Origin: Pegea sp. RAD2-039
Taxonomy: Eukaryota; Chordata; Thaliacea; Salpida; Salpidae
DNA: 64,000 nucleotides
NCBI GenBank assembly: GCA_034620365.1
Contig: JAQGEQ010000186.1
Coordinates: 1,426,001-1,490,000, forward strand
Reading direction: 5' to 3'
The notes under the pieces were generated by a model. It did not search any database. It was not told where the DNA came from and was given only the letters and a program-made list of their open reading frames with translations. Below, in pieces: positions 1 through 64,000 of this stretch (position 1 is the first letter of the stretch; the number at the start of each line of letters is the position of its first letter). The translations under genes and the position numbers were made by a program.

Positions 1-269
1 AAATCTTATTTTCTGCCGAATCTCGCTCTGTCAGTGTAAAGATCAGGCTAGAAACTTGTTATGAATAATTAAATGAAAAATAATTTAAGTTTAAGAGAAG
101 GCAGATCTGAATTAACTTGAAAAAAGTTGTTGATAGCAGCTGAGGGAAGAAAAATTTCAAATAAATCTTTACACAGTCTGTTGAAAACAGTTTAATAATT
201 ACAACATCACCATTTCCGTCTAACAACTTTTCAATCTCAAACCAAAAGATTTATGTGAAAAAAGAAAAT

Positions 270-3200
270 TTATTTACCCCAACCCCACAGATTACTAAGC
301 AAGCCACTGATACCAGCTTTCTTTTGAGTTGGGCGAAGCTTACTGTCCAGATTCGGGAACTCAATCTGGTTATAAGCCAAATCGAAGAAAACCGGCTTAT
401 ATGGAACAGGTTGAAACTGCGGGGGAAATGATTCAGTAATCGGCGGGACTTCGCTGGCATTTTTCCCGCTAGATTGATACACAAGCCCGATCTTTTCATC
501 GTATGTGTTCAATCGTTTCATCAAAGGTGTTTTAAGATCACTACTAGATGAGACTTCATCATTAGTATCAGTAGTAGTGAGAACAGCGGCAGCGTGGACG
601 CGATATTGATTAAAAGCGATTGTTTCAACCAACTTTTCCAAACTTTCAATATCAACAACATGTTTTGAAGAAGAGGGAAGGACTTGGAAAGCGTCGATCG
701 CTGAACGCGCTCTTGTGAGGACTCGCTCGAACAGGGCCAGGGCCTCAGTCCAACACTTTTCATTGGACTTGCTTTTGGCGGCATGGAAACACCGAAAAGA
801 CTTGAAAACTAGCATCTGAACATTAATCTCAGCTTTCATTTCAACGTCATCTTCAAGTCCAGGAAGATTGACGATTTCAGTTAAGTTTTGAAGAATGATG
901 TCGTACAAGCGGATGAAGTCAGCTGGGCGAGCTGTTTTCTTCGAAGAAATTTGTTTAGGAGCATCTCCTGCTGATTCTGGAAGAGTTTAGAGTTTAATTG
1001 AAGATCAAAAAGCGTTGGGTGTCGTCACCTAAGTTTTTAGAGTCCAATTTAGCTTGTAGATCTTCAATTAGAAGAAGATTTCGCTGAATTGTTTTAGTGA
1101 GACGAATTTGACTGAGGTAAGTGTGAAGATATTGAAGATCAGATACCTAAGAGGTTAGAAATAAAAACTAAAGCATCAACGAGATTTGACATAATTGTTC
1201 TTGACTTGGTATAGAAGGCCGTGGAGTTTTTATGGATCAAGGTGCTAATTGTTCTGGGAACTTAGGTTCTTGTGTACAGGGTCGATATTACAAATTAAAG
1301 TTTTTATCACGACAAGCAAATATTTTTGGAGGCTAAGTAAGCAGTAGATGGAAGAAAGTGGACAGATACGTGGAAGGTCCCTTTTGGATCTGATATTTGG
1401 TAATACGGCCCAGTGACATGGGACAGTGACATCAAGGTCAGTAACTAACGACAGTGGCTACCCGTAGAGGACAACAGCAAACATTATCCAGCAAAAAGTA
1501 GACAATTATTACAAAATAGAAAGAAGTAAAAAATCGATTTGAATTACATCGAAATTATGAATTAAAATAAAAATTTAAAATATGAGTAAAGAGAAAAATA
1601 AAATAAGTAGGAAGAATTAGAAAGAGAAAAGTTGGAAAACCTCTGCAGTCTTGGAATGAGGGTCAGCTTTTACATCTTCTTTTGTAACTTGTAACACATC
1701 TTTACATTCACTCAAGACATTATCATAAAGTTCAATTTTTGCTTCTAAATCTTCAGTTTTTGAGAGTTCATCATCAAACTCTTTGATACCAATCAAGAAT
1801 AATCGAACCTTCAAAATTGAGGGTTAAGAAGAAGCAGATAACTTCTTTATTCACCTTGTTGTTCTTAACTCTTACAGTTCGATTTCTCCAAACCAACTCA
1901 CTCATGCTTGAAGCTTGCTTCTTTCGTGAATCAGCCACTAAAGAGTCAAGTTTATCAGCCAATAAAGGATCTTTAAATCCAGTTCCATGAAGATGAACTA
2001 GATCAACCATAGCAGTCTCATCTCCAATCGTATAAGCGCAGTATCTGATTGGTTGAAATAAGAATTTTCAATTTGCTGGTAAAGTTGAAACTTTTTGTTA
2101 TTTGTATATTTTTATTCTAGAAAAATTGTCAAGTTTCAAACATTTTTATGTAAATTAATCCCAACAACTACTAACCTGACATTCGGCATAATTTCGGTCA
2201 CCATTCCAAGATAAACTTGCTGGTCTTGCTTAGAAAGAGTTTCAGACAACTTACTATAAATAGTTTGAGTTTTTTGGAAATTAATTCTTGCTTCTGACCA
2301 TTTTTCAAGTTCAAACATCAGCACCCCATTAATGTAAGAACAGTAAGCCTACAACATAAATGATGAAAAATATTTCAACATTTCCAAATAATCAGTTTCT
2401 ATATCATATTCATTGAATTCAAAGCAACTTTTCAAGCTCTATTGTTTCTCAAACAACAAATCAATTTATTTTTAATATTTTGAAATAAACTTTAAAGTAA
2501 ATATCAACCAACTTGGCTCTCTAGTTTCGTTCTTGCATTTACTCTAGGATGAATCTCACACAGGTGATTCAACCTGTTTGCATGTTGAACAGCTTTTCTT
2601 AATCTTTCAATCATATGATGTCTTTTTCTTGGTTTCCCTTCTGAGCTTTTAGATTCATCTTGAGCATCTTGTTTTAACTCCATAGCAGTACTCCAAGCCC
2701 GTTCACTCATCATCACCAGCAGCATTACAAATCTGTAAAAACAGGTATATAAACAAATTCCAACTTGTATAAATCAACAAAATCTTATCATCTAAAGACA
2801 CTGAGAAGATATCAAAATAAAAAAGTGAATTTTTGAGCTATAAAAATGAAAAGACAAGAAATATTTGAAAATAATATATCTAATAGTTTGTTTAAAACTT
2901 ATAATAGTGATATGTTAAAGTTAAACTTTGTAATTATTCTACATTTCTTCAGTACATGGGCAACAACTGAATTCCTATAATTTCTGCCCTGGCTTACAAC
3001 ATGGTAATTATCAGCCTAAGAAGACCATAATACTTTTATAACCTTAAAATATTTTTCTGTAAGTGATTTAGAGAACAAATATTTAATTATAAAATCATCA
3101 ATCAGATTAAAAAAGTCATCAAAACCAACAATGTACCTTGAATCATTAAAGATATCTTCAGTTATTTTCTTTGGTGTAACTTTTCGTTTATCTCCCATCT

Positions 3201-3405
3201 TAAACTTCAATACTTTTCTCAACCTCTTCAACCTCCTTGTACAATACTCTCTATAGCGTTGGTAGTTGCCATGACGAAGACCATGCTGAGATTGTGCTTC
3301 TTTAATCACACTCAAAATTTCGACATTAAAGTTTTCAAGTTTCTCACAAACTTGCTCATCATCAGTTTTCAATTGAAGGACTTCTTCGGATTCATCAGCA
3401 GTCAT
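270..3405 (-). CDS. SRP68: Signal recognition particle subunit SRP68
   Basis: SRP68 binds SRP RNA and SRP72 in the cytoplasmic particle that targets nascent secretory proteins to the ER. Seven exons read on the minus strand: 3405-3137, 2732-2513, 2348-2176, 2044-1855, 1808-1641, 1146-1029 and 976-270. All junction phases agree and give 614 residues (human 627). The N-terminal RNA-binding region carries the conserved QHGLRHGNYQRYREYC block near residue 45, then KLE..V..LMFE, MSELVWRNRTV and VSDLQYLHTYL segments. The last exon holds LYDIILQNL, LPGLEDD and the SRP72-binding tail with PVPYKPVFFDLAYNQI. The start is the ATG at 3405, which opens directly onto the family's N-terminal block. Intron 1 carries a SINE fragment and intron 5 (1147-1640) a G+C-richer repeat. 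An AATAAA lies just past the stop. Identity is secure; individual boundaries are inferred from splice phase and homology. Confidence 0.96.
1195..1500. repeat. Dispersed repeat in SRP68 intron 5
   Basis: This G+C-richer stretch fills most of the 494-nt SRP68 intron 5. Its block GAGTTTTTA..atcaaggtgcta recurs in intron 1 of AP2M1 near 42165-42190, with weaker similarity on either side. A GGGTCGATATT segment downstream is reminiscent of a degenerate pol III B box. It is probably a diverged SINE or other short interspersed element. The ends are approximate. Confidence 0.45.
2948..3003 (+). repeat. SINE-1 3' fragment in SRP68 intron 1
   Basis: About 55 bp match the 3' part of the SINE copies at 13.5 and 38.8 kb almost exactly. 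Shared words are TGGGCAACAACTGAAT and AATTTCTGCCCTGGCTTACA. The tRNA-like head is missing. It lies antisense to SRP68 and is therefore intronic passenger DNA. Confidence 0.8.
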
Positions 3406-4410
3406 TTTTAATATCAACAAATCAAAAGTTGAAATGGATTTAATTAATCTTTTTCAAAATATAATATTATTTAATAAATAAGTTTAAAACGAAATTTAAA
3501 ATATATACTATTAAATTTATAATTCAAAAACTTATATTATAATAATAATACATATTAATAAGACATCAGACTAAAATATATACTTCAATTAATTTTTACT
3601 GAAGATTTCTTATCATATAATTATTAGTTTTATAACTACCAATGATCTGTTGTATGTTTTAAATTAATAATAAATATTTTTCTATGGAAGAAAATTTATA
3701 CATTTTCTTGATTGCTTTACCTTTCATGTTAACTTTATAAATATAAATTCAGATATTCATTATAAGACAACTAATGAAAAATTATAGAACAAATTGTTAA
3801 TATATATTTTTTAAATATTCTGAGATAATTAATTATAACAGCATTAAATTGCTTTAAATATATGATTAATTTATAGGGGTTGAATATAAATTGTTATAAT
3901 TAAAATATTTATAATAAACCTTATCATAAGATAAGTTTATTAATCAAAGATATAAAATATATTTCAATTAATAAATAGTTGTCCAAATTTGATGCAGAAA
4001 TTTTGATGTTTTTTAAGAACAATTTTTTTGCATTATAAAAATGTTTGGTAGATATAAAAAATTTAATAAACAGATAGAAACTATTGATAAAATATAAAAG
4101 CTGAAAATGTAAATAATTGTATACAAAAATTTATATAAAATTATTCACTAGAACTTTATTCATTACATCAAAAATATCCCTTTCCACGTTTCAAATGTCA
4201 AATAACCATTATGAAAAAAGCCATTATGGCTGAAAGTTGAAAAGGAAGAAGCTTTAAAAGCTTTTAGCTCCTTAAAACTTACTTAAGGCAATTAAAAAGT
4301 CTTGTTTATTCTTTTGCATTTCACTGTACTTTGCTTTAATTCAATAACACCTCATGGGCATAACCAGCTTAGCTGTTATCGGCCGAAGCCTGGCCATTGT
4401 TATAATTATT
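3406..4410. other. Gene-free AT-rich spacer upstream of SRP68
   Basis: No supported gene was found. The sequence is AT-rich with short poly-A/T runs. A short G+C-rich island near 4370-4400 contains CGGCCGAAGCCTGGCC. It resembles the CGGCCGAAG tail word of SINE-1 and may be a remnant tail. The SRP68 promoter must lie in the first few hundred bases, but no core element is recognisable. Confidence 0.5.
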
Positions 4411-4414
4411 ATGA

Positions 4415-4795
4415 CTGATATTCCATCTCCGCATTGATTATCACGCCCGACCGACACTCGAAAGGTCCCGGGTTAAAACCCGGCTAGACACATATGTGGA
4501 ACAAGGAAAATTCCATACAAAATCTGGGTTGAAGGGCCTTATTAGTCTAGTTAATGACAATATTTCTAGAAAACGCAGGATTCCCAATTTAAAGTCAGAG
4601 TTGGAAACTGGTAGGCAGTTTGTCACCGAATTCAGTGTCGTTCTGGCAGCTCCTGCGATGCCAGCTGGGAATAGCTGCATCAGTCCTTCTGTCCCGCTGC
4701 ATAACCATGTTGGCGTGAAAATTGGAACCCTTCTGCATGGACAACATCTGGATCTCCATTTCTGCCCCGGTATAACATAACCGTTCTAAGGCTGG
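4415..4795 (+). mobile_element. tRNA-derived SINE-1, copy A
   Basis: This roughly 380-bp element stands out from the AT-rich surroundings. The head is tRNA-like, with a degenerate A-box region near 4430 and a B-box/T-arm-like GGTCCCGGGTTAAAACCCGG at 4467-4486, followed by GACACAT. The body shares many words with the copies at 13.5 and 38.8 kb: AAGGAAAA.TTCCATA, GTAGGCAGTTTGTCAC, CATCAGTCCTTCTGT, and a CTGCATGG.CAACA..TGGAT 3' part. It is more diverged than the other copies; the B box has lost the usual TTCGA core. A 94-residue ORF inside it (4496-4780) is fortuitous. Such elements are mobilised by a partner LINE. Confidence 0.8.
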
Positions 4796-7408
4796 TTTGG
4801 TGACACTACACAGATGGGCAGGATATTACAAGCTACAATTAAAACTTTAGTTGATACGCAATAGAGATTATATATCAAACATTTTAGAATATCTTTTTTG
4901 AAAACTAGATCTAAATAGTTTGTAGTTGTAACTGATACCTTAGACATCCCAATTGTATAATAATTTGTAATTATAATAGTAAATCAGATTAGAATAAATG
5001 CACTGAGTTATCGCAAGTATATTTTTGTGACATTGTTGATGCCGATTGTAGTGATCTGATAATTCTTTCATTTCAGTATGCCAGCTAAGGTATACTTATC
5101 GCTTCGAAGGATTTTGTAATCTCAATTAAAAATTGAATTATTCATAAAAGGAGCATTTTTAAGACTGGATGATAAAAGACCTGAAAAGCTGATTTGAAGT
5201 TAGTGATTGACAGTGCCATATATCTTTCATCTCTAAATAACGCTTTACAAGAAGAGTTGAGCTTAGTATTGTAATAAACTGGTACGAGCTTAGTAGCACA
5301 ATATCTGATTTAATTAAAAGAGGTAGTTTTTATATAATATATTCTGTGTCCAAAAGCAATAATAATAACAAAAACTAGATTGTAATTTTGGAATTTAGGT
5401 ATCATTTCAATACACTAAAGTTATTTAGAAATTGTTTTTCTTGCAATTGTTATAGTAGTCATTAAAAACTAATAAGTTAATGTTATAAAAAAATGATATT
5501 TATAAAAAAAAACTATAAACTTTTATTTGAATTAAGATTTATATCTTAGTGATATCTAGACAAGTCTATCTAACAGTGAAAGCATATTTAAGTTCTCTTA
5601 CAAGTTCAATCAGCTTATATTTAGTGTATACCTAGTTGATTTTTATATTATTTATTATAACTTGTTCCTAATAAAGAATACTTATTTTGCTAGTTGGCTC
5701 AATACATTTTTAAAAGTCGGGTAAAACAATTAAAGGTAAAACAAGGAAAAGAAATTTATCAGAGACACAAAAATCATAAATAATTGGTTTTATCAGATAT
5801 TTTCCAGAACTACATTGTAATACTTTTTAAACAAAAATTCACCTAATTATATTATGGTTTCACTTTCAAAATTCTTATATTACTTTGATAATCATTTCTT
5901 ATTCAAATTTCACATCATCTATTTATTTAATTTACAAATACTTTGGAAAATTAATGTAAAGTTTTGATTCACTTTTGTAAACAATTTTTCAATTATAAAA
6001 AAACTGATGTAAATTTTATAACTTTATAATTTAAAACGTTTTGTACTTGAGAATAATACAATTTCAGAACTTAATTTATTTATTGTTTTTGATTAAAAAC
6101 AAATCTAAACAAAAACTAATTTTTTTCGTATAGAATACAAAGCTTTATTTAAAAGGAATTGCTTATTTGGATGTTATAATAAATAAAGAAATATGAAAGT
6201 CAACAAATTTCATTCATTCAAAATAGAACTTTATAAAAAAATACTTTTTATATATTAATTTTAGAAGTTAAAATATAATCTTTAAAAAGCAAATAGATCA
6301 AATCATTTTCAAGCAATATTACCTTATCATAAATATAATTAAGTTTGGCTGAATAAGAAATAAATTTATCATTAAATAGTTGACATGAAATTTGCTAGAC
6401 TTATCGCATTCGAAATAAAAATTAGTGATTAATAAAAAAAAAACATTTATAGTGTTTAAGCTAAAACAATAAAAGTCAGAATAAAGATAGAAAGATCAAA
6501 ATAGTTTTTTAAATGGTCGTTGAAAGTATCAAGGATTTATATGCTGTAGACAGAATGCTCAAAAGAAGTTTATTTCTTCAAAAACTCAGAACACAAAAGT
6601 TATTTTCACAAAAATGTTACAAGAGACAAAAACAGTAGATTAAACAATCGATTTTACAAGAAACTATAGAATAAAACTCTCTTCAAGACTTCTTATCATT
6701 TCAATAATCACAAATTTCAAGAATACAATAATTTGAAACAATTTTCAACATAAATAATTCATTGCTTTTTCAAAGCAATCTTAACATCGATTTTTGACAA
6801 CAAAGAACTTCCGTTTTTAAGCTTTAATTTGAAATTTATTTAATTGAAATTTATCGAATTATTGTAAATGTCACAGATTGAGCTCAATATTTAGAATCAT
6901 TATTTAGAAAGTAACATAAAAGTCTATATTAGAATTAGATGGATTAAATTAGTGATGAACTCTAAAAAAATTTAGCCGCTACTATTGAGAATTTGAGGAA
7001 ATAATTAAGTTTGTCCTAATGCTAGATATCATAATTTTTATTTTCATTTTTATATTCAGCTGAAAATCAAAATGTTTGTAACAGTTGCAAGCATAGTGTA
7101 TTTTTCAACGATGTTTTTTGTAATTTACTTTTATTTGAAAGTAGGGATTAGTTATTAAGTTTTAATATTAGAATGTGACATTAATTTGTTACAGAAAGAT
7201 TTACATTAATATGAAAATTACTAATTTTTTGGTTAACTAATGAGTTTTTTGTAAGTACTTAATGATGAAAATAAGCAACAACTGAATAATTAAATTAATT
7301 ATTGAATTGCTAATTGACAATTAGTATTTTGAATTTTTATTTTAAAGCACTTAAAACATCTTTTAAATATCTCTAAACTGATTTTTTTGAACTTATACGC
7401 GCAAAGTG
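4796..7408. other. Gene-free AT-rich spacer
   Basis: No ORF, RNA gene or array could be supported. The sequence is AT-rich throughout, with slightly G+C-richer patches near 5040-5110 and 5160-5300 that may be decayed repeats. Confidence 0.5.
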
Positions 7409-7950
7409 ATGAACAAACAAGCCAGGTAAGATATTTTTACTAAATTTTAAATCTTATATAAAATTTATTTTATAACTTTTAAATATAAAGTCAAAACTTT
7501 AATTGAAATATATTTAAATAACTTTTGACAATTTATTTGACATCTTTTTCTTGAAGCTCATATCAACATTCAGCAACAACAACACCAACTACCAACATCA
7601 CAACAGTACAAGCAGCAAACAAAACTATTGCAGGATTTGCTTTGATGAATACAGACGCTGAAACTGTTCTTTATATATTAATCATCCCTATAATCATTGC
7701 TCTTTGCTTTTTTTTGTTTAAAACTACTGGAAATGATTTAATAGAAGATAACATAAACCTTTCAGATATTTCTTCAATGCAAAACGAAAGAATTTCACAG
7801 AATGACGCGGAGTCTTTATCGATGTTTTCTTCTTACTCTAAAAGAAGTACAACTAACTTAACGTTCCAGGTGGGTGATTATAGAGCTCAGTCTGATGGCT
7901 CTCAGTTGATGCCTGATGTAAGTACATCAAGTTTTGAGCATAAGCTATGA
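7409..7950 (+). CDS. Small single-pass membrane protein, two exons
   Basis: I do not recognise a family. Exon 1 (7409-7425) encodes MNKQA and ends at a strong AG|GTAAGA donor. Exon 2 (7557-7950) joins in phase 2 to give 136 residues. The N-terminal about 35 residues are Thr/Asn/Gln-rich and contain two N-glycosylation sequons, NIT and NKT. One hydrophobic segment follows (LYILIIPIIIALCFFLF), then a Ser/Asn-rich tail of about 75 residues. Sequons before the membrane span predict an extracellular N terminus and cytosolic C terminus. That topology and size recall KCNE-type channel subunits, but no residue signature supports it. If exon 1 is wrong, translation could start at the ATG at 7645. An AATAAA lies about 200 bases past the stop. 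Confidence 0.6.
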
Positions 7951-8151
7951 AAATAGCATTGATTTCAACCACTATCATCACTGTGTGATAGTAATGTACA
8001 GTTTCAAGATTTCTTTTGACCAGATGTTGATAATTGAACAATTTTTTAACTGTTTTTGATGTTTTGAAAACTTTAACTTATAATGTAGCTGACTTGTATA
8101 ATGTAATAATTTGTAATATTTTTAAATTGTTGAAATTGAAGGAGTTTAATT

Positions 8152-8157
8152 AATAAA
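8152..8157 (+). promoter_or_regulatory. Polyadenylation signal AATAAA
   Basis: An AATAAA within TTAATTAATAAATAAAACG lies about 200 bases after the stop of the small membrane protein gene and is the natural candidate for its 3' end. Such hexamers are common in AT-rich DNA. Confidence 0.4.
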
Positions 8158-10655
8158 TAAAACGTCAGTAGCTTCAGAGCAATAACTACTTTCATCTAAA
8201 TTTAATTGTGCTTAAATCTATAAAAATCATAAAACTTTAAAGTGAATAAATATTGGTTTTATTGCAAAAACGATCAATTTTGTTCAACGATCAATTTTAT
8301 TCAATCTATTTGTTGATAGTTTAAAATTTGATCTATAAGCTTATTTAGATGATTTTATCAACTTTCACCAAACCAAAAGATATCTATAAAGTTTAAAAGT
8401 TGTAGAGTATAAAGTTTAACCAATAACAAAAACCTAAGTATTTACTCAACTTTGGTTCGAACTTTTTTTCTTTTTCGTAAGCGAGGTTTATTTTCAGTGG
8501 AAATCTAATTTAGAAGTTTTTAACAATATTTAATCTTTTCACACAAAATATTTAAGTTATGATTTGAAGCTGATGAATTATTAAGCTAGTTTCAGTAAAT
8601 TGCTTTTATAGTAATTTGTTTTTAAATCATTAAAATTCGTTTTTGGACTTTTCTAAAAAACAAATCAATTAGTACATTAGGTCTCTAGCCGCGGATGAAT
8701 AATCAATCGCAATAATAAATGAATCTTCTCATTTATCATTGTGATATCTTTTATAAAAATATTTTTTTTAAAACGTAATTCAAGAGAAAAAATAAATCTT
8801 GTTAGAGACTTTCTAAATATAAACTTATTAAACTCAAAGTAGATTAAAATAATTTTTTGTTAGTAATTTTTTAAGTTTTATTTTATTAATCTTAATGATG
8901 TTACTACAATGAAATCATCACACAAGCCACTTTTTCTTTCAACTAAGCAGCAGTAGCAAATTTAAAGAAACAATTTAATACGAGACGTAGTTTTATATGA
9001 TTGAAGAGAGAGTCTTGTACTTTAGTAATAATTTAGTAATATTTATTTTTACTTAGGAGATTGGAATATTCCTATATGTTCAGAAGATTCTTTCAATTTT
9101 ACAACTACAAACTCCTTAACCCATTCAAAGGCCAAATTTTTAAATCCAAATTCTGAATAAATTATTACTTTGCTGATACCAGACAGCATCGATCTATTTT
9201 GAGACCTAAAAGGAAAGATATAGATACAACCAAATCTGATTTTACTTTTCAAGTTTAAAAGGTCTTTTACAAGTGTAAATAACTTCAAAACTATTTTTGA
9301 AAATGGGAAAGAATGTAAGTTTATATGAGCTTAAATATATATTGAACTTTTATGTCACTTATAGATTAAGCCATCTTTTGATACTTAATGATGTGATAAA
9401 AAATTACAAATTTAAGAAAACTTACTGCAAAGCACCAAACTAAGTCTCATATTTAATCATAATGTTCAGAAAGTAGATCTACAAAAATTAAATTAAAAAA
9501 GAAAAACATCATTTGAATTCTAATACTCTAAGTATAGTTTAGAATTTGAATTCAATCTCCTGATGTTTTAAAAAGATTGTTGAATTAGATTGATGCTTTT
9601 GTGTTATGATTAAAAAGTATCTCATTTTTGTTGGGATTTATCAAATATAATTTCCTCTTCTTAGGTTCTTACTTGATTTGTAAGAGAGCTTTTTATGAGT
9701 ATTTTTGTAAAAACGAATTCTTTTACAGAAATATGTCACGGCACCTAAAGCCCAGGAAAGATAAATATTTTCTAAAACTTTTGAGTTAGCTTATGAGCAA
9801 AGATGTATTAAAATAAACAAACAAGTTCTTCTCCTAAAGTTGATAACAAAGTTAATTTCAAAGTTTACTTCCGTGGCATTTTATTATAATGTTAATTGAA
9901 ATAACTTTAGAATTGTATAAAATTGTAGTTTTGTTTCTGAAATTACCTACAAATTGTACTTTATACTATAAATAAATATATATTATTCATATCTATCACT
10001 TAAAATATTAATAAATTAAAATTGTAATTTTTACCTGTTTTTACAAAACTTCAAATACATCTTAAAAAGTTAAATCTTATAGCTTTAATAAAAACTATTA
10101 AAAATAATTAATAAAAAATGAAATATTGAAACAGCAAGATAACATTATGAAACAGATTTCATGTCACTTTTATTTTTTCAACAAAGACATTTTATAGTAA
10201 GTAGATATAAATACAGATTAAAATAAAAATAAGAAATTTATTGTCATTTTAAAACTTAATTAATGGTAATAGATATATAATATATAAATAATAGATATAA
10301 AAGTTGAACGATAAACTCAAAATTTCAAAATATCTTGATTTAGGAAAAGAAAAAAATCTGTTAAAAGTAAGAAGAAATAAGAAAAGTATAAAAGAACATA
10401 TAGTTATGTGGCTTAAAAATTTCACTTTAATTTTATTTCAAAGTCTATGAAAAAAATGTACTCAGATATATTCTGTGTGAAAGTGAACTTCTTCAATTAC
10501 TTATTTAAATTTATTAAATTTAGTAAATGGTGAAGTCAAGGCAACAGATTTGAAAATATTGATGTGAACTATATAGTTCAGTAAAGTTTTGACCTCCAAA
10601 ATAAGAAAAATAATTTTCAAATATAAGATAAAAAAAACTTCAAGAATTTCGAGTT
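8158..10655. other. Gene-free AT-rich spacer
   Basis: Nothing could be supported here. A 79-codon minus-strand ORF at 9049-9288 has ordinary-looking composition, but it matches no family I know and lacks convincing splice context. Confidence 0.45.
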
Positions 10656-11654
10656 CTAAGATACAATGGTACTAAGATAATTAGTTGATCTTCTCTTGCG
10701 TAGAGTATTTGATCTATGAGAAAAACCTTTGATAAAGTTGAATTTATAGTCTGCAAACGTATAAAAAATTGAAGAAATGCTCAAAAAAAGATTGACATCA
10801 TAAATCATTACTGAATAGATATGAGGAGAAATAAATGAAAGAAAAAACTCAGTTACAACCAAGCATGTAGTAGACGAAATAACAATTACCAAAGTGCTAA
10901 TTACAGAAAGTCGAAGAGTTTTGTTAAGTGTATCAGAAGTTGCAGAAGTTTTAGTTTGCTCTTTGATGCTTATAGAAGCTTTAGTTGGTATAACATGTTT
11001 TTTCAAAGGATATATAAACAAACAAAGTAGTGAAAGATGACAAGCAGAGATCACAAAGTAACCAATAGCTACTGCCTTACGCTTTGGTTTATTTCTAATG
11101 CAACCGTACTCAGTCAAAGAAAAGACATCTTCTATAAAGTAATTGATAATAAACGAAGCACAAACACATCCATTAAACAAAATGAATGATATCCAACTAA
11201 TTATACTTGCTACTGTTGTGTAAAGATGTCTTATCATAGGATTATTATAAACAATATAATTTCTAAACCATAAAAAGTTGAAAACAAGTGAAATGCAAAT
11301 ACAATGTACAGTATGCAACATATTTGTATAAAACTTACATATGTTTTTATGTTTTTTATCGAACACTTCAAGAAATAAAAAACCATTTGATAAAAGGTAT
11401 CTAATAAGAATTAAAGTTAGTAGAACTTGAAGAATATTCCATAAAATTTTAAGTTTCACATTATCTTTAGTAGTCAGTTGTTGCATTTTCATCTTCTTGT
11501 AATTTTTAAATGATATCAAGAAACAAATAATGAAAATTATTAAGATCAAAAGAACAACTTGTGGAAGAATCCATAAGTCATCAAACAAATTATGTTGATA
11601 ATTGGTAAGACTTGAGTTGAATGATAAACGGTCATCAGTAAAGTTGTTTTTCAT
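10656..11654 (-). CDS. Orphan seven-transmembrane receptor, paralog 1
   Basis: An intronless 332-residue protein with seven hydrophobic spans, paralogous along its whole length to the gene at 15791. Shared blocks are LWILPQVVL at the start of TM1, LISFKNYKKMKMQQL in loop 1, WFRNYIVY at the end of TM3, EYGCI in extracellular loop 2, FIYPLKKH after TM5 and FYTFADYKF at the end of TM7. The Cys before TM3 (NICKFY) and the loop-2 Cys could form the usual GPCR disulphide. RNYIVY sits where DRYxxV lies in rhodopsin-family receptors. The N terminus has NFT and NSS sequons. I chose the Met at 11654 because the paralog starts at the same point; an in-frame ATG at 11741 would add 29 residues. Ligand and family are unknown. 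Confidence 0.75.
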   Translation of the reverse strand: MKNNFTDDRLSFNSSLTNYQHNLFDDLWILPQVVLLILIIFIICFLISFKNYKKMKMQQLTTKDNVKLKILWNILQVLLTLILIRYLLSNGFLFLEVFDKKHKNICKFYTNMLHTVHCICISLVFNFLWFRNYIVYNNPMIRHLYTTVASIISWISFILFNGCVCASFIINYFIEDVFSLTEYGCIRNKPKRKAVAIGYFVISACHLSLLCLFIYPLKKHVIPTKASISIKEQTKTSATSDTLNKTLRLSVISTLVIVISSTTCLVVTEFFLSFISPHIYSVMIYDVNLFLSISSIFYTFADYKFNFIKGFSHRSNTLRKRRSTNYLSTIVS

Positions 11655-13547
11655 TTCGCTAACACTATAAAGTATTTGAACCTCCTTTATATAACAAATA
11701 TTGATTAATAAACTTAATTTATAATTTATTAAAATATACATTTATCAAATCGTCAATTTTTTGAAGCAAGTTTTTTTAGGTTTCTTTTATATGCAAGGTA
11801 TACTTATTAGTAACCATACTTATATAGAAACTTTTTTTTTATAACTTGTTAATCTTTGTGAAAAGTAGTTTAAAGACAACCTTTCTTTGAATCAATTTTT
11901 AGCTGTATAAACTAATCTATTAAAAAAGAAAACAATTTTTATGCAAGTTTTTTTAGCAATATCATGCGCTAATAAAAAACTTAGATATGAAATCAAACTA
12001 ACCAGATATTTAAAGTTATTTTGATCAAATTAAAACGGAAATACTAATTTACTAAAATGAAAACTTTCGAAAACTGAACATCTCGTAGCTTATTACTTGA
12101 CGTTTGTACTTGTACTAGTAATTGAAAATGAAAGTCTAGCACCTAAAATAGTTTATCGAAAAAAGTTTTTGGGGTTTTTTTGAAGTTTAAATATTTCGTC
12201 AAAAAATAAAATTTAAAAATATTTTTAATCTTGAGGTAGTTTTTAATTTGAGTCTCTTAAAATAAAATTATTTCTAAGATTAAAAAAAAAACATTGTATA
12301 AGAAGATTCTTAATAAAATTTCTTTTGTAATTTACGTAAATTGTGATTCGAGATTAAAGACTTTCATCTCATCATCGTGATTTTTAAATCTTTTTCGTAA
12401 AATTTAGGATTCTTGTAAATAGTCTTGTATTTTGTTCTTACATGAAAAAATATTAGAAAATTAATTTGGAACTAAATGACCAATTTGTTGTCAATAGTTT
12501 TTTTTTAATTTCACACAAACTTGTCTTTTTAAACTATTTTAAAAATATGAAAACAACAAATTTATTTCCAAAGGTATGTACGAAACTTTAGATATATAAT
12601 AAAACATTTTAAATTTTTATAAGATCAGTTTATAATCACTTAACTAGAAAAGCTTAAAAGTTAAACCTCCTAAAAAGAAGTTTGAAAATATCTTCTTCAC
12701 TGGATAACTGCAAATGTAAATGTTTTAGTTGCATTAAAAGATAAAAGTTATTTTTCTGTTTATAACATAAATTTACTGAAAACTATAAGCTTATTTTATA
12801 ACTAACTTTTAGTTTGGATATTTATTATTAAGTTTTATATTATTTTAGTTAAATGAATTTAATTTTTATTTGCTTCAAAATATAAATTAATATTTATTTA
12901 ACTATATATACATACATTTTCTTTCTAAAGTATCTTTAAAAATTGAAATTCGTTTATTTTAAATAAAAATAATTCAAGTTTTTATAGAAGAACCCCTTTT
13001 AAAAATAAAACTATTTTTTGAAAAATTTTGCAAAAATAAATTAAACGATTTTTTTTTATAATAGTTCCAAATTTAAATCTCTAAAATCAAATTTTATAAA
13101 ATTATAAAATTTTAAAGAAGTTTATTTAAATATTTGAAAAATGTTCTTTAAAAATACTTGAAAGTTCTAATTAAAAATTGTTAGTTTGAAACTTTATTTT
13201 TAGGCCTTAAAACTGTTAGTCATTTATTAAATAATTTACAAATATTTAAGGTTTTCAATTCTTAGCATATAAACTCAAATATCTATATATTTTTATCATC
13301 ATTTCAGTGACTAACTTACTTATTTCGTGCAATACTCCATACCATGGATTCCCTATAAGTAAAATCATTAATGTAATTTTTAAATGTCATCTAAGACTAC
13401 TGAAGGTTACCAAAAAAAATTCTTGAAAAAATTATGATTATTTATTAACCAAAAATTTGTTTCAAAATAAATTGATTAAAAAAATTAATAGGTTTAACTT
13501 TATTACGGGAAACCACAAAACAAGTAATACAGTTGTGATCTTTTAAA
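11655..13547. other. AT-rich region between the paralogous receptors, part 1
   Basis: No gene is seen. Sequence is AT-rich with many poly-A/T runs. It presumably includes the promoter of the minus-strand receptor, but no motif is distinguishable. Confidence 0.45.
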
Positions 13548-13939
13548 GGCTGTTTCGGCCGAGAACGGCCATGTTGTAAGCCAGGGCAGAAATTATGGAG
13601 ATTCAGTTGTTGCCCATGCAACAGGATTCCACTCTCCACATCAACAAGGTTATGTAGCGGAACAGAAGGACTTGATGCAGTTACGCCCAGCTGGCGTCAA
13701 AGGAGCTGACAGAACTGAGTACAGTGACAAACTGCCTACGAGACTCCAAGCTCCAAGTCCAGTTTTAAACTCGGAGTTTTGCGTCCTCTACAATTTCGAT
13801 CATTAACCAGACTAACTAGGTTCTTCTGCCCGGGTTTTTATGGACTTTTCCTCGTCGTAATATGTGTCCGCCTGGGCTCGAACCTGAGACCTTCCGCTCA
13901 GTAGGAGGGCGTGACAACCACTATACGACACAGATAGAC
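13548..13939 (-). mobile_element. tRNA-derived SINE-1, copy B (best preserved)
   Basis: About 390 bp, read on the minus strand. The head has a clear tRNA-like organisation: an A-box-like GTATAGTGGTTGTCACG, an internal GAGCGGAAGGTCTC, and a B box GGTTCGAGCCC, followed by CAGGCGGACACAT. The body continues with AAGGA/AAGTCCATA, GTAGGCAGTTTGTCAC, GTCCTTCTGTTCCGCTACA and TTGCATGGGCAACAACTGAA. It ends with a G+C-rich GGCCGTTCTCGGCCGAA tail that can fold into a short hairpin. Intact pol III boxes suggest this copy is younger than the one at 4.4 kb. It sits between the two receptor paralogs. Confidence 0.88.
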
Positions 13940-15790
13940 ATATCCAGATTCAGAAAACATAAACTAATTATACTTATCAATTAATTATCTCAATAGATAT
14001 CATATAAATTAATTATCAATTAATATATCAATTAACTTTTCAATTAATTGACAATTTATATAAGTTGTTCAAACCACTTTTCATTACTCTGAGTGAAGAT
14101 ATTTAATTTTTTGTTTATTTAACTTGAGGTAAGAAATATACTTTTAGTTTCTTGTTGTATTTACTATGAAATAATAAAATGAATTTTAAAGATTAAATCT
14201 ATGAGTTGGAAATCAATTATTATTTCAATTAAAAAATATTACAAAAATTATTATTTTTCTACTTTATACAGACATCTAACCTCAGCTGTTTTCTTGGATT
14301 AATTTAAAAAAATCATGTATTAGCAAAACGTTTTAAAACCTTAAACGAAAGAATTTTAATTTTAAAGAATTGATCTCGATGACGTTCTACAAAAAATTAT
14401 TGAAATCAAAATGAATTATAAAGATTAACTTTAAACACAAATTGCTTAAAGTTCTTTAAAAAATTTGTTTCATATTTATCAAAAAAAAGAAGAAGAAGGC
14501 TTGTTTCTAAATACTTCTACTATGTTTATATAATCTTTAAAATAGTTTTGTTTTGGTGTAAACCAACTATTGTTCTTCAATTTTATGCATTTAACAAAGC
14601 TTAGTGAAAGAAACAGTAGACTAAGAAAATTATTTTAAAGTTATTCACTTGATAATATGATCTTTCTTAAAAATTTTTTATTTATTTTATTTACTTTGAT
14701 ATTAAATAAGATCAAATTTACTTTTATGTCAGACAATGAGGATTTTATTTTTCGCTTTCTGGTCTTATTTGCCATTTTATTACAGAGGTTAGTTCTGTAA
14801 TTAAAGATTTTTACTAAATTCGGATTATATCACATAAGTTTCAAAAATAATTGTTTCGTTTTAATTATAATTTCTAATCTTAGTATTTTCTTCTTTTGAA
14901 TTCTTTTTCATAAAAATCATAAATTGAGTTCTATAATTACTATTTCATATACTTGAGATCATTTAAGATAAAACTTTTAGTAAACAAGTTGAAGTTGAAG
15001 TTTAGTTTCTAGTTTCATATTTTCTAATATTTTAGGAGTTGAAACTGCAACGTAATTCAAAAAAACTTTAGATCAACAAGTTTTTTGCAAACTTCCAAAT
15101 ATTTATAACAATTATAATTATTGTTCGCAGTGAATTTCTGTTATTTCATATATGTACTTGGTTTATATTAACAAAGTTTTGAATTAGTTTTTCAATATTA
15201 ATTTAAAAATAAATAAACTAAAAAAACGAAGCAATGTATAACTGTTTGTTATTTGCATTCTTAACCATTCAACTTACAAACATTTTTAATAAATTGTTCT
15301 TTAAGATTTACAATCAAATTTTTTTCAACTTTCAATAGATAAAAAAATATTTTCGATTAAGTTATACAAATATTTACATAAGCTGAGGCTATATTATCAT
15401 TATGTCTAGTTTTGATATTTAGCTTTTTTAAATGAGTATTTATTTAATTTTAATGCATTCCTTTATAACTGGTTTTGTTTAAGATTCTTAACTTTCATCT
15501 ATATAAAATAGTTCTTATTTTAACAGCAACAGTAATATTCAAAGTTTTTATTTTAATGATAATTTCTACTAACTTTAATGCTAGTGTAAGTAATTGTTAT
15601 TCACACTTTTTCTAAGATTGAATAAATTTCCCTGTATAAATTTAACGTTTGCATTCTGTATGAATTATTAATGATTATTATTAATAGATATGTATAATAA
15701 AAGTTATTAATGTAGTTAGTAATAAACAATTTCATAGTTTCAAACAAACAACAAAAAAGTTTTTTTTCAGTTTTATAATTGAAGTAAGGA
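13940..15790. other. AT-rich region between the paralogous receptors, part 2
   Basis: No gene is supported. Just beyond the SINE head (13975-14055) is a run of ATTAATT-type short repeats (tcaattaattatc, atcaattaat). The rest is AT-rich spacer and the 5' flank of the plus-strand receptor. Confidence 0.45.
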
Positions 15791-16777
15791 ATGGAAAGAA
15801 CATTTACTGATCAAAACTTATCAAGTAACTTAAGTTTTACTGATCATCAACACTCAGTGTTGAAAGATTTATGGATTCTTCCTCAAGTTGTTCTTCCAAT
15901 CCTTTCTATTTCCGTTATCTGCTTGATGATCTCATTTAACAACTATAAAAGGATGAAAATGCGACAACTGGCCACTAGAAATGATAAGAAGCTGAAAATG
16001 TTGTGGGCAATTCTTAAAGTCTTACTTTATTTGGTTCTATTGAAGTCCTTTGCTTCGATTGGTTTGTTACTTGTTGGAAGATTCTATCATAAAAATGGAA
16101 TAGTTTGTGAAATATATATCGATGCCTTGTTTACTTTACGTGGTTTTTGTTGTTCTTTTGGTTTCAATTTTGTATGGCTAAGAAACTATATTGTTTATAA
16201 AAGTCCACTGTTAAAGCATCTTTACACACCAATAATAAAATTGACTAGTTTGTTCACAGTTATTTTGTTTAATACAATGGTTGTATTTTCATTTGTTTTA
16301 GCTTACCTAGCAGATAATTATTCCATGACTGAATATGGTTGTGTTGCAAGAAGAAAACAGCATGTTGCTGCATATATGGGTTACATTCTTATCTTCATAT
16401 GTCTTACTTTACTCTTTGGCTTATTCCTATATCCGTTAAAAATACATCTTAAGCAGATAAAGGTCTCTAATGAAAATCTAACTAGAAGTTCTGCAGTTTC
16501 TGATAAGCTGAAAAATACTATTCGTATTTCTACAATTAGCTCATTTATAATGTTTACTTCTTTTATAGTTTGTTGGATTTTTACTGAGTTTTGTCTTCCT
16601 ATGATAACTCCTAAAATTTATACAATAATGTTGTATGATATCACTCTTTTTATAAACGTTTATTCAGTTTTTTATACTTTTTTGGATTACAAATTTAGTT
16701 TAACTAGAGATTTTCGAGCATTTGTAAATAGTGAATACAAGCACCAAGTAATAGATTATCAAACAAGCCGAGCATAA
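15791..16777 (+). CDS. Orphan seven-transmembrane receptor, paralog 2
   Basis: An intronless 328-residue seven-span protein, about half identical to the gene at 10656-11654 by eye. Approximate spans: TM1 27-49, TM2 72-95, TM3 109-136, TM4 143-173, TM5 193-217, TM6 240-268, TM7 272-297. The loop-2 Cys (YGCV) and the Cys before TM3 (VCEIY) are retained. TM3 ends in WLRNYIVY in place of DRY, and TM7 ends in FYTFLDYKF in place of NPxxY. NLS sequons lie near the N terminus. The ATG at 15791 gives the N terminus MERTFTDQN, matching MKNNFTDDR of the paralog. The absence of introns beside intron-rich neighbours suggests the pair arose from a retrocopy or from an intronless receptor family. Function is unknown. 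Confidence 0.75.
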   Translation: MERTFTDQNLSSNLSFTDHQHSVLKDLWILPQVVLPILSISVICLMISFNNYKRMKMRQLATRNDKKLKMLWAILKVLLYLVLLKSFASIGLLLVGRFYHKNGIVCEIYIDALFTLRGFCCSFGFNFVWLRNYIVYKSPLLKHLYTPIIKLTSLFTVILFNTMVVFSFVLAYLADNYSMTEYGCVARRKQHVAAYMGYILIFICLTLLFGLFLYPLKIHLKQIKVSNENLTRSSAVSDKLKNTIRISTISSFIMFTSFIVCWIFTEFCLPMITPKIYTIMLYDITLFINVYSVFYTFLDYKFSLTRDFRAFVNSEYKHQVIDYQTSRA

Positions 16778-18045
16778 AAATAAGAGTTTATTACAACTTT
16801 TCTATCTCATATTATACTTCAAACTTCAATTGTTATTTCTATCTATACAAAATACTATTTCTTTTAGATTATTACTTTTATCTTTATAATCTGTCACTTT
16901 TTATCTATTCATTTTGATTATTGCAACAAAAATTCAAAGTTTTTAAAACATTAGAAATTTGTTATTGTTAAAATTGGAAATTGAATAAAAGATATTTTGA
17001 AGTTCTTATGTATGTTTCATTACAAGATATATTTATTCAAATTCTTTTAGAATTTATACATCATTTTTGCATATAATTTTGAGTTGTGGCTTATTTTTCT
17101 ATCGTTTGTTATTTTTCAAATATATATAAAAATCAAAAATTTGTGTTTTAGACGACTGTAAAAAGGAAAGATTTTTACCAGATAAGAGGTCAATTTCTTT
17201 TACAACTTGATCTTTAAGTCTTACTTCTATTGAAATTCTAAAAATTATACAATTAATAAGATCTAAAATTTGTAAATTTAATACTTTTACAAAATTCTTT
17301 TTATTCATCATATAGAATTATTTTCTATTTTACAATTATTCTATTTGTCCTAACTTAAAATTTTTAAGAAATAAAGTTTTCATACTTTGAATAAATCAAA
17401 TATTTGTAAATATTAAATACAGTTATTTTTTTAGTAAATATTTTGAAAGGTTTAGAATTCTTAAACAGATATTTTTTATCAAGCTTATTGCTACTGTTTA
17501 ATGAAAATTTCTTTTTATATCCGTCTTATAGACACAGATAACATTTGTATTCTTTAAATCCTAATAAGGCACTTCAATTGATAAATCATTTCAGTCCTAG
17601 TACTTATGTTTATGATATCAACGGAATGACACAATATGGAGTCTTCACTGTTTGGCACAAATATTTGGTTGGTGAGAATGGGGTATATTTGAATTAGGTA
17701 ACAGTAGAATATTTTGCCGCATACGTAAATGCATCATTCTTCATTACATTATAGATATGGGTTATCTGTAGCCGACTTGATGTTACTTGCAGCGTGTATC
17801 TTTGTCACTTACCATTGATGCTAGTCGCTTTTTACAATTTATCTAGTTCATAGAGATGATTACTTGTTGCTAACCAATCAAATAAATAATAGAATTTTTT
17901 GATGAGATTTTCATAACGATATTTTTAAAGTTTTTTGTTCAGTTTTTGTAAGTTTACGAAAAAATGAATACCAAATTTATATAGTAATTAGATTTGTATA
18001 TAATATAAACCAGTGATTTTTGAATAACTGTTATTTAAAGGACTA
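16778..18045. other. AT-rich spacer with a possible receptor relic
   Basis: No intact gene. The block 17580-17880 is richer in G+C than its surroundings and contains the TM2-like peptide listed at 17756-17818. The rest is plain AT-rich DNA. Confidence 0.4.
17756..17818 (+). pseudogene. Possible GPCR TM2 relic
   Basis: The conceptual peptide YGLSVADLMLLAACIFVTYH ends at a TGA. L-S-V-A-D-L is close to the LAVADL hallmark of TM2 in rhodopsin-family receptors, and the preceding in-frame MHHSSLHYR fits the loop 1 position. No intact TM1 or TM3 was found in frame on either side. It could be a decayed receptor exon or a coincidence in a short window. Confidence 0.25.
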
Positions 18046-18235
18046 ATGTCCTGCTTGGTGGCGAAGCGGTTACTACACCTAGCTACAAGGTACATCTAGC
18101 TAGGAAGTACCGGGTTCGACCCCAGGTGGAGACATATAAAACTCCTGAGAAAAACCATAAAAAACTCCTGAGAATGTGTGTTAGTGAGATGTGCTCTCTT
18201 TAGGCACCCTCCTTCGCATTTATATATATAAAATA
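18046..18235 (+). mobile_element. tRNA-derived SINE-2
   Basis: About 190 bp. The head reads as a tRNA-like unit: TGGTGGCGAAGCGGTTACTAC gives an A-box-like element and CCGGGTTCGACCCCAGG a clear B box, about 55 bases apart. The body holds a short duplication (aaaactcctgaga repeated after about 15 bases), then a TATATATATAAAATAAAAATAAA tail typical of retroposed ends. The body differs from SINE-1, so this is a separate family. Confidence 0.78.
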
Positions 18236-21200
18236 AAAATAAACAAACAGATATTTGAGTTAACTGTTTTAGATTTTTATCTAGTATATACTAGTAAAAT
18301 ACGTTTTTATTTGATGCTTGATGTTAGTTACCAATTAAATATTACTTACAAAAGGAAATTTATACATTTTTTTTGTAACATTTACTTAAATTGTGAAAAA
18401 AACTGTTCTTGAGGTGAATTAGTGTTCACGGTTTTCTGATCATAAAAAAATAGATCCTTCCAAGAAATGTTTAAACGAAATTTACTTTTTTATTAAAGTT
18501 GCTAAAGTTAAAAACATTCTTGACTAAAAAAGTCAAACTAGATTAACTTGAATTTGTACATAAATAAACAACAACAAATTATCATCTAATTTGTAATAGA
18601 ATAGTTTTAGAAAAACTGATTTATTTATTATATATAAATATTTGAAAAAGTGTTTATAAATTTCTATTAAATTTTTAAGAAATTTAAATTTTTTAGCAAC
18701 ATTTTTTGATTACCTTTAAAACCAAAAGTGATATCAGACAAAAAATATTTATTTTATTCAGAAATGTTTTAATCTAAATTTATTTCAAATAATTAAAGCA
18801 AATTTTTGATTATACATATTAATTAAAATAAAATTCATTTTTTTAGTTTAACTTGTTGCTTTACTTAAGAATTAAACTCAAATTTGAAGAAATGACAGAT
18901 TTGAAAATATTTCAAATACTTAATTGTAATAAAACTTCAAGGCGTTGATTTAACTTTCGATAAAAATACTTTTATTTTGCTCCAACAAGCATGAAGTGCT
19001 TTTTGACTTGATATATGACAAATTGAAATAACTTAATTTAAATATCCTACATTAAGATAAATATTTTCAAAGAAACATTGATGTGAATATTATAACTTAC
19101 AAAAGAAAATATTATGAAAATATTACTTTGATTTTAACTAAGATATGACAAACAGTAGTTTCGCTATTTCTGTAAAAAGTGACATCATTACTCACAAATA
19201 AAAAACTTGTAACTCAGTATATATACTAATCAGATATCAACTTTCAATACTCTGGCCTCAGTTCAGTTCACGAATGAATCTTTCGCCTTTTACTAAAGAT
19301 TTCCGTGGATTGGGGCAACGCAATGAGTCTTGATTAGTTTTTTGCTGACCTGTAGCTATTCGGCGCGGGTCTTCTTTACTAAAAAATGTTGATATTTACG
19401 CAGCGGGTTTCTGCTTATATTTTGCAGTTGATGTTTCTGTAACCATCGCGTTTGCCGCTATATTTATTTTTGTTGGCAATTATTGTAGATAAGGAAACTT
19501 TGAATTACGTAGTTGAACGAACTTTTGATTCATTGCTTATTATTTAACTTACAACTATTGTTTGCTTTTATAGGTTTTCTGTACACTCTAATCAAGCTGT
19601 GACCATTGACCCTGTAACCTAAACATTCTATCTATCGAGAAGTTGCTTATCAGTTGAAATATATTAGGAAGACTCAAATTAATTTCAAAAGTTTAAGATT
19701 CAGTCATGCTGATATCTTTATACTAATATCGTTGAAGCTATTCGGCGCGGGTTTCCACATGCAGTAAAGTTCAGCTGTAAGTTGATCTAGCAAATAAGAC
19801 TAGTGATGGAAAGCGAACAAAGTTTATACAGACTTTTATGGGTTCATCAAATGAAATGCTGAAAGATTCAGTTATAATTTCTACCTAAGTTACTTCAACT
19901 ACGTTTTTGCAGTAAGTATAATTTATAATCAGAGTTACTATAAACGATAAGTGTAACTGACGGATACTGTAACTTGGAGTACGGATTTCAATTTCGTGCT
20001 GCTGGTTGAAGAAACTCCTTATCACTTTTAATTACTATTATGTATTTTTAATGTTTTAATGACATTTCAAAGCCTAGAGGGTGCTAATGATGTAAATATA
20101 TCACACACCATAAACTCCATTTACAATCTACAAGTGATAAGACCATAAAGTGCCAAGGAAGCAATTTCTTTATGCTGAAATCGGTTTTTTCAGAGTTGTA
20201 AAAATCAGGCAATTAAGAAATTTATTTTATTATGTTTCTAAGAAAATTCGGCATCAATTTTTTATAAGGAATCAATGTACTAATGTGAGAGATCAATTGA
20301 AAAGGTTCAAAGATATTTTTTAGATATCATCTTTATAAGAATATGAAGAAGTAATTTTATTATTTTCATACATTCATTTTTTGCTTAAATTTATTTACAG
20401 TATAAAGTTAGAAGACCAAACTATTTCTACCTTATCTATCAAAACAATATTTTTTGAAGTTATATCGCTAATTTTGAAATCGGAAGATTTCTTAAGTTGA
20501 ATTTTCCTGTTTCAATTTATTTGAAGCTCATGATTTTTTTATCAGATTTTCTTTCTCATAATACAATTCATTATTGCTTCATCTTTTGATCTTTTAACTA
20601 AATTCTTATCTCTTTTACCAATATAAAAGTTTACCATATATCCTATACATCATTTTTTTGTGTTTAATACTTGTCGGTGGTATGCTACTTCATATATTTT
20701 AATTTCCTGTTTTATAAACTTATATATAACATCATAGTTTTCTAAATCTTAATCTATCTGCAAAAATGTTCGACTTTTTCTGCTTATGAAGATTTACGAA
20801 TCAGCTTTTAGCAGAGATTTTCACTTATTTACATGATTCAAATAAAAAAAGTCATCAGAATTCACATCAATTTATACAAGATCTTATAGAGAAGAGGATT
20901 TAAGAAATAATTTATATATTATATTATTATTATTTAAGAAATCTTTGTTATTATCAGATGATAATTTAAACGCTTTTTTTAAACACTAAAAACGCTTTAT
21001 TGTTATCAGTCAGTTTTGTGTAGTGATTTTTCTATCAATTTGAAGCTTTTGAAACTGTTATTATAAAATTAATCAAATATCGTAGAAATTTAGCTGTGGT
21101 GACGTTATCTCTTTCCGTTGCGTTGTCATCATGTTTTTGTGACTTCACGAGTCCAAATCGTTACAGTATGTTCTTTTAATGTCGCAAGAAATAAAGCAAA

Positions 21201-22181
21201 TTCGATAAATACTTTTTTCAATTATAGACTCGTAAATTTGTTTAATTTCAAATTATAGTAAAATTTATTGATTGAAAATCACATTCAGGTTTATCTCACT
21301 AACGACCTTAGAAAAAGTTTAAAATTTCATAATCACTTTTAATTTTATGGAAAATTTTTTGTCTATATGCTTTGGTATCTTTCTATATTCTTTTTCTAAA
21401 TATCAACTAACTTGCAGATTGTTTGATATCTCTAAAGACATTTTATCTTTTAATTGGTATAAATTTAATTTCCTTAGAAGTTTTATTTTAAGTTTTTAAT
21501 TGTCAAAAATAGTTTCTGATTTGATTCACTAAATCTCGTAATCAAACCAGAAATGAATGATAAGTTCAGGTCTGATGTTTATTATTTGTAAATCTGAGAT
21601 TTTCTATTTCTGCTCCTTGAAACATAAAAGATTTAAACTTTGATATTATCATTTTTTATAATTTTTCTGACATTTTAAAATTGACGAAAATTAAAATATT
21701 TTATCGATCATTCTATCAATTATATTTAATTTTTATTAAATAGATAATTTGAGTGGAAGTACTTTTAATTTCTAATAAAAATTTATTTAATGATTTGAAT
21801 AACTGCAAATAATCAAAAATGGTTTTTCAGAGATTATTAAAACTTTAGTTTAACAGATTAGACAGGAAATTGTAAATAATCCACAAAATGTTGATGAATT
21901 CTGAAACTATCAAATGTTCAAATAAAAAAAGGAAACTTTTATAAAGTATAATCTCAGCAACTTTTAATAATTGATATTTATTTTTAATCAAGTATTTATT
22001 TAACTAAATAAATAGTTGTAAAAATAATTGCAGAAATAAAATAAGATTTGAAACTGAAAATTGACTATAAGATAAAATCCTAACAATTTCTTCAACAACG
22101 AGCCAGCAGTACAAGAAATTCCAATTCATATAATCAAATAAAAAACAAACTTTAGTTTCAGCATCAGGTTACAAATTGAAT
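18236..22181. other. Long gene-poor region
   Basis: No intact gene was found in nearly 4 kb. 19.23-20.16 kb is less AT-rich and contains two copies of AGCTATTCGGCGCGGGT about 390 bp apart, at 19344 and 19734, and the TM1-like peptide at 19385-19492. This looks like a decayed gene or element. Confidence 0.4.
19385..19492 (+). pseudogene. Possible GPCR TM1 relic
   Basis: A 35-residue open stretch encodes a hydrophobic segment ending VTIAFAAIFIFVGNYCR before a TAA. A Gly-Asn pair at the end of a first span is typical of TM1 in rhodopsin-family receptors. No continuation is evident, and no splice donor is convincing. Weak call. Confidence 0.2.
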
Positions 22182-24049
22182 TCAATAACCTTGAAGACCA
22201 TTATAAACTTTCGGAGGTTTTGATTTGGAACTGAAAATCTGTTGGATTTCTGTGAAGAGAAAATGAGTTAAAAGATGAAATTCAGTTCAGCTCATCAGCA
22301 CCTGTCTTCTGTTCATCTGTTAACGAGCCACGTGGAAAATCGACATCAAAAGTGATGTATAAATCTCCTCTTAAATTATAGTTTTCATTTGATGGTAATC
22401 CTTCTCCTTTCTTCTTGATTCTAGCTCCAGGCCACGTGACTTGCTTGCGCTCAATTTTTACCTGAAATATTTTGAGTTTTTGATCCACTAAACTCATCAT
22501 CTTTAAGACTCACTTTGTGATTATCAAGATGTTTGATTTCAGTGACAAATCCAGTTAAAGCATCATTTAATGAGATTGTCACATTGGTGTAAAGATCCAT
22601 AAATTTGCGTTCAAACACCGAATGCCTAAATGAGGAGATTAGAATATGAATGTGATTTGCCGTGAGATATGAAGATATTTACTTTAAGACTTTAATCTTG
22701 AAATTAAGGTCACCAGGATCACCATCAACATTCGGGTCACCTTCGCCCACAAAAGGATAGATGGCGCCCTCTTCCATCCCTGGCTCAATTTCTAGTTCCA
22801 AAACTTTTTCCTCATTTACGAATCTGAATAAAAGATTTCAAATAAATTTACCTCCAAACTCAAAACGAATTTTGTACCCTTAGATTGATTACCAGATCTT
22901 TACCCACAATTACTAATTACAAATCGAATCTGGGATATTTGGAAAAGTAATTAAACTTTCTAAACCAAGCTCTCAGACCCATGAGTCGAAAATTAGAAGT
23001 TTTAATTTTTAAGTATTTCTATGACTAACTTAACATTTGGACATTGGTCACAAACTCTTTGGTTGACCATTTGAAATCGGCCTGGACCAGTCTGAGTGGT
23101 TTTCATTTCATTTCGACAATTACATTCCCGGGTGCCACTGGTTGGTTTGGCGACTGGTTTGTATCGAACAATCTGAACAAAATAAAATCTTAGAAAATGA
23201 ATCTTCATCTTTCAAATTTTACTTCAATGAAATTGCCGCTGTAAATATCTTCTAATGTAACTTCCAGTGGAATTGTTATTGTGTCTCCTTTAGGAGTTTC
23301 ATGATGACCTCTTTGTTGTTGTGAACCTCCAAAACCAAAATCAAAAAGATCACCAAAAAAACTGAAAAATAATTTAAAAAACAAACAAGAAATTTGATGA
23401 AAAAGTGAACCTTGAGAAATGGTCTCCTCCGCCTCCTTGCATTTCATCTTTCAGACCTTCTTCCCCAAACTTATCATATTTTTTTCTTTTGTCATCATCT
23501 GATAAAACCTTTAAACATCAGAAATTATTGATTTTAAAATTCAAACATTTGATTTTACCTCATAAGCGAGAGCAAGTTCCTGAAACTTTTCAGTTGCTGA
23601 TTCATCATTTGGGTTCTTATCTGGGTGCATTATCTTTGCCAGTTTTCTATAAGCTGATTTAATTTGTTTTTTTGAAGCATTTTTTTCCACTTGAAGAATT
23701 TTGTAGAAATCTCTCCTGAAAAAGGAAAGTGATATTAAAAACTGGATTTAAAACTAAATTATCAATTTAAAAATTTCATAATAATTTAACTACAATCAAT
23801 AAATGATCAGAATTATCTTTTAAATAATCAAAACTTTTTTACAACAAACTTAAATATTAGAAAACAGAAATATTATAAGCAATTATCAATTTAAACAATT
23901 TAAATCTAATTTTTAAACCGAATAGTCGAAAATGAATAAATTAAAAAGAATTAAATTCAAAACATGTTTTGATACAAAAATTGAAAAACTTACCCAGCTA
24001 ACACAGATATAAAGAAAAGTAAAAATACAAATAAAGTTTTAATATTCAT
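22182..24049 (-). CDS. DNAJB11: ER-resident Hsp40 co-chaperone DNAJB11/ERdj3
   Basis: ERdj3 stimulates the ER Hsp70 BiP and binds unfolded clients in the ER lumen. Nine exons on the minus strand: 24049-23994, 23715-23559, 23508-23411, 23361-23223, 23172-23030, 22823-22683, 22625-22514, 22461-22302 and 22249-22182. Phases all agree and give 357 residues (human 358). A hydrophobic signal peptide ([18 protein letters not shown]) is followed by the J domain with HPD at residues 49-51, a G/F segment ([12 protein letters not shown]), and client-binding domains containing the paired CNCR and CDQC cysteines, [20 protein letters not shown] and KKGEGLP. It ends in KVYNGLQGY, the conserved family terminus, without KDEL, as in vertebrates. 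The last short exon was placed from this motif and phase. No ERSE was found upstream. Confidence 0.96.
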
Positions 24050-26509
24050 TTTATTCAAATTTATTCATCAAAATCTTCTTCAAAATGAAGATACAAATGT
24101 AGTGATAAAAAAGAGGACTAAAAATAAAGAAAAAATTTTAATTAAATAAAAATATAAAAAGTTATGAACAATTTCTGTAAAAGTGAAAGATTATATAAAT
24201 AAATTATCAATTTGAAAAAACTTTTAAATCTAATAAAAAATAAACAATTGGTATATTTTTAGAAAATAAACTAAATCTATTAATGATTCTATCTTAAGAA
24301 ATTAACAAGATATAAATTTACATAAACAAAAAGAAATTAAATAAAAATTTTATATTTTACAAAAAGTAAATCTTAAATTGAATTAAAAATGTAACTGCTA
24401 GATATATAGAAAAATGTTTTATTTATAATTACTTACTATACAGTAATTATGATCTAATTTAAAAATACTTTCTTAAAAATTAAAATTTTGTAAACATAAA
24501 AATTTTACTAAACATAAAAACACAAAATTTTTAGACTAAAACAAAAAATGAAAAATAAATAAAAATGTTCAGAAAAGTGATGATTACAACAAATAAGCTA
24601 ATGCTACGTAGCATTACTTATCAGCTAGGTGGCGCTGCATGAAATGCTTTCTATTATTTTGAAAACTATTTTGTCTAATTAATTGATTGTATATCATTCA
24701 AAATTTATATTTTTTACATAACAAATAAAATGAGAAAAAAAAATGATAGTTTAACACAGTGAAATTTTCACGAAATTTTATTTTATTCTAAGATCTAGAA
24801 AAATATTTAAATAATGATTGTTTTGATTATTGTAGAAACCTTTTTAAATTGCTATTTATTATAAAGTTTAATTAAACTTTTAAATTGTCATCTAGTAATG
24901 TTCTTATTATTCACAGTAAAAAGTTTTTTTTTACTATAAGGTTTAATCTTCTGACTTCATAGTTGATATCAAACCAACAGTTTTAGAGCATTATTTTTTG
25001 CTTCTTAAAATTTCTTAAATTAATTTGCTAATAGATTGGAGTTCTAACTTTTATAAATGTTTTACAAAATTCATTAGGGTAGTTTCTAGAGTATATGAGC
25101 ATCGATACTTTCAAATCCAAGTACAAGATTTATTCGTTATACAAGTTTTCTTGTTCTCATACTATAGTTGGAGACAATTCAAAGTGTTATTTCGATTAAA
25201 CTATTTCTTCAAAAAAATTTGAAAGGTTTTTCAACGTATGGTTTTTTCAACCATAGATGGTTTATGAATAAGTTTTTTTTTTGAGTAGTTAGATTAGTTA
25301 AGTTAGCTTAACATCTTTACTTAATGTTTTTAAGTAACTTTTCTCAACAAATTTTGTTAAGAATCAGTTTAACTTTAGCTTTTGTTTGTTTCTTAAAGTT
25401 TATTTTAGGGTTAAAGAGATTTTAAAAATCATGATACTATAAAGTCTCAACTAATCCTCTTCCCAACCAATTTTCATAAAAATTGATAATAAATAAAAAA
25501 GAAATATTTAAACTTTCAAACTTAAAAGTTTTATTAAAAGGAAATGTTAACAAAGGAACCCTGAACAATTATCTTGTTAATTGTAATAATCTATCATGAG
25601 CTTAAAATGATAAAAAGTTTATAAAAATTTATTTGATATTTTTCATTAGTTTGCAAATGCTAAAAAAAAATTACTAACTTGATTAATGAAAAAATAAAAT
25701 ATATATATAAAAAAACAAGTTAGTTGTAATTTTTCTAAATTTATGATTTAAGTATGATGGAGAAAGTTGAATTAATTTATATAAATCTATTTATGTTTAT
25801 TTTAAGAATTTAGTACCAATTTTTACAATCTATGATGACTAAAATAACTTTAAGAAGATGTAAAGAAACCTTACCGTGAAAAATATAATAATAATGCCTA
25901 AAAGTATTTTTTAAATGTTCCACATTTTCACAATAATACATCCAGACTATTTTGGAGCTACAGATTGCTTATAGAAAATATTCTATAATTGTTTACTTCT
26001 TTAAAGATATACAAATATGAAACTAACATCTCTGCTACTAAACTGAAAATTACTGAGAAAAAATGGATAAATCTTAATATATTTTCTTTTTGTATTTTTT
26101 ATCATAGTAAAAACTGTATCTAATTTTTTGTGTTTTGTTTTAAAACATAAAAACTAAATTTTCATATTATCTTTTTTTAAAAGAATATTTTTCAGAATTT
26201 TTGACTCCATTATGTAATCAGCATGGTGAAGTTTAAAGTTTTATCGAAATAATAAAAAAAGAGTCAAGGAAATTAAATAATGATAAACTCATACAATAAT
26301 TACAATCTCTATACTTGAAAAACTTTAAATTAAACTTATTTCTAACCATTTTGTGATTCAGTCAATTTTGTCGTAAATATCCAAGCTACAGCAGAGTTAA
26401 TATGGCGAACTCAATTCTGCAATTAACTTTCTAAACAACTTTTAGATAGAAGAAATTAACTGAAATTTTTGAAATTTATAAAAATCCTTAATTTCCATTT
26501 TCTATCAAA
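24050..26509. other. AT-rich spacer between DNAJB11 and ADGRA
   Basis: No gene is supported. It holds the shared 5' flank of two divergently arranged genes. The only distinctive structure is the perfect palindrome at 24599-24616. Confidence 0.45.
24599..24616. repeat. 18-bp perfect palindrome
   Basis: TAATGCTACGTAGCATTA equals its own reverse complement. The flanks aataag on the left and cttat on the right extend the inverted repeat with one unpaired base. It lies 550 bp upstream of the DNAJB11 start, in an otherwise featureless spacer. It could be a dimeric transcription factor site or a cruciform; function is unknown. Confidence 0.6.
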
Positions 26510-29500
26510 ATGATCAAATTTAATTCAAATTCTTTAAAAAAACAGAGTTTTTTAGGAATTGACAAAATGTTTAAATATTTTGTAATATGTCTTTTCATTT
26601 TTCATTCAAATTTTGTTGAAACTTTTTTTCAATTTAATGGGATTGAAGTTTGTAATCTTTTTCACCAATCAAACATGAATCATGTCAGTTGAGATTCTAT
26701 TTGGTGCATTTTCATAGATTTTATTTTCTTCAGCTTGATGGAAAAAAATCTTCATCAAAATCTACTTTTCCAGAAGTGTCTTGCAAAAGAGAAAAATTCT
26801 GGAGGGAAATATTTCGTCAAAACAAGTTTCCAAATGGGTTTTTTGAAATGTTTGTCTGGTGTCAAAATAGCTTCAATTGTTTATAAACTGTTTTTGTTTA
26901 GAAATCTTTCATACAATCAAATAGGTTTTATTGATGAAAATACCTTTGGAAGAAATAAAAGCGTTTTAGAAAGAATTAAAAAATTGTTAGTTTTTATTGA
27001 AATTCTTTTTGTAAACAATTTTGATTTCTAAAAAATTGCTTTTATTAAAAATATTTAATCATTTTAAACTTTGAATGATAAAGTTGAAGATGATTTATTT
27101 CAAAGTAATCTTTTTCAGGGACCTTTCTTTTAATAACATTGGAAGATTAGAAAATAATTCTTTTTCATCTTTTACAAATTTACTTCAACTGTAAGTTTGA
27201 AAAAATAAATTTATAATTTCGGGTTTTATTTTTATTTTTTTATTGAAGGAATCTTACAAATAACAAAATAATCAGAATTCCTGACAATACTTTTACTGGT
27301 TTGAATTCATTAAAAAAATTGTAAGTTTAAAAAGTTCAAAAAATCAAAAAAATTAAAAAAAAATTTTTCAGGTTTTTGAAGTCAAATCAAATCTCAGTTT
27401 TGTTGAAAAATTCTTTTCAAAATCTTTCTTCTTTGGAACATTTGTGAGATATTTTAATAAAAATATATTTTTTGTTTCATCTTGATGTTTCCAGAGATTT
27501 TTCTGACAATCCAATCATTTGTAATTGTCTCATTAAAGACTTTATTAAATGGAAAAGATTAATGAAAAAGAAGAAGAAAAAAATTCGAATTTTAGGAAAA
27601 TGTTTTTACCCAAACGAAAAAAGACGAAATTTAATTGTTGATCTAAAAAGCAGAAAGCTCAACTGTAGTGAGTTATAAAAGTCACGTGGTTATACTTTGA
27701 TGTCACGTGGTTGTGCCTCGATGTCACGTGGTTGTATCTTGTAGTCAAGTGGTAGACATCTTCATTATTTGCAGATTCTATTTTGACTGATGTTCCATTT
27801 AAGCTTTCACCATCAAAATCTCAAATTGTTTTCGAAGGAGACTCCATCACTTTAGGATGTGAAGCTATCAATCTTCAAAATTCAAAAGTATTTTTCTCAG
27901 ATCTTTAAATTTTCGAAAAATTTCACTTTTTAATTTTTAGCTACAATGGAGTTTAAACAATGAATTGATAGGAAACGAAATCAAAGAATCTGACTCTGTT
28001 GGGATTATTTCAAACTATTTTCATTTATCAAATATCACTCAAAATCATTCAGGTTTCAACTTTCATCTCAATTAATTCATCTATCAACAAATATTTCAGG
28101 AATTTGGAAATGTTTGGCAACTTCCAATTACTCGGCTGTATCACGTGAGATTACATTATCAGTTATCAAATCTTCAGCTAAATATTGTGAATCTGATGAG
28201 GAAGATTCAGATAAGGGATTTTTTAAGTGGCATCAGACTGTTTCTGATTTAACTTCACAAGTTTCTTGTTCATTTTGTGAAGTTAGTTTTGAAATGAAAA
28301 TTTTGTTTAGATAACTTCACAACGATTTTCTAGGAATCTGATTGTTTTGCAAATCGTAAATGTGAAAACGGAGATTGGAAACCAGCAAATTATCAAAAAT
28401 GTTTATATATTGACGAAGACTCCAGAAAAATTCATGTTAGTAACTGGTTGCTAGGTAGTTGCTAAGTAGTGCTCGCTGCTAGATGGTTATTGGTTGCTAA
28501 GTAGTTCTCTTTGCTATGTGGTTATTGGTTGCTAAGTAGTGCTCGTTGCTAGGTGGTTATTGGTTGCTAAGTAGTGCTCGTTGCTAGGTGGTTATTGGTT
28601 GCTAAGTATTACTTGTTGCTAAATAGTACTCGTTGCTAGATGGTTATTGGTTGCTAAGTAGTACTCGTTGCTATGTGGTTATTGGTGGCTAAGTATTACT
28701 CGTTGCTATGTCGTTATTGGTTGCTAAGTAGTACTCGTTGCTATGTGGTTATTGGTTGCTAAGTAGTACTTGTTGCTATGCGATTATTGGTTGCTAAGTA
28801 GTACTCTTTGCTATGTGGTTATTGGTTGCTAAGTAGTGCTCGTTGCTAGGTGGTTATTGGTTGCTAAGTACTACTCGTTGCTATGTAGTTATTGGTTGCT
28901 AAGTATTACTTGTTGCTAAATAGTACTCTTTGCTATGTGGTTATTGGTTGCTAAGTAGTACTCGTTGCTATGCGATTATTGGTTGCTAAGTAGTACTCTT
29001 TGCTATGTGGTTATTGGTTGCTAAGTAGTGCTCGTTGCTAGGTGGTTATTGGTTGCTGAGTAGTGCTTGTTGCTATGTGGTTATTGGTTGTTAAGTAGTG
29101 CTCGTTGCTATGTAGTTATTGGTTGCTAAGTAATGCTCGTTGCTATGTAGTTATTGGTTGCTAAGTAGTACTCGTTGCTATGTAGTTATTGGTTGCTAAG
29201 TAATGCTCGTTGCTATGTAGTTATTGGTTGCTAAGTAGTGCTTGTTGCTATGCGGTTATTGATTGTCAAGTACCTACAAGTTGTTTTAAGAAGTTTTTTT
29301 TTCAGAAAATTGTTTCCAACATAAGTAATAAAGAAAAATGTATGAAAGGAATTCGACAAATAAATTCTCAAATTAAATTTACTAACTTCACAATTTTTCC
29401 TATTATTCATCAATTTTATCATCAATGTTTACTTCATCTCAAAAACTCAACAATTGAACAAGTTAGTTTGTCTCTATGACCTAATCTGCTGCATCGTTGA

Positions 29501-32500
29501 TGATGTCATTTCTTAAATCATCAATGACGTCATTTTTTAAATTGACAATGACGTCATATGTCCTTTTTTCAGAACGAATCGTGGAGAAATTTTTTATCAG
29601 AGTTTTTATCATTTTTTTCTCAAATTCTTCAAATTTTTCCTTTAAATAGAAATGACTCGAAACTTTTATCGAATCTCACCGAAGATTCGTTCGATTTAAT
29701 CGAAAATATAATTTTTCAAACTTCGAATTTACTTCCGGATACAAACTATTTCAAAATTCTTCAAGTTTGTTCAAAAGTTCCGTTTTTTTTCGAAAAAAAA
29801 AAAATGAATTGTTTACAGAAATCGGAAAATTTGAATATTTCGTTGATTAGTGTTTCCAATTCGGAAAATGAAATTTCGGTTTGTGATTTTTTCGAAAAGA
29901 TTGAAATTTGCCGCCAAGTTTCCAAAATGGCTTTTTTAAATGTTGGTTTGAATCAGTTTATGCAAATTAGCTGGTTAATTTAACTATTTTTATATTCAGC
30001 ATTCCTCAGTAGTTTTATTTCCAGTGAAATCAACTAATTTGCATAAAATCGCAGTTTCAATTGCAATTTTCAAGTAAGCGCTAGCTGGCATTAAAAGTAG
30101 TTTTTCGAAAACTTTTTTTACAGAAATCCAAATCTTTTTACAAATTCGAAAATCGAATTTAAAACTATAAAAAGTTTCAACAATTCTCTTCAAAGTTCAA
30201 ATCTTCAAACTTCAAGTTGGAGTCCTCAGAAACTTCTTCTTATCTCTTCAATTTATTCGATTAATTTGATCAACAAATCTGAGAATATCAATCTTTCATT
30301 TGCTGCAGTTTTTCCAACTTCCAAACAAGGTCTTGATCCTTATTTTTATCTTCTCATCTTTTTTAATCCTTTTTTTAATCTTTTATTCATCTTGGTCTTC
30401 ACCCTGATCTTAATTTTTATATTTTAGTGGCTTCTTGTGATCATAAATTTGAGATTTGGGTTTGGAATGATTCTATTTGGAATCCAACTTCATCTGATGT
30501 TTGTTATTTCGACAAACTCCGGTTAAGATCAGATTTGTTGAGATCTTTCACTTGTACAAAACCTGGAACATTTGCAGTAGTCATGGTTAGTTTCTCTAAT
30601 CCTCATCTTTATATAGTCTTCATCTTCCGTTCTTCATCTTCTGTTCTTCATCATCTGACATTCATCTCACCATCTTTATATCCTAGTTTATGTCTTCTGA
30701 TCTTCTTCTTCTGATTTTCTTTCGCTAAATGCCATCTCTTCAACAGGACATAGCAACAGGTGGCAACAAACATCAAATTGTTCCCAATATCTTTGTATGG
30801 GTCTCTTCTTGTCTTTTTGCTGTCTCTCTTCTCATTATAATCAGTACAGAAATCCTCTTCATCAAGTAAGTCTCTTCTTCTAAAGATCATATTTCTTACA
30901 AAGATCCTTCTAAGAGTCCCACATTCACGAGAAAGACAACATATTCAAATCAGCACCTTGCTTCACATGCTGGTTCCAGTTGTAGCTTTCAGTTTTGGTA
31001 TTTGGAGAACCAATCAAATTGTAAGCTTCAAATCCTCAACTTCTTCGTCTAACATCTTTATTTCAGACCCTCTGTTACGTAACCGGTATCGCGATCCACT
31101 ATTCGGTGCTTTCCGTCTTTATGTGGATCGCGATTTCAGTTCGTCTCATCTGTACAGATGTCAACGCTTTTGAAAAATCTTTAGAAGCTCGAAAATCGAA
31201 ACCAATTTTGAGTTTTTATCTTTTGGCTTGTGGACTTCCTGCAATTATTTGTAGCATTACTGCTTCTACTAATATTGATAATTATCTGGGACATCGGAAT
31301 AGATAGTGAGCTCACAAAAGATCTATTTTAATCTGTAGAATACTAAAAATTGAACATTTAAAAAATTTCTTCATTTAAAAATTTATTGTTTTTATTTTAT
31401 CGAAGTAATATTTGTTTATTTGTTAATTATAGTTTTAAAAACAAATATCATTTTTTTAATTAGATGATAAACTGATTACGAATTCCACGAAATAAACAGA
31501 AAACTTAAATTTAACAAAAATTGTTTAAGATTTCAAGATTTTGTTTATATCTTCAAACAATTTAGAAATTGAAAATAATCTGAAATTCGATGTTTAGATA
31601 AACAAAAAACTTGAAACAAATCTATCAATTGTGTTTTGTAGTTGCTGGTTGAACTGGAATACAAGCCTCTACGCCTTTTATCTGCCAATCATGTTCATTG
31701 TTGTGTATTCCTTTTTTAAATATATCAGAACTTTGAATTTAATTTCAAAATCTTACAAGAAAAGTCTGGAGGTTAACACAAACAAAAATATAAACAACTC
31801 CGTTGCGTAAGTTTCCCGGATGATTTGATAAAGATTTGGTTTTGATGATTTTTTATATGAAGTAGTGAAGATGTTCCTTTGAGATTTGGTTTTAATCAAA
31901 TTGATGAAAATTCATCTTGTATTCATCAAAGACGAAATGATCCTCCAAAATTTGTAAGTAGATCTTCTGATCTTCATCAGTTGATCTTCATCTTCTGAAT
32001 CTGTTCATATCTTCAGGGACTTCGAGTACACAGAGATCGCCTTTGTTCAATTCCTCTTCCATTTTTATCTCTGATCATTTTATGGCTCTTCGCTGCTCTC
32101 TCTGTGACGTCATCGTATCCAGGAGACTCTTCGACCCCTAATCAGGTTCTTAACATCTGATCTTGATCCTCATCTCTAACTAATCTTTTACAGACTCCTT
32201 TTTGTTGGAAGATTGCGTCAAATCGAAGCAGGAGCATATTTGAGGTCTTTTTTGGACTCTCGTGTCTTTCAACTTCATTCATCTTCATCTTCCGATTCAT
32301 CTACCTCCAAAATGAAGTGAAGAATAAATTCAGGGACACTTGGAAGATATTTTTCTCCAAAAAAGATGCTTCTGAGCAAGGTGAGATGCAACTGAAAGAA
32401 GATCATCTGAAGATTAAGTTCAAATTTAAAGGGAGAAAGATAAGATGAAGATCAAACTAAGATCAATTTCTATTTTCAGATTCTGAGAATTCTCAAAATG

Positions 32501-33395
32501 AAGAAACAAATTTGGAATCTGACAACAAACCTCACAATAAACAAACGAGCAACAAACTAACAAGCAATTCACAAACTGTAATTTCTACAAACTCAAATAT
32601 TGACGAATTTACTACAAGTGACAAAAACCAACAAAAACAAAAAACAAATTTAACAAAATCTCAAAACTTGTCTTCTTGTTGCAAATCAACTTGTTCATCA
32701 ATTCAAGTTAGTTTCAGTTTGTTCATTTGATTTCTATTAATGACTTCTGTACAGGTTTCTCATCATGGTGACCAACAAACAAGTCATTTGAATCATTTCA
32801 ACCAAACAGAAAAACCTTTGAAGTTAACAAACTTACAGGTTGGTCAACTTTTCTATCAAAGTTGATATTTTGTTGAAAAGTTTTAAGAAATCTTGAAAGT
32901 TTTTGTGGCAACTTACATCTTAACAACTTTTCTAATTAATTTCTGATGAACTTTTAATTTCAAATCAATTTCATCTCTGACATTTAAACTTCTGATTCTA
33001 TTTTCAGCACCAACGTATAATGAAGCAGAAACACAACCAGCATTTTTATAAAAACATTTTACAAATGGACAGCAAGGTGTTGGCTCAAAGACATCTTAAA
33101 GTCCGAAAAGCTCTTCAAGAAAGAAGAAGGAACCCTAAAAAGCTCACAGTCCTTCGAGAGCATGCCCAAGACTCCTTGACAAGTGATAACGACAAAAATC
33201 TGTCAAAAAATGCTGAAATTTCATCAAATTGTTGGTTTCAATGTTGAAATAAGGAATTTGTGAATAATTTTACATGTTTCCGCAGCTAATGAGAATTCGA
33301 GAAATGGAAGTAGCGACGCGAGAAGTATTAAATCTCATGGTTACCTCACTGTTAGTGATCTATTCCGAATATCGAATGTAGAAGAAATTATGTAA
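26510..33395 (+). CDS. ADGRA: Adhesion G-protein-coupled receptor, subfamily A (GPR124/GPR125-like)
   Basis: A complete adhesion GPCR in 27 phase-consistent exons, 1304 residues (human ADGRA3 about 1321). Order: signal peptide (MFKYFVICLFIFH; Met at 26567, or the upstream ATG at 26510); a leucine-rich region (residues about 80-197) in which three repeats are exact 72-nt exons with phase 2 introns (27119-27190, 27249-27320, 27372-27443); LRRCT with CNC; an Ig domain (27775 on); a hormone-receptor domain to residue 424; a GAIN-like region; a GPS-like segment (30428-30585) ending CTKPGTFAVV, without the HL-S/T cleavage site, as in vertebrate subfamily A. TM1-TM7 lie in exons 17-23 (30747-32380). 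The cytosolic tail keeps the motifs LKLTNLQ and KLTVLREHAQD shared with GPR125. It ends VEEIM rather than ETTV. Least certain junction: 29941/30000. Confidence 0.93.
27678..27752 (+). repeat. 24-bp tandem repeat with CACGTG, ADGRA intron 7
   Basis: Three clear units and one degenerate unit of about 24 bp share GTCACGTGGTTGT. Each clear unit contains the palindromic E-box CACGTG preceded by GT, resembling a TFE/MITF-type site. The array occupies most of the short intron 27668-27774. Confidence 0.75.
28436..29275 (+). repeat. 35-bp minisatellite filling ADGRA intron 11
   Basis: About 24 head-to-tail copies of a 35-bp unit built on GGTTGCTAAGTAGTGCTCG plus TTGCTATGTGGTTATT. Variants at fixed positions (gtgctcg, gtactcg, gtactcttt; atgtggtt, aggtggtt, atgcgatt) recur in blocks, indicating duplication of multi-unit segments. 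The intron (28436-29305) is thus about ten times longer than its neighbours. The core TTGGTTGCTAAGTAGTG also occurs once in a cyclin Y intron near 35078-35094. Confidence 0.92.
29483..29560. repeat. TGACGTCA-containing repeats in ADGRA intron 12
   Basis: Three irregular units of about 24 bp (atgatgtcatttctt, atgacgtcatttttt, atgacgtcatatgtc) supply two perfect TGACGTCA palindromes, at 29525 and 29549. They fill most of the 111-nt intron. Confidence 0.7.
30330..30427 (+). repeat. Pyrimidine-rich TTCATCTTCTGATC-type array, ADGRA intron 15
   Basis: A degenerate run of gatccttattttta, cttctcatc, aatctttt and cttcaccctgatct words, almost pure pyrimidine in the sense strand. The next intron (30586-30746) carries more of the same family (cttcatcttccgttcttcatcttctgttcttcatc). 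Related arrays in reverse orientation fill introns of cyclin Y and AP2M1. Confidence 0.6.
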
Positions 33396-34066
33396 ATTTC
33401 TTTGTTTGTACAAATCTCTCTTTTCTTATTGGCTGAAAATTTTTTGGATTTTTTTTACAAATCGATTTTTTGCTAAAAACAAAAAAACATTTTTAATCAT
33501 TTTGTTTCGAATGACTTTTTTTATATTTGAAATTCTTTTTTCTGTCTGTTTCTAAAGGTCAACAAATAACTAAGTTTCTTCAATTTATCTTCTTGTTTAC
33601 AAAACACATTTAAGAGCTTTATGCTGACTAAAAAATACAAAGTTCAAAAATTTCAGCAAATTTTTTTGTCTTCTTTCATTTTATCAATAATCTAAAAAAG
33701 AAATTGAAACAAAAGTTTTAGAGTGTTTAATAATTGATTGTTTTTGATTTTAGCTTTTAAAATGGTTTTTAACTAAATTTCTGATAAAAAAAAACAACTT
33801 CAACTTCAAATAAACACTTTTTTTAAATTTATTGATTAGAGTTTTAAAATGGATAATTTATTTTATAAATAAACAAAAAAAATGTTTGAAGCAACGAGTA
33901 AGCTTATCAGGAATTGAAAAATGTAAATTGCACAAAATGCAATTTGTAAAAAAAGTTGAAAGATTTCAAAAAACTTTTAAAAGAAATTCTACATTTAAGC
34001 AAAAAACGAATATTTAATGATTTTAATTTGTCTAAAATAAAGTGCTGCGATAAAAAAGTTGAAGCG
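33396..34066. other. Convergent 3' flanks of ADGRA and cyclin Y
   Basis: No gene. AT-rich DNA between two convergent genes. A 61-codon plus-strand ORF at 33832-34017 is Lys-rich and without recognisable features, so I treat it as chance. Confidence 0.5.
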
Positions 34067-36048
34067 CTAAGATAATACTATGCTTGTAGTGCTGAGGTGG
34101 CCAATCAAATGGTCTGTACTCATAGATCTAGGAATAAGGCTACTTCCAGAATCTTTAAACTTCATTTCACAGACAGATGACGTCGCCTAAATATATTAAA
34201 AGTCAAAAAATAAAAAAATAAATGAAATAAATCTCAACCTCGAGTTTTAGAGCTCTCTCTTTGTCGAGAAGTTCATTTGGAAAAAGTAAGTTTTGATTTT
34301 CAGCTAAAGTTCTTAAGTCGAAATAGTATTTAGCGTAAACACTGCTAGGTACATTGATGTTGAAGTTGATGTACTCCAAAAACTTCCTTTCCATCTCATT
34401 CCTGGAGTTAAATGATTGATTTAATTGAGATGTTTTCGCAAAGACACACACATACATGCTTTCCACGCTAACATCTTGAAGAATTTGGCAATAGTCAACA
34501 TTCCACACTGCTTGGTCGTCCCAAACCTTTGAAGCTAACAAGATTGCTCCTAAAAGATAGTAGGATCAAAAGATGAAGATCAGGAGATGAGGATCAGCGG
34601 ATGAGGATCAGATGATAAAGAATAAAAGATAAAGATCAAAATATGAAGATCAAAAGGTAAGGTTCAAAGGATAAAGATCATAAGATGAAGATTATAAGAT
34701 GAGGATCAATTGATGAATATTAAGGAATAAAGAATAGGAATGAGAAACAGAAGATGAAGATCAGAAGATGAGGATTAGATGCGGATGAGGTGAAGTACCC
34801 AGAAGAATTCTTTTCCAATTCGCAGAACAAATCAAAATTTCAGCATAACTCAAAAGTCTTTCAACATAAATCTAAAATGAAAAAAAAATCAAAATTTCAT
34901 CAAAATATTGAAAAGTTGAACAAACCAAAGTTACAATCGAACATTCAGCTGTTAGTTGAGCTGCATTAAAGAGAGTTCTGATAAAACGATAAATCTGCCG
35001 GTGGTCTGGTACCAAACAGTCGTAGTCAGCTGGCACCTTCTCCTTCTGTAGAAAATGGAATGTTAATTGACAGTTGATTGGTTGCTAAGTAGTGAGATTA
35101 TTCAATTTCCTGCACAGCTGAACTATTTGAAAATTTCAACTAACTGTTAGCGGGTGAGACTTTTCATCAAATATCTCAGGAGTTAACTTCTCTTTTTCGT
35201 TTGGATGCCTGATATGATAATAAACTGCAAAAGCGACACTAAAAAGCAAAAAGTTTAAAAAGTGAAAACTAAAAAGTTTAAATTTTCAACCATTTAATAG
35301 AAGCTTTGATATTAGGCTGACTAACTGTGCTATCGTCAATGTAAACTGTGGAACAAGAACTCCTGCGTTTGCGAGACACTGAAGATGGAGATACCTGAAA
35401 GAGAAAGATCAGGTGATGAAGATCAGATCAGGAAGATCACAAGTTTAAAATGTAGTTGGTTAGATCAGAAGATTAAATCATTAAAAACAAAAGATAAAGA
35501 TTGTAAGATAAAGATCAAAATAAGATGGATCAAAAGATGAAGATCAGAAGATGAAGATCAGAAGATGAAGATCAAAAGATGAGAGTTAGGAGATGAAGAT
35601 CAGATTATTTAAATAACAAATATTTAATGGAGAAACAAAATTCAGAAACTAACATTCAAAGCACCCGACTTTCTCCTTTCTAAATCTGAAAAATACTTAT
35701 AATTAATAGAAGTAATTTGCATAAAATCCTTAACCTTCAGTGTGACATTTCTGAATAAAGATACTTTGTACTTTGGCATGATCAGAAGGAGTTAAAGTTT
35801 CATCTAGAAAAAAAAATTCAGGTTTTGGAACAAAAGATAAAAAATTTGTTTTAACTTTCGATTCGTTCTCTATCGCTTATATGCTGGAGATTAGAAGGCG
35901 TCAAGATTGCTGTTGAGGGTGTGTACTGTGACGTCTCAGGTCTTGAACTAATTTCTGGAACATGACTGTACGTGTTTCGGTCTTTTCCGGATTTACATTG
36001 TATTGGGGAACTAGCTTGGACACATATTCTACAATTATTGTTACCCAT
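34067..36048 (-). CDS. CCNY: Cyclin Y
   Basis: Cyclin Y is a membrane-anchored cyclin that activates PFTAIRE/PCTAIRE kinases (CDK14/CDK16), including in Wnt co-receptor phosphorylation. Ten exons on the minus strand: 36048-35856, 35803-35735, 35685-35654, 35394-35291, 35238-35145, 35045-34926, 34871-34799, 34549-34456, 34401-34239 and 34186-34067. They give 353 residues (human 341) with consistent phases. The N terminus MGNNNCRIC offers Gly2 for myristoylation and nearby Cys for palmitoylation. Conserved blocks are [26 protein letters not shown], the cyclin box with [39 protein letters not shown] and [17 protein letters not shown], and a tail resembling the human one. The 3' end was placed by that tail similarity and phase. 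Confidence 0.95.
34560..34798 (-). repeat. TTCATCTTCTGATC-type array, cyclin Y intron 7
   Basis: Plus strand shows about fifteen degenerate units such as agatgaagatcag and agatgaggatcag; on the coding strand this is pyrimidine-rich. It fills almost all of the intron 34550-34798. A second array (35400-35610) fills intron 3 of the same gene. Confidence 0.75.
35400..35610 (-). repeat. TTCATCTTCTGATC-type array, cyclin Y intron 3
   Basis: Degenerate tandem units (agatgaagatcagaagatgaagatcag and variants) on the plus strand, antisense to the gene. The array accounts for most of the 259-nt intron. Confidence 0.75.
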
Positions 36049-38799
36049 TTCAGCTAAAGGTGAAAATATAAATGACCAATTTCGGGTTTAAATGATTTTT
36101 AACCTTCAAGATGAAGATGAAAAGACTCAGAGATAAATTTCACATCCAGGAATTTGAATTTAAAAAATAAAATTTTAAAAATAAGCTGAAAAAGAATTGT
36201 TGAAAAATTATTTGGAAGAATTGAATTTCAGATATTTAAGTTTAATAAATAAATATTAACTTTAAAAAAATGTTTTTAAAAACAAAATATTTTATATTTA
36301 TTTTTATATAATTCATATATTTGAATAAAAGTTAAAAATTCTTTCTTTAAAATGAAAATAAAGGATTTTTAACAATAATAAACTTTGGAATAACTTTGAA
36401 CTTGAAAAAAAAACAAAATAATTATTTTAAAACATTTCAAAAGATTAGTTTTGAAGAAAACACTAATTTAATGTTTGGTAAATAAAAAGGGAATAAATAA
36501 AAGCTTTTGAAAACATTGTGAAAATAATAGTTTAAAAAGTTTTCAAAAAATATACTTAAAAACAAATAGTTATAAAAAAATTCAAAAAATAAAAGATTTG
36601 CTAATTTAAAAAATCTCTCTTAAAACTAAACACTGTAAAAAGAAATAAACAATAACAATTACTCTGTTTGTTTTATTTATAAATAAACATAATCTTGAAC
36701 AATTAAGCTCAAGGTAAAGTTTAAGTCTAAAAATTTTCACATGTTTATACCTAAAGCTTAAAACTTTAATTAAAATAAAAACTAATTTACAAAATATTTA
36801 AAGTTCGTTATTCAGGAATATTACTGTTTAATTGTATAGTTGTTTTATTATCAAAGAAAACAAAAATGTTCAAGTTATTTTTTAAAGCAAAAATTAAGTA
36901 ATTGTTTAAATATAACAAAATACCTAAAATTAAAAACAAATTTTAAAAATGTTTTAAATAGTTTTGTTAAATTTGTTTAAAAGGTAAGTTTAAAAAGAGT
37001 CATTTTAAGAGTAAGGAATAGATTATAGTTATAAACGATTTTTAAAGTTTTTTGTTATATCTTAGTGGTTGAAATGATAAAAAATCAATATTTTCTGAAA
37101 GTAAACTGAAATATTTAAGCTGAATAAAAAATCTAAACAAATTTCTCTAAAAGCTTAGTTTGAACAAACTAATTTTCTTTTATAGAAAATAAATAGTTAT
37201 AGAATTAAAATGTGAATTATTCATATAAAACAATTTCAGAAAAGCCTTTTATTTGAAAAAATACAAAAAAATAGACGCTAGGATAATTGATTTTTCATTT
37301 AGTTAGATCAAACAAGTTTTTTTCAGAAGTAATGTAGAAATACGTCAAACGTACACTACATTTCACAATTTTACATAATTACGGGTGAGTTACTTGACCT
37401 TGTGCAGCAATGCAATAAGTTCTTTGATTACAAGTTGAAAAAGAAGCTGCTTTTAATCAAACTTTTTTTTATGAATGAAATATCTTTTTATCTAAATAAG
37501 AACCAATTAAACTTGTTTATGAACAAATGAAACCAAAATTTTATCTTTGTGTAAATATTTTCTTTTTTTATTTGAAAACTGACATTATTAAGAATTTTTA
37601 AAAGTAAGCTATTATTCAACAACACATTATTATATTATCACTACATATTACTTGAAATCAGAATCTTTAATTACTTATAAATAGAAAAATTTGTAAATAC
37701 ATCAAAAGCTTTCAAAATCAAATCTTTTATATATTTTAATATTTGAATTTTTTAAAGAAACATTTTAGTCTTGAAACAAAGCTTGAAGTGAATTTTTAGA
37801 GTTTCATAGACAGCTTGTTCATTATGGCTATTCGGACAAAATCATCGAAAAAATAAAAATAAATTTTTCATTTTTTTAAACTGTTCTGCAGCTAGAAATT
37901 TTTTTATCTTATAAAAGGAAATTTTAAGTTGATCTGATAATGTCATAAATCTTATGTTTCAGATTGTTCATATTTGGTTAAAACTCAATTTGCATCTTGT
38001 TGAACTTTTTCTGTCAAATGCCAATGACTATTAATTTTAGGTTAAATTTTGAGCTAACGTGTTTCACGGTAGATTAAATACTTTTAATTAAGTGAAGTTA
38101 AACAACTCGTTTAAACAATTTTACTAGAATAGATTATCAAAAATCAATTTTAACTCAGTAAACTCAAAACTTTTATCTGAAAAATTATATCATAAATAAA
38201 AAAGATAAAACTAACTATTTTTTTAAAACAAAAGTTGTTATTAAAACTGTACACTTAGAAGTTAGGTCAACCGGCTCATACGCCTGATCTCAAAGCTCTT
38301 TTGATGCTTCAAAACAACTTTGAGATAACACTCAGTTCAATAAATTTAAAAGAATATTTTTCGCTTTCACATAAATTTTGAAAGAAACCCGATTAAAGAA
38401 AAAAGTTTAAAGAAAGAATTTGTTTCCAAAATTAATACGTTCAGAGATGTACAATTTTAAATGATGTAACTTATAAAGTTCTCTCAATATTTTCGTATAA
38501 ATTATTAATCAAGTTAAAAATTTTAAAAAATTTCACAGAATTTGAATTTTCATTGAAATAGAATCTGTATTTCCATTTATTACTAACTTCTAGAATAACT
38601 TCCTGTTAAAGATTGAAATTATTCAATTTGTCAACAATTTGGATTATTTAACTTTCTCAATATAAAATTGCCATGTGATTAGTCAGCTATCATCTGATTG
38701 TATACAAGATTCAAAAGACTTCGCGTTTAGAGTTTTTGAAATGAAGCAAGCAAACCCGGTTCGATCTAATTTAAGGCATGAAAAGGAAGAAAAAGTTGC
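36049..38799. other. AT-rich spacer upstream of cyclin Y
   Basis: No gene is supported in about 2.7 kb. It begins with the cyclin Y 5' flank. Short, less AT-rich patches near 37380-37440 and 38265-38335 resemble nothing known. Confidence 0.45.
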
Positions 38800-39165
38800 C
38801 TGCTTCGGCCGAGAACGGCCATGCATGTGAGCCAGGGCAGAAATTGTGACGACCCAGTTGCTGCCCATGCAGAATGGTTTCACTCTCTGCGCCAACAAGG
38901 TTATGCAGTGGAATAGAAGGACTGATGCAGCCACGCCCGGCTGACGTCGTACGAGCTGCCAGAATGACACTGAGTTCAGTGACAAACTACCTATAAAGCT
39001 CCAACTATTGCTTTAAATTCGGAGTTTTGTGTCTTCTAGAAACGTTGTCGTTAGCCACACTCACAAGGCCCCTCTACCCGGGCTTCTTATGAACTTTTCC
39101 TTGTCGCAAATGTGTGTCCACCTTGGAACGAATCCGAGTCAGGCGACGATTAAGTACCTTCATCT
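38800..39165 (-). mobile_element. tRNA-derived SINE-1, copy C
   Basis: Read on the minus strand, this shares the SINE-1 body with the copies at 4.4 and 13.5 kb: AAGGAAAAGTTCATA, GTAGTTTGTCACTGAACTCAG, GCTGCATCAGTCCTTCT, CTGCATGGGCAGCAACTGG, AATTTCTGCCCTGGCT and the tail GGCCGTTCTCGGCCGAAG. The head is degenerate, with GGATTCGTTCCAAGGTGGACAC at the B-box position. Plus-strand bases 39166-39310 upstream of the head are also G+C-rich and may belong to another repeat. Confidence 0.85.
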
Positions 39166-39696
39166 GTGAAAACTCCCCGAGCAAACAACACCTTGTTTAC
39201 AAGTCAGCCTTTGGTGGTCGAAGGTGCAGAGGACTGGCCTGGTTTTACTTCGATACTAGTACTTCACGTGCCACTCCACTTCAAGAGGACCACAAACAGT
39301 TGGTTCGAATATTTTTACTTAATTTTTTCTAATAAACCGAAATTTGGAATTCTTTTTCAGTTTTAATTTTATTGGCGATTGAAATAATCATTTTGTAATT
39401 TGAGAAATTTTCAAATTTTTCATTTTTATAAACTTATATCTACGATTTGTCGATTGCATCAACTTACTTTATTAACTCCCACCTATTTCACAATTTTTAT
39501 TTATATTTTCAAATTTAGAGAAATTAAATCTTTTTTCTGAAAAATTTCAACGTACGACGATTCGAAAAAGTTTCGATTAAATTTTATTTACAAATGAAAT
39601 TATAGAAAGAAATGGAAATGTTGGTACTATAACATGTTGATATGTAAAATGAAGATGAGAAGAAGACCAAGCGATTATCAGAACAGGGGAAGTCCC
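39166..39696. other. Spacer between SINE copy C and AP2M1
   Basis: 39166-39310 is G+C-richer, of unknown origin and without splice or domain signals. The rest is AT-rich 3' flank of AP2M1. Confidence 0.4.
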
Positions 39697-42373
<2,677 letters not shown>

Positions 42374-42851
42374 TCTAACTTTAGATTAGATCTAAAATGT
42401 TTTCAAGATAAAAGTGGCACTTAATATTTGATTGCAAAATTGTTTACAGAAAAATTTACAAAATATTTTAGACAAAATCTTTATTACAAATCATTAAACT
42501 TGTTAAAATATACAATACAAAAACAGAACTCTTATGAAAAACTTGATTTAAAAATTCAACAAATTATGTAAATAGATTATCATTTAGTTTAAAATGTTTT
42601 GAAAAATTGCAATAAATATTTTACAGAACTTGATTTATAAAAAGGCAGTTAAAACAATCACAAAATTTTTCAAATATAAATTGGCCTCAACTAAAAAGTA
42701 ACATAAGGCAAAAAGTACCAACTAATTTAAAGAAATAGTACCAGCAAAAATCACAGAATGAAAACAAAACAGCTTTTTGAAGAAATTTAGCAACAAATCA
42801 TTTTAAACATAAAAAAATATAACAAAATTTAAACTTTGGTTTTAAGCAAGT

Positions 42852-43340
42852 TCAAAATTGATGAGGTTGATATAAAGCTGTTAGAACTCCTTTTATAACT
42901 GAATTTTTACTATTTATTTCAGTTTGATGAAATATTTGAATATTAGGTTGAATAATAGAGCAATGGCTCAAAGTGTTTACATTAATTTCACTATACTCTA
43001 GACTAATATTATCATCAGAAAATAATCTTGGTATTTTCAACAAATCAAGAAGAACTGAATATAACTGAAAATCTGCAAAAACTGATTTTAAATATTCATC
43101 TAGCTTCTTTCTTCTTACTTCTAAAACTTTTACTTTTAAATTTCGAACTTGTTTAGGTGGAAAGTTTGGAAGTGAAATTGAGGTTTGAGCTTTTAGTTTT
43201 TTGTGAATCTCTAATAGTTCACTATATCTTCTTTTGATTTTATGAGTTATTCCATCAAATGTTAAAGTTATATGGAAAACTACAAATTCTTTCCCATTTA
43301 AATTAACATTTTCAAAATCAAATACATCAATTGAATCCAT
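42852..43340 (-). CDS. PX-domain sorting nexin, SNX22/SNX24-like
   Basis: A 162-residue single-exon protein (human SNX24: 169). The PX domain, which binds phosphoinositides such as PI3P on endosomes, covers about residues 1-115: VFHITLTF, then HKIKRRYSELLEIHKKLK with the lipid-binding Arg-Arg-Tyr, the proline segment LPNFPPKQVRN, and KVLEVRRKKLDEYLKSV. The C terminus NSVIKGVLTALYQPH corresponds to the SNX24 ending NVVIEGVLHGIFYPH, which separates this subfamily from other short sorting nexins. It lies about 480 bp upstream of AP2M1 on the same strand. Whether it is closer to SNX22 or SNX24 cannot be decided by eye. Confidence 0.88.
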   Translation of the reverse strand: MDSIDVFDFENVNLNGKEFVVFHITLTFDGITHKIKRRYSELLEIHKKLKAQTSISLPNFPPKQVRNLKVKVLEVRRKKLDEYLKSVFADFQLYSVLLDLLKIPRLFSDDNISLEYSEINVNTLSHCSIIQPNIQIFHQTEINSKNSVIKGVLTALYQPHQF

Positions 43341-46300
43341 TTTTGTCAGTTTACTAACATCTGGAAAAATTATTTCTTAGTTTGAAATTAATTTAAAAAA
43401 TATATTTAAGAATTTGAACAAAATTTCTTTCTGCTATGTTATAACTTAACTAATTTAAAAAAATTATAAATAATCAAATAAATAATTATTGTTTTCAAAA
43501 TATCATTAAAATTAATGATAAACTTTAATTAAAAAAGTCAATCTTAATAATTAATCTTTATTATAATTAAAGATAAAATTAAACTGATCAAAAAGATAAG
43601 AATTTGATACCATTTTCTATTTTTTTATTATAAACTCAAAAAACTCTAGTTGAAAAATTTCTTAAATAAAAAAATTCAAAATTCATTTTCAAAATATGTT
43701 TAAGATTAAACATTAACATTTTTTTCTTTTTTAAATCTCTTTTTTTTTAAATCAGTTATAGATCTTATAAATATATTAAAAGAATTGAAAATAGTCAACA
43801 TTTTTTTTAAATTTAATAAATTATATAGTTGATAAATGTAAATAAGATCAAAACTATATTTTATAAGATAAATTAATAATTATGATAATTCTAATAATAA
43901 ATTAATAAAATAATAAAGTCATATACATTAACTTCTTATTTTTAACTAAACCAAAAAGGTTATTTATTTAATTGGTAAATATTCAATTGCAGAATAATAA
44001 TAAAATTTTTAGAATCTAAACTGAAATTATCTAAACAGAGTATAGAAATAAATAATATTATTTTTTTTAATTAATATTAATCAAATAGAATATAAAAGTT
44101 TATAAACTTTATAGAATGATATTTAAGAAAATAGTTTCAAGTAAAATAATGAAATAAAAAAAGAGAAACCAAAAAAAAAAATTAAACAAAATTATAAATT
44201 TGAAAATATAAAAATAAATAAAACTTTTTTGGTAATTATAAACTTTAGGCGAAAACACAGAAAAACGATTTCGCCCTTTAGTGAAATACCTATATTAATT
44301 GATAACAAATTTTTAATTATTTTTTTAAATATTTTACTTCTTCTCAATCTCTAAGTCTCATATCTATCTATATTTTACAAATAGTGAATATATTTAGTTA
44401 AAATATAATTAGATCTTAATAAGTTATGATATAATTTGTTGTATTAGGCAAAAAAAATCGAAAAGTGTTTGTTTATAAGTTTTCTTATTTGTTTAGTTAT
44501 AAGTGTAAACGTAAAAGTAACTGTATTAGAAGTGCAACTTTAATCATAACTGTAAATGTACTTGTAAGTGTACATGTAATGCATAAGATTACACAAAATC
44601 ATTTCAAAGTTTAAGCTTTTTACTAGATATTAATAAGAACGTTTTACAGTGTATAAACTAATAACAAACTCATAAATCTTACTAGTAGTATTTTTTGTAG
44701 TACTACATGTCTTTTTTAGATAACTTTAGTAAACTAAAACTGTTTTAACCAGCAAGAATTTTGATAATTATGAAACAATAGGTTTAAGGTAGAATAATAA
44801 AACAATTTTCGTTAGTGATTTTTGTATAATAATATATTGTAACAAAAAATAACACTCTAAATGATTTATAATAATTAAAACAATGTTAAAATTATCTTGA
44901 ATCAGTTCGACTTTCTATAAGAACTGACAAATTTTACAGCTACTTATAGAGAACAATTCTAAAGCTCATGACTCAAGATAACCACAAATTTCAGAAATTA
45001 ATTAAAAGTTTAATTACTTTAATTGTAATATTATCAAAAATTTTATTTTTGATTCAAAACTTTATTTAAGACTTATTAAGGAAACCAATTTGTTAAACTA
45101 ATTAATTAAATTTCTAAATAGTTTTTCGGAATTGTAGACATTTTGGATAAAACTGACTTTTTAGAGATAAATATTTAGAAACTAAATAGAAACTTTTGTA
45201 AGAATTCTACTCATATACACTTAATTTCTAAAAATTGTTATCAGACTAGAAGTATTAAGAGTTTTTCTTTTGTTATTTCTCTGAAATAGTGATGTAAAAT
45301 TTGGGATATTTAAAACAATATTCAGAATTTGTGTATGTAAAAATACAAATGAGTGAAAAATTAGTTTATTAAATGGCAAAAGGATATGTTGTTAAACAGT
45401 TAAACTGTCTATGCTTTTGTTGCCGCTTTTCTTAATTGTCAATTTCTTAACATTATATTTGGCAAGTTGTGTATTTCAGTAAAACCTTTATATGATCAAA
45501 TGATTGCGGTATCGCAGCTATGCAATTCTTTGTCAATTCAAATTATTAAAATATTTTATTTATAAATAGCCATTGATTCAAATCTACACGTTTGCAAAAA
45601 GATAAATAAAAATTTAATTTTTAGTGGATTAAAAACTCCTAGACTAAACAATCAACTAAATAAAAACTTTATTTACAAAAAATGTCTCACGCCTAATAGT
45701 TAAAGGTCACTTGACGAAAAAGGTCGGGTTAAGTATGCTTTTCTTATAAAAGTAAATGATTTTGCTTTTTATTGTTTCAGAGTTTGGAAAATAGTTAAAT
45801 GATGGTTTTATTTTGATTGATAATTAAAAAATTCCTTTACATTATAAAACATTTTTGCTCTTATAGATTTCGAGATATGAAAGAAAAAAAGTTTTTAATG
45901 GATTATTGTGCTGTAAAATTTATTTTTTAATACAAAATTTGACAATTACAATTTAGAGTTTGATTGAAGGTTTTTCTTCCTTTTTAAACTTTGTCAAATC
46001 GTATTGAAGATTTTAAAACTAAAAAATTTAAATCTTAAAAAAGTTTCTAAGATTAGAACTAAAAACAAAACAAACAAATTCGTTTACAAAAAGTTTTATT
46101 TTTAAAAACGTTAAACTTCTTTAAAAACTCTAATCTTTAAATTGCATTTCTATTAACGATTTAAATTTGAAACTTTTGAGTTCGAGATGATGGTTTAGAT
46201 AAAACACAATGAAAAAAAGGAAAATAAAAAAAGAAATGTAAATATGGCAACAGAAAAAAATATCTTAAGATTGAATTAGTTTATTTAAACTCATACCAAT

Positions 46301-46995
46301 ATAGTTAAAAGAATTTAAGTGACTAGCTTATTATGTACATTTAGTTTTCAAAGTATTTTTGTTTGCTTGATGACAAACTAATCTTGTAATGACAACAAAT
46401 AATCGAGAAAACTAGTTTTTGTGTGTTTGGCTTTTGTAGCAATTAACTATTTGATATTTAAGTTTAAAAAAACTAATTCTAATCTTTAAAAGAAATTTAA
46501 TTTTTGTAAACAAAAGTATTTCGATTAAAAAATGATTTATTACTTTAGTTCAAATAGTTTAGTATCTTAGTTATGAACGTTCTATAAAAGAAACTCTTTT
46601 TTTTAATTTTTGAAAAATAAACAAATATTTAGATAGAATAAAACACAATATTGAAAAAATAAAAGTGATTTTAATTCAAATCTCAAACAAAAATATCAAA
46701 AAACTTTCAAATAAAAAATTCGTTCAAAATTCAAGTTAAACCAAAATTTCAAAGTAATTAAAAATATTTCAAAATATTTTTGTTAGCTAACATATCAATA
46801 ACATATGATAGATTCAAAGTTAACTTCTTTTTATTTCGTATTATCTAAATTTAAAATTTAAAAAAAGTGAAATAAAAAAATGCTCAAACAAAATGTTATC
46901 TAAATTTCAAGTCAATCGATAAATGCAAGAAACAAACAAAAAACAGAAACCCTAATAACAATCAAAATAACATTGACGTCATCACATAAATGACG
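43341..46995. other. Gene-free AT-rich spacer
   Basis: No gene is supported over 3.6 kb of AT-rich DNA. A short run of (TAA)GTGTAAACGTAAAAGT-like degenerate words occurs at 44500-44580. One TGACGTCA lies at 46974, just outside the next gene. Confidence 0.45.
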
Positions 46996-48903
46996 TCACG
47001 TTTTACTTCTCGTGAAGTGTTTACAATTTGAATGTAGACGAATCCAACCTCTACAGATTGATAATTTCTCGTTTGCTTTTGAACATAAATGCTCATCAGA
47101 AGGGCTCTTTTTCAAATCTTCATTTTTCATCAAATAGTCAGCCATAAAATTCCCGTCAATAGTTGAGCATTTAGTTTGATGATCTTCATCTACAATCACT
47201 TCTAATTGAGGTTCATTATATTTACAATATCCGATATGAAAGTATTGATAATAATCATTCCGCCGGCTGAAGTACAGATCAACTTTTGAGGAGCTTTTTG
47301 CATGCTCAGCTTCTGTTGGATTGACAACTTCAGTGACAGAAGGGCAAACTTCAACAGTTGATTCAACATTTTCAATCAAACTGAAAAAAAAAATCATTTA
47401 TCAAATGTATTTTTTAATTGCAAAATGAAAGTTTGTTGATGAGTCACAGTATCATGTTTAAATAAAGTTCAAGATGAATTTGAAACCCCTGGTACCCTAA
47501 TCTGAGAATACTTTGAAGCTCCAGTTCAAATAAGATCTTTGAAAATGAAATCTAAGGTCTTAACTTTCACCTTACAATTTAACTTTCTTTGTAAACACTT
47601 AAAGAAGTGTTAAGAGTTTGTTAAGAAAGTTTTTTAGGTTTTTATCAAACATTTTGTGAAAAAATAGATTGAAATTAATTGACAATTGCTGTGGCAACCT
47701 CAACTTACTTTACAGAACGAGTCCTTCGTTTTTCTTCAACTTTTGAAACATTTTCTTTAGGTTGAGATGGATTATTCAATTCTACTGATTAAAAAAAAAC
47801 TTATGCTTGTTAAGTTGTAACATAATATGTTAGGATAAAAAATATTCCAAAATTAAATGTGAACAATTTACTTAAGTCCCTGGAGTTTGTTCTTAATCTC
47901 ATTTTTCTTTCAAATTTTGTTACAAGTTCTGGCAAAAGAATTCGATAAACCTAAAAAATCAACAAAATAGCAACTCAATTTTTGACAACTCAATTTTTGA
48001 CAACTCCATTATCAAGCATTTCATCAACCACGTCATCAAACACATCATAAACTACGTCATCAAATACGTCATTAACCACATCATCAACTAGGTCATCAAA
48101 TACGTCATCACATACGTCATCAACTACATCATCAAATACGTCATCAACTACGTCATCAACTACATCACCAACTTTATCATCAACTACATCATCAACTATG
48201 TCTTCAAATACATCATCAACTACTTCATCGTTTGCATCATCATTTACCCGATCAGCAACTTCAGGAGTTTCATATTCCATAACACATGCGGGTGAATTAC
48301 CGAAACCTTCCAACTGGCAACGTTGTAGAGGGCTGAGTTGACTATTTATGAATGGGTCAATTTTGGGTGGAAACCCTTCGGGTTTTTCATCTGAAAAATA
48401 TGAATAATCGATCAAAATTTAAGTTTTATAATTGAAGATAAAACAGAATTGTTAAGAAAAAATTGAAAAAGTTTAATTGATTAAAATAGTAAATGACGTC
48501 ATCACCTACTGACCTATATGAGGTAGATGTTTGTTTGAAGCTTGCTGACTGATTGAATGAGAAGACCATGATTTTTTCACACTCTGCTGATTTTCATCTT
48601 TAATCTAACCAATCACAAGCTTGTATTTTATTTACAACAATAAGTTATCATCAGACTAACCTGACTTTCGCATTTTTCAAAACAACTTTCAATTTCCAAC
48701 ACTTCTAGCGTTATCACCTCATTATGACGTAATAAGCAGTGACGTAAGCATTGTGAAAGTTGAGAGTGACAGCTAACGGTGTTTGGCTGATCTTGATAAG
48801 AGCTTTTAATTATTGGAGCAGAGCATCCAAAAGACTTCGTTGTTAAGATGAAGATACAAATTAAAAAGTTAAAGTTTTTTTTATCAATTAAAAAAAATTT
48901 CAT
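46996..48903 (-). CDS. Secreted proprotein with neurotrophin-like C-terminal region
   Basis: Six exons (48903-48661, 48604-48514, 48390-48005, 47950-47872, 47784-47709, 47380-46996) give 419 residues with consistent phases. A signal peptide precedes Cys27. Two CX3C motifs (CLRHC, CFEKC) suggest a small helical hairpin. An acidic VDDV repeat follows at about residues 160-235. KRRTR at 285-289 is a furin-type site, releasing about 130 residues. That part starts VEVCPSVTEVV, has YYQYFHIGYCK 40 residues on, CSTID later, and ends RGWIRLHSNCKHFTRSK. Neurotrophins show the same order: VxVCDSVSxWV, QYFxxxxCK about 43 residues on, CRGID and WRFIRIDTACVCVxSRK. It has six cysteines, but spacing after the second differs and the final CxC is CKH. 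Neurotrophin kinship is an inference; the secreted, processed nature is firmer. The 48005 donor is the weakest junction. Confidence 0.6.
48010..48235 (-). repeat. Coding GTTGATGACGTA-type tandem repeat
   Basis: Inside exon 3 of the secreted proprotein gene. Plus-strand words such as tacgtcatcaac and tacatcatcaaa repeat about 17 times in 12- or 15-nt steps. On the coding strand they read GTT GAT GAT GTA and GAT GAC GTA, giving (V/F)DDV repeats. The unit resembles the TGACGTCA-bearing repeats found in noncoding DNA nearby. Confidence 0.85.
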
Positions 48904-48954
48904 TTTAAAAAAATTTGCTCTTAAATTTTCTGTAAGAAAATGATTAAATTTTAT

Positions 48955-49260
48955 TACTTCCTGATCTTCATCATTTCTTGATCCTGATTTTTTGATCTGA
49001 TGATATTACTTCCCGATCCTTATCACTTACTGATCTGTACCAACTCTGGATCTTTCTAACTTTCTGGTCCTCATCATTTCCTGATCCTTATTATCTTATG
49101 ATCTATATTTCCTTTTATGATATTCACTTTATGATCTTTATCACCTTTTGATCTTCATCGCTTCGCTACTCTTCATAATTTTGTGATCTTCGTGACTTCC
49201 TGATTTTCATCACTTCTTAATCTTCATCACCTCTTGATCTTTGTATGACTTTAATTTTCA
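48955..49260 (+). repeat. Degenerate CTGATCTTCATCACTT array
   Basis: Some twenty irregular copies of words like tgatcttcatcacttcc and tgatccttatcactta, pyrimidine-rich on the plus strand. It lies 50 bp upstream of the secreted proprotein start and belongs to the same family as the intronic arrays. Confidence 0.75.
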
Positions 49261-51136
49261 GCTTCTTTTTATTTCATCTAAGAATTGAGAGAAATGCAAA
49301 GAACTTTTTTTAGCGACCTCTAGTGGTCACAAATTTGTTGATTTGTTTTTAAATCAACAAATTAAAACCAAAACTCTAAAATCATCAAATTCCAAAATCA
49401 ATTTTAAATATTTCAACTTCAGTTTCAACTGAATATTCAAAACACTTCGTTGAACTTGCGCAATTTCTAAATATGGATGAAATAGTGGTCTGTGTACACG
49501 ATCACGTCATCTGTTTCAAGCGCTGCAGTAAGTATTTTCAATTTTATTATTTTTCTGATTAATTTTTTTACTGTTTTTTTATTTTTATAGTTTGTCGAAA
49601 ACTAATTGAAAGTTAACTTTAACTCTATTCAACAAAATTTCTTTTTTGTCATTAATTAATGATCTCTGAAATTTTTGTCTTCTATTTTTAAACTTTAAAC
49701 TATTACTTTAAAAAAACATCTGATTTTATTGAAAGCTTAAAAAAGTAGAAATTTTATTGGAAACTGAATATTTTTGTTGTTTTAAAAAACAAATTGTTGT
49801 TAATCTTAAGAGTTGATAATCTTCAATTTCTTGATAAATCCTCCCAAATTTAAAGATTCAAAGAAATTTAAGAAAATAGTTTATTTTTCAAAGTTTCAAG
49901 ATAATTTTTATTTAAGAAATTGAAAAATTTAAAAATAAAATTCAAAACATTAAATGAAACTTTATTATTTTGAAATAAAATCAAATAATTTGCAAAATCA
50001 TCAAAAAAATTGGATTTTAATTTTGGGGGTTGGGGTAAGTTTGATTTATGTTTTAATTTCTAAATCTTGAAACTAACTTTGATTTACGAAAAAATTTGCA
50101 TAGCAACTCAAGCCTAAAACTACAAATAAATAAAAAACTTAAAAATATACAGAAAAATTCATACTTTTGAAATTTCATAATTTTGTTTTTGTTTTTTTCT
50201 TGCTTAAAATTTTCAATAAAAAATAAAACTAACAAATCCAAAATTTGAAAAAAAAACTCTTCTAAATCAAATCAATTCGACTTTGAAAGAAAAAAAAACT
50301 TTCAAAATTTGATTTGTAACAAATTTAATCCTTTCAACTGAATTTGTCGAATGAAGAATTCAAATAAACAAATGCTGAACTTTCAACGAATGAATTAACT
50401 TTTATTTGTCGGTAAATGGCTTTAACAAATTCAGATACAAAAATCAAAATATAATTTCACAAAATTTGTTTGTTGATTAAACTGAAACCTTTTCTGCAAA
50501 AACCTGAACATTTTGTTTTCAAACATTTTTGTTAAAAATTTAAAAATTTAAACTTCAAAGTTATAAAGATTGATATGAAGTAAAATTTGTGGTTTCTAGA
50601 ATTTCATTTTCAATTTATTCTCATCAAGTATTAAATGAAGATTGATGTATGATTTGAAAATTTGTTTATTGAAACTGTTAAAGTTTCATAATTCATTTTC
50701 AGAAATGTTAAAAATTATCTTTAAATCCTAATTTGCTCATTTTTATGATTTTGAATGTAACTACATTTAAATTTTGTGTCTAATTGTTCAAATGGGGTTT
50801 TCCAGATTGTAAATAAACTTCGTAATGATCTAAATTTAATATCTTTCTATTTTTTAAAGTTATTTAATAACTTAATCTCCAAAATGTAAGAAATATAAAC
50901 TTTAAAATTAAAATAATAACCAAAAATATTTAAGTAAAAATAAAAAATTGTAATAAAGACTCGATTTAATGAGTTGAATCTTCCAACTTTAAACTTTGAA
51001 TCTTAAATAAATAAAAAATAAAAAATAAACAAACAAGTTGATGACATCTTTAAAACGTCAAAACTGATTTTTGATGATTCAGCTTCCTTTATGAGATTTT
51101 AGCTCGCTTTGAAATCTTATTTTTAAAAACTTGAAT
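49261..51136. other. AT-rich spacer with one possible orphan exon
   Basis: 49473-49527 reads MDEIVVCVHDHVICFKRC from an ATG and ends at a consensus A|GTAAGT donor, so it could be a first coding exon on the plus strand. I found no acceptor in phase 1 that continues it into the 51.1 kb gene, whose own ATG is preceded by in-frame stops. The rest is featureless. Confidence 0.3.
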
Positions 51137-54100
51137 ATGAGTTTTTCAAAAACTAAACAAAAGAAGAAATTTTCATCTCTTCTTCATCAACCAGCAACAC
51201 GAGTTGATAATATTTATGTTTCTTTTCCTTCGGAACTAAATGAAGATAAAATTTATGTTTTAGTAAGTTCTTATAGTTTGAAAAGACTTCGGTAGAGGAT
51301 TAAAGAAACTTTTTTTTATTTTTTTTAAACTTATTCAAAAAAAGATCAAAAGGCATTTATAAAAATAACAATTTATTTTGTGTAAATAAATTATACTTGT
51401 AATAATTTATTCTTATATTTTTTATTGTTTATCGAAAAGAGTTTTTTTCTTGTTTTTATTTTAACAAAAATCGCCAAAACTTTAATTTTAAATCAGAATC
51501 TTTTACAACAAGATTATGACGTCATCATTAAAGTTGATGACGTCACGCTTCTAATCGATGACGTTACAAACCAATTTGCTGACGTCATTAGTTTTCAGGC
51601 AAACTTGGCTTCGACTTCTGAAAGTTCATCAAGATTTGAAAATCACGAAAATATGCAAATTAAGGAAGGTCAATACGTGGATATCGAGGATTCAACTTCC
51701 GGATGTCAAAGAGACTCGATTTATGAAGAGATTGAAGAAGATCAAACTTTGAGGTCAAAAAATTTCAATTTTTTTTTATTAAGATGAAAACAAACAACAG
51801 GTTTTGTTTGTTGATTTGATTTGTAATAACAAACAAAGTTTCGTAGCTGGGAGTTTTCGTACGCACATAACCACGTGATTGCGTCATCAGAAAATTAGAA
51901 AATTAAAAATTAACAAGATTAAAAGCGAAAGTTGAAAGTTCAAATTTCAAAAAAAAGTTTTTTTGTTTTTTGCATCCTTTGAAAATAAACAGAAAAAGCG
52001 GAATTTTTTCTTCAACGGATTTATAAATTGGATTTTTAATTGGATTTTCTTTTGTTTAAAAAGTTTTTCTTCTGATTTTAAAACAGAAATTTGATGAAAA
52101 GATTTTGATAAATCTGAAAACTTAACTTGAATTGAATTATTCAGAAAACTGTTTCATAACTCGAAATTTTTCAAATTTAATTTTTCAAATTTATTATCTA
52201 TCTCCTCCAAGCGGTGGAAACGTAAAATTGTAAATCGATTAGAAATTAAATTATTCAAAAAATCGAAAATTATGAAATCTTGAAAGAAACTTTTCATATC
52301 TTATAAAGTACATCAATTCTTACTTCTTTTGTAAATTTTAATCTTATCAACAGATTCAAGGATTATGAAGATTTGGCTCACAAACAAATCTTTGTGAGTT
52401 TCAAAGTTCACAAATTTGTTTCTAAAGTTTCAAAATATCAAAAATAGATTTCTTTTATTTTAAATTAAAATTTATAAAATAACTTTTATTTTGATGTTCA
52501 CGAGATTAAATTTGGAGACAATAAAAGACACAAATTTTTCGTTTGTAGAATTTGACAAAGAAGAAAACACCTCAATTGCCATCTGCTAATGACAAATATA
52601 AAAGTTAGTGAAGCATAAACCGCTCGGTTTCGTCTGATGACATCATCAACGCTTTCCTGTACGTCAATTCGATCGTTTTTAGTTTCAGAGGGCTTGAAGT
52701 TTGAGAAGAATGAATTGAAAGCAACAAAAATGGGAAATTCAATCTCAAAAGTCTGGAAAGACTCCCCAAAAGTCAGTTTCAGTTTGTTGATTCAGATTTT
52801 CCGTTTGTTGATTCAGATTTTCAGTTTGTTGATTCAGTTTTTCAGTTTGTTGATTCAAATTTTCAGTTTGTTGATTCAGTTTTTTAGTTTGTTGATTCAA
52901 ATTTTCAGTTTGCTTGTTATTTTGTTTACTTTTTTGTTTATGATTTGTTTTAAAAGCAACTAAACTGATTTATTTTATTATTTTTTAAATACTTCTATAA
53001 ATTTTCGTTTTTATCTTCAGTTTGAAAATATTTTTTATATAAAAGCTTCTTAGCATTTTCCAAAACTCCTGAACATGTTCTGAGCTTCTTTAATCTATTC
53101 AGAGCCCCCAAAACAGTCTTTAATCTCTATAAATATGTTGTAAGTCTTCTGAGCATATTCTAAGCCCTTTAAATATGAGCTCCATAAGTATGATCTCAAC
53201 ACCTAGGACATATGTTCAACCCCTAAGCATTCTTTGATCTCGTGAACATAATCCTTTCAATCTTCTTGCTATCTGATATCATCATTCTTTCAGATAGGAA
53301 AAGGAGATATTCGAGTTCTTCATCCAAAACCTCCAAATCTAAAACTAAAAAATGATTCTACATCTTCGGATTCATCTTCTGCTCTTCCTTCACCAACAAT
53401 GCCTCGAGAACCTCCGCCACAACCTCCACCACAATCGTTTCAATCTCAGGAAGATACTGCTTCAAGTTTGTCACAAATATTTTAAGATTTTTATAAAAAT
53501 ATTTACCTTAAGTTGTAAACTATGCTAAAATTTCACCAAAAAAATACTGACAAGTATTTGAATTAATTATTATCTTTAATATCTATAATAATATTCCTTC
53601 AAATAAAATAGACAAAATTAAATTTTTAAGTTGAAAAATACCTCATAAGTAAGAAAACTAACATTCTGAGACATTTGACGCTATATTCAAACAAAGTATT
53701 AAAAACCAATGACAAAAGGAATAACCAAGCAGCTATGGAATCCAATACTAGTTGAGAAAGTTTACCAGACGCTAAAAAGAAGTAGAAATAGAATTCTGGC
53801 TCATAGAAGGAGTTACACACCTAATCCCAAAGTCAGATGAAACGGAGAATTGAAATAACAGCCGACTAATCACTTGCTTAAATACTTTATATAAAGTATT
53901 TCCTTCGATTCTTACGAAGAAAACGTACAAGCATTCCGAAGAAAGCAGAAGGAATTTTTTAAAGGATCATACGGATGTAAAGACCAACTCTAAAAGTAAT
54001 GAATACATTACAATCAAAATAGAAACTTTAAGTATGGTATGGATAAATTATCGTAAAGCCTACAATAGCGTCTTATGTTTATGAATCATTAAATCAGTGG

Positions 54101-57100
54101 AACTTTACGGAGTACAACCATAAAGTTCAAGAAAAATTCAATGTAAAACTACATCACTTGATCTGAAAAGTTGAAACAAGATCAAAGTTTTTTCTAAAAG
54201 TTTGCCACTTGTTTTCAGCATTCTCTTGATTCTATTGTTTAAGCTGCAAGACAGAATTCCAGTCGGATATAAGCTTACTAAAAAACGGTAACTTATTTAT
54301 TCTATATGAACTATTTGAAAATTAATGCGACAAACTATCAATCGTTACAAGACTGAATGATCTCAAATTCAGCAAGGATGCTGGATTTAAAAATTTGCAA
54401 AAGCTACTTAAAGAAAAACATCAACGAAAAACATTCTTCTCAGCGAAAATGTATCAATCAAAGATTTGAAATCAAGAAGTAAACCAAAAATATTTAGAAA
54501 TTGAAGAAGTAGGTGAGATATCAAAAACAAAATGAGAAGAAAATGCTCTCAAAGAGCTTTATCATAGAGCAAGAAATATGTTTTCAAAAGAATTCAACTC
54601 CAACAATTAAATTCAAAATTTAACAGATTAGCAGTTTCGACATTGATGTACGGCTTTGACATCTTTAATCTGAGATTAAATGGAATTAAAAAGGTGGTCA
54701 CAAAGCTGATGAAGGTAATAACAATAAAACAATTGTACGAACCAAAAGCATATGTTTTCTAACTGAATTATAAGTTTGGTTCTTAAGCACGAGGCAAGTA
54801 AGAAGAAGTACTCTAGTACAAAACAAAGTGAAGAGTTTAGAAAAAGAAATTACAGCTACCTAAAGCCACTGAAAAGGCAGCAAAATATCAGTAGAACTTT
54901 GTAAACATGAAAACGATATTACAGAAAGCGCCTTCATCAAGTTTTGAGCGAACGCAAAGTAAAGCCATTTCATGGTAGTTAACTCATCAAAAGAATGAAG
55001 GAGGTCAAAGTTTTTATAGATCACATATAGATAACTTAGCAGTGTACGGCTAAAGACAGAAACAGAAGGACTACTTTTATTGGCAAAAGATCAATCGCTA
55101 CCTACCAAGTCTTCGAAGCAACAATTTCAAAAACTACTCAAGATGACAAACGCAGAATGCGTAAAACCAAACCAGGAACCATCGACCATATCATAAGAAG
55201 GTGTTCGATAATAGCAGCAACAGTTAATCTTTGACACCATAACAAATTAGCCAAGTACCTATACACTAGCACCATTGCAAAGCGACAGGTATACATTGGT
55301 ACGAAAACATTTCCGGACCAGTAATCAAAAATATAAACTTCATAGTACTCTGTGAACTTCGGTATCACTACAAAGCCAACAGACCAGATACTGTTGCAAA
55401 GAGCAAAAGCAATAAAAACTGTTTACTAATAGACGTTGCAGTACCAAGAGACGCAACATCAAGGAATTTGAAAAGAATTCCAAATATAAGAACTTAGAAA
55501 TAAAGCTTGAAAGAGTTTTGAAATTAAAGACTTGATAGTTTTTTCTAGTTGTGACTGGGAATAACATCAAAGAAATTTGAAAATTTTATTGCAATTCAAG
55601 GAGATAAGAATTCAGAGATAGTGTTATTGGGAGCAGCGCGCATACCACAAAAGTTTTAATTCTTAACTGAACTTCTATTAATCTTGCTTACTTCTAATGT
55701 TATCCACGACCATTGGTCCCACCCAGCCCTACTATCTTGAAACATTTTCCTTCTTTTATCTTTCTTGATTTTTATAGAACTGTCAGCCTGAGAAGCCTTG
55801 TTGGTGACTGGCAAGTAGGTTCCTTGTCTTCTAGAAGGAACGCAAATTTAGTCTGACTTACAAAATGATCAAATTATTTAAATTTAAAAATATTTCTCTT
55901 CAGATAATATTTATAAACTTTTATATTTTTAGCATCAAGACCTCTTCCTCCAACTCCGGATGTTGAATATCTCGAATCTAACTGGAAGCTTTCCCTCCCA
56001 CTCTGGGCACCTCCTCCTGTTCCAAAAGGTCCTCCTGACGTCATCAGCAGCGACGAATCCATCGAAGAATCGATCTATTTGCTTCCCGAAGTCCAAATTG
56101 CATCGAGTGTATCAGCAGAACGTCGAACGCTTCCCGGACTTTTAAATCATTCTCCATCTCGGGAAAGTCCTAGTCGATCTGGGAGTAACAAAAGCTCATC
56201 TTCGGACCCTCAAAAGCCCCAAATACCCCAGAAACCTTCTGCTATCGCCAATTCGTTCATATTGTCGCGAAATCAATCTTTCCCAGCTGCTATGAAACCT
56301 CGGATAAAGATGAGGGTTGGAAAGTCCCCAAAGAAACCTAATTTCAAACCTCCTCCTCCGAAAGAGGATCCCAAGAAAGCTCCTCAAATATCAAGAGGTG
56401 AAAAAATTGAATTTAAAAATGAAGTTTTATAATCTCAACGATTTTTTGTTTGATGTAAATATAAAAATTTGATTCAAAAAACTTGAATTACAAGATGATT
56501 GGAATATCATTAAATTGTTGCTGACATTCTAAGTAACAAATTTGATAGAAAATTAGAATGAAAATTTAGATCTTTCTTTCTCGTTTAGTTTTAGAATCAA
56601 AAGTATCCCCTAAAACAAGGACTCCTGAAACGTGGATCCCTGAAACAAAAACACTTTCAGAAATGAAGTCTCCTCCCGCAAGACCTCCACCTCCTTCAGA
56701 ATCCAGCATCAAAAAAGCTCAAATACTAAAAGAAGCAAGAAAAAAGAAGTAAAATTTTCAGAAAGTCTTCTTCTGATCTTCTTCTGATCTTCTTCTGATC
56801 TTCTTCTGATCTTCTTCTGATCTTCTTCTGATCTTCTTCTGATCTTCTTCTGATCTTCTTCTGATCTTCTTCTGATCTTCTTCTGATCTTCTTCTGATCT
56901 TCTTCTGATCTTCTTCTGATCTTCTTCTGATCTTCTTCTGATCTTCTTCTGATCTTCTTCTGATCTTCTTCTGATCTTCTTCTGATCTTCTTCTGATCTT
57001 CTTCTGATCTTCTTCTGATCTTTTACAGGGAGAACTCTTCCCCGATCAACCGTCGTGATCTCAAGCACCAACTACGTAAACACCAATCCTTCAATCACGT

Positions 57101-57637
57101 GAGACTTTCTTTTTTGACTAAGTTGATTTTTCACAACATTTTTTTAGACTCGACCAAATTTGCTCCGTCAATTTCATGTCGAAACTAGAACTGAAGAAGG
57201 TAAATAACTTATTGCTTTCTCATTGAACGATCAAAATTTGCATATTTTAGATATTTATCAATCAATACCACCTCTCAACGAACACGATTTGAAGATATCG
57301 TCCAATCAGCAGCCTGGATTTTCTCAGTTAATCTTTTTTACTACTTTTTTTGAATTTTTTTGATTTTGATTTTTATAGAAATATTTTCATCAAAACGACG
57401 AAAAAAACGAAAACTTTCAAAACTTCGATCGCAGCGAAAGCCGAGAAGTTGAAAAATAAAGTCAAATCTCTGAATAATTTGAAAACTTCTTCCAATCCTC
57501 ATGATGATCTCCATCCTGATTCTAATCCAAGTCTTCCGAAAGATGTAGAAACTTTTTATTGTGGAATTGACGACAGTCCTCCTCTAGGAGTTTATGGAGA
57601 AATCGAAGATGGGATCTATCTCAACAACGATATCTAA
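51137..57637 (+). CDS. Proline-rich adaptor protein with multiple tyrosine motifs
   Basis: Twelve exons with matching phases give 570 residues: 51137-51262, 51599-51753, 52354-52393, 52549-52603, 52689-52771, 53294-53465, 55933-56397, 56589-56748, 57029-57098, 57148-57199, 57251-57326 and 57379-57637. No enzymatic or globular domain is recognisable. Candidate SH2-docking tyrosines include DSIYEEIEED (YEEI is the classic Src-family SH2 ligand), QYVDIED, KDYEDLA, EDIYQSI and GVYGEIEDGIYLNND. Candidate SH3 ligands include SRPLPPTP, PPPQPPPQ, KPPPPKEDPKK and PPARPPPP. The acidic C terminus resembles that of ADAP/FYB, and GDIRVLHP recalls the start of its helical SH3 domain, but the rest of that domain is absent. 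I infer a cytosolic scaffold in tyrosine-kinase signalling. Exon 2 could instead begin at 51497, adding a VDDV-containing stretch. Intron 6 holds a dead retrotransposon. Confidence 0.7.
51515..51598 (+). repeat. TGACGTCA repeats at an intron/exon boundary
   Basis: Three perfect TGACGTCA sites (51517, 51538, 51580) and one near-match (gatgacgtta, 51558) lie directly before the preferred exon 2 acceptor of the adaptor gene. They are in an open frame reading VDDVTLLIDDVT, which continues into the exon, so an acceptor at 51496 would make them coding. Confidence 0.75.
52772..52920 (+). repeat. 21-bp tandem repeat in adaptor intron 5
   Basis: Seven copies of CAGTTTGTTGATTCAGATTTT and variants start right at the donor (GTCAGTTTCAG). 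Each unit carries a TTTCAG or ATTCAG, so the array is a row of acceptor-like sequences. It also gives a fortuitous open frame (SLLIQIF repeated). Confidence 0.9.
53640..55660 (+). mobile_element. Decayed non-LTR retrotransposon with restriction-like endonuclease
   Basis: About 2 kb inside adaptor intron 6, sense to the gene. Despite stops and frameshifts, pieces of one polyprotein appear in order. FLKGSYGCKDQL (53955-53990) and MVWINYRKAYNSV (54033-54073) match reverse transcriptase blocks, the second being the palm block usually ending KAYDSV. DRIPVGYKLTKK (54250) fits a following block. A C-terminal region ends with HYKANRPDTV and NCLLIDVAVPRDAT (55360-55460), the RPD...IDVAVP signature of the PD-(D/E)XK endonuclease used by R2/R4/NeSL-type elements. 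The tail GAARIPQK (55634) resembles the family ending GTAHILRK. No intact ORF remains and the catalytic FxDD block is not recognisable, so it is inactive. Position and orientation explain why the intron is 2.47 kb. Confidence 0.75.
56762..57020 (+). repeat. 11-bp satellite in adaptor intron 8
   Basis: About 23 nearly perfect copies of TTCTTCTGATC fill the intron between exons 8 and 9 and stop just before the TTTTACAG acceptor. Pyrimidine-rich on the coding strand. Homogeneity suggests recent expansion. Because 11 is not a multiple of 3, the antisense strand reads as an open 33-nt super-repeat, which is not a gene. Confidence 0.95.
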
Positions 57638-59599
57638 AAGACCTCAAAAAAGAGATTATAAGAACAAGAAGACTTAAAATGTAAATCTAAAGATTCTAAG
57701 ATCCCATCACATAAAGATCTTATTTATTAAATCTACTTTCAAAATATTTTTCGGTTTTTTATCTAAACTTTGAGTTTAAAGAAAACTTTTTTTCTTTCTT
57801 TTTTTGGTGAAATTTTTAAACAAAATTTTTTTTGAATAAAATTGTCAACTTGTTGTTTATTTTGATGTACCAAAAAAAAAGTTCTTCTGAATCTACTTTT
57901 TAAGTTTGTAGTTTATTTTTTATAAAAAGAATCACAAATAAATGTTTAATGTCCTCATTAGTCTGAGTTGCAAAATAGTTAGTTGGTCTCCGGCACAAAT
58001 ATTTGTTCTTAAAAAAACTTTTAGTTCGCAAAGTTTGTTCCTAGCAACGCAGGTTGCCATGTATCGTCGGTTGCCAGGCGATACTGGACTATTTAAATGA
58101 GTCTTCATAAATAAGATTCTATTTGAATAAGGCATTCAGGCGTTTAGGTATCGATTTTTGTATATATATTGATTTTTTTTCTATGATATGGATTCACACT
58201 GGCTATCAACTAGTATGCTTACATGGCATCAATGATAAAAAAACTTAAAGTGTGCAGAAGTCATACTAATTTTTCAGTGGTTAAAGGAGTTTTTGGTCTT
58301 TTGATGATATAATATGTAAATAATGCTTAAAAGTCACTTTTGATTTTCTTGGGTCGCTTTATCTATTTATGTAAAAACTGTAATCAATTAGTTAAATCAA
58401 GTCTAGCTGTGTTATACCAAGCTCTAAGATTGATAGTAAATTTATCAAAGCGCTCGACTTGTGACTCAAATGGGATCAAAAAAAGCTTTTTTGTGTTTTT
58501 ATTGTATGAAGCAGCAATTGTTCTATAATTTTCGTGATTTTTCTCGATTCACTCAAATTCGAATCAAATATTCAGGAATAATTCAACAAAATTTTATATC
58601 TTGTTCAAACTGATTCAAGTTTGAGAACGTTGGTTAAAAGCATTTGGAACTCTTAGAACGATAATCAAAGATTTTAAGACTCGACTAGCGTGCCTTAAAA
58701 ATACCTAAGAATGATAATAACAGATCAATTAAATAAAGCTTTCTAATTAATTAAACTGAAATAAACTGCTGAAGTTCCGAAACGTCTCCAACTATCAAAA
58801 CCCAAGCTGAAACTTTTGCAAGTAAACCACACAGCTTGCGTAACTTCAACATTTCCAAGTATGAAACTAATGATCCAACATCAAATGCAAAGTAAATTTT
58901 TCTAAAATTGGTGAAGGGTAAAGTACTGGTAGAGGTGATGTCAGGACCTTATATCAAGCTGGTTTAAGATCTTTTAGATTTAGATTAATTATTATAAATT
59001 ACCCAACCAAAACTTTCTCTTATCAAATCATCCGAAATTCTATACAGCTGGTACTGATCAAAATTAGAGGATAAATGACATAAAGAACTTGTAAAACAAC
59101 TAAGTGAAAATCGAAATGTTACCCAAGTGACAATGGTCATAAATTTGCTATTATTAGACTTGGTGGTCAAGTTTCAGACCTTTTATATCTCAGCTTCTGT
59201 AGGATTTCCAATATCAACTCACATACCTTACATAATTCGCCAATTAAATACTTTAAAATCAGGTATGTGACAAAGAAGCTAAATGTTGTGTTATCTGCCA
59301 TCTACAATTTCATTTATAAGTTTTTTTTATGTCTCTTTTAACTTACTTGAAAATTTCAGCTTTCCTGAAATTCGACGACTTTTGTTATGTTTAAGTAAGA
59401 TTTTGCTCATAACACTTCTTTCAATTTTTTATCTATTTTATTTTACTTATTGTTTCTATGAAACTCACTCACTAAAAAGGTCACATTTTGGGTCATATGT
59501 TTTGTAACGTCCAAGGACTCAACAAAGTATTATCCAGTTTAATTAGTCTTCCTTTCTCTTTCACTTGCAACCATTTTGCTATTTCTTTTGTAGTTTAGT

Positions 59600-59910
59600 T
59601 AGATTCTTCTGCAAATGTCCTCAATGATGATGAGCTTATCTCACTTTTAAATACTGCGTTTAACGATATCTACAACAAGTCTAATCATAGATCTGTCAAA
59701 TCTGTCTCCCATTTTGGTCGTATCAAAACTCCACCTCATATTAAACTTTTACTGAATGAATCTTCAGCAAAAAATATAAAGTTGAGAATTCGCACAAAAC
59801 AAAGTATGATTTTAAGTGCGAAGATGAAATTGAAGTTAATAAGTTGTAGGAAAAAGGTTGTTTGTTACATGAATTCTTTAAACTCTGTCAACAACACTTC
59901 TTTTTCTTAA
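59600..59910 (+). pseudogene. Possible LINE ORF2 relic
   Basis: An open stretch of about 100 codons reads DDELISLLNTAFNDIYNKSN, then SVSHFGRIKTPPHIKLLL and basic residues. Composition and the KTPPHIKxLL pattern resemble the segment just before the reverse transcriptase of jockey/CR1-like LINEs. It ends at a stop and no RT block follows. Weak call. Confidence 0.3.
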
Positions 59911-60099
59911 CAATAGAAATATACAAAAATATTAAACCAGTTTAAAATAGTATTTTCTAAAGAAATCAAATCTTTGATTTTAGATGATTTTGTAATTGCT
60001 GATGTTTCTCAGCGTCATTAGTAAGAAGTTTAGTAACAAAATTCTTACTCTTTTCTTTAACATTCTTTTTTATCTTTATCTGGTTTTAAACGCGATGAG

Positions 60100-60372
60100 A
60101 TGAAGCGATTTTCGTGGAAAGAAATTCCAAAAATGTTAATGGAAATTGAAGCTTCCAGCTATTTTTTCTTCGAAAAGTATGATGACGTCAGTGATTTATT
60201 ATTCTTATATAAACAGAAAACTTACCCGATTTCAAAACCTAAAAAAAAAACATTTAAAACTTTGAAACTAAATCAAGGTAATTTAGTTTTAACAACTAAC
60301 ATGTTTATAAGACATCTTTGTAAAAGAATAAAATATTTTGAATCTAAATTGAATAAAAAAAGATATTATTAG
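60100..60372 (+). CDS. Hypothetical 90-residue ORF
   Basis: Starts MKRFSWKEIPKMLMEIEASS and ends KRIKYFESKLNKKRYY; very basic C-terminal half. The frame is open for a few codons upstream (SGFKRDEM), so it could be the last exon of a longer gene, but no upstream exon was found. A TGACGTCA lies within it at 60183. I recognise no family; it may be chance. Confidence 0.25.
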   Translation: MKRFSWKEIPKMLMEIEASSYFFFEKYDDVSDLLFLYKQKTYPISKPKKKTFKTLKLNQGNLVLTTNMFIRHLCKRIKYFESKLNKKRYY

Positions 60373-60904
60373 AAAAATTTGATGATTTCAAATAAATGAT
60401 GAACAATAAAACATTTCAAAGTAAAAGATGGAGGCGAAATCATTTTATAAATAATTGTTTTGCTCAGAACTAAAGTTTAGATCCCTTTTTAAAAGTTATT
60501 TCTAATTTACTTTGAGAAATATGACTAAAATAAATTAAGTTATCGACTAATAAAAATTTAGCAAAGTTAAGCATTATAGATTAAAAGAATATTTAAGTTT
60601 CTAAAATTTAATCTAAATTTTTAGCAGAATTGTCATAATACTCTAAAAATTAATTCAAATCTATTAAAGCTTATTAAAATTCTATTCCCATTCATAAAAT
60701 TAAAACAATAGGAAATAGTTTAAAGAGTTGTTGAGGATTCATTAAAACTAATCGATCTATTGAAGATATATATATAAAATGTTCAAACTTATGCGTTGCT
60801 AAGATTACTGATTAATCATTGATTGAAACGAGAAAGCGCTATTAACAATATTATTAAATGTTAAACAAAACATTTTCAACTATTGAAACTACAGTTTTTA
60901 AATA

Positions 60905-61150
60905 TGAAAGGACTGAAGATGAAGATCAGATAAAAAAATCAGAGTATAAGAAAATCATAAGAAGAAAATATATAGATAAGAATTACATGATAAAGATCAA
61001 AAAGTAAACATCAAAAAGTTACATTTAAGAAATGAAGATCAGAAGATGAAGATCAGAAGATGAGGATTAGAAAACTAAGATTAAAAAATAATGATCATAA
61101 TAATTATATCAGAACATAAAGATCAGAAGATTAAAATTAGATTATTAAGG
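60905..61150 (-). repeat. Degenerate GATGAAGATCAGAA array
   Basis: Plus-strand purine-rich words (gatgaagatcagat, aagatgaagatcagaagatgagg, taaagatcagaagatt), the same family as in the introns of cyclin Y and AP2M1. Here no gene is evident around it, although its presence could mark an unrecognised intron on the minus strand. Confidence 0.6.
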
Positions 61151-62466
61151 AATTTTACTGATTTCTTCACTAAATGACTGATTAAAGTTCTGATTCGTTC
61201 CACGAGAAGTTTCTTATAAGTCGAATCTTCGACCTTCAAAAAACCCAAAATTTCGGGTTGTTTTGGGGGATTCTTAATTTAACCAACAAATTTGTGATTA
61301 ATTGCCTAATTATTAGAATTAATATTATGGATAAATTTGCATAATTTATCTTCAAACATTTCTTTGTGACAAAAAGTCCATAAAAGTTTACCCATTTACA
61401 TAAAAGAATCAGAAGATAAACTTTTACAACTTTGTTTGAAAAATCAAAATATATCAAAATTTTACAAAAAATCAATATCAGATGTAAATATTAGTTGTAA
61501 ATTATAATTTCATTTATATTTATAGTTTGATTGTTTTTGTTATTTGTAAAGTCTTAATTACTATTTCCGACTTAGACTCCAGGTTTGAAATTTCTAGATG
61601 TGATGTAATCAATAATTTATTAAGAAGACTACTAACTTTTAACAACTAACAAACTTCAATAGTTTTCCTAAAGAAGATTCTTATTAATTTTTTTACTTTT
61701 CTTAAATTCATATTTCAAAATTGTTTGCAAACTAATGTTTAAAAAAATATTTTGTAAAAATAAAAATATAATTCTGTTAAGATTGTAAAAAAGCATTTTT
61801 GTCTGACTTTTACGATTTTGTCGTCATCGTTATTCAAGTAGTTAATAATTGAATATTTAATTTGCCTTATCTGTTTATAATATCTACTTTACTTAATATT
61901 AATTGATTATGTAATTTATGATTTATCACGATTGAATAAAGAAGTAAATAAATTTATTTTGTAATTTACTATTTGTTGTTTGGACACTAATATAGAATTA
62001 TTGTTTGTAAGAGAGAAAAAATTGCTCTGAATTTATTTCAGTATACTAAAATCGAAAAAACATTGTAAATATTTCACAAAAATTTATTAAAATCAATCAT
62101 TCTATTTCATTCGAAGTTTACTTCATTATAATTTAATGTAAATGATCGTTTTCATCTAAATTTATCCTTATTTACTTTTATTATTAGGTAATTAAATTAG
62201 ATTTAAGAAAGTTACTTTAAAGTTATTAATAAGAAATAATTCGAAAGAAATAGTTTTAAATTACTTTTAATCTTTTTACCCATTCAGATTATTTATTTTG
62301 TCGCTATTATTTTAGTTTTATTCTTAAAATATTTTTTTCTTAATTTTGAAATTTTTCAGTTTAATTTTGATGATTGATATATTACTAGTGATCAACAAAT
62401 CCATTTAAATAAAAGTTTAAAATGAATTTTTTTTTTAACATTTAGCATAAATTTTTAGATTAAAAA

Positions 62467-63390
62467 ATGGATAGAAAGAATTCTTCAAATGAAAATATTT
62501 TATCCATTGCAAATTTATTTAAAGATAAAAATTATGTTTTAATAACACCAGAAAATTCTCAACCAAAAGAATCAGTTTTGTCATCACGTCTTTTTACTGT
62601 CACTAGCGACGCTTTTTTGAAAATCTGTCAGCAATTAAATTTAATAGAAAAAGACCCATCAAAAGAAGTTACTAAAAACTTTCAAGATGTTTCCACTACG
62701 ACTGATTTAGTAGCTGAAGATAAATCTACTCAAACAGAAATCTTGAAAGATTATGAAATCCCAAAACCTCTGCTGGTACAACAAAATACTCAAACTAATA
62801 TCTCACTTGGAAATGAGAGTTGGAATCATAAACGTCCAAAAATGATGAAGCAAGTAACTTCCCCGACTAAAATCAGAAAAATTGCTATGAAAAAGCAAAA
62901 GGTTGCTTCTAATAATTTTAATAATGAAAATGGAAAAAGAAAAAAGGTGAAATCTGTGAAAGTCTTCTCAAATACAAACAGAGAGATGAAATTAGAAAAT
63001 GAAGTTTTAAGATCTGAACAAGAAGTCTTAGGTGTAAGAAATGAAGCTGTGAAACCTTTAGATTATTCGATGGCAAAACTGAATTCAGCGAAACTATCTT
63101 TTTCAGAAAGGAATTATTCTTCTCCATTATTACCCAAACAAGACTTTCCTGGCTTGTATGACTTTCATCCAGCTTCTGGTTTTGATATGAGACAAGCAGC
63201 TCATTTTCCAGTATTAAATGGGTTTCAGACTACATCTTATCAGCCTTTTGGGTTAAATCCGACTTTAAATGGAGTTTATTCAAATATTCCGTCTTCTAGA
63301 GTAGATTTTAATCAATATTATTCTAACTCTTATAGTCCCATCGGTCAGACAATGAATTTTATAGATTTGGGAAATAATCACCCAAAATAA
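62467..63390 (+). CDS. Basic, disordered protein with two TQT (LC8-type) motifs
   Basis: Single-exon ORF of 307 residues starting at AAAAATGG. No globular family is recognised. KSTQTE at residues 86-91 and QNTQTN at 106-111 match the dynein light chain LC8 (DYNLL) anchor motif, spaced exactly 20 residues apart, with VSTTTD at 75-80 as a weaker third. Downstream are basic clusters, HKRPKMMK (121-128) and NGKRKKVKSVKV (155-166), that could be nuclear localisation signals. The C-terminal third is rich in Asn, Tyr, Phe, Pro and Ser (YQPFGLNPTLNGVYSN), like transcription-factor activation regions. I infer a nuclear or scaffold protein that LC8 could dimerise; both are predictions. The low Cys content and lack of hydrophobic spans argue against secretion. 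The composition fits a real coding region. Confidence 0.7.
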   Translation: MDRKNSSNENILSIANLFKDKNYVLITPENSQPKESVLSSRLFTVTSDAFLKICQQLNLIEKDPSKEVTKNFQDVSTTTDLVAEDKSTQTEILKDYEIPKPLLVQQNTQTNISLGNESWNHKRPKMMKQVTSPTKIRKIAMKKQKVASNNFNNENGKRKKVKSVKVFSNTNREMKLENEVLRSEQEVLGVRNEAVKPLDYSMAKLNSAKLSFSERNYSSPLLPKQDFPGLYDFHPASGFDMRQAAHFPVLNGFQTTSYQPFGLNPTLNGVYSNIPSSRVDFNQYYSNSYSPIGQTMNFIDLGNNHPK

Positions 63391-64000
63391 GAAGCAAAAA
63401 AATGAACTTGTTTCTTTTTAACTTTTTCTGGTTTGTTTAATAAATATTTAAAAAAATTTAACAAGTTTTTATTTTAGTTTTTAATGTTTTTATTTTTTGT
63501 TGTTTTAGATAAATTGACCTTGTTTTAAATTCCAAATAATGATTTTGAATTTGAAAAAATCATCGAAAAAGCAGAAAAATTCCTCGAAAAAAAATAAAAT
63601 CACAAAAATCTGACCTTATAAGATGAAATCAAGAAATAATCAAACTTCTAGTTGTTCCATCCAAGCTATCTCGTAGGTTTTCAATTCCTTTTAAACTTAG
63701 TTCACTTAAATCATCTAAGAAAAATACAAAATTTTTTAAGTAATGTTTATTTCTGACATTTATTTTCTTTCAGTTTTTTAAACTATAATGTTTTGAACTT
63801 GTTTATAAGTATTTTTATATCTTAGTTGACTTTAGAATTTAAACTTTATAGTAATCAACATTTAGCTTTTAAGAATGAAGTTTATTTATTATTATTGTAA
63901 AAAATGTTTAAAAGTAGAGTTTAGGAACAGAAGAAACTTTCGCCTCATATCAACTTCCGGTAAAGAGCACGCTCAGCTAAAAATCAACTTCTAAAGAAGG
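63391..64000. other. 3' flank and window end
   Basis: AT-rich 3' flank with AATAAA near 63438. The last 80 bases are richer in G+C (cgcctcatatcaacttccggtaaagagcacgctcagc) and may be the edge of another gene or repeat continuing beyond the window. Confidence 0.35.

Follow-up and report, generated by a model that had tools for sequence, protein, structure and literature searches.

A predicted secreted proprotein of the salp Pegea sp. RAD2-039 with a possible neurotrophin/Spaetzle-type cystine-knot domain

The question raised by this locus is whether a tunicate genome can encode a ligand of the neurotrophin kind. Neurotrophins are described as missing from tunicates and are thought to have been lost (excerpt of PMC2586362). 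Ciona is reported to have no neurotrophin signalling system, and no deuterostome Spaetzle gene had been found at the time of writing (excerpt of PMC2772990). The available parts of PMC3280201 and PMC4812194 contained no mention of tunicate neurotrophins. No report of a tunicate neurotrophin or Spaetzle was found in titles and the beginnings of abstracts, in a search that spanned few subscription journals and used the spelling without the umlaut, and this negative is no proof of novelty. An earlier note had read a minus-strand gene in the window (the whole 64-kb stretch of DNA analysed here, GC content 27.3%) as a divergent neurotrophin-like secreted proprotein.

The gene model showed that six minus-strand exons, from 48903 to 46996, join into 1260 nt, which encode 419 aa and a TGA stop with no internal stop (Table 1). 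All five introns were modelled as GT..AG with consistent phases, and their acceptors were TTAG, TTCAG, TTTAG, ATCAG, and TTCAG. A codon-usage model derived from 2437 codons in six open frames of this genome scored the claimed frame above zero in all six exons; the scored exon limits deviate from the final model by a few bases (25 for exon 3). Scores were below zero in all six frames for 2/5 introns scored. The weak spots were exon 1 (2.2 bits) and exon 4 (3.8 bits); for exon 4, a frame on the plus strand reached 4.6 bits, above the claimed frame. The score of exon 3 is probably inflated by its VDDV repeat. The donor of exon 3 is weak, several in-phase GT alternatives occur inside the repeat between 48223 and 48055, and the position of this donor and of the 3′-end of the exon is uncertain. 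Exon 6 sits within a 133-codon open frame with 27% GC. The six-exon gene that had been proposed joined in frame at the implied length, and its structure is confirmed as far as sequence can tell. The search of the genome (105.7 Mb, 387 contigs) with the candidate matched its own locus only, so that no second copy was found. The TTTTCTTACAG element ahead of the ATG may be a trans-splice acceptor or the acceptor of an intron in the 5′-UTR.

Table 1. Positions of the modelled exons and sequence features of the candidate gene in the window
Feature	Position	Strand	Description
Exon 1	48661..48903	-	start codon, signal-peptide-like N terminus, CX3C-X17-CX3C; donor GTTAGT; best of six frames, +2.2 bits
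Exon 2	48514..48604	-	coding score +7.7 bits; donor GTCAGT
Exon 3	48005..48390	-	acidic prodomain part with VDDV repeat; +59.8 bits; modelled donor GTTGTC
Exon 4	47872..47950	-	coding score +3.8 bits; donor GTAAAT
Exon 5	47709..47784	-	carries the furin-type site; +10.0 bits; donor GTAAGT
Exon 6	46996..47380	-	nearly entire mature Cys-rich domain; TGA at 46998-46996; +27.1 bits
Splice-acceptor-like TTTTCTTACAG	48930..48940	-	ends 26 nt upstream of the ATG
Signal-peptide-like segment MKFFLIDKKNFNFLICIFILTTKSFG	48826..48903	-	cleavage point judged by eye
12-nt tandem repeat, VDDV/FDDV units	48021..48229	-	17.4 copies (TRF)
KRRTR furin-type cleavage site	47717..47731	-	read from sequence

Reading of the deduced protein showed the precursor layout of signal-peptide-like start, prodomain, furin site, and C-terminal domain. 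The CX3C-X17-CX3C segment occupies residues 52-78 and is followed by the acidic VDDV repeat and then by KRRTR, after which 130 residues remain with cysteines at positions 15, 55, 74, 102, 112, and 122. The signal-peptide-like start, KRRTR, and the 130-residue domain fit the secreted-proprotein reading, which is upheld. The other landmarks listed in the earlier note were also recovered: VEVCPSV, QYFHIGYCK, CSTID, WIRLHSNCKH, and the RSKT end in the mature part, an extra Cys before the Trp with loss of the last Cys, and the CX3C pairs and VDDV repeat (12-nt unit × 17.4) in the prodomain. Neither the entire precursor nor exon 1 by itself had a credible Pfam match; a Defensin_2 match on exon 1 (E = 0.18) and a CTP_transf_3 match of the precursor (E = 0.031) were taken as chance. 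The CX3C-X17-CX3C segment (48670-48750, minus strand), which lies in a predicted secreted prodomain, had no credible family match. We take it to resemble the paired CX3C motifs of small Tim chaperones, which are non-secreted proteins.

The C-terminal domain was aligned with six references. C12, Q45, C52, C71, and C119 were invariant in this alignment. Six knot cysteines are common to neurotrophins and Spaetzles (excerpt of PMC2772990). Four of them aligned with all references in the candidate, C99 counts as the fourth knot Cys by hand only (MAFFT leaves it unaligned), and the sixth is replaced by His. An extra Cys lies ten residues ahead of the fifth. Q45 is separated from the second Cys by six residues, as in both families. 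Between the second and third Cys the candidate has 18 residues (NGF 9, Drosophila Spaetzle 6), and between the third and fourth it has 27 (NGF 11, Drosophila Spaetzle 13), so that the loop lengths are unlike those of either family.

All Spaetzles and no neurotrophins carry a Pro near the start, and the diagnostic sites near the end are Trp130 and Ile/Val133 in neurotrophins and an aromatic residue at 133 and the dimer-interface Pro 136 in Spaetzles (excerpt of PMC2772990). The candidate has a Pro nine residues past the first Cys, aligned with the Pro of the Drosophila and Aedes Spaetzles, and we infer that it corresponds to Pro13 of PMC2772990. Positions near the end were mapped by counting from the fifth Cys. 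On this putative mapping, an Ile of the neurotrophin type falls in register at the Ile/Val133 site, a Trp falls two residues nearer the fifth Cys than Trp130, and the Spaetzle aromatic 133 and Pro 136 would be replaced by Ile and His. Read in this way, the domain is a mosaic with a Spaetzle-type Pro, a neurotrophin-type IR.....C end, and a shared Gln.

Compared with the neurotrophins (NGF/BDNF/NT-3/NT-4; PF00243), the candidate shares the VCxSV start, QYF....C, CxxID, the IR.....C end with a nearby Trp, and a furin-type site ahead of the domain. It differs in the extra Cys, the long insertions, the Spaetzle-type Pro, and the missing sixth knot Cys, because of which it cannot be called a neurotrophin. 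Compared with Spaetzle (PF16077; Drosophila Spz C-106), it shares the CxS(I/V)xxxVxP first motif, which lines up with that of the Drosophila protein, the Gln parted from the second Cys by six residues, and a precursor split into exons, whereas it lacks the terminal CCxC and the aromatic and Pro near the end and has the IR.....C end instead. Split precursors are known for sea urchin NT2, the Daphnia neurotrophin, and Spaetzles (excerpt of PMC2772990). The same excerpt describes sea urchin NT2 and acorn worm NTb as deuterostome neurotrophins with an extra Cys adjoining the fifth knot Cys. With their Spaetzle-like features, they are the nearest published analogue by that description, which is the basis of the comparison. 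The candidate resembles sea urchin NT2 in its multi-exon precursor and differs in lacking the full set of six knot cysteines.

Profile searches showed that neither family claims the domain by itself. The only on-topic Pfam match was Spaetzle (PF16077; residues 11-73, E = 0.02), whose 15.9 bits are below the curated cut-off of 27 bits, and NGF (PF00243) gave no match at E ≤ 10. A SUR7 match (E = 0.0022) outranked Spaetzle. SUR7, which we understand to be a membrane-protein family, was dismissed as at odds with a soluble domain that follows a furin cleavage site. None of ten Cys-fixed shuffles of the domain matched Pfam at E ≤ 10. NCBIfam gave no match, and the PDB search gave two matches only (E = 0.33 and 0.75), neither relevant.

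Profiles built from the references were tested against 2000 Cys-fixed shuffles and 892 window ORFs of at least 30 aa; across the three runs HMMER returned scores for 1972, 1983, and 1998 of the shuffles. With the neurotrophin-only profile (four human sequences), the candidate scored 2.7 bits, a value attained by 179/2000 shuffles and surpassed by five other window ORFs. With the Spaetzle-only profile (two sequences), it scored 4.4 bits and was the first ORF by a margin of 0.1 bit, and 54/2000 shuffles scored as high. The joint profile of the four neurotrophins and two Spaetzles gave 16.7 bits for a gene that had been chosen by eye for its neurotrophin likeness before these tests; none of the 2000 shuffles attained that score (the highest had 14.2), and the second-ranked ORF had 5.3. 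The neurotrophin likeness that had been claimed is thus retained at the level of the joint profile, which singles out the domain, and lost at the level of the neurotrophin-only profile. The neurotrophin label was too narrow, since PF00243 gave no match, one knot Cys is missing, and the only on-topic Pfam match was to Spaetzle.

The joint test was repeated with 3000 new Cys-fixed shuffles and 501 other ORFs of at least 60 aa from 182 kb, comprising the window and further genome loci with the candidate's own copy (L001) left out. No shuffle and no ORF scored as high in any of four MAFFT modes, in which the candidate scored 16.7, 16.7, 14.5, and 14.8 bits (two modes were identical). When NGF, BDNF, or NT3 was dropped, the count remained 0/3000 each time; it was 2/3000 without Aedes Spaetzle and 7/3000 without NT4. 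Without Drosophila Spaetzle, the score dropped to 4.7 bits, and 115/3000 shuffles and 2/501 ORFs scored as high. The joint-profile signal therefore beats a composition- and Cys-matched null yet leans on one reference, Drosophila Spaetzle.

Other searches contributed less. Genome-wide searches with PF00243 and PF16077 gave no match, and they do not show absence, as the controls were also silent and PF16077 missed exon 6. BDNF and Drosophila Spaetzle queries gave no match in the genome, in searches run without a positive control. When the profile of the seven-row alignment, candidate included, was searched against the PDB, it found neurotrophins, Spaetzles, and one midkine-type entry (E = 6.7); these matches are due to the six reference rows and are uninformative on the candidate. 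The viral and prokaryote contig collections gave 5 and 55 pattern matches, respectively, with none confirmed as a relative. The single-sequence AlphaFold2 model (pLDDT 33.7) was meaningless.

The genome content agrees with the stated origin. A GH6 cellulase profile matched the genome with 27.5 bits against a cut-off of 27 (E = 1.2e-4), at a locus with a membrane-type stretch ahead of the GH6 part as judged by eye, and a PDB search with the joined GH6 pieces matched Cel6 cellulases (E = 1.8e-8). The tunicate cellulase gene is described as combining a transmembrane part with an extracellular GH6 and as gained from bacteria (excerpt of PMC10986139). A kinase fragment (L029) matched TIE-2 (E = 4e-59), an EGFR-named entry (1.6e-50), and RET (1.3e-39). 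Animal GH6 and TIE kinases point to tunicates. The GH6 cellulase and the TIE-type kinase strongly suggest a tunicate genome. A mitochondrial COX1 query gave no match in the genome.

A Trk-like receptor, for which the earlier note had proposed a search of the same genome, was not recognised among the kinase matches that were read. With the TrkA kinase as query, 127/203 candidates were scored and 44 places had E ≤ 1e-10. No Trk activation-loop sequence was recognised in the 29 of these 44 that were read, and the remaining 15 were all ≤30% identical to the TrkA query. By motif, the kinases that were read are presumably FGFR-, TAM-, DDR-, MET-, INSR-, ROR-, ROS/ALK-, VEGFR/PDGFR-, TIE-, and Eph-type receptors, together with what we take to be Src/Abl/Tec-type and Ser/Thr kinases and a few unplaced ones. 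A Trk kinase is likely absent from the genome, because a true Trk would be expected at the top of the TrkA ranking. A p75 death-domain query gave no match in the genome, in a search run without a positive control. The TIR query found two loci, each also encoding a leucine-rich-repeat C-cap and a transmembrane stretch by eye, and the best match of the first was TLR2 (1.7e-17). Both are likely Toll-like receptor loci.

Several other features were noted. Among the kinases, L002 and L003, which we assign by motifs as FGFR-like and TAM-like, each occupy one open frame without a break (699 and 667 codons), and these two genes are perhaps intronless. The window contains two intronless ORFs for membrane proteins (10656-11741, minus strand; 15788-16777, plus strand) with seven helices by eye and 44% mutual identity, neither with a Pfam match at E ≤ 0.01. 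A query with such an ORF found 58 genome places at E ≤ 0.001, counting its own. Of these, 48 lie in open frames of 296-403 codons, a pattern that suggests an extensive expansion of orphan receptors. Exon-sized ORFs at 26700-32400 (plus strand) resemble, by eye, an adhesion receptor with leucine-rich repeats, Ig, and seven helices. Four of these ORFs were searched and gave nothing credible in Pfam, and among them lies a 35-nt tandem array of 23 copies (28458-29272). The ORF at 34203-34565 (minus strand) had no Pfam match at E ≤ 0.01 and presumably reads like cyclin Y. A U5 spliceosomal RNA gene was found at 19247-19367 (plus strand, 82.2 bits). Scattered arrays built from 14- or 28-nt units resembling GATCAGAAGATGAA, along with one of the 11-nt unit TCTTCTTCTGA, are located at 34564-34779, 35488-35604, 40011-40205, 61028-61131, and 56766-57022; the 11-nt array is perfect across 23 copies and open in three minus-strand frames.

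The strongest competitor is an unrelated, lineage-specific Cys-rich secreted proprotein, such as the precursor of a matrix, mucus, or defence peptide, whose six Cys and short motifs would resemble the references by chance. We regard it as a serious possibility. It is favoured by single-family profiles that do not separate the domain from shuffles and by Pfam scores below the curated cut-offs, by a missing knot Cys and unlike Cys spacing, by a prodomain with CX3C pairs and VDDV repeat that fits no family credibly, by searches of the viral and prokaryote contig collections and of the rest of the genome that found no relatives, and by the weakening of the joint signal without Drosophila Spaetzle. 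Against it speak the full joint-profile score, which 0/3000 Cys-fixed shuffles and 0/501 ORFs matched, and the Gln and diagnostic sites in register.

A fast-evolving true orthologue of the chordate-line neurotrophins that lost its last Cys is very unlikely. The IR.....C end, the RSK tail, the lack of Pro at the Spaetzle dimer site, and the apparent chordate lineage would suit it, but the neurotrophin-only profile gave 2.7 bits, equalled by 179/2000 shuffles, the Pro is of the Spaetzle type, the diagnostic Trp is two residues off register, and neither a Trk (29/44 matches read) nor a p75 death domain (no positive control) was recognised. The least probable reading is that the gene model is wrong, with exon 6 from another transcript or the gene in decay, and that no such proprotein is made. 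The weak donor of exon 3, the low scores of exons 1 and 4, and exon joins drawn from the DNA alone speak for it; six exons that join in frame at GT..AG sites and are free of internal stops, and an exon 6 with +27 bits in its 133-codon, 27%-GC open frame, speak against it.

We tentatively prefer to read the product as a secreted proprotein carrying a divergent cystine-knot ligand of the neurotrophin/Spaetzle superfamily, although our confidence in it stays somewhat short of even. Resemblance at the superfamily level is moderately supported, and membership of either single family is not supported. The signal peptide would direct the precursor into the secretory pathway, and a furin-like protease may cut behind KRRTR and free the 130-residue Cys-rich domain. 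Judging from its anatomy and from the superfamily, this domain would be a disulfide-stabilised and probably dimeric ligand. With the sixth Cys gone, it may form a reduced or rearranged knot or use its extra Cys otherwise. The receptor would more likely be a non-Trk one, given that no Trk kinase was recognised in the 29/44 matches read and that the TIR query led to two putative Toll-like receptor loci; one conjecture is that a Toll-like receptor takes this part. We speculate further that the tunicate keeps a mosaic Spaetzle/neurotrophin ligand whose knot has been remodelled, that this ligand acts independently of Trk, and that Toll-like receptors may sense it, but this extended picture is unlikely on present evidence.

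If the protein is non-homologous, it is one more lineage-specific secreted protein. If a mosaic ligand does survive in this tunicate, it would bear directly on whether neurotrophins and Spaetzles parted before the deuterostomes and on the retention or loss of Trk signalling in chordates. Tunicates would then not have lost the neurotrophin superfamily entirely, and, were Toll-like receptors to sense the ligand, a pairing of the Spaetzle/Toll-like kind would exist in a chordate of the sister group of vertebrates.
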